Origin: a virus
Length of the DNA stretch: 49,426 bases
IMG/VR virus record: IMGVR_UViG_3300036832_000397
Coordinates: 1-49,426 of that record
Direction: 5' to 3' (one strand)
In this document: positions 1-49,426 of the stretch, one piece after another
Layout of the letters: each line of letters starts with the position of its first letter
How positions within the stretch are numbered: position 1 is the first letter of the stretch
Notes under the pieces: model-generated
Told to the model about the DNA's origin: nothing
What the model saw: the letters and a program-made list of their open reading frames with translations, nothing else
Databases searched by the model: none
Made by a program: the position numbers and the translations under genes

Positions 1-23
1 CTCGTTCCAGTGGCACTCTGAAT
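1..23. repeat. Terminal direct repeat, left copy (circular closure)
   Basis: The 23 bases at the left end are identical to 49404-49426. Joining the ends at this overlap restores one open reading frame (tail gene 1016 to 47243, minus strand), so the contig represents a circular or circularly permuted molecule of 49,403 bp. The repeat looks like an assembly overlap; nothing shows it is a packaged terminal repeat. Confidence 0.93.
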
Positions 24-1016
24 AAAGCCATAGGCAGCACCAGTTGGAACGGGATTTCCAACCCCTACCTCAGCCTTATATACATTGTACGAGACCGCGC
101 CAGCGACAGCCCCCCACACGACATTAATCGAGCCAGCCGTCGTTCCGATATTTACTGCATTAAGAACCGCGAATGGAGCACTTGGAGCGCTTTCCTGTCC
201 GTTAGCGTCCACCGCAGTAACTTCATACGAATAGTTTGCGGTCCCGACAGCAGTCGGAGTGGCACTCGCTATAGTTGGAGAGCCAATAGTTGTGCCAAAA
301 ACTAAAGGATTTAAGATCCAGTTAGATGCGGCGTATGCAGTTAGTACATATGGCCGATATAACTGATGAACAAGGACCATATTGTTCGCAAGCTGCGCGA
401 ACTTCAACAATGGAAGATCGCTAGCTGCGTATGGCGAAGCGATCTCATAGACTCGGCCAGCGCCTCCACTACTAATGTAAGTGCCATAGCCAGTACTATC
501 TATGTTCGCATGTGTAATAGTGTCTTGCAGTGTGACATTGGCTCCAGCCACGGCTGCGACATAATAGTACCTGTTGTTAATCTGTGGCATCCCAACGGTT
601 TGAGCAATAAAAATCCAATTACCAACTGCGAAGTTATTTCCAGTAATGGTTGCGACAGCTGGATTGGCGTTGGTTATACCTGTAACTTGGAAAGGTGGTT
701 CCAGAACCGCTCCACCATTAATAAAAAATCTACAGTAAAAATCGCCGAACTCTATAATATAACCGATTTCGGCAGAGAACTGGAATGGGATCAAGCGGAC
801 GTTGGAGATAGACCCAGTAGAATCAAACGACATACCAAGCTTAGTCTGATTAGCAAAAGCGAGGCCCGAGCGCGTGGACGCCCCGCTCCGAAAGTCAACG
901 ATAAAGTTGCGCATTGTCGCGGCACCAGACTTATACTTCGGAATGTCTGTGCGCGCGAGCAAGCTCGGCGAGAGTTCGCCGCTTGAGAACGAATGCTGGA
1001 TAACATTGTCAGCCAT
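1..1016 (-). CDS. Tail nozzle / tubular protein B-like, N-terminal part (continues at 49403)
   Basis: This is the first 338 codons of a 1058-residue protein interrupted by the contig join; the remainder is 47243-49403. The start is ATG at 1016, overlapping the stop of the tubular A gene by 8 bases. Residues 1-60 carry the signature of podovirus tail-tube/nozzle proteins: GELSPSLLARTDIPKYKSG, then an NFIVDFRSGASTRSG block. Residues about 248-320 look like a fibronectin type III fold (YSYEVTAVDANGQES ... SYNVYKAE). By analogy with T7 gp12 it should form the distal tail tube after tubular A. I checked that the frame is open from 1016 to 1 and continues across the join. Family assignment is by motif recognition only. 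Confidence 0.85.
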   Translation of the reverse strand, partial: MADNVIQHSFSSGELSPSLLARTDIPKYKSGAATMRNFIVDFRSGASTRSGLAFANQTKLGMSFDSTGSISNVRLIPFQFSAEIGYIIEFGDFYCRFFINGGAVLEPPFQVTGITNANPAVATITGNNFAVGNWIFIAQTVGMPQINNRYYYVAAVAGANVTLQDTITHANIDSTGYGTYISSGGAGRVYEIASPYAASDLPLLKFAQLANNMVLVHQLYRPYVLTAYAASNWILNPLVFGTTIGSPTIASATPTAVGTANYSYEVTAVDANGQESAPSAPFAVLNAVNIGTTAGSINVVWGAVAGAVSYNVYKAEVGVGNPVPTGAAYGFIQSATGT

Positions 1017-1833
1017 ACATCGTCAGCATGTTGCCCCAATCATACGAGATATTTGGGGACCAGCTCTGATCCAATGGATAATCAATCCCTCTGATTCGAA
1101 TCCAATCAGGGGTTACGTTGTTAATCGTTAAGCCCTCGTTCCCATCAACTGCCCTTGCGGCGATTATCATGTTATTCGCCTCTTGCAGTTTCATATTGGC
1201 GAGCTGGGCGTTGCCACTAAGCTGCCATACTAACCGCCCCGCGAGGGCCATCTCCCACGCCGCTCTGAAGTTATCATCCATAACATCAGGTAGCGTTACA
1301 CGTTTACAGTAAAATAAGATTGCAAACTCCTGATTCGTGAGGATGATCCGAGTGTCTATACCGAGTGGGGGGCTCGCTGGGAGGCCAGTACCGGGATCGA
1401 TCTGGTCAATAGATACTTGGAATTTGACAGGTGGTCCGTTCCAGAAGGCTGGTGCGCCGCCAGTCACAGCCGTGGTGATCGGAATGCCTGCGCCAAAGCC
1501 AGTCTGAAACTGTGGGACGATCCACAGCGGTCGCAAGCAGTCGGCTGGATAAAGGTACTCATAGGCCCAAGGAGGCGGTGGAATGCCCTTGGCCCATTGA
1601 GACGTGCCAGGGTTAGGGTTCTCTGGCGTCCCTGGCGCTGCGCAAGACAGCGTTAGAAGATTGAAGTTCTTAACGCAGTTCCAGGGAGCCAGCCGAGCCA
1701 CTTCGTCACGAACGACATCGATCCAGGTGCTGGCGGCTATTGCCTCGTTAGACTGTTCGCTCAACGAGGCGATTGTGGATCGAGTGCCAATCAGACTCAG
1801 TGCCCGATTTGCGATGTCCGTATCAGTTGTCAT
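1009..1833 (-). CDS. Tail tubular protein A-like (head-to-tail adaptor)
   Basis: A 274-residue protein. Its N-terminus has the family signature ANRALSLIGTRSTIASL, followed by an ARLAPWNCVKN block and YLYPADCLR, as in T7 gp11-like adaptors that sit between portal and nozzle. The C-terminal half (AAWEMALAGRLVWQLSGN) matches the helical part of these proteins. The length fits the family. Its stop overlaps the nozzle start by 8 bases (ATGGCTGA), and its start overlaps the end of the 88-residue gene upstream, so it is probably translated by coupling within the late operon. Confidence 0.85.
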   Translation of the reverse strand: MTTDTDIANRALSLIGTRSTIASLSEQSNEAIAASTWIDVVRDEVARLAPWNCVKNFNLLTLSCAAPGTPENPNPGTSQWAKGIPPPPWAYEYLYPADCLRPLWIVPQFQTGFGAGIPITTAVTGGAPAFWNGPPVKFQVSIDQIDPGTGLPASPPLGIDTRIILTNQEFAILFYCKRVTLPDVMDDNFRAAWEMALAGRLVWQLSGNAQLANMKLQEANNMIIAARAVDGNEGLTINNVTPDWIRIRGIDYPLDQSWSPNISYDWGNMLTMYG

Positions 1834-2096
1834 CGCTGACTGCCTTTTGGATGCTTCTGTCCATGAAGGCCGACCTCACCATGCTCAGCATGATGGATAG
1901 CCTTCGGTCCCTGTGTACCACAGTTGCCATAATTGTCACCACCAAGTCCCGGCCCACGGTTGCCGATCGAGGTTGGACCTTGGGGTGGCTTGTAGGCGTG
2001 AACGTCTCGAGCCGATTTGATCCCACCAGACTTCGCTTTCGGAGCCATCTTCTTCGAAACGTCTTTTCCATATTCGCTGAGAATGTCTCTAGCCAT
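1830..2096 (-). CDS. Small hypothetical protein, tandem paralogue A (88 aa)
   Basis: I chose ATG at 2096 (product starts MARDILSEYGKD), preceded by AGGAAGGA; a longer frame reaches 2240 without a better start. It is clearly related to the next gene upstream (2089-2361). Both begin with DIL-E-G, then GG--(Q/K)(S/A)ARDV--Y-PP-GPT, then GPGL and NYGN-G(S/T)QG. It is hydrophilic, basic, glycine- and histidine-rich, with no membrane segment. It lies between the tail adaptor and other small late genes and overlaps its neighbour by 8 bases. It is probably a small virion or assembly protein; function unknown. Confidence 0.75.
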   Translation of the reverse strand: MARDILSEYGKDVSKKMAPKAKSGGIKSARDVHAYKPPQGPTSIGNRGPGLGGDNYGNCGTQGPKAIHHAEHGEVGLHGQKHPKGSQR

Positions 2097-2361
2097 GTTG
2101 TGATCCTTCCTTGTCCCCGCCACCATCGGGGCTACCAGATGTCTTAGCTGGTAGGCTGTACTTCCCCTGGCTCCCAGCATTACCATAGTTATTTCTTTCC
2201 GCGAGGCCTGGACCGGAGTGCGCGAACGTGGTGGGACCAACGGGAGGGCTGTACCCCATCACGTCTCTTGCTTGCATGACGCCCCCGCGACTGGCCCTTT
2301 CCTTTTGAGGATTGCTTCCGTCCGGCCCGAACTCGTTTAGGATGTCTTTTCCCTTTTCCAT
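2089..2361 (-). CDS. Small hypothetical protein, tandem paralogue B (90 aa)
   Basis: Starts MEKGKDILNEFGPDGS. It is a tandem duplicate of the downstream gene (1830-2096), sharing ARDVMGYSPPVGPT, SGPGLA and NNYGNAGSQG. The start codon shares one base with the stop of the upstream gene (TAATG), and the stop overlaps the downstream start by 8 bases (ATGGCTAG). It is low in hydrophobic residues and rich in Gly, Ser and Pro, probably with much disorder. Function is unknown; its place in the tail-gene block suggests a structural or assembly role. Confidence 0.75.
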   Translation of the reverse strand: MEKGKDILNEFGPDGSNPQKERASRGGVMQARDVMGYSPPVGPTTFAHSGPGLAERNNYGNAGSQGKYSLPAKTSGSPDGGGDKEGSQHG

Positions 2362-2570
2362 TATGCAGTTCCTCGCTTAAGAGGGGATGCAGCAGCCTCC
2401 TTCGTAGCTGCTTTATCTCTTTCCGCTTGTCGAATGTTCATCGCAGCAAGCTCACGAAGGAACGACGCGGCAAGCGCCGATGTCTGTGGATAGTCTCTCA
2501 TAAGATGGGCAGAGCTCATAAGATGAAACACTCGTGCCACATCTTCTTCAGCTTTGTAGTCATTAGCCAT
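2361..2570 (-). CDS. Small helical hypothetical protein (69 aa)
   Basis: A 69-residue protein, mostly predicted helix (VARVFHLMSSAHLMRDYPQT ... AASFLRELAAMNIRQAERDK) with a charged, alanine-rich C-terminus. TAATG junctions at both ends (2570 and 2361) indicate stop-restart translation within a run of small late genes. I do not recognise the family. Confidence 0.7.
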   Translation of the reverse strand: MANDYKAEEDVARVFHLMSSAHLMRDYPQTSALAASFLRELAAMNIRQAERDKAATKEAAASPLKRGTA

Positions 2571-2770
2571 TAGTGTCTCCCTTGGCTACCAGATTTGTGA
2601 TGTTCCACCCCCTCATCTTTCGGGGCCTTGTATCCCCTACCAGAGTGCATGGGGTCTTTCTTGTAGTGAACCGATATGCCTTCATGAGCTGTGTATGCCG
2701 GAGTAACCTTATAAGGCTTCGGTTCGGTCTTCTTCTCAAGAACAGTTCTGCTTGCGAATCCCTGTTTCAT
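2570..2770 (-). CDS. Small basic hypothetical protein (66 aa)
   Basis: Starts MKQGFASRTVLEKKTEPKP. It is basic and rich in Tyr, His and Lys; the ending SGSQGRH recalls the GSQGK tract of the paralogous pair downstream. Its start overlaps the stop of the 168-residue gene by four bases (ATGA), and its stop shares a base with the next start. No known domain is seen. Confidence 0.65.
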   Translation of the reverse strand: MKQGFASRTVLEKKTEPKPYKVTPAYTAHEGISVHYKKDPMHSGRGYKAPKDEGVEHHKSGSQGRH

Positions 2771-3273
2771 TTCCTAATCTCCACAGGTTTACGAAGTTTC
2801 GCGTTCTCTTCGAGGAGCTTCGCGACTTGACCCTTCAAGTCGTTAAACTCTTGAAAGGAAACGGGGGCATTCACTGGGGTTGCTGGTTGACCCTTAGCCA
2901 TAGCATCGATTTGCCGCTGGAAGTCGTTCAAAATCGACTGAGTGAAATCGCCTGGCAACGAGTCGATCGGATGCTTACAGTTCTTCTGAACCTCTGCACT
3001 GAGGAACTCGGCCTCCGCATCCAGCGGCTCCATATCAAGCGTCGGCCCTCCAGTGAAGGTATGATCCCTCGGCTGGCCCTTGCCCGCATAGCAGACAATG
3101 ACTTCACCACTACCCCTCACATTCCAGTCACCTGGATCGTTGGGGTCAAAGTATCGTGGAACCGGGAAGCGTTTCATTGCTTGCCGTCCAGTATCCCGAT
3201 TAGTCTCCTTGTATTCCCACTCATTATCTGTAGTCCACAGATAATGAGGCTTTATTAATCTCCATCTAGCCAT
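2767..3273 (-). CDS. Hypothetical late protein with C-terminal coiled coil (168 aa)
   Basis: I chose the start at 3273 (MARWRLIKPHYLWT), which makes the recurring 8-base ATGGCTAG overlap with the upstream stop; a frame extending to 3372 exists but lacks this context. Residues about 1-60 are aromatic and basic, with a conserved-looking FPVPRYFDPNDPGDW segment. The last 50 residues (FNDLKGQVAKLLEENAKLRK) form a short coiled coil. Many related podoviruses carry a similar protein in this cluster, but I know no function. Confidence 0.75.
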   Translation of the reverse strand: MARWRLIKPHYLWTTDNEWEYKETNRDTGRQAMKRFPVPRYFDPNDPGDWNVRGSGEVIVCYAGKGQPRDHTFTGGPTLDMEPLDAEAEFLSAEVQKNCKHPIDSLPGDFTQSILNDFQRQIDAMAKGQPATPVNAPVSFQEFNDLKGQVAKLLEENAKLRKPVEIRK

Positions 3274-3652
3274 TTGCCTTCTCCTTTGGTTTGTCCAGGA
3301 ATCGCGTATGATCGTAGCGGTTCGCCGGATCGGCTGCCATCTCTCGTCGAACCTTCTCGAACGCTCCACCATCCTTATGGAGTTGGATCAAGAGCTGGCG
3401 ATAACGATCATCAAGACGCTCAATCTCACGATTTACATGAGGCGGAACCGCAGTTCCAAGTGCTTCATACATATACCGCACGTCGTGAACGTCGTGATAG
3501 TAATTCATGAACCTCCGTATTTTCTCCGGGACCTCCCTTTCGGCCTCCTCGATCATTGCATAGACCCATTTCGAAGTCAGTTCACGAGTAGTTGTTACTT
3601 CCCGTGCGATGCGATTAAGCGTGGCTAGCATCTGCTCTTCAAACTCAGTCAT
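3266..3652 (-). CDS. Hypothetical helical protein (128 aa)
   Basis: Starts MTEFEEQMLATLNRIAREV. Highly charged and helical throughout, with EREVPEKIRRFMNYYHDVHD in the middle and REIERLDDRYRQLLIQLHKD as a probable coiled coil. The start overlaps the upstream 56-residue gene by 8 bases (ATGACTGA); the stop overlaps the next start by 8 (ATGGCTAG). Family not recognised. Confidence 0.7.
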   Translation of the reverse strand: MTEFEEQMLATLNRIAREVTTTRELTSKWVYAMIEEAEREVPEKIRRFMNYYHDVHDVRYMYEALGTAVPPHVNREIERLDDRYRQLLIQLHKDGGAFEKVRREMAADPANRYDHTRFLDKPKEKANG

Positions 3653-3815
3653 CTTGTGTATCCTTTCTCTTCTTTTTAAGGATTCCTGTGCGCTTGTCAG
3701 CGCGGTTGAACTCCTTTGCTACACCTTGTGGAACTCCGACCTTCTTAGCGAATGCTGGATTGTGCGCTGCTCCAGCCATTAAGCGGGCTTGCTTCGATGA
3801 GGTACTGGGCATCAT
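3645..3815 (-). CDS. Small conserved phage protein (56 aa)
   Basis: A short gene in the gap before the tail-fibre-like gene. The product begins MMPSTSSKQARLMAGAAH and contains HNPAFAKKVGVPQGVAKEF, a pattern I recognise from many small phage proteins (SKKQA-FM---AHNP-FAKK-G-P--V-KEF--AD). Function unknown. Two adjacent ATGs (3815 and 3812) are possible starts; GGAGAG lies just upstream. The stop overlaps the next gene by 8 bases. Confidence 0.8.
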   Translation of the reverse strand: MMPSTSSKQARLMAGAAHNPAFAKKVGVPQGVAKEFNRADKRTGILKKKRKDTQDD

Positions 3816-3821
3816 TCTCTC

Positions 3822-5168
3822 CTAGGTCAGCACAACGCCGCGCCAGGCCGACGACGCGGTATCGTAAATCCAAAACTTGTGATTTGTGATGTCGTAAACC
3901 ATTGCCACCCGCCCACTATAAGATGTCGGCACGCCAGTCGGAGCGCCGCCAGTACATGTTGGGATATAGAGAAAGCCATGAGTTGCGGTGTTCGACACTG
4001 AGCCAGTATTGACCACGACATTGCCTAGGCTGTCAACGATGGCTTTGACGGTGGCACTAATCGAGCCGGGATTGGTAGTGGCAATTTCCCATCGTCCCGG
4101 CATGGAGTTTGCCGCTGGCGTGCCGTCGACTCGGCCCCACAACGCGACACACTGTTCCATGAAAGTGCCGTCGTCGCCTAGCCCATAGGCGACAAAGGTA
4201 AAATCGTTTGGCGTCAACAGGCCGTGGCCGCCGACCGTGTTGTTGCGAGAGTAGCCCATCGTTAGGCCGGGAGTTGATCCGTTGCCTGACGATGGTGTAG
4301 AGTCGTAATTGGCAATGCCAATGCCAAAGTCGGCGTTGTTGGTGTTGTTGCCGACTACGCCAAACATCACCGGCGCGCCGTTCTGTAGTGGAATGTCGGC
4401 AATGCCGATCGTGGTATTGGCGTTGAACAGATTCTTGCGGTTGCCGGTGATGCCGAGCTGTTTGATGCCATAATTCTCGCTGGACACAGTGCCTTGAAAA
4501 TCGCGCAGATAAATGCCGTAACGATTGCTGCAATTGCCGTTGGCACCAATGTCAACGCCAGCCTGCATGTGTATTGGAGCGCCAGACGTGTTAATCAGTG
4601 TGCCGGTGAACAGCGCGCATTCGCCGGTGACGCCATTGCCGCTGAAGCAATCGGTGGTGGCGATGAAGGCGTAAAGGTTGTGCGCCGAAGCGCCGACCGC
4701 ATCAACCTCAGCCACGCCGAAGAACGCTGCCTGATCGCCGTTCGCGGTGCCTTGTACCTCAGAACAGGCTTGGATACCGACAATCGATGAACCAACAGTC
4801 TGACCAGGTGGAATGGCGCTAACGAGCAGGATGCCGTTACGAGTTGCGCCACCAGCGTCGGCTGCCGATGGTTGGTATTGGATACGCCAGAACGATGCTG
4901 CATCGTCGATGAACCCTCCACCGAAGTTAATATCGCCCTGCGTCCCGAAGTGGGTGTTCTGCTCTTCAATCCTGAACACTTCCTGCGACATTAGAGTCGC
5001 GCCAGCGCCATCCACTCCCCACACAGGATTTATCGGAGTCGTGCCGACCTTAGCGGTAGAGAAGAAAGCTGGAGCCAGATAATTCTTGACCCACCCTATT
5101 GTAGGACCGTTATAGATGTAGTCGTAAGGGAGTGTACCCTGTTCGTCGAGGTCTTGTGGAGGGCTCAT
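3822..5168 (-). CDS. Tail fibre-like protein 1 (448 aa)
   Basis: Gly/Ser/Thr/Asn-rich beta-structured protein. It is colinear with the 528-residue protein at 7887-9473. Shared blocks include E-(V/F)RIE--NT-FG, NLYAF(I/L)ATTD-F, GVTGE-ALF-GT--NTSG-PI, and NYGI(K/R)Q-G-TG-R-NLF. The C-terminus has GFLYIPTCTGGAPTG ... MVYD-TN, a short domain frequent at the ends of phage fibres and probably involved in trimerisation. Unlike its paralogue it lacks the canonical fibre N-terminus (the WGIGTYANATTTIARTT type), so it may attach differently. A receptor-binding or adhesion role is inferred. Its start overlaps the repeat-protein stop by ATGA. Confidence 0.75.
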   Translation of the reverse strand: MSPPQDLDEQGTLPYDYIYNGPTIGWVKNYLAPAFFSTAKVGTTPINPVWGVDGAGATLMSQEVFRIEEQNTHFGTQGDINFGGGFIDDAASFWRIQYQPSAADAGGATRNGILLVSAIPPGQTVGSSIVGIQACSEVQGTANGDQAAFFGVAEVDAVGASAHNLYAFIATTDCFSGNGVTGECALFTGTLINTSGAPIHMQAGVDIGANGNCSNRYGIYLRDFQGTVSSENYGIKQLGITGNRKNLFNANTTIGIADIPLQNGAPVMFGVVGNNTNNADFGIGIANYDSTPSSGNGSTPGLTMGYSRNNTVGGHGLLTPNDFTFVAYGLGDDGTFMEQCVALWGRVDGTPAANSMPGRWEIATTNPGSISATVKAIVDSLGNVVVNTGSVSNTATHGFLYIPTCTGGAPTGVPTSYSGRVAMVYDITNHKFWIYDTASSAWRGVVLT

Positions 5169-7051
5169 AGTCCTACCCCTGTCAGTGTGCGCTGGATCAA
5201 GGTCGGTGCTGTCGGCACAGGAATGAACGCTTGATTATAATTATAGACTGTTGCCTGTAGAAGCGGCGACGGCCCAAGCTCTGGACGACCAAAGAACTGA
5301 ACTCCTGGCGGCAGCTGGATTTTTGGGATCAGACATAACTGAAATCCCGAAACCATTGTCTGCAATGGTGGGAGGTAGAAAGCTTGCGAGAGCGGCCAGT
5401 CTTGTTGTCGATTGGGTAGTTTGTCTTGGTTGATAAGGCTCTTATTGTAACTAACGCCAAAGAAACGATCTGGCTGCTGTGGTCCGGCTGGCCACAGGTC
5501 GTAGATTGTCTTACCGCTTGGAAGTTTGTCCTTGCCAACGAGGTTTAGATTGAATGAGGCAGCGATAGACCTATCTGGCTGACCTGCTGCTGGCGTAAGC
5601 GGCCAGTCGGATTGATTAAATGGCTGTCGCGCAGCAAGAAGCGCGAGGTTGGTTGATTGAATCCAATCTCTGACCTGCGCTGGAGCGATTGGATTAGGCC
5701 AATCGCTTTGACGGAATGGAAGTTGATCTTGAGCAATGAGGTTATTGTTGTAAGAAGCTGCCCACGTCTGATCGAGCCGAGAGGGTTGAGTTGGAAGCGG
5801 CCAGTCTTGCTGACGTACTTGCTTGGTAAGGTCTGGTGGCGCAGTAGCCAGTGAGAGATTGACTGTCTGTATCCAAGTCTGGAACAGCCGAGCAAAGTCT
5901 CGTGGTGGTAGATCGGTCGACTGCTCACCGACCAGCATTGCGTCGCGGCTGATGAGATTAAGGTTGTATGAAACAGCGACGGTCTGTTCAATACGATAAG
6001 GCGCTGGTGGAACGAGCGCTGTAGTTTGAGTACCTGTTGGGAGTTTGTCTTTATTAACTAGATTGAGATTGTAGCTCCACTCCCAAGACCGACGCGGCGA
6101 TGGCTCAGGCGCACGAGGCCAAAGGTCTGAGGATTGCTCGCCCGCTGGAAGCTGGTCTTGACCAATTAGACTGAGATTGTAGGTCCAAGTCCAAAGTGGT
6201 GGACCACGCTGATAGTCACGAGGCGTAAGATCAGAAGATTGCTCTCCAGTGGGGAAGCGATCCTGACCAATGAGATTAAGATTGTAGGTCCATTGCCAAG
6301 AGTGAAGCTGCCCCTGCTCTGGCGGACGCTGCGAAGGAACGAGGTCATAAACCTGTTCGCCAACTGGAAGCTGATCTTTGCCGATCAGGTTTTTATTATA
6401 TTGCCATTCCCAACCACGCCGCGGGCTTATTTCAATACTGGCGTAAATCGGTGCAAGGTCGTAAGCCGACTTGCCAGAGGGGAAACGATCCCGACCGATT
6501 AGATTGAGATTGTAGCTCCAGTTCCAGCTGTGGAGTTGAACTTGCTCTGGCGGCACCTGACCGCTGGCAAGAACGTAACTCTGGCCGCCAACTGGAAGCT
6601 GATCCTGGCCGACTAAGTTAGGATTGTACTGCCAGTACCATACGCGAAGCTGAGCATGGTAAACTGGGGAAGTTGGTACTGGCCAGTCGAATTGATTAAG
6701 GAGGTTGGGTAAGCCAGCAGGGACAGGGCCGTAGTAAGTAACCCAGTTGGAACTCCAAGTCTGCCCCTGCCCTCTAGGAGGCTGGGCTGGAACGTCAAAT
6801 CTCTGATTACCCGGAGGAAGAAAGTCTTTGCCGATTAGATGAAGATTGTATTGCCAAGTCCAAGTCTGCTCGATCTGAAATGGAACTTGCTTTTCAGGAA
6901 GGGACTTTTGCCAAGGCGTCGCGACGAGCGTTGACTGATCGGCGCTGGCTTGAATAGGCGTGACATAGACTTGGACGTAGAAGGTCTGAGGCTCTATCGC
7001 GCCCCGACCAAGTCCAAGATTAGACCCTAAGATGGCACCTATAGTCGGCAT
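5165..7051 (-). CDS. Tail-region repeat protein with about 15 YNLNLIGxDxLPxGxQ units (628 aa)
   Basis: The protein is almost entirely degenerate tandem repeats of about 35-45 residues. Each has a core like W-YNLNLIG(K/Q)D-LP-GEQ--DL-P; some end instead in (R/Q)Q-DWPLP. I count roughly 14-16 units from about residue 62 to 610. Units are rich in Trp, Tyr, Pro and Gln and almost lack Cys. There is no signal peptide or membrane segment. It lies between two virion-type genes, so it is probably a virion or tail-fibre-associated fibrous protein, perhaps a beta-solenoid or a ligand-binding array. The first 60 residues (VYVTPIQASADQ ...) are non-repetitive. I cannot name a family. Confidence 0.8.
   Translation of the reverse strand: MPTIGAILGSNLGLGRGAIEPQTFYVQVYVTPIQASADQSTLVATPWQKSLPEKQVPFQIEQTWTWQYNLHLIGKDFLPPGNQRFDVPAQPPRGQGQTWSSNWVTYYGPVPAGLPNLLNQFDWPVPTSPVYHAQLRVWYWQYNPNLVGQDQLPVGGQSYVLASGQVPPEQVQLHSWNWSYNLNLIGRDRFPSGKSAYDLAPIYASIEISPRRGWEWQYNKNLIGKDQLPVGEQVYDLVPSQRPPEQGQLHSWQWTYNLNLIGQDRFPTGEQSSDLTPRDYQRGPPLWTWTYNLSLIGQDQLPAGEQSSDLWPRAPEPSPRRSWEWSYNLNLVNKDKLPTGTQTTALVPPAPYRIEQTVAVSYNLNLISRDAMLVGEQSTDLPPRDFARLFQTWIQTVNLSLATAPPDLTKQVRQQDWPLPTQPSRLDQTWAASYNNNLIAQDQLPFRQSDWPNPIAPAQVRDWIQSTNLALLAARQPFNQSDWPLTPAAGQPDRSIAASFNLNLVGKDKLPSGKTIYDLWPAGPQQPDRFFGVSYNKSLINQDKLPNRQQDWPLSQAFYLPPLQTMVSGFQLCLIPKIQLPPGVQFFGRPELGPSPLLQATVYNYNQAFIPVPTAPTLIQRTLTGVGL
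5200..6870 (-). repeat. Coding tandem repeat array, period about 110-130 nt
   Basis: DNA underlying the repeats of the 628-residue protein. Recurrent words on the plus strand such as gattgtaggtcca, accaatnagattnagattgta and ctggaagctgatc mark each unit. Units differ at many third positions and in length, so the array is old or selected for divergence and is not a recent slippage expansion. Confidence 0.75.
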
Positions 7052-7052
7052 T

Positions 7053-7595
7053 TTAGTTCAACGACTGCATCGTTACCCATTGAGGGGTACAACTACCGGC
7101 GACGGATAGTGTCCAGCCTATAAAAATCCCGGTTTCGACAGATAGGTCGCAGGCGGCAGCGGTGCCGCCAAAGGCGACGGTGTTGTTAGAGGCCGCCGTT
7201 GCCGCAGCGCCGCCACCGTTGAATACGCCGGTGCCCATGATTGTGGAGTTAGCGCCGGGGGCACCAGTCGCGCGCACGACCCAAATGGAGTGCAGGAACC
7301 AGGCTTCGTTGGTGATGCTTGGAGTTACTGTTTGTGCGATTGAAGCGCCAAGCGTAATACCGCCAGTCGTTGCGCCGACACGCGGAGTTATTGTTAGAGT
7401 TCCTGAGGCTCCCGTTGACCAAATACCACCAGCCATTAGCCTGAATACCTTTCCGACGCCTCTGTAGCTATCAAAGGCGTGGATTGGAGAGAACTGTGGT
7501 ACGTTCCACAATGCTGTCTCCACCGTCGCTACAACCGCAGTCAGGTTAGCAATCGGCGGGTCGATGATAAGTTCTTCGAAATATTGACGAGACAT
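7053..7595 (-). CDS. Putative virion protein (180 aa)
   Basis: Beta-rich, Gly/Ala/Thr-rich protein starting MSRQYFEELIIDPPIANLTA, with GTLTITPRVGATTGG and a C-terminal GIFIGWTLSVAGSCTPQWVT. The composition matches phage surface or tail accessory proteins. A good ribosome site (GTAGGAGC) precedes ATG at 7595, and the gene abuts the repeat protein. No specific family recognised. Confidence 0.6.
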   Translation of the reverse strand: MSRQYFEELIIDPPIANLTAVVATVETALWNVPQFSPIHAFDSYRGVGKVFRLMAGGIWSTGASGTLTITPRVGATTGGITLGASIAQTVTPSITNEAWFLHSIWVVRATGAPGANSTIMGTGVFNGGGAAATAASNNTVAFGGTAAACDLSVETGIFIGWTLSVAGSCTPQWVTMQSLN

Positions 7596-7604
7596 CGCTT
7601 GCTC

Positions 7605-7694
7605 CTACGTCACCTGCGCGCCCATTAAGAGCCACAGCATGTACCAGGGGATTTCGGTATAGGCAGTTTGCGTATAAGCCTCACCCGCGAACAT
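7605..7694 (-). CDS. Candidate micro-protein (29 aa)
   Basis: Translation starts MFAGEAYTQTAYTEIPWYML and ends WLLMGAQVT. AAAGGA lies about 8 bases upstream of ATG, and the frame overlaps the end of the 58-residue gene by 14 bases, as other genes here do. The hydrophobic C-terminus is too short for a confident membrane span. Plausible but weak. Confidence 0.4.
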   Translation of the reverse strand: MFAGEAYTQTAYTEIPWYMLWLLMGAQVT

Positions 7695-7857
7695 TGTCGT
7701 GGTCCTTTCCATCACCGTTGATTGGTGGCATAATATCAGCTTGGTTGATAATCTGCTGCAATGGAGCCATTACTTGATTGACCTGCCGCCACGGCAGCGT
7801 TGCAAGAATGTTGAGAATGGCATTGAGCAGATTCTCGGGGATTGGGTAGGTTTTCAT
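7681..7857 (-). CDS. Small conserved-type phage protein (58 aa)
   Basis: Starts MKTYPIPENLLNAILNILAT and continues LPWRQVNQVMAPLQQII. This resembles the short helical proteins found near fibre genes in many phages (pattern LLN-ILN-LA--P---V--L---I). ACGAGG precedes the ATG at 7857. It fills the gap between two fibre-block genes. Function unknown. Confidence 0.7.
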   Translation of the reverse strand: MKTYPIPENLLNAILNILATLPWRQVNQVMAPLQQIINQADIMPPINGDGKDHDNVRG

Positions 7858-7886
7858 CACGCGCCTCGTTTAAAATTCACTTTCAT

Positions 7887-9473
7887 TTAGGCTACCTCAC
7901 AAGTAAATCCGACGATGTAAGTATGGGTTGCAATGCCGCCAGACGGTGTGATTTGCAGTTTGGATCCAGTCGTATCGACAAAGGCGACGCTAATAGCGGC
8001 ACCCAAACTGAGATCAAGACCGACAACGGGCGTCGTACTCTTCGGTGTAAAAGGGAGTGCCACAAAGATGGTACCCGCTGCTGTGCCAAGCGTAGTGACA
8101 ACCACTTGGCACCAACCGTGTACCAATTTGCCGACTTGTTTGATCCGCAAAACGCTGGATACCGAAGTAAAAGTTCCACTAGATGCCGTTGGTGTTGGAG
8201 TAGTCTGTGACCACTGAGTACCGAATAACGCCGGCACCCAACCGCCATCATTGATGTAGAGAATATCATTCGTGCTGTCGTAAACTAAAGGATCGCGGCC
8301 GGTGAAGGTTGGTGACACAGTGCCCGTAGGCGTGCCGGCACAGGTCGGGATAAATGGAAATCCAGCGACAGCATTGGTGGCTAATGCAGCAGTGCCGACG
8401 ACGACGTTATTGGTGGCATCGGTTCTGAGAGCATTGCCGATTTGTAATGGCGCATCGAATAGATTTAATCGGCCGCCGGTCGTGCCAATCTGGCGAATGC
8501 CGTAATTGTTACCGCTGACTGTCCCGGTCCAATCACGCAAATTAATCTGGGCGCGGTTGGTGACGTTACCGCTGCCACCGACATCAAGGCCGTATTGATT
8601 GGCGATAGGGTTGCCGGACGTATTGACGGCGGTTCCCGCAAACAGCGCCGTCTCGCCGGTCACGCCGGTCACGCCGCCATTGAAATTATCCGTGGTGGCG
8701 AGAAAGGCATAAAGGTTGACCGCCGATGTAGCACCGGCGCCGCCATCGCCGAGTTCGGCAACACCAAACACGGCGGCGACGTCGCCGGTATGCGTACCCA
8801 GCACATTGGCAACGCCCTGGATCGCATACATTGCCGAGCCCATCGTAAACCCAGGCGGATTGTCGGCAAAGCAAAGCAGCACGTTCCGAGTTGCCAAATG
8901 AACGGTGTCAGGACTGCTCGGTTTGTAAGCACCGCGAATAAAAAACATCGCGTCATCGCCGCCGTAAATCCCGTCATTGTTGGCGCCAAAATTGGTGTTG
9001 GTGCCCTCGATGCGAACTTGCTCGGTCGCGAGCATGGCACTGGTAACGCCGGAATTGTCAGCGCTCGTTGGCGTAGTGCCAAACTTGGCGATCTGCGTCG
9101 TTCCTGGCACGACAGACCCAGTAATGACATTGGTGGTAATCGGCGCGATAAAGACGACAGGGGCTTTATTGAAACTTACTCTTACCCCTGCACCGGATAC
9201 AACACCGGCTGAAATACCGCCCTGGATAGTCGTGCGCGCGATAGTCGTGGTAGCATTGGCGTAAGTCCCAATGCCCCACTCGCGCTGAGTAGGCGCGTAA
9301 GGATCGTCTTGCGCGACGTAAGGGACTAGTTGGTTGTTGACCAATAGCCCAGCGGCGAAAGCTTGTGCTGGTGTATAGAAACTCGACCTGGGGGTTGCGT
9401 AAACATAATCCCCCGTTCCAGCAGATTGCGCAAAGAAGCTTACCGCATCGACAGGTACAGGTAGGGCAACCAT
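7887..9473 (-). CDS. Tail fibre-like protein 2 (528 aa)
   Basis: The N-terminal 100 residues match the usual phage fibre attachment region: YVYATPRSSFYTPAQAF, then WGIGTYANATTTIARTTI, then VSFNKAPVVFIAPI. The middle is the beta-rich region shared with the 448-residue protein (3822-5168). The GFPFIPTCAGTPTG ... PLVYDSTNDILY segment follows, and a unique C-terminal region of about 110 residues ends in THTYIVGFTCEVA, perhaps a receptor-binding tip. Having both the attachment region and a tip, this is the best candidate for the main fibre. Confidence 0.8.
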   Translation of the reverse strand: MVALPVPVDAVSFFAQSAGTGDYVYATPRSSFYTPAQAFAAGLLVNNQLVPYVAQDDPYAPTQREWGIGTYANATTTIARTTIQGGISAGVVSGAGVRVSFNKAPVVFIAPITTNVITGSVVPGTTQIAKFGTTPTSADNSGVTSAMLATEQVRIEGTNTNFGANNDGIYGGDDAMFFIRGAYKPSSPDTVHLATRNVLLCFADNPPGFTMGSAMYAIQGVANVLGTHTGDVAAVFGVAELGDGGAGATSAVNLYAFLATTDNFNGGVTGVTGETALFAGTAVNTSGNPIANQYGLDVGGSGNVTNRAQINLRDWTGTVSGNNYGIRQIGTTGGRLNLFDAPLQIGNALRTDATNNVVVGTAALATNAVAGFPFIPTCAGTPTGTVSPTFTGRDPLVYDSTNDILYINDGGWVPALFGTQWSQTTPTPTASSGTFTSVSSVLRIKQVGKLVHGWCQVVVTTLGTAAGTIFVALPFTPKSTTPVVGLDLSLGAAISVAFVDTTGSKLQITPSGGIATHTYIVGFTCEVA

Positions 9474-9494
9474 AGCATCTACCTACTCCTACGC

Positions 9495-10016
9495 TCAGTA
9501 AGGTTCGTAGATGATGTGCGCGCTAGCGGTAGTAGTCGTGCCCGCGGAAGTCGAGCTATTCCATAGAATAGCGCTACCGCCGGGAGCCGCATTGCCAACG
9601 CAAGTGATCTGCTGTGTTGGCGCTGCATTCCAGCGCAAGATGCCACCAAATGCGTTTAGGACAAGATTAAGGTGGGCGTCTGTCACTGCGCTCGATGGAA
9701 TTGATTGGTTGGTGACGTAGGAAGAAGCCGTCACCACAGGAGCGGCGAGCGCCGCGGTAGCAGGATGACTAGGACCGTCTGAGAAGTTGGCCGCTAAGGC
9801 GTTAGGGCCACCAGTACCGAGCGTTACTTGTCTGGCGAGCATGGTGCCCAAAACAGCGGAGTTTGTCGCTGTGCCAGAAATCTCACATTCAAGAATATCA
9901 AAAGTTTGTGTTGCGTTTGCACCGACCAAAGAGAAGTATTGGTTGGCGGTTGCCTGCACAGCGACTGCGGTTGCAGTCATCGTGATACCAGCGGACGAGA
10001 ACACTCGTTTAGCCAT
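9495..10016 (-). CDS. Putative virion protein (173 aa)
   Basis: Starts MAKRVFSSAGITMTATAVAV. Ala/Thr-rich and beta-prone, with NQYFSLVGANATQTFDILEC and a C-terminal STSAGTTTTASAHIIYEPY. Composition and position just upstream of fibre 2 suggest a tail or decoration protein. The start makes the 8-base ATGGCTAA overlap with the zinc-finger gene upstream. Confidence 0.6.
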   Translation of the reverse strand: MAKRVFSSAGITMTATAVAVQATANQYFSLVGANATQTFDILECEISGTATNSAVLGTMLARQVTLGTGGPNALAANFSDGPSHPATAALAAPVVTASSYVTNQSIPSSAVTDAHLNLVLNAFGGILRWNAAPTQQITCVGNAAPGGSAILWNSSTSAGTTTTASAHIIYEPY

Positions 10017-10392
10017 TATGATCTCCTATGGGTACGAGTTTAAGTCTGGACATAGAGTTGCCTACAATCGCCCACCGACCTGTACTGACCTTTTCGACGA
10101 TCTCTTTGATAGTAAGGTGGACGTAATCAGGTTCTTGCATGGCGGCGTGACACCAATCACAGATATAGGCGTCACATTGGTAACAATGCGCGCGCTCGCG
10201 TTTGCGAAGTGGGTTCAGCACGACACCTAGACCACAGTGGGGACAACCCAACGTCGGGGCGCGCATTTGTTTGCCTTCACCAACAAGTTCTGGTGGGAGG
10301 CCTAACTTACGAGCTACGTCCTCAGGAAGACCAGGACTCGCTCGATGATCGACAAATAACTCACCATCACGTTCGGTTTTGAGGAATGGCAT
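10009..10392 (-). CDS. Zinc-ribbon-type protein (127 aa)
   Basis: Contains CPHCG (about residue 50) and CYQCDAYICDWCHA (about residues 70-83), giving paired CxxC motifs suited to one or two zinc sites. The N-terminal half includes GELFVDHRASPGLP. Such proteins recur in structural operons of alphaproteobacterial phages; their role is unknown, and protein-protein or nucleic-acid contact is possible. It is linked to its neighbours by a TAATG junction at 10392 and an 8-base overlap at 10009. Confidence 0.7.
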   Translation of the reverse strand: MPFLKTERDGELFVDHRASPGLPEDVARKLGLPPELVGEGKQMRAPTLGCPHCGLGVVLNPLRKRERAHCYQCDAYICDWCHAAMQEPDYVHLTIKEIVEKVSTGRWAIVGNSMSRLKLVPIGDHNG

Positions 10393-10724
10393 TATGGGCC
10401 TATCAAATTGTAGTTGATGACGCCGCCAATATTGGCAGCGCCAGAGACGTTGAGGTCGAGGGATTCACTAACCAATGTCTGAAACCATCCGAAGTAATCA
10501 GAAGGCAATACGTACCCTCCCGTCTGGGCCACGTAAGCAAAGCCGGTAAGGTCTGTAGGGAGGTTATGGGACTGCCACTTGATATTGACATTTGCGCTCG
10601 CGGTCAGGAATGCATTGATGACTCGAATGCTCTTTCCAGGCACGCCAATGACAATAGTGCTGGTCGAATTAACTTGCACCACTGCCGGATAAATGCCATA
10701 AGCATTCTCTGGATAGAACCTCAT
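10392..10724 (-). CDS. Small putative structural protein (110 aa)
   Basis: Starts MRFYPENAYGIYPAVVQVNS. A compact beta-rich protein with NVNIKWQSHNLPTDLTG and GYVLPSDYFGWFQTLVSESL, resembling small virion or decoration proteins. It overlaps the upstream coiled-coil gene by ATGA. No named family. Confidence 0.6.
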   Translation of the reverse strand: MRFYPENAYGIYPAVVQVNSTSTIVIGVPGKSIRVINAFLTASANVNIKWQSHNLPTDLTGFAYVAQTGGYVLPSDYFGWFQTLVSESLDLNVSGAANIGGVINYNLIGP

Positions 10725-11098
10725 CCAGCTAACTTTCGTCGTGCATCATCTAGTGAGTCATTGATAGCTCGAAGCTGGCCACCTTTGGTACTTACCTCAT
10801 CGTTAAGTGCCTTAGCTTTTTCTTCAAGTGCCTTGATACGTTCATTGAGGTCGCGTATTGAACCCTGCTTGTTGTACATGTCTTGGTCAAAGCGCTTCTG
10901 TGCATCCTTCTGGACTTGTGTCAATCCAGCCTGCGCTTCATGCATTTGAGCTTTTGCCTGCGCCAAGTCACGGTTCACAGATTCAAGATCGGCCTTCGCG
11001 CGGGAGGCAGCTTCTTCAGCCTCCTCGAAGTCACCCATGTCCTGTTCCAGCTTTTGCAACCTAGCAATGATCTCGCTTATATCACTTTTCGACGGCAT
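10721..11098 (-). CDS. Coiled-coil late protein (125 aa)
   Basis: From residue about 10 to the end the protein is a continuous coiled coil (IIARLQKLEQDMGDFEEAEE ... LNERIKALEEKAKALNDEV). I chose ATG at 11098 (MPSKSDISE), which has AGGAG nine bases upstream, over an upstream in-frame start at 11128. It overlaps the 62-residue gene by 17 bases. It may be a scaffold-like or tail-assembly factor; this is inferred from structure only. Confidence 0.65.
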   Translation of the reverse strand: MPSKSDISEIIARLQKLEQDMGDFEEAEEAASRAKADLESVNRDLAQAKAQMHEAQAGLTQVQKDAQKRFDQDMYNKQGSIRDLNERIKALEEKAKALNDEVSTKGGQLRAINDSLDDARRKLAG

Positions 11099-11270
11099 GT
11101 GCCTTGCTCCTCTTCGGCGCTGGTTCATCGTTTTCCTCCGCTCTTGAGACGGTATAGAGCGTGCCCTCGTGTAAGGCCCGAAGGGCTGCGTCGCGAATAT
11201 GTTCCATACCTGGATGCTCGCTAGATTTTCTTGCTACATCGAGGAGGGCATTTGCTTCGGCAGGTGTCAT
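11082..11270 (-). CDS. Small hypothetical protein (62 aa)
   Basis: Starts MTPAEANALLDVARKSSEHP with AGGAG upstream of ATG at 11270. A helical N-terminal half is followed by a charged tail ending PKRSKAHAVEK. The frame continues upstream, but the start at 11270 has the only good ribosome site. Function unknown. Confidence 0.6.
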   Translation of the reverse strand: MTPAEANALLDVARKSSEHPGMEHIRDAALRALHEGTLYTVSRAEENDEPAPKRSKAHAVEK

Positions 11271-11280
11271 TGACGTTCTC

Positions 11281-11694
11281 CTAGAATTGGGTGTAGTAGA
11301 CCACAACTGAGATCGTGGCAACGCTTGGAGTTACACAGAGGCCTTGGCTAATTGGCAAGGTGCTAGTCGCGTACTCGATATGGTCTACAGATGGGGCTGT
11401 GCTGGTGACGTTCATCGCCGGGACGATAGTGACTGTACCAGTACCACAGTTAGAGCCAGTACCGATCTGGAAAGCGAAGGTGCCAGTAGCGCCAGTATTG
11501 GTAATGTGCCATCCGCAGACTGAGACGGCTTGTCCAGGGACAGGCGCGACTAGCTGAGTAATACTTGTCGGGCCTACAGCCATAAACGCTATCTTGGTAC
11601 AGACGAGCAACGCGCCAGGACCGACCATAGGCCCCTGAGCCTGCGCACTCGGAATTAGGGCCGAGAGCGCAAGCGCGAGGAGGAGCTTTCTCAT
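11281..11694 (-). CDS. Exported small protein with signal peptide (137 aa)
   Basis: ATG at 11694 gives MRKLLLALALSALIPSAQAQ, a classic Sec signal peptide with an AQA cleavage site after about residue 19. The mature part is beta-rich with four cysteines (VCTKIAF, VCGWHI, NCGTGT, LCVTPS), which could form disulphides in the periplasm. The start overlaps the upstream stop by ATGA, and the upstream gene is also exported. Exported proteins are unusual inside a head/tail operon. Function unknown. Confidence 0.7.
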   Translation of the reverse strand: MRKLLLALALSALIPSAQAQGPMVGPGALLVCTKIAFMAVGPTSITQLVAPVPGQAVSVCGWHITNTGATGTFAFQIGTGSNCGTGTVTIVPAMNVTSTAPSVDHIEYATSTLPISQGLCVTPSVATISVVVYYTQF

Positions 11695-12227
11695 TGGACT
11701 TTGTACCATGACGTGTTGGACTGAGAGAACTGGTAGGCGACACAGGAGTTCGCGGCTAAGGTGGTTAGGGTGATAGCCGCGCCAGACGGGACCATCGTTT
11801 GGTTAGTGTTGGCTGCGACGGTTACTGCGTTGGTTGCAAAGGCTGAGGCAGTGCCATTACAGACACGAACAACCGCGCCATCTGAGGTTGGGTTTGAGGG
11901 CATGGTGATAACGGCAGCTAAGGGCTGGCCGGTTACAATGATGCTGCCGCCTTCGGCTGTGTTAGCCACGCTCGACCCAGTACCAACAGTGACGTTGGTA
12001 GTTGTGCCAACCGTCCAGTTCCCTTGGATTGTCAGGAGGGTGTTGGCTGTTCGACTGCTGGCGAAGTTCATGCAGACGAAGCCTGCAGACGGTCCGCCTG
12101 GACCTTGCCCTGCGTTCCAGCATTCTTGCCCAGAGACAGGTGGGGCTAATGGCTGTGCGACGAGCCAAGTGGTGGCAAGGGCAGCGAGTGCTGCCCCCAC
12201 CAATCCCGCTAAAAGGACCCGTCGCAT
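11691..12227 (-). CDS. Exported or membrane-anchored protein (178 aa)
   Basis: Starts MRRVLLAGLVGAALAALATT, a positively charged N-terminus and hydrophobic core typical of a signal peptide or N-terminal anchor. The mature part has a motif seen in beta-rich surface proteins (TIQGNWTVGTTTNVTVGTG) and cysteines at ECWNAG, VCMNF, VCNGT and SCVAY. It pairs with the downstream exported gene. The location suggests a virion-associated or host-surface protein. Confidence 0.65.
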   Translation of the reverse strand: MRRVLLAGLVGAALAALATTWLVAQPLAPPVSGQECWNAGQGPGGPSAGFVCMNFASSRTANTLLTIQGNWTVGTTTNVTVGTGSSVANTAEGGSIIVTGQPLAAVITMPSNPTSDGAVVRVCNGTASAFATNAVTVAANTNQTMVPSGAAITLTTLAANSCVAYQFSQSNTSWYKVQ

Positions 12228-12805
12228 TAGTTGTTCACAACTACGCCAGGAGAATACGCGCCGATGAACTGGTCATGGAGCGAACCCTGGAACATTTGGT
12301 CGAAGCGGTCGAGGACAATCGTGCCAAGCAGCCACGAACTGTTGGTTACTGCACCACCGTTAGTGAAGGTTCCCGAGACGGTGTAGGCTAGGCGGAGGAA
12401 CCGTGGGACAGGCTGGCCAGGCGGAGGCCTTGGCATGTCCATGTCGAAGATACGCACGCCTTGGAGAAGGCTGGCCAAGGCCACTGTTGGAGAGGTCCAC
12501 CAAGTGTTGAAACCCAGTGGGGCACCCGAACCGTTATCGGGTGAGCCCTGAAGCGCCACGATCAAGCTGGTCCCACCCGCGAAGGTGGAGCAGCATTGGA
12601 TCAGCAGCTTCAGTGCAGGATCGTCACCGATGCCCATATCGCGAGCGCCTTGGCCAGAGGCCAGCACAGGGACGCCTGGAGGGGCGGCGATGTGCAGATC
12701 GATGATGTTCGAGCTGTTGCCGGTTGTGGTGATAAGGTCAACGAACGACGGAGTAGCGCCTCCGGTGTTGTTGCCGGTGAAGAGAAGTTGTCCATCCAAA
12801 ATCAT
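12227..12805 (-). CDS. Bbp16-like capsid cement protein (192 aa)
   Basis: Starts MILDGQLLFTGNNTGG and contains IDLHIAAPPGVP, ARDMGIGDDPALKLLIQ, GGTSLIVALQGSPDNG and RFLRLAYTVSGTFTNGGAVT. This is the pattern of the Bbp16 family (BPP-1), a cement protein bound outside the capsid. It lies 9 bases after the capsid gene, as in relatives. Ribosome site GTAGGAGCC. Confidence 0.85.
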   Translation of the reverse strand: MILDGQLLFTGNNTGGATPSFVDLITTTGNSSNIIDLHIAAPPGVPVLASGQGARDMGIGDDPALKLLIQCCSTFAGGTSLIVALQGSPDNGSGAPLGFNTWWTSPTVALASLLQGVRIFDMDMPRPPPGQPVPRFLRLAYTVSGTFTNGGAVTNSSWLLGTIVLDRFDQMFQGSLHDQFIGAYSPGVVVNN

Positions 12806-12814
12806 GGTTGGCTC

Positions 12815-13858
12815 CTACGTTACTTGGGCTTCGTTATTCAGAAGAGCATCACACGTCCGAACTGGAAGGCCTCGGAACGTGGTAACAGGCTTACCTTCAA
12901 ACTCTTCAATCCGGAGCAGGACGTTCGTCTTGTTCATGGCTTGAAGGTCGAGGTAGGTGCGGATGACACGATTACAGTAGATAACCGCGCGTCCCATATC
13001 GGCCCGGACCTCCGGCGTATCGGAAGTCTGGATCGTCGTCGCCGACGCAGGCGCAGTCGGTAACCTATACAGCGCTCGGATGATGAGGTTGATAAGGTTC
13101 GCTGCGCTGACGCCGGTGAGCTGCGTAACGTCGATGTTAGCTACGCGAGTCCAATAGCGCCAGTCCCTCAGGACCAAACCGATCTCCCACTTGAAGTGGT
13201 CACGGTAGGCCTGATAGGTATTGCCGGACAAGTCCTGAACTGGCCACTCACCCATGTCCCGATGCTGAAGGCCTGTGATCTTGCCCTTGGGGAAGGTCGC
13301 GTGGCAGGTATCACTGCCCCATACACCGATCCAGATCGAGGTGTTGGTGTTCGAGGTCCCGCCACCGTCCAGTACGTTCGCTGCGGTCTGCGCATTGGCC
13401 GCGGTCTTTGTAGAATAGCGAGGCGAAAAGCCAGTGAACCGCTCTGGGTTGGTGGACTGGTTGCCGTAGAAGATGGTCGTGGAAACTTGTTGGGACATGC
13501 CCTCAAGGAAGGCCTTGACCTCTGAGAGTCGGAACTCGGCTGTGTTGCCGTTGAGGTCAGCGATGTCCTTGTCGATAACCGCATAGGTTTCAAGGTTCCC
13601 AACGGCATCGACAATCTGTGCCGTGGTGCTCTTTGCGTTCGGCACACCTTGGTTCAACAAGCGCCACGTTGCTTGCGGTATTCCGGTTCTGACTGTGGTT
13701 TTGTGGCCGGTGGGCAAGTTACCCTCCAACACCAACATATCCTCAAGGATTTCGTTGGTTTGTGAGAGCAGCTCGATAATGGTGGCGACCCTGTATCCGT
13801 CGTCCATTCTCTTGGCCCAGTCGGCGTAGGTAAGTGCAATTCCACCTACGGTAGCCAT
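12815..13858 (-). CDS. Major capsid protein (Bbp17-like, 347 aa)
   Basis: The N-terminal region LTYADWAKRMDDGYRVATII and the following ELLSQTNEILEDMLVLEGN, then TTVRTGIPQATWRLLNQGV, are typical of the BPP-1/Bbp17 type of HK97-fold capsid proteins. A central FYGNQSTNPERFTGFSPRY and C-terminal EFEGKPVTTFRGLPVRTCDALL complete the family pattern. It follows the scaffold gene by 12 bases with an AAGGAG ribosome site, and is followed by cement. Confidence 0.93.
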   Translation of the reverse strand: MATVGGIALTYADWAKRMDDGYRVATIIELLSQTNEILEDMLVLEGNLPTGHKTTVRTGIPQATWRLLNQGVPNAKSTTAQIVDAVGNLETYAVIDKDIADLNGNTAEFRLSEVKAFLEGMSQQVSTTIFYGNQSTNPERFTGFSPRYSTKTAANAQTAANVLDGGGTSNTNTSIWIGVWGSDTCHATFPKGKITGLQHRDMGEWPVQDLSGNTYQAYRDHFKWEIGLVLRDWRYWTRVANIDVTQLTGVSAANLINLIIRALYRLPTAPASATTIQTSDTPEVRADMGRAVIYCNRVIRTYLDLQAMNKTNVLLRIEEFEGKPVTTFRGLPVRTCDALLNNEAQVT

Positions 13859-13870
13859 AACTTACTCCTT

Positions 13871-14563
13871 TCAGCCCCCTTGTGAGGGCAGGTTTGGATA
13901 CATTGCGGTGGCAACGGAAGGTCTACCGCCCTGTGGTCGAGCCGCCGGCGAGGGTCCACCTGCCGGAGCGGCCTTACCTTCAGTGACTAACGAAGCAAGC
14001 TTATAGAATGCACGGATGAAAGCTGGGTTATTACCCGCTCCCGTAAAGTCCATAGCTTCCCTGAACTCCCTTGCCAGTTTGGGATCGCCAAGGCCATCGA
14101 TCGCTCTCGATACGGTTTCCCTGACTCGATCAAGCTTACCACCGATCTCGGGGTCGTTCCTGATCTCCGTTCGCCATTTCTCCTGGGTTTCTTGCCACAC
14201 TCGATACGGCGCCGTCTCGGACTCTACAACTTCTTTCATGTAGAGGTCCATGAGCTTCTGGCCCTGAGCCTGATTCAATCCCATCTCCTTAAACGCGCTA
14301 TGCACGTCTTTCATACGATCAGGATTGAACTCATAGCCTTCTGGGGCCGTGAATTCTTGGTATGCATCCGGTGCGCCCTTCGATGCAAGGTTCAACTCGG
14401 ATGGTTTAGTCTCAGGCTGCTTCGTCGGAGCCGGGCTCGTACTCGACGGAGATTTTTCCGGTTGCGAGGTCTCGGTAGAGGTCGAGCTGGTACTCGTCTG
14501 ATCCTTGATCTCTCCGGTTTCCGTCCGCGCTGAGGCTTCGTTCGGTTGCGATGTTTCGGGCAT
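13871..14563 (-). CDS. Capsid scaffolding protein (230 aa)
   Basis: The first 70 residues are low-complexity Ser/Thr/Pro/Glu. A conserved-looking segment YQEFTAPEGYEFNPDRMKDV follows, then a helical region (FKEMGLNQAQGQKLMDLYMK), typical of phage scaffold proteins placed before the capsid gene. The start at 14563 lies inside the preceding Bbp19-like gene, so 152 bases encode two proteins. The conserved core starts within that overlap and no later ATG would keep it, so the overlap is probably real. Confidence 0.75.
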   Translation of the reverse strand: MPETSQPNEASARTETGEIKDQTSTSSTSTETSQPEKSPSSTSPAPTKQPETKPSELNLASKGAPDAYQEFTAPEGYEFNPDRMKDVHSAFKEMGLNQAQGQKLMDLYMKEVVESETAPYRVWQETQEKWRTEIRNDPEIGGKLDRVRETVSRAIDGLGDPKLAREFREAMDFTGAGNNPAFIRAFYKLASLVTEGKAAPAGGPSPAARPQGGRPSVATAMYPNLPSQGG

Positions 14564-14849
14564 CTGCTTCTCTCGCCATTTGTACGTACTGGTCTGGACA
14601 GTACTTCATGAGTTGGGTAAGGAGTTCTACTCCCTTAGCACGCAGGCCCTCGTTGAAGGCCATTAGTAGAGGGTCCGACGAAAACGAAGAGGCGAAGACA
14701 AAAGATGTTTCCAGTCTTCCCCATATGAACGATCTGCCTGACTGCGTTTCCATGAGGGTGGTTAAGGTCCCCGCATCTATACGGGCCTGCACCTTAGCTC
14801 GATCTTCGAGCTGCTTGACAACCTTTGGGTCGGTGAGGTCAAGAGGCAC
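14412..14849 (-). CDS. Bbp19-like head protein (145 aa)
   Basis: Contains the Bbp19-type core: LTTLMETQSGRSFIWGRLET, SSDPLLMAFNEGLRAKGVEL, then LLTQLMKYCPDQY. In relatives this small protein sits between portal and scaffold; its function is unproven. Here a C-terminal tail of about 45 residues (from about NIATERSLSADGNRRD onward), longer than I expect for the family, overlaps the scaffold start in another frame. It overlaps the portal end by 11 bases. Confidence 0.75.
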   Translation of the reverse strand: MPLDLTDPKVVKQLEDRAKVQARIDAGTLTTLMETQSGRSFIWGRLETSFVFASSFSSDPLLMAFNEGLRAKGVELLTQLMKYCPDQYVQMAREADARNIATERSLSADGNRRDQGSDEYQLDLYRDLATGKISVEYEPGSDEAA

Positions 14850-16632
14850 CGGGCAGTCCTCCCATCATGGTCTGCAGCGCATTTTGTCCGCCGCCTACAT
14901 CAGTTTCACTGAGCGTCTTGGCGCCGGTCGCGAGCTTCTGTGCGGTGTCGGCGTGCTGTGCCATCTCGGCTTGCTGCGCTTGCTGTTGCTTCTGCTTCCT
15001 AATCTGCGCCAGCACGTCTGGCGATCTAATCAACTTCGGGTCATTGTGCAACAGGTGGGAGGCTTTCTGGATGCCATAGTCGAAGTCAACGGTATCCATA
15101 ACTGCCGGATCGACGCCGGCGAGATTGCCGGCCAACTGGAAGATGCGTTCAATGCCCGCCATCTGCGATGCATTCTGTGCAGTCTCCAGCATTGATACGA
15201 AGTCGATTTCGACCTCCATACCCTGGACCTCGCGCGGTGCCGGTGGGAGAATTCCGGAGCGCGAGCATATTTCGAAGGTTCGGTTCACAGCGATCTTCAG
15301 CCCTTCACCAACGATCCTCTCAAGAACCGGACCGAGCATAATCATGGACTCAGCGCGTCTTGCATCGATTTCCGCAGCCGTGACGTTAGACCTTGTCTCG
15401 AATTGTGAAATTGTTTGGAAAAGGTTGTTAAAGAATATTTCTTTGATCCTCTCGCGAACCTCGTTAAGGTCCTCCATGATTTCCTTGACCGGGGGCTGGA
15501 CCTGGTAGACAGGTGCAAAACCTGGACGCGAATTTGATAGCATACCCGCGACATAAGTCACTCCACCCGGCATCAGCGAAGCTGGTTGATTTTTCAACTG
15601 AATGTCGGCGACCATCGGAGGATTGACAAGCTTATCAATCGCTTGCGCCTTTCGCTTGACCTCCAGCTGAAGCTGTTTAATGTCGGGTAGGGCGTCCATC
15701 CCAGGGCCGCGTCCGTAAGCATCGTTTGCAACAATATCCCATCTTGGGGAGATGAAGTTTTGTTCATGGAAGCCACCCTTGTACAACACTCCAGGGGCGT
15801 ATGAAGCGCCACCTTGCGGGGCTGCTGAACCGGCCCATTCCCAATAAACCTCCCGCCACTTGAAGTGGGACGGTATTCCAAACTTCCGGTAATCCTTATT
15901 CGGCTCTATCGCGTGCGCGACGACGATTTCTCTTGTGAGGCTCGTTCCTCCCATATCGTAGAGAACTCGGACCGCTGGCGAAACTGCGTCAATGCCAAAG
16001 CGTTCAACCACTTGCGAAACGGTATAAGTGAACTCTCTGTATAGAGCGTTGACTTTAACCGTGTCGGAGGCTTCGAGGTAGTACTCGCCGGGGCAGGGGT
16101 TGTAGCAGGTGATAACGTCATCGAAGTCCTCATAGATTACCATTACGCCTGTGCCGAATACCACGAGATCGAAATACAGGACTGCCATGCAGGTATAGAA
16201 GTTCGACGCCTGAAAGACCATCATCAGGATGCGTTCGCACTCTGCCAACCAGAGTGAAACTGGGCCGGTTTGGGTGGAATCGATGTAGCCGATCTTGCAA
16301 TGGAACCAGGACTTGGTGGGATCGGTACAGCCCGTCATAAGCCCAGCGGCCAGATTGCGAGCAGCAAGAGTACCAGTACTGTCAAGAATATGCTGATTAA
16401 TAGGAGAGCCACGTGCCATCTGGTTAGGAGTGATAAGCCATTTGTAGCGGCGAGGAAGAATATAATCAGCACACTCGCGCCAATGAACCCACCAAGAATA
16501 GCGATTAGTGCGGAGTCCGATAAGCCGTCCATTCACATGCTCGCGGAGCTTTAGCGTCTCCTCATCGGGCATTCGGTAGAGTACCCGATAAGGTTTGCCA
16601 TCAACTTTGACGTTGACTTGACGCTCAGCCAC
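14839..16632 (-). CDS. Portal protein / head-tail connector (597 aa)
   Basis: Typical podovirus head-tail connecting protein. The N-terminal region has VHWRECADYILPRRYKWL and then LDSTGTLAARNLAAGLMTGC and DPTKSWFHCKI. The stem and crown regions include RWDIVANDAYGRGPGMDALP, PPMVADIQLKNQPASLMPGG and RSNVTAAEIDARRAESMIML. The length suits the family. It starts with GTG at 16632, overlapping the upstream stop by 8 bases (GTGGCTGA). The dodecamer would form the DNA entry channel and bind the terminase. Confidence 0.93.
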   Translation of the reverse strand: MAERQVNVKVDGKPYRVLYRMPDEETLKLREHVNGRLIGLRTNRYSWWVHWRECADYILPRRYKWLITPNQMARGSPINQHILDSTGTLAARNLAAGLMTGCTDPTKSWFHCKIGYIDSTQTGPVSLWLAECERILMMVFQASNFYTCMAVLYFDLVVFGTGVMVIYEDFDDVITCYNPCPGEYYLEASDTVKVNALYREFTYTVSQVVERFGIDAVSPAVRVLYDMGGTSLTREIVVAHAIEPNKDYRKFGIPSHFKWREVYWEWAGSAAPQGGASYAPGVLYKGGFHEQNFISPRWDIVANDAYGRGPGMDALPDIKQLQLEVKRKAQAIDKLVNPPMVADIQLKNQPASLMPGGVTYVAGMLSNSRPGFAPVYQVQPPVKEIMEDLNEVRERIKEIFFNNLFQTISQFETRSNVTAAEIDARRAESMIMLGPVLERIVGEGLKIAVNRTFEICSRSGILPPAPREVQGMEVEIDFVSMLETAQNASQMAGIERIFQLAGNLAGVDPAVMDTVDFDYGIQKASHLLHNDPKLIRSPDVLAQIRKQKQQQAQQAEMAQHADTAQKLATGAKTLSETDVGGGQNALQTMMGGLPGAS

Positions 16633-16849
16633 CCGCTTGCCCTCCTAACGGTGACATTCCCCCTGGAGGGGCAACGCCGGTTGAGGGACCCATCGGGGCA
16701 CCTGGTTTTACTCCAGGCTGCTGTTGCTGCTGTGGTAGTGCCTGCTCGATGTTTGAAAGGTGCTGCATGATCTGGTCGTGATGGGCCTGTGCGGCCGCCT
16801 TGGCCCGCTGAATGTGGGCGTGGGCTGGATGCTGTCCTGCTTTTGCCAT
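16625..16849 (-). CDS. Small Gln/Pro/Gly-rich hypothetical protein (74 aa)
   Basis: Starts MAKAGQHPAHAHIQRAKAAA, a His-rich amphipathic helix, then QQQQQPGVKPGAP and a disordered Gly/Pro tail. It abuts the gene upstream (stop immediately before ATG) and overlaps the portal start by 8 bases. The portal-adjacent position is shared by many phages with disordered small proteins; function unknown. Confidence 0.6.
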   Translation of the reverse strand: MAKAGQHPAHAHIQRAKAAAQAHHDQIMQHLSNIEQALPQQQQQPGVKPGAPMGPSTGVAPPGGMSPLGGQAGG

Positions 16850-17323
16850 TTACTTTTCCTCTCCTGGTTGAATTGGGAGAACCTTCGCGCCACCACCGCC
16901 AAGGGCCTTCGATAACGTCTCGTGGGTTTTCAGCTTCGCTGTATCCTCAGGCGATCGCCGGACCTGCCACGGATAACCGGCGCCAGGCATCATCTGCACG
17001 TCCCCTGCTATCTGCATCAAGTGCTCGTGGATAGCATCCAGATGACTTCCAAGAGTCTCGCCATCTTCGGTCTCGGAGACCTTACCTGATGCCCTAGCCC
17101 TCTGCTCCATATCCCTTGCTTTGGTAGTGCGGTCCATCAGATCCTTGAATTGGTCTGGAGTCATGGACAGCGGGGCAGAGCCCTCTTGTCCTGTCTTTGG
17201 AAGGGTGGCAGCAACCTGTGTGCCGTTGACCGCATCTCGAACGTGCGACATGTGCGCGAGCATAGCATCGTGCGACGCCTGCATCGCGTCCATCGCCAGT
17301 TCAACCTGTCGGTCTAGGGCCAT
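16850..17323 (-). CDS. Hypothetical protein upstream of portal (157 aa)
   Basis: Starts MALDRQVELAMDAMQASHDA. It is helical, rich in Met, His and Asp, with AGAGYPWQVRR-type C-terminal residues (GAGYPWQVRRSPEDTAKL). It directly abuts genes on both sides. No family recognised. It lies between large terminase and portal, a place often used for assembly factors. Confidence 0.65.
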   Translation of the reverse strand: MALDRQVELAMDAMQASHDAMLAHMSHVRDAVNGTQVAATLPKTGQEGSAPLSMTPDQFKDLMDRTTKARDMEQRARASGKVSETEDGETLGSHLDAIHEHLMQIAGDVQMMPGAGYPWQVRRSPEDTAKLKTHETLSKALGGGGAKVLPIQPGEEK

Positions 17324-17521
17324 CTATGCTCCTAACAGGGTACCTGGAGTGCCGGTAGCACCTGGTGTCAGCGCCCCACCGAGGATTGATGGTGTGCCAA
17401 AGCCGGTGGTGCCAGGCTTCCGCTGTCCACCTGCGCGCGACGCGCTCGACCCATACATAGGAGGGTTGGCTGGAGGGGGCGGTGGGGCTGGCAAGGGTGG
17501 AGGGCTGGGGGCGCTAAACAT
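17324..17521 (-). CDS. Proline-rich small phage protein (65 aa)
   Basis: ATG at 17521 gives MFSAPSPPPLPAPPPPPANP; TAATG joins it to the upstream gene and GTAGGAAC is the ribosome site. The C-terminus GATGTPGTLLGA matches the recurrent ending (GF---L-G--G---GK-LLG) of a short proline-rich family found between terminase and portal in many phages. Function unknown. Confidence 0.7.
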   Translation of the reverse strand: MFSAPSPPPLPAPPPPPANPPMYGSSASRAGGQRKPGTTGFGTPSILGGALTPGATGTPGTLLGA

Positions 17522-17682
17522 TAGGCAGTTCCTACTCGTTCGAGGCATTTTTTATGAAAGTACTTGACTGGTCCTTCGATCTCGTTCCCTTCATCATCCT
17601 TAACTGCTTGCAGTGTAACGACTTCGTCCCCCTCCTCGAAGGGCCTTTCACAAGCGTCACAGAACTCAGGCTTAAAATCCAT
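17521..17682 (-). CDS. Small zinc-finger-like protein (53 aa)
   Basis: A short gene between large terminase and the proline-rich gene. The product starts MDFKPEFCDACERPFEEGDE and has YFHKKCLERV near the end. CxxC (residues 8-11) and HxxxC (about 43-47) are spaced like half of a treble-clef or LIM-type zinc site. An extra ATG lies one codon upstream (17685). The start overlaps the terminase stop, and the stop shares a base with the next ATG. Confidence 0.7.
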   Translation of the reverse strand: MDFKPEFCDACERPFEEGDEVVTLQAVKDDEGNEIEGPVKYFHKKCLERVGTA

Positions 17683-19201
17683 CATTCATGGCCTCGTAGC
17701 TCATAGGGTTGTAGTCGTGCTGCATCGGCGCGAAGGGGTTGTACTCGGACTCGACCAGCGGTCGGTGGGGACCCTCGTGACCAGCGTTCGCGTGCGGAGA
17801 GACGTACTGACTGAAAGTCAGCGCCAGCGCATCAGCTATATCCGGCGACGACAGGCCTCGCTTCTTCATATCCTCTTTCCGTTCTAGCTGGATCTCATTC
17901 CGAACGTTGAAAGCATATTGGAGATTCGTGAGTTGGGAGTGGAGTTCTTGATCGGCGGGGATGGTTCCTCCGGACTTGAGCCAGGATCGCATTGATCCCC
18001 AGATCTCGGCCCGTTTATTCGCGTAGCGAACCCCATCATCTCCGGTGAGAAAGCCGACTCCATCAGGCTTCCCACCAAACTGTACGTCCATAACAGGTAT
18101 GTGGAGTTGACGAAGGCGATCGACAACGCCGCCGCCCACACCTCCTCCATCCACAAATACTGCGTCCGCATTGTATTGGGCATAGACTTCTGCCACCTTT
18201 CCAGCTAGGGTCATTGTATCCAGCCCCCTGAACTGAAGCGGAATAATTGTTCTGCCATCTCTTCCTTTTCTGATATAAATAACGGAAGCGTCGTCTCCAA
18301 AACGAGCGACGTCGACTCCGAGTACGAGGGGATCGTAAAGGTGTACACCAGGTTCCCTGACCGCAGCCTCACCTGCGATGGCATCATCGATAAACTGCAT
18401 CGATCCTGCGCGGGGGAAGACACCACGGACGCGAACCCGTACGAAGTCGTTGTCCTCTCCATATTCGGCCACCCATCTGTTAAGTTCACCCTTGTCGGTG
18501 AAGCTGATAGTACGGGAGTCCACGGTTCGCGAACGCCAGACATTGGAGAACCGGCCACCAGGAAAACACTCTCGAAATCTGCCCTTGGGCAGGTTGGGAT
18601 TGCCAAAGACGCACCAGACCCTCTCCGTGTCCTTATCAGTCATACAGCCGTCGCCGGCCTCCCAAATTGGGTCAGGGATGGCCGAGGCCTCATCATAGAT
18701 CATCAGAAGGCGTTTGCCCTCGTTATGCAGGCCTTGGAAGGCAACAGCGTTGTTCTCGGACCACGGAACCATATCTATACGCCACGTCCGCTCGTGGTCA
18801 TCGTCGCGGACGAATATCGCTGTGGCAGTTAGTTTAAGTGAGTCCCGGCCCTCGAACAGGTTGAACCACTTGCCTAATTCGGCCCAGGTCTTAGTCTTGA
18901 GCTGTGTCTCGGTGTTGGCGGTAACGACGCCGCGAGTATCTGCCCTGGTACACAGCGCCCAGAGTATGATCCAGGCAACGAGGGTGGACTTCCCGACGCC
19001 GTTACCGCTTACTGCGGCCTGACGAATCGCGACCTCTGGGGTTTTCAACCCTTCCCCTATAGAACGGAGAAAGTTCCTTTGCCATTGCTCCAGGGTGCGG
19101 TTCTCGAGGACCGAGCCCTTCACTCCCCAAGGGAAAGCGGTTAGAACGAAGCCCTCGGGGGACTTCTCGAAGAATGCCCATTCGGTGAAGGGGCGGGTCA
19201 T
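17672..19201 (-). CDS. terL: Terminase large subunit (509 aa)
   Basis: The packaging motor ATPase and nuclease. Walker A is SGNGVGKST (about 65-73), Walker B LLMIYDEAS (about 165-173). The RNase H-like nuclease starts GVDVARFGDD (about 295-304), with further acidic sites in AVFVDGGGVGGG and SSPDIADALALTF. The overall layout matches the terminases of BPP-1-like podoviruses. It starts at ATG 19201, overlapping the 41-residue gene by ATGA. The headful or terminal-repeat strategy cannot be read from the sequence. Confidence 0.95.
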   Translation of the reverse strand: MTRPFTEWAFFEKSPEGFVLTAFPWGVKGSVLENRTLEQWQRNFLRSIGEGLKTPEVAIRQAAVSGNGVGKSTLVAWIILWALCTRADTRGVVTANTETQLKTKTWAELGKWFNLFEGRDSLKLTATAIFVRDDDHERTWRIDMVPWSENNAVAFQGLHNEGKRLLMIYDEASAIPDPIWEAGDGCMTDKDTERVWCVFGNPNLPKGRFRECFPGGRFSNVWRSRTVDSRTISFTDKGELNRWVAEYGEDNDFVRVRVRGVFPRAGSMQFIDDAIAGEAAVREPGVHLYDPLVLGVDVARFGDDASVIYIRKGRDGRTIIPLQFRGLDTMTLAGKVAEVYAQYNADAVFVDGGGVGGGVVDRLRQLHIPVMDVQFGGKPDGVGFLTGDDGVRYANKRAEIWGSMRSWLKSGGTIPADQELHSQLTNLQYAFNVRNEIQLERKEDMKKRGLSSPDIADALALTFSQYVSPHANAGHEGPHRPLVESEYNPFAPMQHDYNPMSYEAMNDGF

Positions 19202-19323
19202 TCACGTCTCCAAATGGCTATCCAGCAACGATACCACCACCACAGCTGTATGCATTCACTGTAGGCATACAGCCTCGCGCAAGGCCATGGTGCTTCACTG
19301 GAGTGACATGTACAAGGGCGCAT
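19198..19323 (-). CDS. Cys/Trp-rich micro-protein (41 aa)
   Basis: Translation starts MRPCTCHSSEAPWPCARLYA and ends WYRCWIAIWRRE, with five cysteines and six tryptophans. It has TAATG coupling to the hydrolase gene upstream and ATGA coupling to terminase downstream. Short proteins of this cysteine-patterned type occur near lysis or terminase genes of other phages, to my recollection. Possible metal-binding or membrane-interface peptide; function unknown. Confidence 0.6.
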   Translation of the reverse strand: MRPCTCHSSEAPWPCARLYAYSECIQLWWWYRCWIAIWRRE

Positions 19324-19958
19324 TACTCGCGCCTCCAGATAACCTGAGCGTCCTGGCGATCGACGTAGGGCGCGCTTCGTTGTAAGTGGCGTTGGAGTAG
19401 GTACTGGCGCGATGGGTCGGCAACTGCGCCTACGGCAAATACTGCATCTCGTTGGTAGAGTGGATCGGTATCGGCCGCACCATGAGGATTTGGCCGCTCG
19501 ATGAAAGTTGTGTAATGAGCGGGTGGACCTTCTGGTTGGTAGCTACCCAGACCGAAAGTGCCGCCGGACCAAGTATCTTGCACATAGCGCATATTCCCTG
19601 TTGTCGGATACTGGCCGCACCAAATCGACGGCTGCAAAGCAATGACGTGCGCGGTCCTGTTGTTGTGCGCCAGCGCACCGGCTACCGCGAACGAGGCATT
19701 GCCGCCGCAACTGTAGCCGACGAAGGCCAGCGAGTGCTCGTGATTGGTCGCCACTGCTTCGTCGTAGGCGCGCTGTGTTTCGCGATAGTCGTAAACGCGA
19801 ACGGTGCCTACACCGCGCAGGGTACGGACGCGCCGGGCAATCTGATCAATGCCGCTCGACCAGCCGTTCGGCCCCCATCCATAGAACAGCCATACATCGG
19901 TAGCCGCCTGGGCTGGCAGCGTCAATGAGAGGAGGACGGCTGCCGCCGCGAGCTTCAT
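19323..19958 (-). CDS. Exported serine-hydrolase-like protein (211 aa)
   Basis: A Sec signal peptide (MKLAAAAVLLSLTLPAQA, cleavage near residue 19) precedes an alpha/beta-hydrolase-like domain. The nucleophile elbow is GYSCGG (Ser about 83), after a beta strand (SLAFV). His about 159 in RPNPHGAADTD and Asp about 128 in RYVQDTW are candidate partners. An N-terminal FYGWGPNGWSSGIDQIA lies where an oxyanion loop would be. It would act in the periplasm, perhaps as an esterase or lipase aiding lysis. It is coupled to the holin-like gene (ATGA). Substrate unknown; the catalytic triad is inferred. Confidence 0.7.
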   Translation of the reverse strand: MKLAAAAVLLSLTLPAQAATDVWLFYGWGPNGWSSGIDQIARRVRTLRGVGTVRVYDYRETQRAYDEAVATNHEHSLAFVGYSCGGNASFAVAGALAHNNRTAHVIALQPSIWCGQYPTTGNMRYVQDTWSGGTFGLGSYQPEGPPAHYTTFIERPNPHGAADTDPLYQRDAVFAVGAVADPSRQYLLQRHLQRSAPYVDRQDAQVIWRRE

Positions 19959-20113
19959 CCAAACTTCCCACCAAGCAAGATTGACAGAATCCAGAATGCA
20001 ACAGCAAGCCAGCCGAAGTGAACTACTATTGGCGGTCGGTTTACTGTATCGATGAACAGGGCAGCAATGGCCGCGAACACGAATGCGAATACGAGTAGGA
20101 TAGTGCTTAGCAT
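19955..20113 (-). CDS. Holin-like membrane protein (52 aa)
   Basis: The product has two hydrophobic segments, ILLVFAFVFAAIAALFI (about 5-21) and FGWLAVAFWILSILLGG (about 33-49), separated by a short turn with DTVNRPP. Ribosome site GGAGGA directly precedes ATG at 20113. Small size, two spans and linkage to an exported hydrolase suggest a holin or another lysis-related membrane protein, although the endolysin is at the far end of the late operon. Confidence 0.65.
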   Translation of the reverse strand: MLSTILLVFAFVFAAIAALFIDTVNRPPIVVHFGWLAVAFWILSILLGGKFG

Positions 20114-20114
20114 G

Positions 20115-20693
20115 TTAGTCCTCCTTCGGTGGTTGAGGCGGAGCCGCTGAAGACTCCGCCTCCTCGCTGCCAGGGAGGTGGGCTGGCGCGATCAGCCGAT
20201 CTGCGCGTTTACTCTGAAGCTCGAACAGATCGGCGATTGGCTGGTCTGATAGATGGCCGTGGAGGGTGGCAACTTTAGTCACCTTGTCATCCAGAACGCT
20301 TTGCGCGAACTCCCCATCAGCCCTGGCCTCGGCTGGCGTGATGGAGTCCGGGTCCTCCTCGTACTGATCGTTGCGGTGGTCGATAGTATTCGCCAGCAGC
20401 AATGCTGCCTTCTTCTTCACGTCGGCATAGGCGATCTCGTCCAACTGCGCATAGTTTGCGCGGTACATCTCGACGAGCTGTCGAAAGGCCGGGTCCCCTT
20501 TCAGGATGCTGATCCGGGAGATGGAGTAGCCGACTTCGCGTGCGACCTCGGTCGTGCGTTTACCCTGTGCAATGAGTCGGGCTATGTGGTGATGGTGGTC
20601 GCGAATGCGCTTGATCGAGGATGGACGTTCTTGGAGTTTATCCAAGTCCTCGAGATCGTTCGCAACCAGTGAGACTATGTCCGCTGGAGGCAT
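20115..20693 (-). CDS. Terminase small subunit-like HTH protein (192 aa)
   Basis: First gene of the late arm. I chose ATG at 20693 (MPPADIVSLVANDLEDLDKL) with GGAGGA upstream; the open frame extends to 21083 but its N-terminus looks non-coding. Residues about 35-75 form a helix-turn-helix (IAQGKRTTEVAREVGYSISR). A long charged helical segment and a Pro/Glu-rich C-terminal tail follow. The length, HTH and position fit a small terminase that recognises the packaging site, possibly the adjacent control region. Confidence 0.75.
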   Translation of the reverse strand: MPPADIVSLVANDLEDLDKLQERPSSIKRIRDHHHHIARLIAQGKRTTEVAREVGYSISRISILKGDPAFRQLVEMYRANYAQLDEIAYADVKKKAALLLANTIDHRNDQYEEDPDSITPAEARADGEFAQSVLDDKVTKVATLHGHLSDQPIADLFELQSKRADRLIAPAHLPGSEEAESSAAPPQPPKED

Positions 20694-20767
20694 TGGGCGG
20701 GTCCTCCGCGCATGTTTCAGCATACGCCCCCCGAGCGAAAGCGCAACGCGACGGATTGCCGCAGCTT

Positions 20768-20800
20768 GTCCAATCACTCTTAACATAAGAGTGATTGGAC
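20768..20800. promoter_or_regulatory. 33-bp palindrome (15-bp perfect arms, 3-base centre)
   Basis: GTCCAATCACTCTTA, centre ACA, then TAAGAGTGATTGGAC. It lies 75 bases before the small terminase start, so it falls in or near the late leader. No T-run follows on either strand, so it is not a standard terminator. It is either an operator for a dimeric regulator or a leader hairpin. Confidence 0.8.
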
Positions 20801-20807
20801 GGGTTCC

Positions 20808-20820
20808 GGCATTCAATGCC
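20808..20820. repeat. Short palindrome GGCATT-C-AATGCC
   Basis: A perfect 6-bp-arm palindrome 7 bases beyond the 33-bp palindrome. On its own it could be chance; next to the larger palindrome it may be part of the same regulatory site. Confidence 0.4.
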
Positions 20821-21068
20821 AGGACGGGTCCATTCCCTCTTCCCTTAGAGTCCTTGGACGGACAACAGAAAAGGCTTGCAGATTTGCGAGGGGTCTCGCG
20901 TCGCGTCTGGCCGACCGAGTTTTGGCCCCCCACCCCCGGCCTCGGCCTGATCGCGGTGGGTTTCACAGTTGCCCAATGTTTATTTGATCGCTTGCGCGCA
21001 ACCAAGAGTTGCATACCAATACACGCGGGACTCGGTTGTACAAGTGGACCAACACAACCATGCCAGTC

Positions 21069-21082
21069 AAACATGGAGTGCA
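21069..21082 (+). repeat. AAACATGGAGTGCA element, copy 1
   Basis: Exact 14-base match to 22281-22294. After both copies comes ATACAAT, then TTGAAC or TTGACA, then GAAAATGT, with spacing shifts. Copy 2 lies just upstream of a strong sigma70-like promoter, so copy 1 may be a diverged duplicate of the same promoter region or a shared regulator site. Confidence 0.55.
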
Positions 21083-21290
21083 TACTTTGCCATACAATGT
21101 TCGTTGAACTTGAAAATGTAGCCGATGCTACACTTTGATCCGGGCGGGAATGGTGGGAATTGCCGGGAACAAAATTGGCCTTAAAATGCCTGTTGATAAC
21201 ATTGGATAAGTGGATGCGGGATTGCCGGGAATTACCGGGAATTGTTGGAACGGTGGCAATGGGTTTTTAATCCACAGCCTTAGTTTGTTA

Positions 21291-21307
21291 TTTTTTTTTT
21301 TTTTTTT
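21291..21307 (+). repeat. T17 homopolymer
   Basis: Seventeen consecutive T between the two inverted repeat clusters. No GC-rich hairpin directly precedes it on the plus strand, so it is not an intrinsic terminator of that strand. Its length may be inexact because of sequencing error in homopolymers. Confidence 0.85.
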
Positions 21308-21314
21308 CTACCTA

Positions 21315-21338
21315 GGTGTGTGGCACGGTGGACACACC
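21315..21338. promoter_or_regulatory. Inverted repeat GGTGTGT-N10-ACACACC
   Basis: Seven-base perfect arms around a 10-base centre, starting 7 bases after the T17 tract. Arm length and spacing suit an operator for a dimeric protein. Confidence 0.45.
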
Positions 21339-21603
21339 AGTCGCCCGATCCGTCAATTCCCGGTATTTGTATGGTAATTCCCGGCAATTCCCACGCCCCA
21401 ATTCCCCAACAAAATCAATGGCTTGCCATAAAAAGCCACAAACTGTTCCCGTTCCGTCCAAAAAAATATTTGAAGGCCGATATCGACCACGGCGATTGAT
21501 ATGGTCCACAGGTTTAATGGGTGCGACATTCCGCCACATGTACATTCGCGGCGGGGTTCGATACCGTCACATCACTGGTTGGATATCCCAATCGGTAAAC
21601 CCG

Positions 21604-21619
21604 CCGGGGCAATCCCCGG
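21604..21619. promoter_or_regulatory. GC-rich hairpin CCGGGG-CAAT-CCCCGG in the early leader
   Basis: A six-bp perfect stem with a four-base loop, 38 bases before the first early gene. It could affect leader stability or translation; no T-run follows, so termination is unlikely. Confidence 0.4.
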
Positions 21620-21657
21620 TCAATGGGAGTGTCCCGGCTAACCGTGAGGTTGGCATT

Positions 21658-22122
21658 ATGAAAGTGCAATTCGGGAAAACACTGGAACGCGATATCGACA
21701 TAACTCGATATGGTTTCAATAGCGAACTATCCCCGGTCGCGCAACACATCGTTTACATCGGCCTTCGTAACATCGGCATGGACTCCCATGCGGGCGATAC
21801 AGAAGATAAGCACGGTGCGGACTATGTGAAATTCGCGGGCGAAACATTGGATAAGAAGTTAGCCGCGTTGGCTAATGGAGAGGTCCGTGTCGCGGGGACT
21901 CGTTCATCCGATCCGATCGCATCGCAAATGCGCCAGTTAGCGTTGGCGGCCGCACGCAAGGCCCTAAAGGCCCAGCACGGCAAGGCGTTTAAGGACCTAA
22001 AGTCCGAGATCGTCACGGCCGAAACCAACAAAATACTGGCTAAGAACGAAGTGGCATTGCGAAAGATCGCGACTCGCATGGTAAAGGCGGCGGCGGAATT
22101 TGCCGTTGAAGTGGAAGTTTAA
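21658..22122 (+). CDS. First early protein, unknown (154 aa)
   Basis: ATG at 21658 (MKVQFGKTLERDIDITRYG) follows GAGGTTGGCA. The protein is hydrophilic, with SPVAQHIVYIGLRNIGMDSH and a lysine/alanine-rich helical C-terminal half (DPIASQMRQLALAAARKALK). The C-terminal half aligns loosely with that of 28115-28615 (DPVFSEAMKLAKEKAREAF), so the two may be distant paralogues. Adjacent to the repeats, it is a candidate repeat-binding or early regulatory protein. A strong terminator follows, so it forms a monocistronic unit. I do not know the family function. Confidence 0.75.
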   Translation: MKVQFGKTLERDIDITRYGFNSELSPVAQHIVYIGLRNIGMDSHAGDTEDKHGADYVKFAGETLDKKLAALANGEVRVAGTRSSDPIASQMRQLALAAARKALKAQHGKAFKDLKSEIVTAETNKILAKNEVALRKIATRMVKAAAEFAVEVEV

Positions 22123-22132
22123 TATCGGCGGG

Positions 22133-22168
22133 GAAACGGCGGGACTAACACTCCCGCCGTTTCATTTT
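22133..22168 (+). terminator. Rho-independent terminator after the first early gene
   Basis: Perfect 12-bp stem GAAACGGCGGGA / TCCCGCCGTTTC with a 7-base loop, followed by ATTTT. Starts 11 bases after the stop codon at 22122. Confidence 0.85.
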
Positions 22169-22280
22169 GCACTGGCGCACGCGCTGATTGCACTCCAATT
22201 ACGCTTGCGCTGGATGTGGTTTCACCACCAGTAGTTATCACATTTCGTTTGCGCAGTTCGCTAACGCGAAACTGTCAATT

Positions 22281-22294
22281 AAACATGGAGTGCA
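22281..22294 (+). repeat. AAACATGGAGTGCA element, copy 2
   Basis: Exact repeat of 21069-21082, 21 bases upstream of the -35 element of the promoter at 22316. A bulged inverted repeat (TTCGCTAACGCGAA) lies just before it. Possible activator or repressor site. Confidence 0.55.
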
Positions 22295-22315
22295 AAAGTT
22301 ATACAATCAAGGCAT

Positions 22316-22344
22316 TTGACATTCACACCAGAAAATGTTATGGT
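22316..22344 (+). promoter_or_regulatory. Sigma70-like promoter for the early operon
   Basis: TTGACA at 22316-22321, a 17-base spacer, TATGGT at 22339-22344. A consensus -35 and optimal spacing point to strong recognition by host RNA polymerase. It follows the terminator of the first gene and precedes the small-gene operon starting at 22394. Confidence 0.75.
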
Positions 22345-22393
22345 ACGTTAATGGGCATGCTCCAATGCCCGTTAAACAAAGAGGTTGGCAAAA

Positions 22394-22615
22394 ATGCAGC
22401 ATTACACAATGGTCTGGCAGACCAGTACGCTTGGTCTGTCATGGACTTATGAATTCGACGAGCCAAGCGATGTCATGGCACTCGAGTTCGCACGACGACA
22501 AACCGCGAATGTTGATGACAGTCACTTCATGACAATGCTGGTTATTCGTGACAATGAAGTGCTGTACACAATTAGGCGCCGAGTCACTGTCGAAACAGAC
22601 GCGAAGAGAGGATAG
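22394..22615 (+). CDS. Early hypothetical protein (73 aa)
   Basis: ATG at 22394 (MQHYTMVWQTSTLGLSWTYE); an in-frame TTG lies three codons upstream. GAGGTTGGCA occupies 22381-22390. A small, probably beta-rich protein with MTMLVIRDNEVLYTIRRRV. First gene after the promoter at 22316. Function unknown. Confidence 0.65.
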   Translation: MQHYTMVWQTSTLGLSWTYEFDEPSDVMALEFARRQTANVDDSHFMTMLVIRDNEVLYTIRRRVTVETDAKRG

Positions 22616-22625
22616 GAGGTTGGCA

Positions 22626-22799
22626 ATGTTTAAGATCAAACGTTACAAACTCGTTAGGCAACAGCACACTTATTGCTATTGCCTTCTCGAACTAACGGGA
22701 CCAGTGAAGAAGGTGAGCCATTGTTTCAGCAACTCACCATTCCCGCCCAAGTATCTTCGCGACTTGCTGAAGGCATGCAAGGAGGCGGCACATGCGTGA
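22626..22799 (+). CDS. Early small basic protein (57 aa)
   Basis: ATG at 22626 gives MFKIKRYKLVRQQHTYCYCL; AGGAGGTTGGCA is immediately upstream. Basic N-terminus, then CYCLLELTGPVKKVSHCFSN and a helical tail. The stop overlaps the next start. Function unknown. Confidence 0.65.
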   Translation: MFKIKRYKLVRQQHTYCYCLLELTGPVKKVSHCFSNSPFPPKYLRDLLKACKEAAHA

Positions 22800-23001
22800 A
22801 CGCTGGAAGATATGGTGCGAGGTTAGTGGTGGCATTACTGGCTTTCGCGCCGGTTTCCTCAAGGCCAACGGCAAAGAAGTGATATATACTGACGAAGAGG
22901 AGGCCAAAAGGCAAGCACAACGCCTAAACGAGCAGATGCGCTTAGGCAAGGCTACTTTCAAATATACTGTGCTTGGATACGGTGGCCGCTATGCCGTATA
23001 A
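22792..23001 (+). CDS. Early small protein, ERWK-W family copy 1 (69 aa)
   Basis: Starts MRERWKIWCEVSGGITGFRA and contains IYTDEEEAKRQAQRLNEQM. The arrangement (ERWK(I/V)W at the start, aromatic strand, D-EEEAK---A-RL helix) is shared with 31870-32121, so the two are paralogues; similar small proteins occur in many phages. Function unknown. GGAGG precedes ATG, and the gene overlaps both neighbours. Confidence 0.75.
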   Translation: MRERWKIWCEVSGGITGFRAGFLKANGKEVIYTDEEEAKRQAQRLNEQMRLGKATFKYTVLGYGGRYAV

Positions 23002-23371
23002 CGTCTATGTCATTCGTGCCAATGGCAAGGTCGAGCATTCGACCCAACCGAAGGCACCCCAGCTTGCCCAGTTGCAAGCTGCTGTCGGTGGTTACATCGA
23101 GACCGTTCCATACTTCACCAAGTATAACGGACTAAAGCGTGGAAGGGCCTACGCGAATGAAGAAGGGCTTTTAAAAAGCCTGCCATACAATCACAACGCA
23201 AGCATGGCATGGAAAGAGTCCTACAAGTTCGCGACGGGCTTAGTTGGCGACGTAATCTTCTACGCAAAGGCCGCCACCATCAAGCACCTTACCGAAGAGC
23301 AAGCTAACGACTTGTTCAAAGGAGAAGATGTGAAGGAACTGGTGTATGGCTTCCGAAAGGGCCAGCCGTAG
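22991..23371 (+). CDS. DUF3846-like protein (126 aa)
   Basis: ATG at 22991 (MPYNVYVIRANGKVEHSTQP), overlapping the previous stop by 11 bases. The pattern LAQLQAAVGGYIETVPYF, YANEEGLLKSLPYNHNAS and GLVGDVIFYAKA matches the DUF3846 family (VGGYIE-VP ... NEEG---LP-N--A ... GDV). Function of the family is unknown. A GC hairpin follows. Confidence 0.75.
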   Translation: MPYNVYVIRANGKVEHSTQPKAPQLAQLQAAVGGYIETVPYFTKYNGLKRGRAYANEEGLLKSLPYNHNASMAWKESYKFATGLVGDVIFYAKAATIKHLTEEQANDLFKGEDVKELVYGFRKGQP

Positions 23372-23392
23372 ACGCCAACCTCCAGCTGGTCC

Positions 23393-23435
23393 GGGGACGC
23401 TGCACCAACCAATAGGGGGCAGCGTCCCCACACTT
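23393..23435 (+). terminator. GC-rich hairpin after the DUF3846-like gene
   Basis: Perfect 11-bp stem GGGGACGCTGC / GCAGCGTCCCC with a 15-base loop, followed by ACACTTTC. The U-tract is weak, so termination may be partial. It ends the first early transcription unit before the promoter at 23468. Confidence 0.7.
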
Positions 23436-23467
23436 TCAAACTTGTGTGGATTATTCAATCAAGAAGC

Positions 23468-23496
23468 TTGACATTTCATGCGGCGTTCGGTATGGT
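23468..23496 (+). promoter_or_regulatory. Sigma70-like promoter, second early unit
   Basis: TTGACA 23468-23473, a 17-base spacer, TATGGT 23491-23496, with the same hexamers and spacing as the 22316 promoter; both -35 elements continue TTGACATT. The predicted start site, about 7 bases on, falls at or next to the ATG at 23502. Confidence 0.75.
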
Positions 23497-23501
23497 TAAT
23501 T

Positions 23502-23861
23502 ATGGGCGCATTCGATAATAAATGCTGGATATGTAGCTGCGACGTTGAAGGAGAAAAACGTTTCTGCTCGTATGAATGTTACCATCTGTATAAAGCAGCA
23601 GAAGTCGCCGGCGTGCAAAGGACAGTTGACAATTTTCGAAACAAAACTCGCACGAGACTTCGCCAACAGATCGCCCGTGCCGCCCGTCCCAGTGACAGAT
23701 GCGCTGATTGTGGGAAAAGTTTTCATTCATATAAATTGAACTTGCTCTGTCCTGTGTGTACTGAGTCCAAAAGAAGGCTTAACCGCATGAAAAATAAAAG
23801 CATAATACAAGGAAGAAAACGCCGTAGTATACGGAGAATGAGACTTCGCAACGATCCATAA
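23502..23861 (+). CDS. Double zinc-finger early protein (119 aa)
   Basis: I chose ATG at 23502 (MGAFDNKCWICSCDVEGEKR); an upstream in-frame ATG at 23478 lies inside the promoter spacer. Two Cys clusters: CWICSC ... CSYEC (residues about 8-27) and CADCGKSF ... CPVC (about 70-90). The C-terminal tail is very basic (IIQGRKRRSIRRMRLRNDP). It is probably a nucleic-acid-binding regulator. The promoter position implies a very short or absent leader. Confidence 0.65.
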   Translation: MGAFDNKCWICSCDVEGEKRFCSYECYHLYKAAEVAGVQRTVDNFRNKTRTRLRQQIARAARPSDRCADCGKSFHSYKLNLLCPVCTESKRRLNRMKNKSIIQGRKRRSIRRMRLRNDP

Positions 23862-23872
23862 TGGAGGTAGCA

Positions 23873-24061
23873 ATGGACGATGCTTTGGCCGAACAAATGG
23901 CAGACGAGATATGGATTGCCCTTACACCACTTCGCCAGTATCGCGATGAATATGACGAAGGCATGTCATTCGATAAGAAGCACGAGGAAGTCGAGATGAA
24001 CCTGATGCGGCTTCTCGAGGAATACTACAATAAAGGAATTGGCGAGGGCAAAGGCATATGA
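23873..24061 (+). CDS. Early small acidic protein (62 aa)
   Basis: ATG at 23873 (MDDALAEQMADEIWIALTPL) has GGAGGT seven bases upstream; an alternative ATG at 23861 would share a base with the previous stop. Acidic and helical, with YDEGMSFDKKHEEVEMNLMR. The stop overlaps the next start (ATGA). Function unknown. Confidence 0.65.
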   Translation: MDDALAEQMADEIWIALTPLRQYRDEYDEGMSFDKKHEEVEMNLMRLLEEYYNKGIGEGKGI

Positions 24062-24390
24062 ATGACCGAGACTACCCCATCCCAAGTTACGCGGTTTACG
24101 TCTGGCTCGTAGGCGACAAGCTCCACGTTTGTTTCCCACCAGCAATCGGGACCAAATCTCACACAGTGATATTCCCTGCCACGGATAAGGGAGTATCACT
24201 GTTTTTAGCTGTAATGCGCGAACGGCGCGGGCAGCTGACTACTATAGGCCAAGCTGGTGAGCCAACGGGATACCAGATCGAGCGAACGCTCGCTGGCGAT
24301 AAAAAGTATAACGAGTGGCTGCGCGCGATGAATGTAAGTGATGAACGGGAAAAGGAACTCGAGGCGCTGCTGGAGGAGATTGGACAATGA
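24058..24390 (+). CDS. Early hypothetical protein (110 aa)
   Basis: Starts MNDRDYPIPSYAVYVWLVGD. The N-terminal half is beta-rich (KLHVCFPPAIGTKSHTVIFP), the C-terminal half helical and acidic (DEREKELEALLEEIGQ). Coupled to both neighbours by ATGA overlaps. Family not recognised. Confidence 0.65.
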   Translation: MNDRDYPIPSYAVYVWLVGDKLHVCFPPAIGTKSHTVIFPATDKGVSLFLAVMRERRGQLTTIGQAGEPTGYQIERTLAGDKKYNEWLRAMNVSDEREKELEALLEEIGQ

Positions 24391-24740
24391 ACATGTCTAA
24401 CATAGACCACATGCCGGCGCTCGATCTAAAGCTACTGGTAAAACATAAAGATCGCGAGATCGCCCGCCTGCGCGTGGAGAACGAGCAATTGCTTAAACTT
24501 ACTACCAACGCTGGACTAATAGAGATGCGAGAACTGCGCGCCGCGAACGAGCGGCTGGCAGCGCTAGTCAAGCTCTATGAAGAATACACAGAACTAGCAA
24601 AGGCATCTGAAGCTGGGATGATCGGATTAGCGTATACACATGGTTATGCCACGCCACCAGAATTTGTTGAGCGCGGATACAAGTTGCGCGCAAAGATCGA
24701 AGCCCTCACCGCCGCGCCCGCATCAAGCCGGGAGGAATGA
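24387..24740 (+). CDS. Early coiled-coil protein (117 aa)
   Basis: Starts MNMSNIDHMPALDLKLLVKH. Residues about 18-70 form a coiled coil (DREIARLRVENEQLLKL ... ELRAANERLAALVKLYEEY); the C-terminal part ends in KIEALTAAPASSREE. Function unknown. Confidence 0.65.
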   Translation: MNMSNIDHMPALDLKLLVKHKDREIARLRVENEQLLKLTTNAGLIEMRELRAANERLAALVKLYEEYTELAKASEAGMIGLAYTHGYATPPEFVERGYKLRAKIEALTAAPASSREE

Positions 24741-24741
24741 A

Positions 24742-24972
24742 ATGAACAAAGTGCAACGCCAGTGTATCGAACTTCGAAAGCAAGGCCTGACTTACAGCGC
24801 CATTGGCGCTCAGCTTAAAATCACCAAGGGCACAGTTGCGGGGTACATCTATCGTGCCCAAAAACAGGAGGAGAAAGATGAAAGAAGCGCTTGGGGGACT
24901 CCTAATTCAAGCAATGATACTGGGAGCGATACCAACATACGCCCACTTCTACCCACCAAAGCCATTCGTTGA
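24742..24972 (+). CDS. GcrA-like helix-turn-helix protein (76 aa)
   Basis: ATG at 24742 (MNKVQRQCIELRKQGLTYSA) preceded by GGAGGAATGA. The segment LRKQGLTYSAIGAQLKITKG followed by TVAGYIYRAQ is a homeodomain-like HTH of the GcrA/sigma-region-4 type (short spacing, S-I-A--L, V-G---R). GcrA is an alphaproteobacterial transcription regulator that binds sigma70 and methylated DNA; whether this small protein does the same is speculation. It overlaps the next gene. Confidence 0.6.
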   Translation: MNKVQRQCIELRKQGLTYSAIGAQLKITKGTVAGYIYRAQKQEEKDERSAWGTPNSSNDTGSDTNIRPLLPTKAIR

Positions 24973-25162
24973 GGAGGAGGTTACCATGACAGTCGAAGAG
25001 CTGCTCGATGAAGTCGATCAGAACCCAGAGCATGAGTTCGAGATTGATCGCTATATATTCCCTTTGTTCAACCAGATGCTGAATAAGCATGGGTTCCAGT
25101 TCAACGTTATAACCACCTCGCCGGAGACAGTCCGATGCCGGATAATGAAGAAGCCCTACTGA
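24878..25162 (+). CDS. Early protein with possible two starts (94 or 58 aa)
   Basis: ATG at 24878 (GGAGGAGAAAG upstream) gives a hydrophobic N-terminus, MKEALGGLLIQAMILGAIPT. An in-frame ATG at 24986 (GAGGAGGAGG upstream) starts the soluble part, MTVEELLDEVDQNPEHEFEI. Both sites have good ribosome binding, so a membrane-attached and a soluble form could both be made. The C-terminal half has YIFPLFNQMLNKHGFQFNV. Function unknown. Confidence 0.55.
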   Translation: MKEALGGLLIQAMILGAIPTYAHFYPPKPFVEEEVTMTVEELLDEVDQNPEHEFEIDRYIFPLFNQMLNKHGFQFNVITTSPETVRCRIMKKPY

Positions 25163-25395
25163 TCCAGCATATCAAGGAAAAGGTGGCTGGCCTCGAGCGG
25201 TTCAAGGACGACTTGGTACTGGATAAGTATCTTGGTGAACTGGATATGCTTGTGTATCAGTTGCGTACGTTGTGTTTCCCTCGCATAGTCAAGAGAGTGT
25301 TTGATGACAAATGGCTCGAAGAACTTGAAAAGGAAATAGGCAATGATCTCGATCCGAAGGAAAGTGGAACCAACACTGGAGACTTACATGGCTAA
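25135..25395 (+). CDS. Early helical protein (86 aa)
   Basis: Starts MPDNEEALLIQHIKEKVAGL; helical and charged throughout (LERFKDDLVLDKYLGELDML). It overlaps the previous gene by 28 bases and the next by 8 (ATGGCTAA). Function unknown. Confidence 0.6.
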   Translation: MPDNEEALLIQHIKEKVAGLERFKDDLVLDKYLGELDMLVYQLRTLCFPRIVKRVFDDKWLEELEKEIGNDLDPKESGTNTGDLHG

Positions 25396-25735
25396 TGTAG
25401 TACAGGACATTAAAAGATATGCGCCACCGCAGCACTCTGATCGTGTATCTGCAACCAGCAAGATCATGTGCGATGCCATTGAGAAGGTGTTTCAAGATAC
25501 TGCTGGTGGACTTGATGCGCGAGTCAGTGAACTAAAAGCGAAGGTGGCCGAGATTGATGAGGGTGTAACCGCGTTCAAGGAAGCAATGCGGAACGCTGCC
25601 AGCGGCCTAATCGACCGGGTTACAGAAGTCATGGCACACTACGAGGACATCACTGCCAAGTTGCAGGAAAGCCCGTTTAATGGCGATATACCAAAGTTCT
25701 TGGAGAAGCAGGACGATGACCCGCCATCGCTATGA
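25388..25735 (+). CDS. Early helical protein (115 aa)
   Basis: I chose ATG at 25388 (MANVVQDIKRYAPPQHSDRV) because it forms the recurring 8-base overlap with the upstream stop; a start at 25343 is possible. It has LDARVSELKAKVAEIDEGVT and NAASGLIDRVTEVMAHYEDI, both amphipathic coiled coils. Function unknown. Confidence 0.6.
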   Translation: MANVVQDIKRYAPPQHSDRVSATSKIMCDAIEKVFQDTAGGLDARVSELKAKVAEIDEGVTAFKEAMRNAASGLIDRVTEVMAHYEDITAKLQESPFNGDIPKFLEKQDDDPPSL

Positions 25736-25946
25736 AACTAAAGGTGGAGCCTTCAGCGAAGGCGAGACGTTTGCTCAGCTCATTGAGTACCTACGTCTCG
25801 CCGCCGAAGCCTCTTACTCAATCGGCCATCACAATAACTCGCATAACAACACCATGAGAGGGGATGGCTTTGTCCAGGTTGGCAAGATGCTAGAGCAAGT
25901 GCGTATGAATGTAACGAGGTTTGCAACAACCGGGAGGATGAATTGA
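25716..25946 (+). CDS. Early small protein (76 aa)
   Basis: ATG at 25716 (MTRHRYETKGGAFSEGETFA) overlaps the previous gene by 20 bases. It continues LIEYLRLAAEASYSIGHHNN, a helix followed by a His/Asn-rich loop. The stop TGA overlaps the TTG start of the helicase. Function unknown. Confidence 0.6.
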   Translation: MTRHRYETKGGAFSEGETFAQLIEYLRLAAEASYSIGHHNNSHNNTMRGDGFVQVGKMLEQVRMNVTRFATTGRMN

Positions 25947-27448
25947 CTGCATTCGGTGATCTCGCAGCTTTGCTCCCAACCGAGCTTAGCCCCACACTCG
26001 AACAACAATTAATAATCGATGCCGCTCTCAATACCGATGAAAGCCTGTTGGTCAATGCTCTCGCCGGTGCCGCCAAGACCACCACGCTCGAGATGATCTG
26101 CGTCCGCCTGCCAGTCATGCCGATCCTTTCCCTTGCCTTCAACAAGCGCATCGCAGAGGAAATGGCTAAACGCCTCCCTGGTCATGTGGAGTGCCGCACA
26201 CTTAACAGCCTGGGCCATCGAGTCTGGATGCAATCCATCACCAACAAGCTGATCCTCAACACCAAGAAGAGCTATGAAATCCTCAAAACCAAGATCGACT
26301 CGCTCAAGGCCAGCGAACGTCGGGATGCCTACGACCAGTTCGCCGACACTCTTAAGTCCATCAGCAAGGCTAAGCTTGCTGGCTACATTCCCGACGGCAA
26401 GTACCCTCAGGCGCGCCGCCTCGTCACCTCCGAACAATTCTGGGAGTCAATCGATGAACAAGGCCTCGATCCAGACCACACCCTCGTCGATGAAGCCATT
26501 ACAGAGTCGATCCGACAAGCGTACTCAGGGCATATTGACTTTGACGATCAGATATACATGTCCACACTGTTTGGAGGAGCATTCCCTCGATTTCCCCTTG
26601 TCATGTGCGACGAGGTTCAAGACCTCAGCGAGATCAATCATGCCATGCTTGAGAGATTGGTCACGCAACGACTCATCGCTGTCGGCGATCCTCATCAATC
26701 GATCTACAGGTTTAGAGGTGCTAAATCCTCGGGCATGGCTGCACTTAAAGAAAAGTTCAAGATGAGGGAGATGTCCCTGTCCATCTCGTTCCGCTGCCCG
26801 AAGGCGGTTATCGAGAATGCCCGCTTCAGGGCACCGCATATGATGTGGCCGGACTGGGCAAAGGACGGGCTGGTTAAAAGGCTGGGGGCCTGGGATGCGG
26901 ATACTATCAGGGATGGCGCTGCTATTCTTTGCCGAAACAATGCTCCTCTTTTTTCTCTTGCATTTAAACTCTTACGAAGAGGTCGTGGGGTCAAGCTTGT
27001 CGGCTTTGACATCGGCCCTAATCTTGTACGAACTCTTAAAAAACTAGGCGACGAGTCCCTTACGCAGGAACAGGTTAACAATGCGATTGATCGTTGGGAA
27101 GCAGAGCAACTCTTTCGTAGTAAAGCCGAAGGCACTATCAGAGATAAAGCTGAGTGCCTCAGAGTGTTTTCATCTTTCGGACCTACTCTGGGAGCAGCTA
27201 TCGCGTATGCACAGGACCTATTCGCGCAGAGCGGACCTATACAGCTTCTATCTGGCCATAAGGCAAAGGGCCTTGAGTGGGAAACCGTCTATCATATTGA
27301 TCCGTGGAGAATTCCCTCCCCGTACTCGCAAACGGACGAAGACTTTGAACAAGAGCAAAACGTCAAGTACGTGATAGAGACGCGCGCGAAGGAAAGCCTG
27401 TATTTCATAGACTCGCTGTTCTTTGAAAGGGACGAGGGAGATGAGTGA
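25943..27448 (+). CDS. SF1 DNA helicase, UvrD/Rep-like (501 aa)
   Basis: TTG start at 25943 behind GGGAGGATGAA. Motif I is NALAGAAKTTT (about 38-48), where Ala replaces the usual Gly before Lys. Motif Ia follows as ILSLAFNKRIAEEM. Motif II is VMCDEVQDLS, motif III LIAVGDPHQSIYRFRGA, motif IV SISFRCP, motif V LLSGHKAKGLEWETVY and motif VI YVIETRAKESLYFI. It would unwind DNA 3'-5' in phage replication or recombination. It stands at the head of the DNA-metabolism block and is coupled to the next gene (ATGA). Confidence 0.9.
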   Translation: MTAFGDLAALLPTELSPTLEQQLIIDAALNTDESLLVNALAGAAKTTTLEMICVRLPVMPILSLAFNKRIAEEMAKRLPGHVECRTLNSLGHRVWMQSITNKLILNTKKSYEILKTKIDSLKASERRDAYDQFADTLKSISKAKLAGYIPDGKYPQARRLVTSEQFWESIDEQGLDPDHTLVDEAITESIRQAYSGHIDFDDQIYMSTLFGGAFPRFPLVMCDEVQDLSEINHAMLERLVTQRLIAVGDPHQSIYRFRGAKSSGMAALKEKFKMREMSLSISFRCPKAVIENARFRAPHMMWPDWAKDGLVKRLGAWDADTIRDGAAILCRNNAPLFSLAFKLLRRGRGVKLVGFDIGPNLVRTLKKLGDESLTQEQVNNAIDRWEAEQLFRSKAEGTIRDKAECLRVFSSFGPTLGAAIAYAQDLFAQSGPIQLLSGHKAKGLEWETVYHIDPWRIPSPYSQTDEDFEQEQNVKYVIETRAKESLYFIDSLFFERDEGDE

Positions 27449-27749
27449 GTTCTATATTCTGGATGAAGACAATCGGCCTCATCCAGCCGAACTGATGGAA
27501 TGGGGTAGGTTCTTTAATGATATTGGACGCCGTCGCGTCGCTGAGACACTTGTGGATGACGGTGTCAGAATATCCACGGTTTTTCTCGGTATTAACCACC
27601 GCCTTTTCGGTAATGGCCCACCACTCATCTTTGAGACTATGATCTTCGGTGGTCCACTCGACGGAGGTATGTGGCGCTATTCCACCTGGGACGACGCTGA
27701 GGTTGGACACGAAATGGCAGTTAAAAAGGCGCAGCATGGGAGCGAGTAA
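27441..27749 (+). CDS. Conserved early protein with FLGINH motif (102 aa)
   Basis: ATG at 27441 (MSEFYILDEDNRPHPAELME). Its motif ISTVFLGINHRLFGNGPPLI followed by FETMIFGGPLD recurs in a small family found widely in phages of proteobacteria; function unknown. It overlaps the helicase stop by 8 bases (27441-27448). Confidence 0.75.
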   Translation: MSEFYILDEDNRPHPAELMEWGRFFNDIGRRRVAETLVDDGVRISTVFLGINHRLFGNGPPLIFETMIFGGPLDGGMWRYSTWDDAEVGHEMAVKKAQHGSE

Positions 27750-28041
27750 ATCCATCCTATCTTACAACGACGCCAAGGAGGTTTTCGAGCGCGCCGCCGC
27801 GAACCCTACCGGCGTCCGCCTAACCTTCGAAGACGGCACTAAGGCCAGGGACTTCTTTATGTTCCGTCTCTGGGAGTTTAGAAAGCTGGATCGAGACCAA
27901 AACCGTATCCTCTACCCTGACCCAGCCCACTCCATGCACGGCAAGAGCTTCTTCGACACCTTTTCTGTGAAGAAGATCAGCCACGATCGGATCGAGGTGG
28001 TGAAAATTAATTTGGACAGGATCAAGATGATTGACATTTAA
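27736..28041 (+). CDS. Early hypothetical protein (101 aa)
   Basis: ATG at 27736 (MGASKSILSYNDAKEVFERA). It contains GVRLTFEDGTKARDFFMFRL and LYPDPAHSMHGKSFFDTF, then a beta-rich tail (RIEVVKINLDRIKMIDI). The mixed alpha/beta fold is not recognised. The promoter-like region at 28031 lies over its end. Confidence 0.65.
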   Translation: MGASKSILSYNDAKEVFERAAANPTGVRLTFEDGTKARDFFMFRLWEFRKLDRDQNRILYPDPAHSMHGKSFFDTFSVKKISHDRIEVVKINLDRIKMIDI

Positions 28042-28072
28042 TGTTGACACATGGGACCGGGTATGGTTCAAT
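28031..28072 (+). promoter_or_regulatory. Promoter-like region before the 28115 gene
   Basis: Two TTGACA hexamers (28031-28036 and 28044-28049) and TATGGT (28062-28067), followed by TCAATAA. Spacing from either TTGACA to TATGGT is 25 or 12, which is not standard; TTCAAT at 28067-28072 gives 17 from the second hexamer. It shares the TTGACATTT and GTATGGTT words of the 23468 promoter, so it is probably the promoter of a third early unit. Confidence 0.5.
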
Positions 28073-28114
28073 AACCGATGGGGCAATCCCGCCCCGAACG
28101 ACAGGAGGGCCGAC

Positions 28115-28615
28115 ATGGCCGACCAAATCACAATCGCAAGGCACCGTTTCAACGTTCCCGTTCGTTACGAAGAGGGCCACGAACTGACCGCCAACGAGGC
28201 CAGCGCTCTCAATCAAACCTACCACGAGAACCTTCGCAACAACTTCGCGAAGAAGGTGGACGAGGTTGCTGACGGTGGCACGCTGAGCGACGAGCAACTG
28301 CAGGAACTGCAGGGCCAGCTCGATGCATACGCGGAGGGTTACGAGTTCGGTATGCGGACTGGTGGTGGTGCAGTTCGCGATCCGGTGTTCAGCGAGGCAA
28401 TGAAACTCGCGAAGGAGAAGGCCCGCGAAGCCTTCCGTAAGGACGGCCTCAAGAAGGGCTACAAGCTGAAGGATGTGGAAGCTTCCAGGGTCACGGAGCT
28501 GGCACAGAAGATTATCGACAAGTACCCCGAGATCATGGAGCTGGCGAAGCAGCGAGTCGAAGAGGCTCAGGCTGCGGCTGCCGGCGATCTTGACGATCTC
28601 ATCGCGGCTGCCTAA
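28115..28615 (+). CDS. Early protein, ANEASALNQT family (166 aa)
   Basis: ATG at 28115 behind ACAGGAGGG (MADQITIARHRFNVPVRYEE). The segment GHELTANEASALNQTYHENL followed by RNNFAKKV recurs in a common phage protein family of unknown function, often highly expressed and helical. The C-terminal half (DPVFSEAMKLAKEKAREAF) resembles 21658-22122. It has its own promoter-like region and a strong ribosome site, suggesting high expression, perhaps as a DNA-binding protein; not proven. Confidence 0.7.
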   Translation: MADQITIARHRFNVPVRYEEGHELTANEASALNQTYHENLRNNFAKKVDEVADGGTLSDEQLQELQGQLDAYAEGYEFGMRTGGGAVRDPVFSEAMKLAKEKAREAFRKDGLKKGYKLKDVEASRVTELAQKIIDKYPEIMELAKQRVEEAQAAAAGDLDDLIAAA

Positions 28616-28662
28616 AGCCGCCGACCTGGGCACGTCGTTAAACTGCCCATACAGGTGTGAGC

Positions 28663-28869
28663 ATGACAGTACGAAAGGAAGAATACCCTCTCGAAAAGAT
28701 CACGTTGAAGCTGCGCGAGGGGGATTTCAAGTGGCTACAGCATATGTATCCGCAACTCGGTGCAGCGAAAGTGGTCCGCGAGATCATAATCGCGCACAGG
28801 AAGAGATCGGAAGCCAAAGCTGAACAGCGATCATCGGGACTTAAACTTAGGATAGAGGAAGTGCTGTGA
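28663..28869 (+). CDS. Ribbon-helix-helix-like protein (68 aa)
   Basis: ATG at 28663 (MTVRKEEYPLEKITLKLREG); a GTG two codons earlier is possible. KITLKLREGDFKWLQHMYPQ then AAKVVREIIIAHRKR fits the strand-helix-helix pattern of Arc/MetJ-type dimeric DNA-binding proteins. It could be an early regulator acting on palindromes such as 20768-20800; that link is speculation. GTGA overlap with the next gene. Confidence 0.6.
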   Translation: MTVRKEEYPLEKITLKLREGDFKWLQHMYPQLGAAKVVREIIIAHRKRSEAKAEQRSSGLKLRIEEVL

Positions 28870-29033
28870 CGACGGAAGATAGCGATCTTACAAGACTCGC
28901 ACTATGGTTCAAAGACCAACATATACCGCCAGACGGGGCTATATCCTTAATGCTAACTCTATTAGGGGTCATCTGGAAAGTTACTCTCAGGGAACTCAAA
29001 GAGAAGGAGCTTGAAAATGACAGACATCAATGA
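28866..29033 (+). CDS. Small protein with one hydrophobic segment, GTG start (55 aa)
   Basis: GTG at 28866 overlaps the previous stop (GTGA). The product starts MTTEDSDLTRLALWFKDQHI and has AISLMLTLLGVIWKVTL, a possible membrane-associated helix, then a charged tail. It overlaps the next gene by 17 bases. It fills a gap in an otherwise continuous operon, which supports it. Confidence 0.5.
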   Translation: MTTEDSDLTRLALWFKDQHIPPDGAISLMLTLLGVIWKVTLRELKEKELENDRHQ

Positions 29034-29220
29034 GCTATTCAAACGTGATCCTCTCCAACTCAGCCGCACAGAAGACATTCCACAGATCGTTGCATACTAT
29101 CGGGAAAAGCTCCAACAGTTCCAACTCGGTGATAAATCAGCAGGTTCAACAAAGAAGATGAAGAACAACGGGCCTAAACCTACAATCAATCTCGATGACA
29201 TTCTATCGGAGATACTCTGA
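29017..29220 (+). CDS. Small conserved-type protein (67 aa)
   Basis: ATG at 29017 with AGAAGGAG upstream (MTDINELFKRDPLQLSRTED). The pattern RDPLQLSRTEDIPQIVAYYR is found in short proteins of rhizobial-type phages, generally next to nuclease or recombinase genes. Function unknown. The stop shares a base with the next ATG. Confidence 0.65.
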   Translation: MTDINELFKRDPLQLSRTEDIPQIVAYYREKLQQFQLGDKSAGSTKKMKNNGPKPTINLDDILSEIL

Positions 29221-30173
29221 TGCTAACACCAGCCGCTTATACAACGGACGATATGAGAAGTCCAAGTCCCTTTCTCGAAGGAAACGTCCAATACGCATTC
29301 GACTCAACCTCGCTAGGATGGTTAAAAGAATGCCCCCGCAAATATTACTACTCAATGATAGTTGGCTGGCGACCCAAGACCGATAACGTCAACATAAAGT
29401 TCGGTGGGTGGTATCACCAGGGCCTTGAGTTCTACGATAGAGCCAAGGCCGCTGGTGCCACTCACGATGATGCGCTTTGTGACGCGGTTTGGTTCTTGAT
29501 GAAGGCAACATGGGAAGATGGAAAACCCTGGCAATCAGATCATAATACTAAAACAAGAGAGACTCTTATTCGATCAGTGGTTTGGTATCTCGATACTTTC
29601 GGTCAAAGTGATCCTGCGCGAACCATCGTGCTTGCCGATGGGCGTCCGGCAGTTGAGCTGTCTTTCCAACTTAATCTTGATTGGGGACCAACGCCTTCCC
29701 AACCTTACGTGCTCTGCGGACACCTGGATCGATTAGTGGAGTACTCTAATGGTATCTACGACATGGATCGAAAGACAACTGCATCAACACTATCTTCGTC
29801 TTGGTTTGATCAGTTCGATCCTGACAATCAAATGTCGCTCTATTCCTTTGCGTCAAAGGTTATCTATAAAACGGAGATTAAAGGTGTTATCATCGATGCA
29901 GCGCAGATTGCAGTTGGATTTACTCGCTTTAGTCGAGGCTTCACCTACAGAACCGAGTCCCAAATCGAAGAATGGCTCGATGACCTGCGGTACTGGTTCA
30001 ACCAGCAGAAGGAACTCGCGGAGGCGGGCAAGTGGCCGATGAACGATAAATCCTGCCATAAGTATGGGGGATGCCACTTTAGAAAGGTGTGCTCGAAGAG
30101 TCCGGAGGTGAGAGATGTGTTTCTGAATAGTGACTTTGAGAAGCATCCGTGGAATCCGCTGGAGGCACGATGA
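29220..30173 (+). CDS. PD-(D/E)XK nuclease, Cas4/RecB-like (317 aa)
   Basis: The active-site region is LCGHLDRLVEYSNGIYDMDR followed by KTT: HLD (motif II Asp) and D-DRK (motif III). A Cys near LGWLKECPRKYYYS and a C-terminal CHKYGGCHFRKVC supply four cysteines placed like the iron-sulphur cluster of Cas4/AddB-type exonucleases. It would degrade DNA ends or produce 3' tails. With the Sak4-like ATPase and SSB-like genes that follow, it forms a recombination module. No CRISPR genes are nearby. Confidence 0.85.
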   Translation: MLTPAAYTTDDMRSPSPFLEGNVQYAFDSTSLGWLKECPRKYYYSMIVGWRPKTDNVNIKFGGWYHQGLEFYDRAKAAGATHDDALCDAVWFLMKATWEDGKPWQSDHNTKTRETLIRSVVWYLDTFGQSDPARTIVLADGRPAVELSFQLNLDWGPTPSQPYVLCGHLDRLVEYSNGIYDMDRKTTASTLSSSWFDQFDPDNQMSLYSFASKVIYKTEIKGVIIDAAQIAVGFTRFSRGFTYRTESQIEEWLDDLRYWFNQQKELAEAGKWPMNDKSCHKYGGCHFRKVCSKSPEVRDVFLNSDFEKHPWNPLEAR

Positions 30174-30553
30174 CAAAGCTATCAGCAATCACAGATCAAC
30201 TTCGTGGTATCAAGGAGATCACTCGTTGGTCACGACTATGTGGTATTTATTTTCTTTTTAACGATGATGAGCTGCTATACATTGGGAAAAGTACAAATGT
30301 ATTAGCTCGTATAGCTATGCACGCCGCAAAAAGTTCTAATATGAAATTTGACAGAGCGTTTTTCATTCCTGTAAACGAAAAGGAACTCGATATAGTGGAG
30401 AAAACATTGATACATATGTTTGGAACAGCTAAAAATACCAGAAGGCCCGACTTTATAGCGCTGAACGATAGAGCGATCGTGGCTATGATTGATGAAATGG
30501 AGCTTGAACTGCCTCTGACAGCAATGGGAGCGAATGATGTCCTCCCTCGCTGA
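30170..30553 (+). CDS. GIY-YIG nuclease domain protein (127 aa)
   Basis: ATG at 30170 overlaps the previous stop (ATGA). Core: LCGIYFLFNDDELLYIGKST, then NVLARIAMH (Arg) and a later Glu in DIVEKTLIHMF, the GIY-YIG catalytic pattern. Bases 30241-30420 are only about one-third G+C by my count, far below neighbouring genes, which suggests recent acquisition. It could be a homing-type or repair nuclease; no intron or obvious target is seen. It overlaps the next gene by about 20 bases. Confidence 0.8.
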   Translation: MTKLSAITDQLRGIKEITRWSRLCGIYFLFNDDELLYIGKSTNVLARIAMHAAKSSNMKFDRAFFIPVNEKELDIVEKTLIHMFGTAKNTRRPDFIALNDRAIVAMIDEMELELPLTAMGANDVLPR

Positions 30554-31313
30554 CCCCGACCAACCCTCTTTCGTCAAGCTTATCCTGATCGGGGACAGCG
30601 GGACGGGCAAGACTGGGGCCTTGGCCTCATTGGTTAAGGCCGGTTACAAACTCAGGGTATGGGATTATGATAATAAAATCGCCGGTGGCATTCTCCCCAT
30701 CATCCTAAAGCGCGAATGCCCCGACAAGCTAGCAAACGTAGAATACGTCGCACTCCGCGACGAGTATCGCGCAACGCTTACTGGACCAGCTTACGACGGT
30801 ACTCCGAAAGCTTGGCCAGAAGGCATGGCCCTCATCGACAAGTGGACAGACGGTTCTAAACCGAAGGAATGGGGACCGGAGGTCATAGCTGTATTCGACT
30901 CGATAACTATGATGGGCGACGCTGCGTTCAACTGGATCAGCGCGATGAACCCCTCGGTTAAGGACCCGAGACAATGGTATGGCAATGCCCAGAAGGGCGT
31001 CGATAAAATGCTTGCCATTATGTCCTCGGTCCACTTTAAAACGAATGTGATAGCAATCTCCCATGTTAACTGGGTCAACAGGCCTGATGGCACGATGAAA
31101 GGTTACCCCTCATCGATCGGCCAGGCCCTCGACCCATATATCCCAACGTACTTCGAGAATATGGCGCTCTGCGAAACGAACGCAGGAAAGCGCTATATCA
31201 GGGTGACACCGACTGCACTTGTTGACCTGAAGAGTCCGGCAGCTTTCAAGATGGTGCCACAGATGCCGGTTGAGACTGGACTAGCAACCTTCTTCGAAAC
31301 CTTAAGAGGATAA
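30534..31313 (+). CDS. Sak4-like RecA-fold ATPase (259 aa)
   Basis: ATGATG at 30534/30537. Walker A GDSGTGKT (about 20-27), Walker B VIAVFDSITMM, and a sensor-like NVIAISHVNWV. The layout, including the NKIAGGILPIILKRE block after the first strand, matches the Sak4 group of phage single-strand annealing/recombination ATPases. It should load on ssDNA with the SSB-like protein encoded 2 bases downstream. Confidence 0.8.
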   Translation: MMSSLADPDQPSFVKLILIGDSGTGKTGALASLVKAGYKLRVWDYDNKIAGGILPIILKRECPDKLANVEYVALRDEYRATLTGPAYDGTPKAWPEGMALIDKWTDGSKPKEWGPEVIAVFDSITMMGDAAFNWISAMNPSVKDPRQWYGNAQKGVDKMLAIMSSVHFKTNVIAISHVNWVNRPDGTMKGYPSSIGQALDPYIPTYFENMALCETNAGKRYIRVTPTALVDLKSPAAFKMVPQMPVETGLATFFETLRG

Positions 31314-31314
31314 C

Positions 31315-31767
31315 ATGACAGACATGTCATTCCAAGATATCTTAAATCAACCACTCAGCGAAATCGAAGCACCGAAGGCAGCACCTATTGGAACATACCT
31401 TGGTATGGTAGATGGTCAACCAGAGTTTGTAAAAGTTGGACAGAACCAAACAGACGCCGTGAACTTCAACATCAAGCTGCTTCAAGCGATGAAGGTGGAC
31501 GATAACCAGCTGGCCGAATATCTCAATGGCAGCTCGCTGTCGGACAAGCATATTCGTCACCGACTCTTCCTCACTAGGGACTCCAAGTACCGTGTCAAGC
31601 AGTTCCTCGTCGATCACCTCGGTATTGATTTTGACGAGAAGAAGACCACGCTCGGTCAAGCAATCCCTGAAGCAATGGGAAAGCAGTTCGTTCTTGAACT
31701 CGGCCACCAGTCCTCACAAGACGGCCAGCAAATCTTTAACGTAGTGAAGAGCACAGCGAAAGCCTGA
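31315..31767 (+). CDS. SSB-like partner of Sak4 (150 aa)
   Basis: Starts MTDMSFQDILNQPLSEIEAP. The N-terminal PAPIGTYLGMV-type opening (APIGTYLGMVDGQPEFVKVG), the repeated strands and the C-terminal LELGHQSSQDGQQIFNVVKS match small phage ssDNA-binding proteins placed after Sak4. The fold is presumed to be OB. A terminator follows, ending the recombination unit. Confidence 0.7.
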   Translation: MTDMSFQDILNQPLSEIEAPKAAPIGTYLGMVDGQPEFVKVGQNQTDAVNFNIKLLQAMKVDDNQLAEYLNGSSLSDKHIRHRLFLTRDSKYRVKQFLVDHLGIDFDEKKTTLGQAIPEAMGKQFVLELGHQSSQDGQQIFNVVKSTAKA

Positions 31768-31775
31768 TGCCTAAG

Positions 31776-31804
31776 CCCTGCCCCCGCGAATGGGGGCAGG
31801 GTTT
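31776..31804 (+). terminator. Hairpin terminator after the SSB-like gene
   Basis: Perfect 10-bp stem CCCTGCCCCC / GGGGGCAGGG with loop GCGAAT, followed by TTT. Starts 9 bases after the stop at 31767. Short T-run, but a very stable stem. Confidence 0.75.
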
Positions 31805-31869
31805 CGACCATATTCGGCATCGAATGCCAAGACCATACCAAAACCTTGACTAACCGAAAGGAGCGCGCC

Positions 31870-32121
31870 ATGCACGAGCGTTGGAAGGTGTGGAGGGAAT
31901 CCGTTTCGTTTCCTGGCTGGGTCAGACATTATAAAACCTATCAGGAATTTGTCTTTGATAATGAAGAGGAAGCCAAGGAATACGCTGTCAGGTTGAGTCT
32001 CCGCTATGGTAATAGCTATAGAGCGGTAAAGCTGGATTTTGAGCCAGTCAAAGCAAACGAACTGGACGAAAGTGAGCGCATCCGCAAGTCAGCAGAAAGG
32101 AGACAAAATGACATCCGGTGA
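31870..32121 (+). CDS. Early small protein, ERWK-W family copy 2 (83 aa)
   Basis: ATG at 31870 behind AAAGGAG (MHERWKVWRESVSFPGWVRH). Shares ERWK(I/V)W, an aromatic strand and DNEEEAKEYAVRLSLR with 22792-23001, plus an extra charged C-terminal tail of about 20 residues. It overlaps the ParB-methyltransferase start by 14 bases. Function unknown. Confidence 0.75.
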   Translation: MHERWKVWRESVSFPGWVRHYKTYQEFVFDNEEEAKEYAVRLSLRYGNSYRAVKLDFEPVKANELDESERIRKSAERRQNDIR

Positions 32122-33373
32122 GTTTCATAGAATCCCGGTGGATAAACTATGGGTTGCTCGTGATGAACGACAGAGAAGGAAACTAGATGAAGAGCACATA
32201 AGTGCGCTTGCTGATAGCATCCGTCGTATCGGCCTTATTCATCCTCTCGTTATCGATCGAGACTATAGGGTATGGGCTGGCGAGTGCAGATTCATGGCCC
32301 TTAAAATGCTTGGTCATGACTCTACGGTATGCCAGTTCCTCGATGAGCTGGATGAAGCGACGCGGATTGCAGTAGAGTTCGAGGAGAATGTTAAGCGTCG
32401 TGACCTTACATGGCAGGAACAGTGTAATACCGTCGCCAAGTATCATTCCATTCGACTAACCCAGGAACCAGGATGGAGTCGTGAGGAAACAGGAAAAGCT
32501 CTCGGTCTAAAGGATCGTACTACTCGATGCTATTTCATGATTAATGAAGAGGCGAAGAAAAACCCGGAGATAATGAAAGCTCCCGAGCTATCAACAGCGC
32601 AAGGGATGGCTGCTCGATATAGTGAAAAAAGGAGCGATATGGAGATGGAGCGGGCTCTTGGCTTTAAGATTGTCGATAACGAGACCAAAGAAAAAGGTCC
32701 CTCAATCATAACCGCCGACTTCACCGAGTGGGTCAAGACCTACGACGGCCCTCGCTTCAACTTTCTTCACTGTGATTTCCCCTATGGTATCGAGACAGAT
32801 AAGCGACAGCAGGGAAACGCGGTGACGGTACTTGGAGGCTACGATGATACGCCAGACACTTATTTTCGCCTACTTGGTGCTCTCTGCGATAATATTACTC
32901 GCGTTTGTACTGATACTGCCCACATTATGTTTTGGTTCTCCATGCGGTACTATCACGACACTCTGGAGTTTTTCAGTGCTCACAGCGACTTCGTCATTGA
33001 TCCTTTTCCTCTTGTTTGGCTAAAGTCAGACGGCGTAGGATTGCTGCCAGACCCACAACGTGGGCCAAGGAGGATATATGAAACGTGCCTCTTCGGATCA
33101 AGAGGAGACAGAAAGATTGTGTCTTCGGTCGCTAATGCGTTCGCAAGTCCAACGGATATCAAAGACCACGTGTCTACGAAACCCGAACCTGTCCTGTGCC
33201 ACTTCTTCCGAATGTTCGTTGACGAGAACTCCGTTGTCCTTGATCCCACCTGTGGTTCTGGAAGTGCGTTGCGAGCGGCTAAGTCTCTGGGCGCAGGACA
33301 TGTCTTCGGCATTGAAATAAATGCAGAGTTCGCTGATCAAGCAAACCGACGGATGAGGGCAGATGCTATCTAA
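32108..33373 (+). CDS. ParB-like nuclease domain fused to DNA methyltransferase (421 aa)
   Basis: ATG at 32108 behind AAAGGAGAC. Residues 1-100 are ParB/Srx-like: IPVDKLWVARDERQRRKLDE, SIRRIGLIHPLVIDRDY and AGECRFMALKML. A helical linker follows. The C-terminal methyltransferase has a catalytic tetrapeptide DFPY (about 223-226; usual form DPPY) and a later AdoMet-binding DPTCGSGS (about 379-386), an order typical of beta-class amino-methyltransferases (N6-adenine or N4-cytosine). It may protect phage DNA or mark it. Target sequence unknown. Confidence 0.87.
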   Translation: MTSGEFHRIPVDKLWVARDERQRRKLDEEHISALADSIRRIGLIHPLVIDRDYRVWAGECRFMALKMLGHDSTVCQFLDELDEATRIAVEFEENVKRRDLTWQEQCNTVAKYHSIRLTQEPGWSREETGKALGLKDRTTRCYFMINEEAKKNPEIMKAPELSTAQGMAARYSEKRSDMEMERALGFKIVDNETKEKGPSIITADFTEWVKTYDGPRFNFLHCDFPYGIETDKRQQGNAVTVLGGYDDTPDTYFRLLGALCDNITRVCTDTAHIMFWFSMRYYHDTLEFFSAHSDFVIDPFPLVWLKSDGVGLLPDPQRGPRRIYETCLFGSRGDRKIVSSVANAFASPTDIKDHVSTKPEPVLCHFFRMFVDENSVVLDPTCGSGSALRAAKSLGAGHVFGIEINAEFADQANRRMRADAI

Positions 33374-34403
33374 GATCGCCATCGTCGGGGAAGCCTGGGG
33401 TGAACAGGAGGAACGCCAGCAGCAAGCCTTCGTCGGCCCCACTGGATACGAGTTGATGAAGATGCTTGGCGAGGCAGGCATCCGTCGTTCTGAGTGTTAT
33501 CTAACCAACGTCTTTAACTTGCGACCGAGGCCAACCAATGACATCATCAATCTTTGCGCAGATGTCCGCCCTGCGGATACGGGCGGATTGCCCTCACTAT
33601 CCCGCGGGAAGTATCTTCGTCCAGAATATCTTCCCCAGGTCAATCGCCTATATGCTGAGTTGTCCCGAGTGCGGCCTAATCTTACAATCGCAGTGGGTAA
33701 CACAGCAACCTGGGCCTTGTTGCTTAATACGGGAATTACTAAACTTAGGGGAGTTGTACAAGCCGCCACGGCGTCCAAGGTCGCGGGTCTCAAAGTACTC
33801 CCAACCTATCATCCCGCCGTCCTCTTCAAAGGACCCGACTCGTGGGGACTCAGACCCATCATCGTGATGGACCTCAAGAAGGCCAGGCGCGAATCCGAGT
33901 TTCCCGAAGTCCGACGGCCGGAGCGCTCCATCTACATCGAACCCACACTCGCTGATCTTGAATGGTTCTACCAGACCTACTTGCTGGACGCCAAGGAGAT
34001 AACCTTTGACATTGAAACGGCTGGAGACATTATTACTTGCATCGGCTTCGCACCCTCGCCTTCAATCGCCCTTGTCGTACCTTTCAGTGACCCTAGGAAG
34101 CCGAACGGCTCGTATTGGCCCACGGACGGACATGACGTGGAGGCATGGAGGTTTGTGGCTAGAGTTCTTGCTTTGCCGTGCAAGAAGTCCGCACAGAACG
34201 GCCTCTACGACATCACCTTCCTCTGGAAACAATATGGAATAACCGTGAACAACTTCGAGGACGATACTATGTTATTACACCATGCCTTGCAGCCCGAGTC
34301 AGAGAAAGGCTTGGGCTTTTTAGGCTCTATCTATACGAACGAGGCCGCATGGAAAACGATGCGGAAGCGGGCAAGGGATGATACGATAAAGAGGGAACAA
34401 TGA
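33363..34403 (+). CDS. Uracil-DNA glycosylase fused to N-terminal part of a polymerase 3'-5' exonuclease (346 aa)
   Basis: Residues 1-175 are a family 4/5-like glycosylase: GEAWGEQEERQQQAFVGPTG (Trp where Pro is usual), NVFNLRPRPTN, and the HP motif LKVLPTYHPAVLFKG. Residues about 210-330 are the start of a DnaQ-like exonuclease of polymerase I type: FDIETAG (exo I, 215-221), AQNGLYDITFL (exo II, Asp about 283) and EDDTMLLHHALQ. The protein stops before exo III, which is at the start of the polymerase gene (35042). The pieces probably act as a complex. It overlaps the methyltransferase by 11 bases. Confidence 0.85.
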   Translation: MLSKIAIVGEAWGEQEERQQQAFVGPTGYELMKMLGEAGIRRSECYLTNVFNLRPRPTNDIINLCADVRPADTGGLPSLSRGKYLRPEYLPQVNRLYAELSRVRPNLTIAVGNTATWALLLNTGITKLRGVVQAATASKVAGLKVLPTYHPAVLFKGPDSWGLRPIIVMDLKKARRESEFPEVRRPERSIYIEPTLADLEWFYQTYLLDAKEITFDIETAGDIITCIGFAPSPSIALVVPFSDPRKPNGSYWPTDGHDVEAWRFVARVLALPCKKSAQNGLYDITFLWKQYGITVNNFEDDTMLLHHALQPESEKGLGFLGSIYTNEAAWKTMRKRARDDTIKREQ

Positions 34404-34585
34404 CAAAGACAGATGCAGAACAGCACGCAGCAGTATGGAAGCTTGCAGACGATATAGTTATGGTCGCAGTGCAGAAAGCCCAGGCGGGTGGAAGTGTGGA
34501 ATTAGTCGCAGCCCTACTTGGCGCAAGTCATTTAGCCGAGGCTGTCAGCAAGAGTTATGATACAATGGCAAAGGCACTGAAATGA
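34400..34585 (+). CDS. Small helical protein inside the split polymerase locus (61 aa)
   Basis: Starts MTKTDAEQHAAVWKLADDIV; alanine-rich helices with LVAALLGASHLAEAVSKSYD. Overlaps the glycosylase-exonuclease stop and the next start, each by ATGA. Function unknown. Confidence 0.65.
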   Translation: MTKTDAEQHAAVWKLADDIVMVAVQKAQAGGSVELVAALLGASHLAEAVSKSYDTMAKALK

Positions 34586-34920
34586 GGGTGGTGGTAGAGT
34601 CGCCATTCGCCGGGGGCTTTGGAAATGTCAGGTACGGGAGGGAGTGTCTCAGGGACTGCATCGATCGTGGCGAGTCTCCATTTGCGTCACACCTTCTATA
34701 CGCACAGAAGGGACTACTTAGTGATAGCATTCCGAAGGAACGGAAGAGAGGTATGGAGGCTGCACACGCTTGGTTGGAGGTCGCGGATTGTGTCTGCGTT
34801 TATATGGACTTGGGTATCACTCCTGGTATGGTGGCAGGGATTGTCCACGCTGCTCGACTCGGAAAGTCAATCAGGCTGAGGTGGATTAGGGGAGGGAAAA
34901 GGGAAGAGGTGGTGGAATGA
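34582..34920 (+). CDS. DUF7768-like protein (112 aa)
   Basis: Starts MRVVVESPFAGGFGNVRYGR. The pattern VESPFAG ... RECLRDCIDRGESPFASHLL, then DLGITPGM and A-LGKSIRLRW, matches a phage family (DUF7768, to my recollection) distantly like nucleoside 2-deoxyribosyltransferases. It may act on nucleotides, which would suit its place between DNA-synthesis genes. Function is inferred only. Confidence 0.7.
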   Translation: MRVVVESPFAGGFGNVRYGRECLRDCIDRGESPFASHLLYAQKGLLSDSIPKERKRGMEAAHAWLEVADCVCVYMDLGITPGMVAGIVHAARLGKSIRLRWIRGGKREEVVE

Positions 34921-35045
34921 CTATGATAGAAGTCAGGTTGGCTGACCGTTGGTTGATCGCAGATGGTAACGAACCGCTCTTGCGTGAGATGGTGGTGTAT
35001 CCTTGGACATGGCGTACACCACTCTGGTTTTGGGCCGTAGAATGA
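34917..35045 (+). CDS. Small Trp-rich protein before the polymerase (42 aa)
   Basis: A short gene: MTMIEVRLADRWLIADGNEP then LLREMVVYPWTWRTPLWFW. ATGA overlaps on both sides place it in the translational chain leading to the polymerase start at 35042, which supports it as real. Function unknown. Confidence 0.6.
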   Translation: MTMIEVRLADRWLIADGNEPLLREMVVYPWTWRTPLWFWAVE

Positions 35046-36571
35046 AGATCATCAAGACCCACGAACTCACCCCCGCGACCATGCCCGCCAGCGAGACAGA
35101 GAAGCTCTGGATTTATAACGGCCTCGACTGCTGCGTAACCAATGAGGTCCTCCACATCATTCAGCCACAGCTCGACAACCAGACCCGCGCCATCTACGAG
35201 TTCTCCAAGTCCCTTCAAGCCCCCGTACTGGAAATGAAACTCCGCGGGGTCCTGATCGACCCAGACCTTCGTAATCGCGTAGTACAAGCGTACCAGAAAG
35301 ACATCGCATACCTATCCGAGAATCTTAACGCCATCGCCCGCGAAGGCATTGGAATGGCCAGTGTAAACTTCGCGAGCCCCAAACAGCTAAAGGAGTTATT
35401 CTATGAAAGGCTCAAAATCCCACCAATCAAAAAGCGTACCCGCATCAATGGAGAGTACACCTACACCCCGACAGTCGATCGAAATGCTCTTGAACAGTTG
35501 GACAACTACTTTCTCGCCCAACCCCTTATCTCACATATCCTTGGTCTCAGAGATCTTGCGAAGAAAGTATCTGTACTTAGAACCAATATTGACTCTGATG
35601 GCAGAATGCGAACATCATACAATATCGCAGGAACCTCAACAGGCCGTTTCAGCTCTAGCCTCTCAGATTTCGGGACTGGAACAAACTTGCAAAACATTGA
35701 AGACCGCTTGCGATCGGTATTTGTTGCAGACCCAGGGATGAAGTTCGCCTACGTTGACCTTGAACAAGCCGAGTCCCGACTGGTCGGCGCAATAGAATGG
35801 AACCTGTTTCATGACCCAACCTACCTTGACGCCTGCGAGAGTGGAGATCTCCATACGAGCGTATGCCAACTCGCATGGGGAGACGCCGTCCGTTGGACCG
35901 GACGAATTGATGAAGATAAGAAACTGGCTGAACAGCCTTTTTATCGGCAACATAGCTTTAGACACATGGCAAAGGTACTTGGCCACGGAACAAACTATAA
36001 CGGCAAGCCTCATACTATGTCCAAACACACCAAGCTCGATGCTAAACTCATCGCCGAGTTTCAGTCCAAATACTTCGCCGCCTTTCCAGCCCATCAACGC
36101 TGGCACGCCCACGTTGCTTCAGAGCTTCGCCAGCATGGCAATCTTACCTCTCTTACTGGCCGCCGCCGTTGGTTCTTTGGTCGGCGTGATGATGACTCTA
36201 CTGTTCGCGAAGCTATAGCTTTCGACCCACAGGGTTCAGTAGCCGACATTCTTAACAGGGGGATGCTCAACGTATGGAGGGAAAACATATGTCAACTCTT
36301 GTTGCAAATCCACGATGCCATTCTAATTCAATATCCAGAGGATCAGGAGGATCGGGTAGTCCCACTCGTGATACAAGCGATTAAGGTGCCCATCGAGCTT
36401 CTCCACGGCAGAACATTAGTCATCCCCAGCGAGGCTAAAGTGGGATGGAACTGGGCATCTTATTCAGAAGAAAATCCCGATGGTCTTACCAAGTGGCGTG
36501 GCGCAGATCGAAGAACCCGCCAGAGGCCGGCGCCTGCACAACTGGATTTCGTCCTTCACTCGACTAACTGA
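35042..36571 (+). CDS. Family A DNA polymerase, with C-terminal part of the exonuclease (509 aa)
   Basis: ATG at 35042 (MKIIKTHELTPATMPASETE). Residues 22-31 hold the exo III signature Y25-NGL-D29 (LWIYNGLDCC). The rest is the polymerase: TSTGRFSSS (about 199-207), motif A VDLEQAESR (Asp about 239), motif B RHMAKVLGHGTNYNG (about 307-321) and motif C QIHDAI (Asp about 425, Ala where Glu is usual). It is the phage replicase. Exo I and II are on the protein encoded at 33363-34403, so proofreading needs both chains. Confidence 0.92.
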   Translation: MKIIKTHELTPATMPASETEKLWIYNGLDCCVTNEVLHIIQPQLDNQTRAIYEFSKSLQAPVLEMKLRGVLIDPDLRNRVVQAYQKDIAYLSENLNAIAREGIGMASVNFASPKQLKELFYERLKIPPIKKRTRINGEYTYTPTVDRNALEQLDNYFLAQPLISHILGLRDLAKKVSVLRTNIDSDGRMRTSYNIAGTSTGRFSSSLSDFGTGTNLQNIEDRLRSVFVADPGMKFAYVDLEQAESRLVGAIEWNLFHDPTYLDACESGDLHTSVCQLAWGDAVRWTGRIDEDKKLAEQPFYRQHSFRHMAKVLGHGTNYNGKPHTMSKHTKLDAKLIAEFQSKYFAAFPAHQRWHAHVASELRQHGNLTSLTGRRRWFFGRRDDDSTVREAIAFDPQGSVADILNRGMLNVWRENICQLLLQIHDAILIQYPEDQEDRVVPLVIQAIKVPIELLHGRTLVIPSEAKVGWNWASYSEENPDGLTKWRGADRRTRQRPAPAQLDFVLHSTN

Positions 36572-37706
36572 GAACATGGAATGCCCAGAGATTTTTAGGA
36601 AGTGGGCTGGTATTGGTGTCTTGTCGTCGGTGTTGGAACGAAGGGTTTGGAACCGAACAGGAAAGGGTGTCTTGTTCCCTAACCTCTATATCGTCTTGGT
36701 TGGGCCTCCTGGTACTGGCAAGTCACTTGTCGTTTCGTTTAGCGAAAAGGTGATCCGTGCAGTTCAAGATATCCATGTGGCGCCTTCATCTGTTACGGCT
36801 GCCAGTCTCGTTGACACCCTCCAGCTGGCTATTCGAAAAATACTCCATCCCGTATTTTTTCAGTTCAACTCATTATCAGTCGTATCCTCTGAACTTCAGA
36901 ACTTTCTCCCAGCATACGAAGCAACTTTTATGGGGATGCTCACTAAGCTGTATGACTGTGAGCTATATGAGGAGCGACGAAGGACCGGGAAGGTTCAGCA
37001 TATTCGCATTGACAACACGCACCTATCGTTACTTGCTGGTACTACGCCGTCGTACCTAAGCAATCTCCTGCCAGAGGGTGCGTGGGATCAGGGCTTTACG
37101 TCTCGTACCATCTTCGTCTTTTCCGAAGCGCCGGAAGGCGTGGGTGAGATCTTTCAAGAAGATGAGGACTTCGACTATAACGAGCAACTCCTACAGGATT
37201 TGATTGCTGATCTTAAAGGCATTATGCATCTAGTAGGACAGGTCCAGTGGAGTCCGCCGGCGAAGAAGGCAATTCAAAAGTGGGCCAACGATGGACGCTT
37301 ACCAGTACCCGAGCATGGGCGCCTTACCCACTACAACACCCGCCGTACCACTCAGGTCCTTAAGCTCGGATTGATCGCCAGTGTCGCCCGCAATAACGAT
37401 ATGCTTGTGGAGCCGCAGGATTTTGATATGGCGCTGGCATGGCTGTTGGAGGCTGAAAGGGTGATGCCTGACATCTTCCGTCAGATGTCCACCACCGCCG
37501 AGTCCCGTTCAATGGAGGACGCGCGCTTCTACCTTAAACAATTATCTGTAAAGCTGAATGGCCCGGTCCCAGAACACTTCCTCCTTGCATTCCTAAAGGA
37601 CCGTATCCCATCACAGCATCTCGCGAAGGTCATAGAGATCATGGTTAAATCGCGAATGCTCAAAGCTTCATACAAGGATGGCATCACGTTCTATACTACT
37701 TTTTAG
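36480..37706 (+). CDS. DUF3987-like replicative helicase/ATPase (408 aa)
   Basis: Walker A VGPPGTGKS (about 74-82), preceded by FRKWAGIGVLSSVLERRVWN and FPNLYIVL, and followed by VVSSELQNFL and LLAGTTPSYLSNLL, the arrangement of DUF3987/RepA-type phage helicases. It starts at ATG 36480 (or GTG 36498), overlapping the polymerase end by 92 (or 74) bases; a later start would remove the conserved HNWISSFTRLT segment. Last gene of the early arm; it meets the late arm tail to tail. Confidence 0.8.
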   Translation: MVLPSGVAQIEEPARGRRLHNWISSFTRLTENMECPEIFRKWAGIGVLSSVLERRVWNRTGKGVLFPNLYIVLVGPPGTGKSLVVSFSEKVIRAVQDIHVAPSSVTAASLVDTLQLAIRKILHPVFFQFNSLSVVSSELQNFLPAYEATFMGMLTKLYDCELYEERRRTGKVQHIRIDNTHLSLLAGTTPSYLSNLLPEGAWDQGFTSRTIFVFSEAPEGVGEIFQEDEDFDYNEQLLQDLIADLKGIMHLVGQVQWSPPAKKAIQKWANDGRLPVPEHGRLTHYNTRRTTQVLKLGLIASVARNNDMLVEPQDFDMALAWLLEAERVMPDIFRQMSTTAESRSMEDARFYLKQLSVKLNGPVPEHFLLAFLKDRIPSQHLAKVIEIMVKSRMLKASYKDGITFYTTF

Positions 37707-37926
37707 TCGCATCTATCTTAGCCCTGACTTCCTCCGGACTTTCCATTACACATAGAGTTTGGCTGCCACTAACTATTACTGTCTGCCCTTTACACTGACC
37801 GATATGTGCCCTGAACATAGTTATGTGGCCTTCCTCAATCCAGATCTTACCACCCCCAGGTTGGGTTAGCTCGATGAATACCTCGAGAGCAAAACTAAGC
37901 TGGAAAAACCACTTCCACTTCATCAT
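37696..37926 (-). CDS. Last late-arm gene, hypothetical (76 aa)
   Basis: ATG at 37926 or 37923 (MMKWKWFFQLSFALEVFIEL), overlapping the endolysin end by about 32 bases. After an aromatic N-terminus come GGGKIWIEEGHITMFRAHIG and QTVIVSGSQTLCVM. Its stop overlaps the early-arm helicase stop by 11 bases on the other strand, leaving no room for a terminator between the arms. Function unknown. Confidence 0.6.
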   Translation of the reverse strand: MMKWKWFFQLSFALEVFIELTQPGGGKIWIEEGHITMFRAHIGQCKGQTVIVSGSQTLCVMESPEEVRAKIDATKK

Positions 37927-38827
37927 CCGTCTCAATCCCCAACGCTTTCATTAACCCAGGAGATATATCAGCAACGCGAGCAGTATCAGAATGAGGACCC
38001 CAATCAGCAGGATGAGCACGATGCTCCTTCCCCGTTCGTGGGGACCGCACCAGCGCCATAGCCGAGCCAGCCAAGAAGTCTTTCGAGAACTGGTCATAGT
38101 CCCAGCGCATTGCGATATAGTGGGTGTCTGGGTCAAGGCGTCGTGCCAGTCCTGTAGTGCCTGCTGGTTGTTCGTCCAGAAAAATCGCCGGTTTGTCTTC
38201 GACATCATATATGAAAGCAAGTCCCTCCGATGGTGAAACACCTGTATCGTTTGGCCCGCCGAACCAGCTTACCTTTCCCCTAGCGTGGAGTTTAGTATCC
38301 GCGACGCCCTCTTCCTCATAGGCGAGGGCATGGGCTATCGCCTGACAGATTTCCTCGAAATGGTCTTGGTACTGCTGGACATCGGCCTTGGCATCTACGA
38401 AGCACACCTCAATCAGCACACTAGGTTCCTCAGTCTTATTCAGGAAATAGAGATCGGTACGCTTCTTCGGGCCTCTATTAATTAAACCGCTTGCCGCAGA
38501 GATGGCCCGAGCGACTTCAGTCGCCATACCATCCTGTGTTATATACAGACATTCAGTTCCACGTCCACCATCAGTCGGGACATACGCATTGAAGTGGACT
38601 GATACATCGAGGTCCCTTATCTGCGAGTTGTGGAACTCGACGATACGATGCAGGTTCTCATCCTGTGTCTTCGAGGCATTATCATGGAACTGTACAGCCC
38701 CATGACCATTAACGGTTAGCCAGTTCGTAACCTCGTTTACTACATTGCGCGCCTCGTCCACCTCGTCTATGAGGCCGGATGCACCTCTGATATATTTTCC
38801 GTGACCGCTGGAGATAACTATTTTCAT
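37895..38827 (-). CDS. Endolysin: N-acetylmuramoyl-L-alanine amidase with extra C-terminal domain (310 aa)
   Basis: Amidase_3 fold. Zinc ligands are H9 (SSGHGK), E25 (DEVDEAR) and H78 (VSVHFNA), and the catalytic Glu is E140 (LIEVCFVD). It cleaves the bond between MurNAc and L-Ala. Residues about 185-310 are a second domain with GKVSWFGGPNDTGVSPSEG, HYIAMRWDYD and a Glu/Val-rich end, resembling a double-psi beta-barrel as in RlpA-like proteins and possibly wall-binding. No signal peptide, so it needs a holin. It overlaps the large ejection protein by ATGA. Confidence 0.9.
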   Translation of the reverse strand: MKIVISSGHGKYIRGASGLIDEVDEARNVVNEVTNWLTVNGHGAVQFHDNASKTQDENLHRIVEFHNSQIRDLDVSVHFNAYVPTDGGRGTECLYITQDGMATEVARAISAASGLINRGPKKRTDLYFLNKTEEPSVLIEVCFVDAKADVQQYQDHFEEICQAIAHALAYEEEGVADTKLHARGKVSWFGGPNDTGVSPSEGLAFIYDVEDKPAIFLDEQPAGTTGLARRLDPDTHYIAMRWDYDQFSKDFLAGSAMALVRSPRTGKEHRAHPADWGPHSDTARVADISPGLMKALGIETDDEVEVVFPA

Positions 38828-41800
38828 CGCCTGTGCCTCGTGCTTCTTCCTCGTGGAATCCTAAGCGGCTCACCAGGATGAGACTTGCCAAATGTGTAAC
38901 CGCGTGCCTGCTCCCAGATCGTATCGCCCCGCTGTATCCCCTGACCTTTATCATAATAGTATTGAGCGCTTGCCGCGATCTGACCGGCGCCAGGTATACC
39001 TAACAAATAACCGGGCGCAAGTATGTACTCTCCAATCGGTGTTCTCCTGACATCCATTCCGAAGATCTCCTTGTAAGCATCAGGGACTGACTTCGCGATG
39101 GTCTTCATTATCTCCGCATAGGGGGCTGTCATTGGATCAATCCTTCCCAGCGTCAACGGGTAAGCAAACTCTCTCGCAAACGGTATCGTCCCCAACAGTT
39201 CCTGTGTGGTCCCAGTTGCAGCACTCTTCCACAAAGCATCCGTCGCCGTTTCATCATCACTCTTTAACCCTTTCCTGATCGCATCGATCGCCATACCAGT
39301 CACCGTTGTATAGATAAAGAACTTAAGACCTGCTCCAAGTATCCTTCTAAAGGCCGTGGCCGTGGCCCGCGCACGCGCCTCATCTTCCTGTCCAGCCCTA
39401 AAGTCCTGGATAGCAAACCTCATCTCCCTTGGGGTATTCCTTATTCGATTGTAGTTATGACTGAAGAAAGAGTATGCGATGGTGAATAACCGTAAGATTT
39501 CATTGCCTCGTTGGATGGCCGGCAGGTCCACAATACCAGAGGAACCATGTGCATTCCTCACAGCCTTATCCGCCATAAAGATAGCCTCCTGCTGATCTAT
39601 CCCCTGTCGGATATAAGCGTCTTCATAGACAGTGTACCAAGTCGGGTACGCCGAGCCCTTGTCCAGCGCCGCCACTCCTGCACCACCCCACAGTTTCGCA
39701 GTCGCCATCCAGCTCCCTTCCCCCAGTGCCCTCTGATACATCTCCCCTATATCCCGGTCCAAGTCATGCGCCCTGTTCCTCATCTCGCCAGACATCGCGT
39801 TGATTTCTCTCAGCATCCTTGGTCCATCTGGCGACATATAGAGACGCATAGCATTCCATGCCAGCTTCCTCACTCCAACCTCGGCTGCGCTGTTGATCGC
39901 CGCCGCGACTGTATGCTTTATAATAGTTGACATTCTGTAAAGTAGTTGAACCGTGGTTATCCTCTCGCGAGCCATATGGGCTGCATAGTTCCATCCCGCA
40001 AGAGTCGAGTCATTAATCACTTTCCCGTTGGAAACAAATCTCAGCCAGGGCTCAAGCTGCGCCGCATCCTGCTGTCCCCAAGCATCCTCAATGGCCGAGT
40101 AAATATCTGGATCGCTGACAAATCTCCAAGCATTTATGAGTGGCTTACGAAACGCGAAGTCATGAATGAATTGTTCCATCTTCGGAACAACAGAATAGTA
40201 GTTAATATCGAGAGGATACTTCGCGTCGGTCCTTGCATGTTCCCAGTTTTTTGAAGGCAGCGACCTGAACCACCGATCCATGCCAAAGACCTTCTCTGCA
40301 TCGCCAGCCTGACCAAGCCAAAACGGATCAGCCATCAATGGATAGTAGCCACCTTTATAAACGCCGAAGGCAGTTTGAATAGCTCTGGCCTCTACCTTGT
40401 CCGGTGGTACACCAGACACTTCTCTTGCAAGTTCCTCCATCCGTGGCCAGAAGTGATCGAATATATCCCACACACCTTGAACGAAGTCCCACATTTCTTT
40501 CGTAGCATTCTTAGCCACGAATGACTTAACCTGTATAGGGTCCCATTGAAAGGTCTGCCCACCCCTACCCTGAAACTCCCCGGTTAGTTTGGTGAAGTTA
40601 CTCGAGTTCCCCATATTCAGCATGATACCGATCAGATCGCCATGAGTCATATCCCTTGGCTGGCCGCTTCGCCAATCAACCAGTTCATTATTTTCCAGCT
40701 TTTCACTGGCCCTCCTATCTATCTCCGCTTTCTCAGGCAGCTTCCTAATCAACTGTCCAAGCTCTCTAAGTGCATCATTCTTCACATGCTTCCCAGCCTC
40801 GAGCGGCATAAACACCACCTGATTAAAAATGCCGAGCGGTTCATTTCGATCGTACCAATCAATCCGTTGTTCTGGCTTAACAAGCGTAGCATCGATATCA
40901 CGGCCAATAGCTCTCAGCTTATCTATCTTGCCTGGATGCCTCAACGGTACGTTCTTCGGCATCCGCGCCAGTTGATCCAGCGCCTGCTGTTTCGCTACGG
41001 CAAAGTCCAAGGCCCTCGAGCCTGCCTGTATCGAGAACTCAGCCCTTCCAACCCTATCCATACTCTCGATTGATTCATAAAAGTTATCCCGCTCTTGCAC
41101 TGTATACTCACTAAACTTGTAGCCTTGATGACCAATCAATTCAGTATCCACTTTTGGGTCCCAGCCCAACGCACGCTTGTTCTCAATGAACTGTGGCAGG
41201 CTCACGCCCCTTAACGAGGCCAGCAGTTCTGCATCATTCCTCGGCTGTGGCAGACCTACCACATCAAAGATGGAATGGATATAGTTGGTCCATTCCTGCG
41301 GAACCTTGTTAACTGTTTGATTGTAACTGTATCGATTGATAAGGGTTTGCAGTTTATCGGCGCGCTTCTCCGCAGCGATCGCCATCTTTGCCATGATAGT
41401 CGAGATGGCCTGTTCCAGCTTCGCCTTAAATGACTCGCCCCACTTCTGCGACAGTGCCTTATCCAGTGCATTCCTTCCAGCCTTCTCCGCCGCACGACGA
41501 TAGTTCTCGTAATCAACCTCGTAGGCCCTCGTCTTACTTATGCGGTCACTCGCCCAGTCCTGCAGGTTCTGTTTGGTAATGGGCTGCATTTGGCCCATCT
41601 CACCAGCCTGATTAATCATGTACAGTTCATCGATAAAGACATCGATCTGCTCTTCGGCCAAGGCCCGATCGCGGGTCTCATTATAGATCTTCGTTGGCAG
41701 GTCGCCATACCTGGCCCGCATGCGTGAGGCGGTTTCGGCCTTCACCCTTTGATCGAAGTATTCTCGCGCCTGTAGATCGCCCTTGTCCTTATCGAACTTA

Positions 41801-43650
41801 CTGAGCGCCGCGATCATCTCAGCACCGGACTTGAAGTCCAACAGGTTAGCCACCGTATCCAACTGCTCTCCTTTCGGGTGAGCATACTTACGCAAGTTAG
41901 GCGACGCCTGCCCCGCTTTAACATACCGTTCTAGTGCAGGCTGAAACAATTTCAGTTTTTGGACCTTCTGCCCGTTCGGCAGTTCCCCCATTCGCAGATA
42001 TCGATCCGCCCTAAAGCCAGGATCGTATCGCATATCCAGTTCAGCTTCTTCAGCCATTCTCTTTTCATTGGCTTTCCACTCTGGAGTCATCTCCCTCTTA
42101 ACGTCCCTCTCAGCTTCTTTATAAATCTTGTCCAGTCTCGCTTGTCCCTCCTTCACAATTTTATTAAAATACTTCGTGTACATTCCAGCCGGAATGTTAG
42201 TGGGCCTGTTGTCTTGGAACATTGGCTGGAAATAGAAGGACTTACGAATAGCGCCGAGCAGGGTTTGTGGGATGCTCTCCGGATCGAGGGTCTCAAGTTC
42301 TTTCCCCTCGTTCCTCGTAATCCCATCAGACCTAACTCTAAAATCATCCTTGATCTTCTCGTACAGCGACGGCTCGGTATAGGCGAGAAAGTTCGCCATT
42401 GAAATCTTGACGTCAGCGCCAGACATACGCTGCGTCGCGATCTTGTCTGCAATCCCCGATTCATATCCGAGCAGCCCATCTCCAGGTCCTGGTGTCACGT
42501 TGGCATAGATCGAGTCTATAGCCTCACGAGTAATTCCCACAGTTGTGTCCTTCAGCACTCCACTGAGGTATTTGGCTATCATCTCGGGCGAGCGCTTATA
42601 CGTGTTGGAGTTCTGTACCATCTGGAAGACCTGATCAAAAATATCTAGGTCATGCTTAATCATAGCTTGATGAAGCTTGTCAATTAGGGGATCGATACCA
42701 GTGGGTGGGACTTGACCGGCGCGGATCATCTGCTCAGTGACAGTTGTTACTTTCGGTGGCGGTAACAGCCCAGCAACCTTAGCCCGGCCTTCGCCCTCGA
42801 TCGGAACCTCGTCAGGCCTCACCACGATCTCAGGCAGTGTTCCTTCAGCTGGCTTCGAAGGTCTATCCTTATCCGCCAGAAATTCATCGATCTCCCTTCG
42901 CCAGCGCTGCCCCCTAGTTTCTACCGGACCAGATCCAGTCCTATCCAAGAACTCTCTGAGTTCCGCTGCCGATGATAGTTCTGGCCTCCCAAAGCGCATA
43001 CCACTCAAGCCCAGCGATCCCATTGCCAAACCTAGACTCGATTCTTGCTGCTGCCGTTTCGAGTTCCATGCGAAGAACTGCTCCTCCGACATATTATCTG
43101 GAGGCCTTTCCTCCGCATAGCTTGCGAAGGATTTGATCGTGTTATAGACAAAGGAAAGGAAGGCAACTTCTGGAGAGGCGACTGAGATAATCCGCGCCGA
43201 TACTTCTGGATCGGTTGGGAAGATGCCAACGAACGGGACCTGGACAAAGCCATTGGCCTGGATTGTCTTGCCCAATATATCAAGATTAGACCAGTCATCA
43301 TTGGAGACAGCCGCAGCCTTCGGATGGCTATTCACGTAGCTTTGTAGGCTTGCATTCTGCCCAACATACTTAGACGCCTGGCCTACCTTATGATCTCGTA
43401 TTGCGCCGTCGGGGTCAGCACTAACAACGGAGGGGTCCTGACCTGTCAGGTTGGCAGTGTCAACGTCTTTCGCTGCCTTGTTCGGGTCCTCCACCGCCCC
43501 AGCCACAGCTTTGGACTGTGCCCCTGGAGCCATGAACTGGTTGTAAAAGTCTGTAATGGCGTCCGGCCTAACAGATCCTTCATCAGTGTCAGGCTGACGC
43601 TGTTGCTGATACTGCTGGAGCAGCGAGTTGAATGTGGCATTATCTGGCAT
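38824..43650 (-). CDS. Very large internal virion / ejection protein (1608 aa)
   Basis: The longest gene. It follows the other core proteins, where T7-like phages encode gp15/gp16. Low-complexity N-terminus (FNSLLQQYQQQRQPDTDEGS), a membrane-prone segment (VPFVGIFPTDPEVSARIISV), long charged helices, and near the C-terminus another hydrophobic stretch (LKFFIYTTVTGMAIDAIRKG) in a region resembling the C-terminal module of large phage polyvalent proteins. Probably stored in the head and injected with DNA to form a channel. No catalytic motif was found; the transglycosylase is in the 514-residue neighbour. Confidence 0.8.
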   Translation of the reverse strand: MPDNATFNSLLQQYQQQRQPDTDEGSVRPDAITDFYNQFMAPGAQSKAVAGAVEDPNKAAKDVDTANLTGQDPSVVSADPDGAIRDHKVGQASKYVGQNASLQSYVNSHPKAAAVSNDDWSNLDILGKTIQANGFVQVPFVGIFPTDPEVSARIISVASPEVAFLSFVYNTIKSFASYAEERPPDNMSEEQFFAWNSKRQQQESSLGLAMGSLGLSGMRFGRPELSSAAELREFLDRTGSGPVETRGQRWRREIDEFLADKDRPSKPAEGTLPEIVVRPDEVPIEGEGRAKVAGLLPPPKVTTVTEQMIRAGQVPPTGIDPLIDKLHQAMIKHDLDIFDQVFQMVQNSNTYKRSPEMIAKYLSGVLKDTTVGITREAIDSIYANVTPGPGDGLLGYESGIADKIATQRMSGADVKISMANFLAYTEPSLYEKIKDDFRVRSDGITRNEGKELETLDPESIPQTLLGAIRKSFYFQPMFQDNRPTNIPAGMYTKYFNKIVKEGQARLDKIYKEAERDVKREMTPEWKANEKRMAEEAELDMRYDPGFRADRYLRMGELPNGQKVQKLKLFQPALERYVKAGQASPNLRKYAHPKGEQLDTVANLLDFKSGAEMIAALSKFDKDKGDLQAREYFDQRVKAETASRMRARYGDLPTKIYNETRDRALAEEQIDVFIDELYMINQAGEMGQMQPITKQNLQDWASDRISKTRAYEVDYENYRRAAEKAGRNALDKALSQKWGESFKAKLEQAISTIMAKMAIAAEKRADKLQTLINRYSYNQTVNKVPQEWTNYIHSIFDVVGLPQPRNDAELLASLRGVSLPQFIENKRALGWDPKVDTELIGHQGYKFSEYTVQERDNFYESIESMDRVGRAEFSIQAGSRALDFAVAKQQALDQLARMPKNVPLRHPGKIDKLRAIGRDIDATLVKPEQRIDWYDRNEPLGIFNQVVFMPLEAGKHVKNDALRELGQLIRKLPEKAEIDRRASEKLENNELVDWRSGQPRDMTHGDLIGIMLNMGNSSNFTKLTGEFQGRGGQTFQWDPIQVKSFVAKNATKEMWDFVQGVWDIFDHFWPRMEELAREVSGVPPDKVEARAIQTAFGVYKGGYYPLMADPFWLGQAGDAEKVFGMDRWFRSLPSKNWEHARTDAKYPLDINYYSVVPKMEQFIHDFAFRKPLINAWRFVSDPDIYSAIEDAWGQQDAAQLEPWLRFVSNGKVINDSTLAGWNYAAHMARERITTVQLLYRMSTIIKHTVAAAINSAAEVGVRKLAWNAMRLYMSPDGPRMLREINAMSGEMRNRAHDLDRDIGEMYQRALGEGSWMATAKLWGGAGVAALDKGSAYPTWYTVYEDAYIRQGIDQQEAIFMADKAVRNAHGSSGIVDLPAIQRGNEILRLFTIAYSFFSHNYNRIRNTPREMRFAIQDFRAGQEDEARARATATAFRRILGAGLKFFIYTTVTGMAIDAIRKGLKSDDETATDALWKSAATGTTQELLGTIPFAREFAYPLTLGRIDPMTAPYAEIMKTIAKSVPDAYKEIFGMDVRRTPIGEYILAPGYLLGIPGAGQIAASAQYYYDKGQGIQRGDTIWEQARGYTFGKSHPGEPLRIPRGRSTRHRR

Positions 43651-44725
43651 TGTTCGCCTTGTGCGTCTGATATAGAGTATAGATATCTTCAGGCGTTGCC
43701 TCTCTATGGAATTGCTGGAAGAATTGATCCCGGTTCTCTTCAGTGAACCACCCGTCAGGAACCATGAAGTCTCTGTCAGGACTCTGCCAGAAGTGAGTCG
43801 AGCGGTCGCGAATGAGCCTGGCGGTTATGGACAGCACATCGTTATCGTCGAGAGGAGCCTGTGGGTCCTTCCGCATTCTCTGAAAGCGCTTCAGTTCATA
43901 CGCGAGTGCGCCCTGGAATTGATTCATCTGTTTATCATTAGTCGATGCTATATGAGCTTCATTCAGAAGTCCTGACGCTACTTGCATATAGCGATGCATC
44001 TGGTTATCAATATCCTTCTGTGATTTCAATGCACTTAAATCATGTCGCAGGATGCCAGTCTGTCGCCGCGACAAATCCATCAGCGGAAGGTTATCGCCCA
44101 CCTGTTTAAGCACTTCCCACTTATCTACGCTAGGATCGCCGCGCGCAGCCTTATCCACCAGTCCATAAGCCTGATTAAACCTCGCCGTTCGTTCAGAGGT
44201 CTCTGGCACGTCCACCTTACTATTATGTGTAAACACTCCATCGATATACTTTTGCATAGCTGGGTAGTGGCTCAAAGCCAGCTGCCTCATGGCGGGCCAA
44301 GCAGGATTGATCTGATTCGCTTCATAATCGTTTCGAGGGCCACGGCCTTGAAACTGGTCATAATTATATAAGATCTTGTCCAGGCTATCTCTATCGTTTG
44401 AGAGGATTTGTTTGTTCGCAAACCTCGAAACCGCAATATTATTGCGCGTATAACGCGAGGCCCGCTCGATGAACTTCTCCCTCTCATTCTCATTGTCATA
44501 CTTGGAAGCCGCATAGTCCTGCAACTCCTTCATCCAGTTTTGTTCTTCCGCTATGTTCCTGTCTGAGACCGGCGCGACGTCAGCTGGTGTTGGGGCAGCA
44601 GTTGGTTCGTCTGCTTCAACAGGAATCGTCGAAGAGGGCTGTGGCAGTGGCGTCGCATTCGGGTCCTCCACAATCGCCTCTTGAGGACCACCGTACACGC
44701 CCGCACTGATAAGCCCATTAGCCAT
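43640..44725 (-). CDS. Internal virion protein (361 aa)
   Basis: Starts MANGLISAGVYGGPQEAIVE; a Pro/Ala/Glu-rich linker of about 70 residues is followed by a helical charged region (NEREKFIERASRYTRNNIAV). Its place between the lytic-domain and largest ejection proteins suggests an inner-core component. It overlaps the large gene by 11 bases and is spaced 2 bases from its upstream neighbour. Family not recognised. Confidence 0.7.
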   Translation of the reverse strand: MANGLISAGVYGGPQEAIVEDPNATPLPQPSSTIPVEADEPTAAPTPADVAPVSDRNIAEEQNWMKELQDYAASKYDNENEREKFIERASRYTRNNIAVSRFANKQILSNDRDSLDKILYNYDQFQGRGPRNDYEANQINPAWPAMRQLALSHYPAMQKYIDGVFTHNSKVDVPETSERTARFNQAYGLVDKAARGDPSVDKWEVLKQVGDNLPLMDLSRRQTGILRHDLSALKSQKDIDNQMHRYMQVASGLLNEAHIASTNDKQMNQFQGALAYELKRFQRMRKDPQAPLDDNDVLSITARLIRDRSTHFWQSPDRDFMVPDGWFTEENRDQFFQQFHREATPEDIYTLYQTHKANNAR

Positions 44726-44727
44726 AC

Positions 44728-46272
44728 TTACGCTCCAACGGTCTCAGGACCAGATAACAGCATTTTCCGCCGTGCGAGTTCGTTCGCCCAACCCTGCTGG
44801 AAGCTCTGTCTGCTTTGTGGCCCCCTCATACCTGGATAGCGATTACCAGCTATATTCGTCGTGGCCCCACGAGTGAAGAACCCACGGCCCTGCTGGTGCA
44901 TCATATACAGCTCAGCATCGCTGGGGTTCCGACCAAAGCGCTCGCGGAACCAGGTCTGATGGTCGGCCAGCATCCTGGCCGCGGCCATCGCGTTATCGCG
45001 AGGATTATAGATGTCACCCTCACCATATCTTCTCCACTCCTCTTTCCCCATCTGGAACAGCCCCTTATACTGCGTAGCCCTGTTACGATTACTTCCAGGG
45101 TTATTCGACGACTCGATCGAGGCTATCGCATTCATAGTATTTGGGTCAAGGTTATAACGCTGAGATGCGTCTGCGATGGCGGAGGCGACCTCGGGACCAC
45201 CCCTTGCTGGAAGGTTCTGCATTGCGCCTGGCAGTGATGCTAGCTGGATCTTTGGGGCGTGCGGCCTATAGGTTTCCGTCGCGAACGCGAGGTAGTCTCC
45301 ACGGTTAAGTGCGTCGGTTGCCGGATCAATCTCAGACCTTATCTCAGGTTTAGGCGTGGCCGATGGCTGCGCTGGCGGGATTGGTGTTACTGGTTCAGTT
45401 GGCTGCGAGCCAGGCTGAACGACAACACCAGTCGTATTACTCCCGCCAATGAGTGGCGCGACTGTCTGTGCCTTATCCCTTGACCAGTGCTTCGCCTCTA
45501 TATCATTCCTCTTATCATCGATCTTAGCCTGTGCCTGTTCAGTAGCCGCAGCTGACATCTGTGGCTTCAATGTATTCAAGACCGCTTGCGCCCTATTAAC
45601 ATCCTCTTTCGGCCCAAGAGCAATAGCGTTAACCATCTTCCCTGCTATATTATCGAAGGTCTTTCGTAGATTATACTGCATCATCGCAGTTGGCACACGA
45701 TCCATCGCGGACAGCTTCGTAAACTTTTCCGTGATGTTCTGCATATCCAGATGAAATAGGGCGTCATTATCCACGTTTCTGATCGCGTGGTCAACAGTGT
45801 TATTAATATCGCCAACTATATTATCGCGAGCGAAGGCATAGTACGAAGTATCAGCCGATGTTTGCGCCCGCGCGATCTGCGCTCGCAGATTCCACAGCGT
45901 CTGTCTCTGAAACATCAACTTCTGATTAACACTCATATTCGCGGAGTCGTCCGCGACCGTCTTAGTCATAGCATCGATATGGTCTGATAGACCAGCTTGT
46001 TGCTGGTCCCCCGGAAGCTGTTCAAACTTCCCATTCATCATATCGACAGTCTTAAAGTTGCTCGTCACAGCCGTGTTGGTCGTGACTTCATCTTTTAGGT
46101 TTTGAATAGCCGCTGCGGCCTGTCCAACCTGTTCAAACCCCTGCCCAAGTTTCTCCTCGCCCGCGCCTATCTCAGCACCGAACAGTGCAGGGCTTGCCGG
46201 AATATCCACGCGTGGCGCAGCGACCTCCGCGCCGGTCATTGTAGGATAGGGAGTGTAGGGGACCTTTGGCAT
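44728..46272 (-). CDS. Internal virion protein with lytic transglycosylase domain (514 aa)
   Basis: Residues 30-270 are long helices (GEEKLGQGFEQVGQAAAAIQ), then a Pro-rich linker. Residues about 365-470 form an SLT-type lysozyme-like domain: NAIASIESSNNP (catalytic Glu about 387), YKGLFQM and NAMAAARMLADH. It would cut peptidoglycan locally during DNA entry, like the N-terminal domain of T7 gp16, but here it is at the C-terminus of a separate protein. Confidence 0.85.
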   Translation of the reverse strand: MPKVPYTPYPTMTGAEVAAPRVDIPASPALFGAEIGAGEEKLGQGFEQVGQAAAAIQNLKDEVTTNTAVTSNFKTVDMMNGKFEQLPGDQQQAGLSDHIDAMTKTVADDSANMSVNQKLMFQRQTLWNLRAQIARAQTSADTSYYAFARDNIVGDINNTVDHAIRNVDNDALFHLDMQNITEKFTKLSAMDRVPTAMMQYNLRKTFDNIAGKMVNAIALGPKEDVNRAQAVLNTLKPQMSAAATEQAQAKIDDKRNDIEAKHWSRDKAQTVAPLIGGSNTTGVVVQPGSQPTEPVTPIPPAQPSATPKPEIRSEIDPATDALNRGDYLAFATETYRPHAPKIQLASLPGAMQNLPARGGPEVASAIADASQRYNLDPNTMNAIASIESSNNPGSNRNRATQYKGLFQMGKEEWRRYGEGDIYNPRDNAMAAARMLADHQTWFRERFGRNPSDAELYMMHQQGRGFFTRGATTNIAGNRYPGMRGPQSRQSFQQGWANELARRKMLLSGPETVGA

Positions 46273-46273
46273 G

Positions 46274-46813
46274 TTACGTTCCTAATGGAGTACCAGGAGG
46301 TTGACCAAATTGATAGGCGAGCTTAGCCGTTGTGGCGGCTCCTCCAAGGACCGAGCCACCTGCCTGAAACGCCCCGGCGATTGGGGCCTGTTCTGCGCCA
46401 AATGCATACAGTTTGGATGAGGCCTCATCCGAAAACCCCTTCACCAGATAATCGTAAGACCTCCTGCTCGCATCATTCCTAACGATGCTCTCGTTGAACC
46501 GTCCCAGACTCAGCGCACTGTCCTGCACCAGCGCATTCGTTCCACTCCTAACATCTAGCCCACCAGCACCCTGCTCCGCTATAATACCCCCTAGCTCCGC
46601 ACGAGTCTTCATTCCTTGTTGCTGGGCCTGTTCCTCGCCCAGCGCAACTTCCCTAGTCGCCTGTTGCCTGTTTATATTCTCGTTTATGCCAGCGACAGCG
46701 GACTGATAATTCATCATGTTCTCTGTCGCGCTGGCCTGTTCCATCGCGCCAGCAGCCGACACGCCAGCGCCAATCACAGTTGCTGCTATTGCGATCTCAG
46801 GCAGCATTGGCAT
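46274..46813 (-). CDS. Internal virion protein, gp14-like (179 aa)
   Basis: N-terminal hydrophobic segment (EIAIAATVIGAGVSAAGAME) followed by long Gln/Ala-rich helices (NENINRQQATREVALGEEQA) and a Gly-rich C-terminus. Size, anchor and order fit T7 gp14-type proteins that form the outer-membrane pore in ejection. Spaced one base from each neighbour. Confidence 0.75.
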   Translation of the reverse strand: MPMLPEIAIAATVIGAGVSAAGAMEQASATENMMNYQSAVAGINENINRQQATREVALGEEQAQQQGMKTRAELGGIIAEQGAGGLDVRSGTNALVQDSALSLGRFNESIVRNDASRRSYDYLVKGFSDEASSKLYAFGAEQAPIAGAFQAGGSVLGGAATTAKLAYQFGQPPGTPLGT

Positions 46814-46814
46814 C

Positions 46815-47246
46815 TTACTTCCTCCTCAACTGGAACGGAATCCTATTTTGGTCATCAGTCCCTCTGAACTCGCCTCCAAGAAACTTGATCCATTTAATCG
46901 AGTCAACTTGATATGGATAACAGAACCCATACAGCGATTCATACTTTTGAAGCATAACCTCCAGTATCCTCTGCGAGTACCTTATAAACAGGAACTTATA
47001 CTTGCTATCGTCCTTAATCGCGTCAGCAACAACGACCCACACATAAGCCGAACTCGAAAGCATGCAGGGCGGTATAACTCCCCAAGCAACCATCACCTCT
47101 CCATCCACCTTCGCGATCCATGCACTTTCACTCAGCAGCATATGATGCTTTAAGGATTCCTCCGCACCATGCACATTAGCGAACTGCGTCCGGCCAAGAA
47201 GACCGACAAGGTGCGATGGCTCAGCTGGTATAATCTCTACTTTCAT
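46815..47246 (-). CDS. gp13-like / GNAT-fold protein (143 aa)
   Basis: The pattern SAWIAKVDGEVMVAWGVIPP, AYVWVVVADAI, YSQRILEVMLQKYESLYGFC and SIKWIKFLGGEF is that of the phage gp13-like family, which has an acetyltransferase (GNAT-like) fold. T7 gp13 is needed to assemble the internal core. Enzyme activity is unproven. The start overlaps the nozzle stop by ATGA. Confidence 0.8.
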   Translation of the reverse strand: MKVEIIPAEPSHLVGLLGRTQFANVHGAEESLKHHMLLSESAWIAKVDGEVMVAWGVIPPCMLSSSAYVWVVVADAIKDDSKYKFLFIRYSQRILEVMLQKYESLYGFCYPYQVDSIKWIKFLGGEFRGTDDQNRIPFQLRRK

Positions 47247-49426
47247 TTGCCTCTGCCACCAGACGTATCACCGATCACCACTTCCGGTATCATACCAAGA
47301 ACACTTGCAGGTACTGGATCATCTACCTGTATACATAGCTGACCAGCAGTCTCCCACAAAGGGTCCATCACGAAGTAAACATCAACGCTAACCAGTGGCG
47401 ATGGCGGGACGCTTGTGATTGGTTGGCCAGATGGCGTGGGGTTGAATTGCTTAACTGGGAGAATCGTTGGAAAGGTCCTCCCCATCTTAATACCTCTCGA
47501 CTCGCGCGCGCGAACGGTCACGCGAGAAATGATCTTACGCTTTCCCTGAACGGTGGGTTCGCCAGCGTCTAGATACATCGTTTGAAGCTGGGCTTGGAAT
47601 GGCAGTCCGACAACAACTTTGCTCGCCGCGAATGGCAGCGTTATTGACCCATTCGTCACAGTCTGTTGTGGTACTACCTGCCCATCTGCAAGGATTGATA
47701 CTGTTGTGTTATTGAGATAATCGAGGCCATAGAAGGTAGTAGCTGGAGTTGCTATAGTCCATGTTCCAGGAAGCGCTGTCTGAAAGCCTGGTACTGGATT
47801 TGGGATTGACTGTATCCAATTACCGTTGATCTGGCCCGATGAAACGTAGGTATTGATTAAAGCTATACCACCATTCATTCTAAGGATCATATTGACATTA
47901 CCGGGAGAGAACACTCCAGTAGCAGAAAAGAATGCAACAGCTCCTGATGGAGTTGAAGAGATAATTTCAAAGTTTGGTGCTGTTAATTGATTAGTCGTAG
48001 TGAACCCACAATCTACAGAGAAGGCATCCTCTGTCCCATAGGTTAAATACCGCGGAACCATGCGCTCTACTGATTGTATTCTCCTATTGTTAATAACTCG
48101 CACAACAGCGACGTAGATGACATCATTGATTCCTTCACGGATGCAGGCAACCGACACGAATTGTCCTTGTGTATCGTGTCGAGCCCATCCAAGCATCTCT
48201 TGATCTTTAACATACGTCAACGATAGAAGGGACCCGTCATCGCGGACAGCCCACACGACCCTAAAGGGCTCCTCCGCCCAGGCCCATTCCCTGATCAAGT
48301 GTCCAAAGAACAAATGATTAGAAAGGATTGAGACATCGGAGCCTGTATAGATGTTAGCGTAGATGTTGTATGAAAGGTCGCGAACGATCGATCCCTTAGA
48401 CTGGACATAGAGAATGTCGTAGTTGATGATTATCGGTGGAACGTCTGCTGCGCCGTTGTATGCTTGTGGAGTGGCCGTAGCATTGGTTGGCGTCACCGCT
48501 GCGGTAGAAGCAAGGCCACCAGCGCCACTCGATAGTTGCCACGCGCCAGCGGCCGTTAGCAATAGGAGGCCTCCAGGCATCGGAAGCATAGATTTAATCG
48601 TGTTGAACTGCGTGCTGACCAGCGTTCCTTGGAGTGCGTCGCTGTCGATGATTGGATCAGAGATGTTGAAGTTAGTGTAAAGACCGGGCTGAGATGCCCA
48701 GAAGGTAGTCGGTGAATTGGTTGACCCTGCAAAGTAAAGACGCTGCTGAAAGAATGTAGTGCATCCAGGATTTCCATTGCTCAAAGGATTTTGTGCCGTA
48801 CCGGTCCCTCCACCCAGAACAGCAGTCGCAGCGGCTGCACCAGCAGAGAATGTGACGGTTGGAGGGCTGCCACTCGGATATCCAGAACCTTGTTGAGCAG
48901 GGATAACTGCAGTTACACCCCAAGTACAATTAAACGTTGGAGGAATACCACCGAAGTCTATCATGCCTACGACATTACATGCTATAGCTGGCGTCGGATT
49001 GGTTGGTGTTGAAGTGCCAGCGCCAGATTTGCTGCCATGATTTTGGAGAGTAGCTGCATTAACGGTATAAGTCCATCTTCCATTAGTTGCATTAACAAAA
49101 CTTGCAGTGGTTATCAGGAACGCAACGCCATCAGCTGTTGTCAAGAGAGAGCCGGTTGGATTGTTACCTGTAGTCACCACATTGTTTGTACCAGCATTGG
49201 AAAGTGTTCCACTAAGAACACCAAGAGATGCGTTAGCTGTTGCCTGCAATCCAGTCGGTGGCGCTGCAACCGTTACGCCTGGAACTGTAGTATAAGTTCC
49301 AGCTGCCGTAACGGTATAACTTATCACGCTAAACGTGAGATATGGAACCGAGATTATTGGTGGACTCTGTGTGAAGTCTGGTACTATATTGGAGTCAACT
49401 AGGCTCGTTCCAGTGGCACTCTGAAT
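47243..49426 (-). CDS. Tail nozzle / tubular protein B-like, C-terminal part (continued from position 1)
   Basis: The remaining two-thirds of the 1058-residue nozzle-type protein; bases 49404-49426 repeat 1-23. It is beta-rich, with QQRLYFAGSTNSPTTFWASQ and then NISDPIIDSDALQGTLVSTQ, the recurrent FAG-----P---W-S--G---F propeller-type motif of these proteins. RVVWAVRDDGSLLSLTYVKD, and then RPVTVRARES-type C-terminal strands, follow. It should close the distal tail. The ATG seen at 49327 is internal; the true start is at 1016. It overlaps the gp13-like gene. Confidence 0.87.
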   Translation of the reverse strand: MQSATGTSLVDSNIVPDFTQSPPIISVPYLTFSVISYTVTAAGTYTTVPGVTVAAPPTGLQATANASLGVLSGTLSNAGTNNVVTTGNNPTGSLLTTADGVAFLITTASFVNATNGRWTYTVNAATLQNHGSKSGAGTSTPTNPTPAIACNVVGMIDFGGIPPTFNCTWGVTAVIPAQQGSGYPSGSPPTVTFSAGAAAATAVLGGGTGTAQNPLSNGNPGCTTFFQQRLYFAGSTNSPTTFWASQPGLYTNFNISDPIIDSDALQGTLVSTQFNTIKSMLPMPGGLLLLTAAGAWQLSSGAGGLASTAAVTPTNATATPQAYNGAADVPPIIINYDILYVQSKGSIVRDLSYNIYANIYTGSDVSILSNHLFFGHLIREWAWAEEPFRVVWAVRDDGSLLSLTYVKDQEMLGWARHDTQGQFVSVACIREGINDVIYVAVVRVINNRRIQSVERMVPRYLTYGTEDAFSVDCGFTTTNQLTAPNFEIISSTPSGAVAFFSATGVFSPGNVNMILRMNGGIALINTYVSSGQINGNWIQSIPNPVPGFQTALPGTWTIATPATTFYGLDYLNNTTVSILADGQVVPQQTVTNGSITLPFAASKVVVGLPFQAQLQTMYLDAGEPTVQGKRKIISRVTVRARESRGIKMGRTFPTILPVKQFNPTPSGQPITSVPPSPLVSVDVYFVMDPLWETAGQLCIQVDDPVPASVLGMIPEVVIGDTSGGRGK
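49404..49426. repeat. Terminal direct repeat, right copy
   Basis: Identical to bases 1-23; see the left copy. The match cannot be extended to either side within the window. Confidence 0.93.

Follow-up and report, generated by a model that had tools for sequence, protein, structure and literature searches.

The repeat gene in its late operon

The window, that is the whole stretch of DNA analysed here, is a viral record of 49,426 bases whose two ends share a 23-base direct overlap (1–23 = 49404–49426); besides, when these ends are joined a tail gene appears to continue through the junction, and the record is thus probably a complete circular assembly. The phage is uncultivated, short-tailed and epsilon15/BPP-1-like. 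Its late genes, on the minus strand, succeed one another as terminase, portal or head-tail connector (14839–16632; PF12236, phrog_332), protease, major capsid protein (12815–13858; phrog_212, about 54% identical to that of Uetakevirus-type phages), cement protein of the Bbp16 type (12227–12805; PF21190), the block containing the repeat gene, then the tail genes. The latter begin with a tail adaptor (1009–1833; phrog_394) and a tail protein (phrog_376), and are followed by two internal virion proteins, a transglycosylase-domain protein, a 1608-aa protein and an endolysin. In BPP-1 the head is cemented by Bbp16, a jellyroll protein (PMC3863775). The epsilon15/phiV10/BPP-1 group (Uetakevirus, Rauchvirus) has terminase, portal, protease and major capsid genes in this same order, and shares with the window, again in conserved order, the Bbp16-type cement, tail adaptor, tail and internal virion proteins. 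phiV10 differs in the interval from the cement gene to the first tail gene, where it has just two small genes; at this place the window carries the cassette and the repeat protein.

The repeat gene thus belongs to the late virion-structure operon, its block having the cement-protein gene on one side and the tail-adaptor gene on the other. It is an open frame of 628 codons on the minus strand (5165–7051), identified by its reading frame, a unit HMM and a codon test; the earlier note on this DNA had given no strand. One nucleotide upstream lies a 180-aa partner gene (7053–7595) found at the same position in most close relatives, and the stop of the repeat gene overlaps by 4 nt a fibre-like gene (3822–5168). 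This gene is a paralogue (50% over 233 aa) of a second fibre-like gene at 7887–9473, so that the repeat gene lies, together with its 180-aa partner, between two paralogues. Further upstream come a conserved 173-aa cassette gene (9495–10016; ...RWNAAPTQQ...AHIIYEPY), whose loci we counted in relatives, and, upstream of it, a 127-aa Zn-ribbon-like cassette gene (10009–10392; CxHC...CxxC...CDxC), all of them on the minus strand. The location in a “fibre block”, as first proposed, therefore holds: this is a late structural block, and fibre-like genes adjoin the repeat gene.

The protein consists of a non-repeat N-terminal leader (residues 1–61, positions 6869–7051), partly common to six relatives (L002, L012, L018, L020, L023 and L030), of an array of 14 units of about 35–38 residues (residues 62–594, positions 5270–6868), and of a C-terminal tail (residues 595–628, positions 5168–5269) ending PTLIQRTLTGVGL. 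Comparison with relatives shows that its last residues, RTLTGVGL, resemble the RTLMGTGV of L002, L012 and L020; relatives have the ending PLRTLMGTGV. Eleven strong units, starting at residues 62, 136, 174, 212, 250, 287, 321, 356, 428, 494 and 534, score 36–60 bits with the iterated unit HMM; three weak ones start at residues 412, 461 and 574, and the count rises above 14 if degenerate half-units are included. The repeat reported at first sight is thus real, its estimate of about 15 units was close, and the array does make up nearly the whole protein. The autocorrelation of the sequence has its peaks at lags of 35 and 38 residues. The unit HMM matches the real protein with E = 3.8e-156, and none of 1000 residue shuffles exceeds 8.1 bits; as the HMM was trained on this same family, this test measures the coherence of the array and is not an independent discovery of it. 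The protein contains 4.3% W, 11.6% P and 10.5% Q, none of the other late structural genes tested in the window exceeding 9.6% P or 8.9% Q.

In the window the unit reads [RQH][ST]W-x-W-x-YNLNLIG[QK]D-x-LP-x-G-x-Q-x-[YW]DLPP, followed by a Pro-rich linker. The consensus of 183 units of the family, [RQH][ST]W-x-W-x-Y-N-L-N-L-I-G-[QK]-D-x-L-P-x-G-x-Q-x-[YWT]-[DE]-L-P-P, is nearly the same, with a core conserved at 100% for L, 98% for D, 93% for Y and N, and 90% for W. Where two units of the window protein have identical residues, their codons agree in 51% of cases, versus 47% expected for independent codon choice. The synonymous codons are thus randomised while the residues are kept, which indicates an old duplication and selection at the protein level: the repeat protein is conserved as a protein, not as DNA. 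Slippage can certainly expand repeat arrays, and the array might have been a coding stretch that expanded in tandem and drifted neutrally, devoid of selected function; but the codon test, together with the conservation of the family in dozens of phages where its gene partners are fixed, already contradicts this explanation, which we hold to be extremely improbable.

Relatives of the repeat protein and their gene partners

Neither the repeat protein nor its consensus repeat finds a relative by tblastn among 50,697 GenBank phages, nor does the protein among 72,556 plasmids. One pattern scan of genome contigs yielded no repeat-array protein: a Flavobacterium protein that it returned lacks the repeat and is regarded as a chance match. 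The same scan returned a Dehalococcoidia protein (L025, 7554–8000) that carries a single GPHYNLNLIGKDK motif and contains GPHYNLNLIGKDKVMPGDY, one copy similar to the unit, without a Pfam match, and this may also be chance. By contrast, starting from one direct relative (L002) and two degenerate DNA-pattern scans, we came to about 30 contigs of uncultivated viruses that encode repeat proteins, and relatives amount in total to about 50 uncultivated phage loci.

Comparing unit number between relatives, as the earlier note advised, shows that the array varies from 125 to 1502 aa, with spacings mostly of 34–38 residues or near-multiples. Identity of the repeat protein to its nearest relatives is 35–51%. 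In L020 it is 43%, while the capsid protein is 94% identical to that of the window; the repeat protein therefore evolves fast. The order of units is weakly conserved, reciprocal-best units not being consistently collinear. A scaling of the array with capsid size was considered and rejected: the longest array (1502 aa), in a 112-kb record, is a single point, and the records of 41–52 kb display no obvious trend. Two further particularities were observed. In L014 (1564–1696) the repeat protein is split over two frames at a T run (near 1682–1694), through assembly error, decay or slippage; and many repeat proteins (L013, L080, L102, L105) end with a basic tail of the type GGxARAxxLTxxQRxxIAxxAAxxRW.

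The 173-aa gene is present in 14 of the 15 records carrying the repeat protein. Conversely, a scan starting from the 173-aa gene gave 78 loci, 50 of which extend at least 4 kb downstream, and all 50 contain a repeat protein. In 46 of them it was flagged as W/P-rich by composition and motif, and in the other four (L065, L067, L075, L108) by matches to the unit HMM. Some of these are degenerate members made mainly of NQxDWPxP units, whose homology rests on motif and position and not on full alignment; as the broad W/P-rich set was defined partly by composition and motif counts, convergence might account for its most divergent members. The Zn-ribbon gene immediately precedes the 173-aa gene in all 75 loci that leave room for it, and has no match in GenBank phages.

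The capsid proteins do not follow this linkage. A capsid protein of the window type occurs in 3 of the 15 repeat-bearing records, plus one borderline match, some records being fragments; others encode different types, namely Phage_capsid_3 with P22_portal in L034 and phrog_267 in L013. The same cassette in phages with different capsid proteins indicates that it is not bound to one capsid type, and the comparison of these loci supports that relatives of the repeat protein travel between unrelated phages together with the two small genes. This bears directly on the idea that the protein is a structural component of the head, decorating the shell of its own phage or lying inside it. The place of the gene, in the block that follows the capsid and cement genes, would suit such a role; however, the association of the family with other capsid and portal types, and the rarity of the window capsid protein among repeat-bearing records, make it improbable. 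The earlier note had envisaged a capsid-decorating fibre; given that members of the family are found alongside several unrelated major capsid proteins, a protein decorating one particular capsid is unlikely.

Fold predictions, domain fusions and the C-terminal peptide

Searches of Pfam, NCBIfam and PDB with the repeat protein gave no family above curated cut-offs, in agreement with the initial remark that no fold was known for it, and a literature search for the motif returned nothing. In PHROGs, phrog_8343 (84 positions, a PHROG without assigned function) has a weak summed similarity to the W-x-W-x-YNLNLIG core, with E = 1.9e-9 for the window protein and 9.7e-13 for L029, although no single stretch passes the threshold and the best one covers only profile positions 9–33 of 84. 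Across these four databases the window protein contains no recognised fibre, receptor-binding, lectin or carbohydrate-binding domain. Ig-like or coiled-coil homology was not detected either.

AlphaFold2 produced no fold for the full-length protein with a 15-row alignment (pLDDT 33), and neither fold nor stacking for a register-aligned segment of four units with 22 well-aligned rows (pLDDT 38). Both runs are monomer predictions from shallow alignments, for which a low pLDDT is not proof of disorder. The nine-residue core, on the other hand, alternates hydrophobic and polar residues: its hydrophobic moment at 180 degrees gives z = 8.1 versus shuffles, a value inflated by the relatedness of the units, and none appears at 100 degrees. 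Such an alternating core fits an extended strand that would need a partner, and the low-pLDDT models neither prove nor exclude any fold.

These data allow two other views of the array to be weighed. According to the first, that of the earlier note, the array would be a carbohydrate-binding solenoid, a single elongated domain of stacked units in which a ladder of aromatic residues binds polysaccharide. The regular spacing and alternation of the aromatic residues and the lectin-like neighbours present in relatives would agree with it, but neither AlphaFold2 run gave stacked units, so that a monomeric solenoid is not supported, and the long, Pro-rich linkers of variable length are unlike those of tight solenoids; we give this view little credit. 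According to the second, which is the main rival, the protein would be a disordered multivalent linker that remains extended. Each W-x-W-x-Y-N-L-N-L would add a beta-strand to a single partner molecule, the likeliest partner being the 173-aa cassette protein, so that the string would line up or cross-link many partner subunits. The failure of AlphaFold2 to find an intramolecular fold would be expected here, although low pLDDT with shallow alignments does not demonstrate disorder; the short, strongly conserved motif between variable linkers, the near-constant pairing with the 173-aa gene, and the varying number and poorly conserved order of the units all favour it as well. We nevertheless consider a disordered linker rather unlikely, while taking it more seriously than the solenoid.

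The relatives provide information on function that the window protein does not, since the latter lacks their LamG and tail modules. In L003 the array is part of a fusion with a Laminin_G_3 domain, and in L031 and L033 of one with a minor-tail domain (phrog_553); LamG genes adjoin the repeat gene or lie near it in L012, L018 and L029, and a pectate-lyase-type tailspike is found near it in L020. Gly-rich sequences also occur: a neighbour in L002 matches Gly_rich_2 below the cut-off, and a Gly-rich N-terminus in L034 was recognised by eye, with no Pfam or PHROG match. These fusions and neighbours point to a role in surface attachment. The LamG and tail modules of the relatives thus fit a fibre or adhesin, as proposed in part at the outset, receptor or carbohydrate binding by the repeats themselves being hypothetical. 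The solenoid form, with its pLDDT of 33 and 38, is not supported, and the decoration of a single capsid is unlikely given the several unrelated major capsid proteins.

In the 112-kb contig L029, which encodes the 1502-aa repeat frame, a methyltransferase-domain gene, a gene with a weak Anp1-type match and other unassigned genes (4150–8268) are found between the 173-aa gene and the LamG and repeat genes. Several unrelated proteins of the block in relatives also end with a common peptide, such as LMPQIVM, LMAQIQL or LQAQIML. The form LM[PAG]QI.. and its variants are carried by L012 8478–9170, L018 4182–4901, L029 9052–9822, L002 4841–5875, L027 5029–6783 and L003 1456–1830, on LamG, Gly-rich and other bodies as well as on two repeat proteins; the window contains no exact copy of LM[PAG]QI... 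A regular expression for it matches 12 of 1549 ORF ends versus 0.05 expected, and a broader one 24 of 3225 versus 0.08, counts that overstate the significance because the expressions were written after examples had been seen and because the LamG bodies are homologous. Its spread over unrelated bodies stands, and a shared docking tag is possible.

A modular surface thread as the preferred reading

We favour, with a probability of about one half, a long, modular and extended virion-surface protein of the fibre or adhesin class, independent of the capsid. This reading draws on the late-operon position with its tight junctions (1 nt gap, 4 nt overlap), the LamG and tail fusions, the 180-degree moment, the variable array length, the cassette linkage, the several distinct capsid proteins and the faster divergence of the repeat than of the capsid. 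Against it stand the absence of a predicted fold and of a known domain, and a window protein without the LamG or tail modules of its relatives. In each unit of about 35 residues the stretch W-x-W-x-Y-N-L-N-L would be extended, beta-type and amphipathic; D-x-LP-x-G would then make a turn and lead into a Pro-rich linker. With units freely gained and lost, the thread would range from about 125 to 1500 residues. An ordered fibre would most likely form by association, either between copies of the repeat protein or with the constant 173-aa partner. Presumably present in virions, the thread would carry or bridge interchangeable adhesion modules (LamG lectin-like, Gly-rich, beta-sandwich), and these would bind carbohydrate of the cell surface or of the environment.

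In its proposed role, an extended surface protein helping attachment through carbohydrate, this thread would be comparable to capsid decoration adhesins and head fibres such as T4 Hoc and phi29 gp8.5 (reviewed in PMC7602432). Unlike them, however, the repeat family goes with more than one capsid protein and has no detected Ig-like or coiled-coil homology. Tail fibres and tailspikes offer another comparison: Gly-rich, LamG or pectate-lyase-like modules like theirs also occur in relatives, joined to the repeat protein or encoded next to it, but the repeat itself matches none of them.

More tentatively, and as a possibility to which we attach a lower probability than to the surface thread as such, the whole block might be a portable, capsid-independent cassette for assembling adhesins. 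It would include the Zn-ribbon gene, the 173-aa protein, interchangeable adhesion modules often ending in a shared C-terminal tag (...LM[PAG]QI[VM]x, for example), and the W/Y/P thread as docking site for the 173-aa protein or for the tagged modules.

Where new oligomeric folds are sought, a strongly conserved repeat for which AlphaFold2 predicts no fold is a good target. Two small genes constantly accompany this repeat family in uncultivated phages whose capsids are unrelated; if the family is truly a surface thread on which adhesion modules are swapped, it would explain how these phages exchange their attachment parts independently of their heads.

Follow-up and report, generated by a model that had tools for sequence, protein, structure and literature searches.

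The T4-like Aeromonas phages 25 and 44RR encode their replicative polymerase in two genes, gp43A and gp43B, accompanied in phage 25 by an associated homing-endonuclease gene; the two products co-purify and are polymerase-active, and the review that describes them leaves open whether an endonuclease or an untranslated insert caused the split (PMC2988022). NrdA (ribonucleotide reductase) of Aeromonas phage Aeh1 is described there as split by the homing-endonuclease gene mobE, within a region critical to its function, and as still active in the form of two chains (PMC2988022). The family A polymerase of the OM43 phages MEP401 and MEP402 (Zobellviridae) is encoded by a pair of ORFs that flank a single small ORF (PMC10580990), and in LUZ24-like phages (Bruynoghevirus; polymerase part I/II/III) the exonuclease and polymerase genes of a family A enzyme stand apart, with several small genes between. 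In PolI of Thermus phage G20c, a family A polymerase bears an SbetaalphaR insertion and has kept its exonuclease activity (PMC9629493).

The window (the whole stretch of DNA analysed, 49,426 nucleotides of IMG/VR virus record IMGVR_UViG_3300036832_000397) contains a family A polymerase divided between two ORFs within its 3'-5' exonuclease domain. The sequence-only reading had placed exonuclease motifs I and II on a glycosylase-fused protein and motif III at the start of a polymerase protein, and the ORFs and coordinates are as it described. The features are as follows.

33363-34403, plus strand: N chain, ORF of 346 aa, with a family-4-like uracil-DNA glycosylase (UDG) domain (residues 3-158) and the first part of a 3'-5' exonuclease domain
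34008-34016, plus strand: exonuclease motif I, D216-I-E218, unchanged in all split (47/47) and fused (21/21) rows
34197-34211, plus strand: exonuclease motif II, N279...D283 (QNGLYD), unchanged in all split (47/47) and fused (21/21) rows
34356-34400, plus strand: C-terminal tail of the N chain on the N side of the breakpoint, consensus ...TIKRDE*, with the same end in split relatives
34400-34585, plus strand: gap ORF 1, 61 aa, orphan, with an ATGA overlap with the N chain
34582-34920, plus strand: gap ORF 2, 112 aa, DUF7768, similar to the NDT (nucleoside 2-deoxyribosyltransferase) superfamily, a conserved gap resident
34917-35045, plus strand: gap ORF 3, 42 aa, orphan, with ATGA overlaps at both ends
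35042-36571, plus strand: C chain, ORF of 509 aa, comprising the exonuclease motif III helix and, after it, the whole of a family A polymerase domain
35114-35128, plus strand: exonuclease motif III, Y25-NGL-D29, unchanged in all split (47/47) and fused (21/21) rows
35756-36316, plus strand: polymerase motifs A (D239), B (R307, K311, Y319) and C (H424-D425), conserved in essentially all rows

When compared with Pfam, the N chain matched UDG (PF03167, E 4e-18) and DNA_pol_A_exo1 (E 3e-3), the latter, for this chain alone, at 17.8 bits, under the Pfam cut-off of 23.6. Its N-terminal domain fits a family 4 uracil-DNA glycosylase by the UDG superfamily profile and the GEA..G and HP motifs, and the homologue from locus L012 matched the Thermus family 4 enzyme 1ui0 with E 7e-15; unlike the exonuclease catalytic residues, the glycosylase motif residues vary among split loci. 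The C chain is identified as a family A polymerase by motifs A, B and C and by a significant match to DNA_pol_A (PF00476, E 2.6e-41), and its start codon is backed by an MKxIKTHEL start that is kept in relatives. The family A exonuclease motifs I (DxE), II (NxxxD) and III (YxxxD) are all present, divided between the two chains. Both chains match a single fused PHROG family, phrog_17 'DNA polymerase', the N chain at profile positions 481-814 and the C chain at 804-1238, so that the join is complete. No DnaQ-type (RNase_T) exonuclease was found elsewhere in the window's contig.

The best reading is a gene-in-pieces enzyme like gp43A/gp43B, likewise a replicative polymerase encoded as two genes. 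However, gp43A/gp43B belongs to family B and has an unrelated fold, whereas the window enzyme is of family A, breaks between exonuclease motifs II and III, carries a glycosylase domain and belongs to a clade of 45 loci. Aeh1 NrdA is also an essential phage enzyme in pieces, but it is a different enzyme, described for a single phage and with the endonuclease still in the gap. The arrangement of LUZ24-like phages is similar in its family and its small intervening genes; when we aligned LUZ24 part I, however, it held motifs I, II and III (D11, E13, D67, Y131, D135), placing the break between the exonuclease and polymerase domains rather than inside the exonuclease site, and it has no glycosylase domain. 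That the two splits are the same break was considered and rejected, the LUZ24 break lying after motif III. In MEP401 and MEP402 the break is inside the polymerase domain (PMC10580990), whereas that of the window is inside the exonuclease. The alignment of the P23-45 homologue of G20c PolI (D121 ... K176 ... Y245) shows extra sequence in the corresponding part of the exonuclease domain, after motif II and before motif III, but as an in-frame insertion within one chain and not a split.

The split loci were gathered by single-protein searches, no stretch being conserved enough for a profile-based locus search, and were aligned as rows read through their stops, since separate N and C rows misalign the exonuclease half. 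The resulting 47 comprise 45 distinct loci, the window among them, that form a single clade (SH-aLRT 100) and break at an identical site, and two within a sister clade. Because the same break and the same end sequences recur in the 44 other distinct loci, the break is not a matter of chance, nor is it peculiar to the window. The clade has diverged to about 37-45% identity, and its sequences point firmly to one ancestral break. The fused versions that the sequence-only reading suggested seeking among relatives are found in the next clades out (for example Microcystis phage Mel-JY34, MW202489); these and phrog_17 share the domain order and neighbouring genes of the window but are single chains, with a linker of 13-20 aa (median 17 aa) at the break position, where split forms have 38 aa of tails. 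The two ORFs of the window thus correspond, by phrog_17 coverage and by the fused relatives, to one chain of relatives with a homologous breakpoint. The other two splits (L056, L081) lie at the homologous loop inside the sister clade of fused enzymes; a single origin for them was rejected by the AU test (p = 0.0002), and the sequences likewise indicate that fusion status changed at this loop twice more, in the sister clade. Apart from the cultured Caulobacter phage Kuura, which forms plaques and whose one annotated DNA polymerase is the split enzyme, all split examples are metagenomic. This source might suggest an assembly or sequencing artefact, but dozens of independent assemblies, and the Kuura isolate too, show this break, which refutes an artefact and leaves its probability essentially nil. 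No prophage or cellular copy was found in GTDB genomes.

The sequence-only reading had offered two options, that the two chains assemble or that proofreading has been lost. On the latter, the split would mark the onset of decay and the exonuclease motifs would be relics, as a break inside the exonuclease domain might lead one to expect. The conservation argues otherwise. In 47/47 split loci, despite the divergence of the clade, there is no change at D216, E218 or D283 of the N chain or at Y25 or D29 of the C chain, the exonuclease part is as well conserved as the polymerase, and its dN/dS is 0.05-0.15, although the three pairs that were computed make this thin evidence. Loss of proofreading is very unlikely because these catalytic residues are invariant, and, with the full set of proofreading residues retained, the two pieces very probably reassemble. 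Evolutionary distances agree with the first option: those of the exonuclease half of the N chain correlate with those of the polymerase across chains (r = 0.91) more closely than glycosylase distances correlate with exonuclease-half distances within one chain (r = 0.78). The cultured Kuura and the joint model described below also favour assembly. An N chain acting independently, as a free glycosylase-nuclease that forms no stable complex with the polymerase, would suit separate genes that in L042 are almost 2 kb apart; it is nonetheless improbable, since without motif III this chain lacks the active-site Y and D and the closing helix, the invariant motif III on the other chain makes sense only if the chains meet, and the joint model is confident.

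The model was obtained with AlphaFold (AF2) from the L012 read-through, in which a single stop codon and a spacer of 8 codons were read as residues, with rows from annotated phage records removed from the input alignment. It predicts one Klenow-like enzyme (mean pLDDT 92, pTM 0.87; Foldseek TM 0.77-0.78 to Klenow), and the only residues below pLDDT 50, 325-343, are those of the breakpoint. The stretch homologous to the N-chain C-terminal tail is disordered, and the confidence of the motif III helix, about 97 when the N chain is present, is about 81 for the C chain by itself. Absence of contact between the pieces had been named as grounds for abandoning the proposal; in the model both pack into one domain, a packing that the covalent link of the read-through favours. 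The precise breakpoint within an active site, as earlier described, holds in sequence order but not in the model, in which the break falls outside the active-site core, in a disordered loop that connects motif II to motif III.

Rejoining of the chains by an intron, an intein or trans-splicing draws some plausibility from the LUZ24-like and OM43 phage polymerase splits, which have been attributed to introns (PMC3890496, PMC10580990), the OM43 cause being left unexplained by its authors. Splicing of the gap was likewise to have refuted the two-chain proposal. The window, however, has no Rfam match at gathering and nothing relevant at E up to 10, and the absence of a recognisable intron is plain from its sequence. 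Neither the gap ORFs nor the chains gave an intein match; the chains end and start directly at polymerase sequence. In L017, L020, L022 and L032 the halves overlap by ATGA, leaving zero room for an intervening sequence, and the gap contents are unrelated between loci; we therefore consider rejoining extremely unlikely. The 4-nt overlap of the halves in L020-type loci and the frame shared across one stop in L012 might instead allow ribosomal frameshifting or stop read-through to yield some fused polymerase. Hundreds of bases of other genes separate the halves in the window and most relatives, and neither mechanism would explain why the whole clade keeps the split, so this explanation has next to no probability.

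All four junctions from the N chain through the three gap ORFs to the C chain are ATGA overlaps, as previously noted. Of the three small genes, only the middle one proved conserved (DUF7768, 2e-23; phrog_355, 4e-17). Gap ORF 1 has no convincing Pfam or PHROG match, and the 61-aa and 42-aa ORFs are unproven and putative coding sequences only, because a counterpart was found in 0 of the other 46 split loci; in L002, the closest kin of the window, gap ORF 3 is missing and DUF7768 abuts the C chain directly. Turnover of the gap is evident across loci: its length ranges from -4 to 1924 nt in the clade of 45, an NDT-superfamily gene (DUF7768 or DUF1937) is present in 30/47, and homing-endonuclease-like genes occupy four (L002, where the protein is of the HNH type, L003, L043, L081), with none in the window or most relatives. 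In 24/47 loci the start codon of the C chain shares 4 or 1 nt with a stop codon before it, an overlap seen at 23/235 internal ATGs. Where gap contents differ, the two members of a pair diverge more at the break (window/L002, L018/L020, L018/L023, L020/L023, L012/L044), and no rise was found in L013/L014, L089/L090, L051/L053 or L007/L008; any one pair shows a modest peak, matched in height by 5-15% of windows, and the pattern is suggestive, not proof, of conversion tracts. The breakpoint is an insertion slot for small and mobile genes.

We consider it highly likely that the family A polymerase of the window is a gene-in-pieces enzyme of two chains, which associate to form a composite, proofreading exonuclease site. 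Both chains would come from one operon, translationally coupled by the ATGA overlaps from the N gene through the small genes to the C gene; the glycosylase-like domain and motifs I and II of the first chain would associate with motif III and the polymerase of the second, completing the exonuclease domain non-covalently. This assembly, the exonuclease activity and the coupling are inferred. The break, in a loop tolerant of interruption, became fixed a single time, in the common ancestor of these phages, and the loop later became a slot that gains and loses the NDT-superfamily gene, homing-endonuclease genes and orphan small ORFs. An original cut by a mobile endonuclease is a guess, because most gaps have no endonuclease today. 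It is unlikely, though conceivable, that the split is kept for function, the N chain being a docking subunit that makes proofreading (and glycosylase access) assembly-dependent, regulated or exchanged, with the NDT-superfamily protein of the slot as a third component acting on uracil or modified nucleotides.

A two-chain polymerase of the composite kind, as the sequences and the model suggest, would be naturally stable in dozens of phages and one cultured isolate, with its exonuclease site completed in trans. Adding or withholding one chain could then add or withhold proofreading, making the balance of proofreading to polymerisation directly testable. The repeated change at one loop, with gap contents from nothing to 2 kb, offers a time series for essential phage genes becoming genes in pieces. 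Such a split enzyme is missed by annotation: in Kuura, the exonuclease half is called a hypothetical protein.

Re-examination of the open reading frames (ORFs) of the window places the three motifs of the proofreading exonuclease on two separate chains, and the two ORFs, motifs and coordinates proposed by the sequence-only reading all match:

N chain, 33363-34403, 346 aa: UDG-superfamily domain, then exonuclease motifs I and II
Exonuclease motif I, D216-I-E218, on the N chain
Exonuclease motif II, QN279GLYD283, on the N chain
C chain, 35042-36571, 509 aa: motif III at its start, then a complete family A polymerase
Exonuclease motif III, Y25-NGL-D29, at the start of the C chain

In the PHROGs comparison, the chains occupy consecutive stretches of one fused DNA polymerase family, phrog_17 (N chain, 481-814; C chain, 804-1238), so no domain is missing. 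The three small ORFs in the gap between them had been described as joined by ATGA, and this was confirmed with an ATGA overlap at 4 of 4 junctions.

D216, E218, N279, D283, Y25 and D29 are invariant in 47/47 split and 21/21 fused rows, whereas residues of the glycosylase motifs differ among them. When members of the split clade are compared pair by pair, distances in the exonuclease half of the N chain correlate with those of the polymerase at r = 0.91, versus 0.78 with the glycosylase of its own chain, and dN/dS of the exonuclease part was 0.05-0.15 in the few pairs computed. No DnaQ-type exonuclease able to substitute was found in the window contig. Proofreading is evidently under constraint at the sequence level. 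The glycosylase domain (33363-33840), judged by its homologue in the related locus L012, can be aligned with Thermus family 4 UDG only beyond residue ~36; the missing N-terminal part is the site of two of the four Fe-S cysteines, and the domain may therefore be without the cluster.

The chains of L012 lie in one frame, with a single stop codon and a spacer of 8 codons between them; read-through translation therefore mimics a joined pair using natural sequence only. Its AlphaFold2 model (mean pLDDT 92.0, pTM 0.87) matches the Klenow fragment (8oo6, TM 0.78; 1kfs, 0.77; normalised by target), and the only stretch with pLDDT below 50, residues 325-343, is exactly the breakpoint. The window C chain predicted alone was good overall, but its motif III helix reached a pLDDT of only ~81, compared with ~97 when the N chain was present. 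Because the covalent link is artificial, the L012 model supports compatibility of the two chains rather than proven assembly. The loop between motifs II and III measures 13-20 aa in fused relatives, against 23-44 aa for the two tails summed in split forms. Thermus phage PolI has an in-frame insertion in the segment where this clade's enzymes break: the G20c enzyme keeps its exonuclease activity despite it (PMC9629493), and in our alignment of the P23-45 homologue it falls in the same inter-motif segment. This is an independent sign that the loop tolerates interruption.

Relatives (~30% to 95% identity) were collected by scanning IMG/VR with each chain separately, and nearly all split loci are metagenomic. 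Every close relative's polymerase has the identical split site, with KRDE at the end of the N chains and M-K-x-I at the start of the C chains, or variants of these. Gaps range from -4 nt to 1924 nt, the smallest being those in which the two halves themselves overlap by ATGA (L017, L020, L022, L032). The next clades out, including Microcystis phage Mel-JY34, MW202489, vir526 and a Desulfofustis phage, are fused, and mostly share the neighbours: on the upstream side a gene for a methyltransferase or a ParB-like protein, and on the downstream side one that is DUF3987/primase-like. In a 70-row tree built with junction columns left out, 45 split rows, the window among them, formed one clade (SH-aLRT 100), and two further split loci, L056 and L081, fell within the fused MW202489-like clade. 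A single clade of L056 and L081 was rejected by a careful tree and AU test (p = 0.0002). Since the main clade is separate from these two, which the AU test keeps apart, fusion status has changed on three or more occasions at this homologous loop, whether by fission or by re-fusion. Two family members are interrupted elsewhere: Vibrio phage vB_VspS_VS-ABTNL-3 (2909-6043) within the polymerase domain, at about residue 215 of the window's C chain, where a 184-aa ORF (phrog_8380/phrog_4796) separates the parts, and MW202554 (1859-4361) downstream of motif III, where the gap is 151 nt and may reflect a frameshift in the sequence record.

An NDT-superfamily gene occupies the gap in 30 of the 47 split loci, as DUF7768 in a set of subclades that includes the window's and as DUF1937 in the L052 subclade; none of the neighbourhoods retrieved for the main split clade had a second copy outside the gap. 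L056, of the other clade, has such a gene upstream of its N chain, and fused Mel-JY34 has a DUF1937-like gene just upstream of the polymerase. Other gap contents are:

L002 (the window's closest relative): homing-endonuclease-like, HNH_3
L003: homing-endonuclease-like, LAGLIDADG_3 by Pfam slightly under cut-off, phrog_5046 (labelled HNH) at 1e-18
L043: homing-endonuclease-like, HNH_3/AP2
L081: homing-endonuclease-like, HNH
L042, 7310-8014: FkbM methyltransferase
L066, 5091-5609: RNase H-like
L049, 7010-7471: MazG-like
L008, 4902-5324: second NDT-type gene

The gap is an insertion slot. The polymerases of L018, L020 and L023 are nearly identical, and their gaps (225, -4 and 194 nt) are unrelated in content. 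DNA divergence at the break rose 1.7- to 3.6-fold in 5/5 close pairs differing in gap contents, with no rise in 4 pairs with like contents, a pattern consistent with continuing exchange around the gap. An endonuclease may have made the first cut, and the gap genes may have some function. In 24/47 loci the C start and an upstream stop overlap, by either 4 or 1 nt, compared with 23/235 control ATGs, which suggests that the chains are translationally coupled.

Split phage replication enzymes are already an established kind, among them Aeh1 NrdA and T4-like gp43A/B, of which the two halves purify together and have polymerase activity (both reviewed in PMC2988022), and splits of family A polymerases are known in LUZ24-like (PMC3890496) and OM43 (PMC10580990) phages. 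LUZ24 part I, aligned here, contains all three exonuclease motifs and its break therefore lies between domains, whereas that of the window's clade lies between motifs II and III; the MEP401 break is inside the polymerase domain according to its authors (PMC10580990). No published description of a break between motifs II and III was found in the open-licence literature. The split clade includes a cultured, plaque-forming member, Caulobacter phage Kuura, with two small genes in its gap, one annotated DNA polymerase and an N chain annotated as 'hypothetical protein'; the passages found of its paper report a DNA polymerase and carry no remark on a split.

Immediately upstream of the window's polymerase operon, a ParB N-terminal domain is fused to an N6/N4 DNA methyltransferase (32039-33373), and most fused relatives also have a ParB-like or methyltransferase gene at that position. 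Upstream on the same strand lies a recombination module of a PD-(D/E)XK nuclease and a Sak4-like AAA gene (29220-31313). As called, the downstream DUF3987/primase-like ORF (36480-37706) shares 92 nt with the end of the polymerase gene, and its true start may lie further inside.
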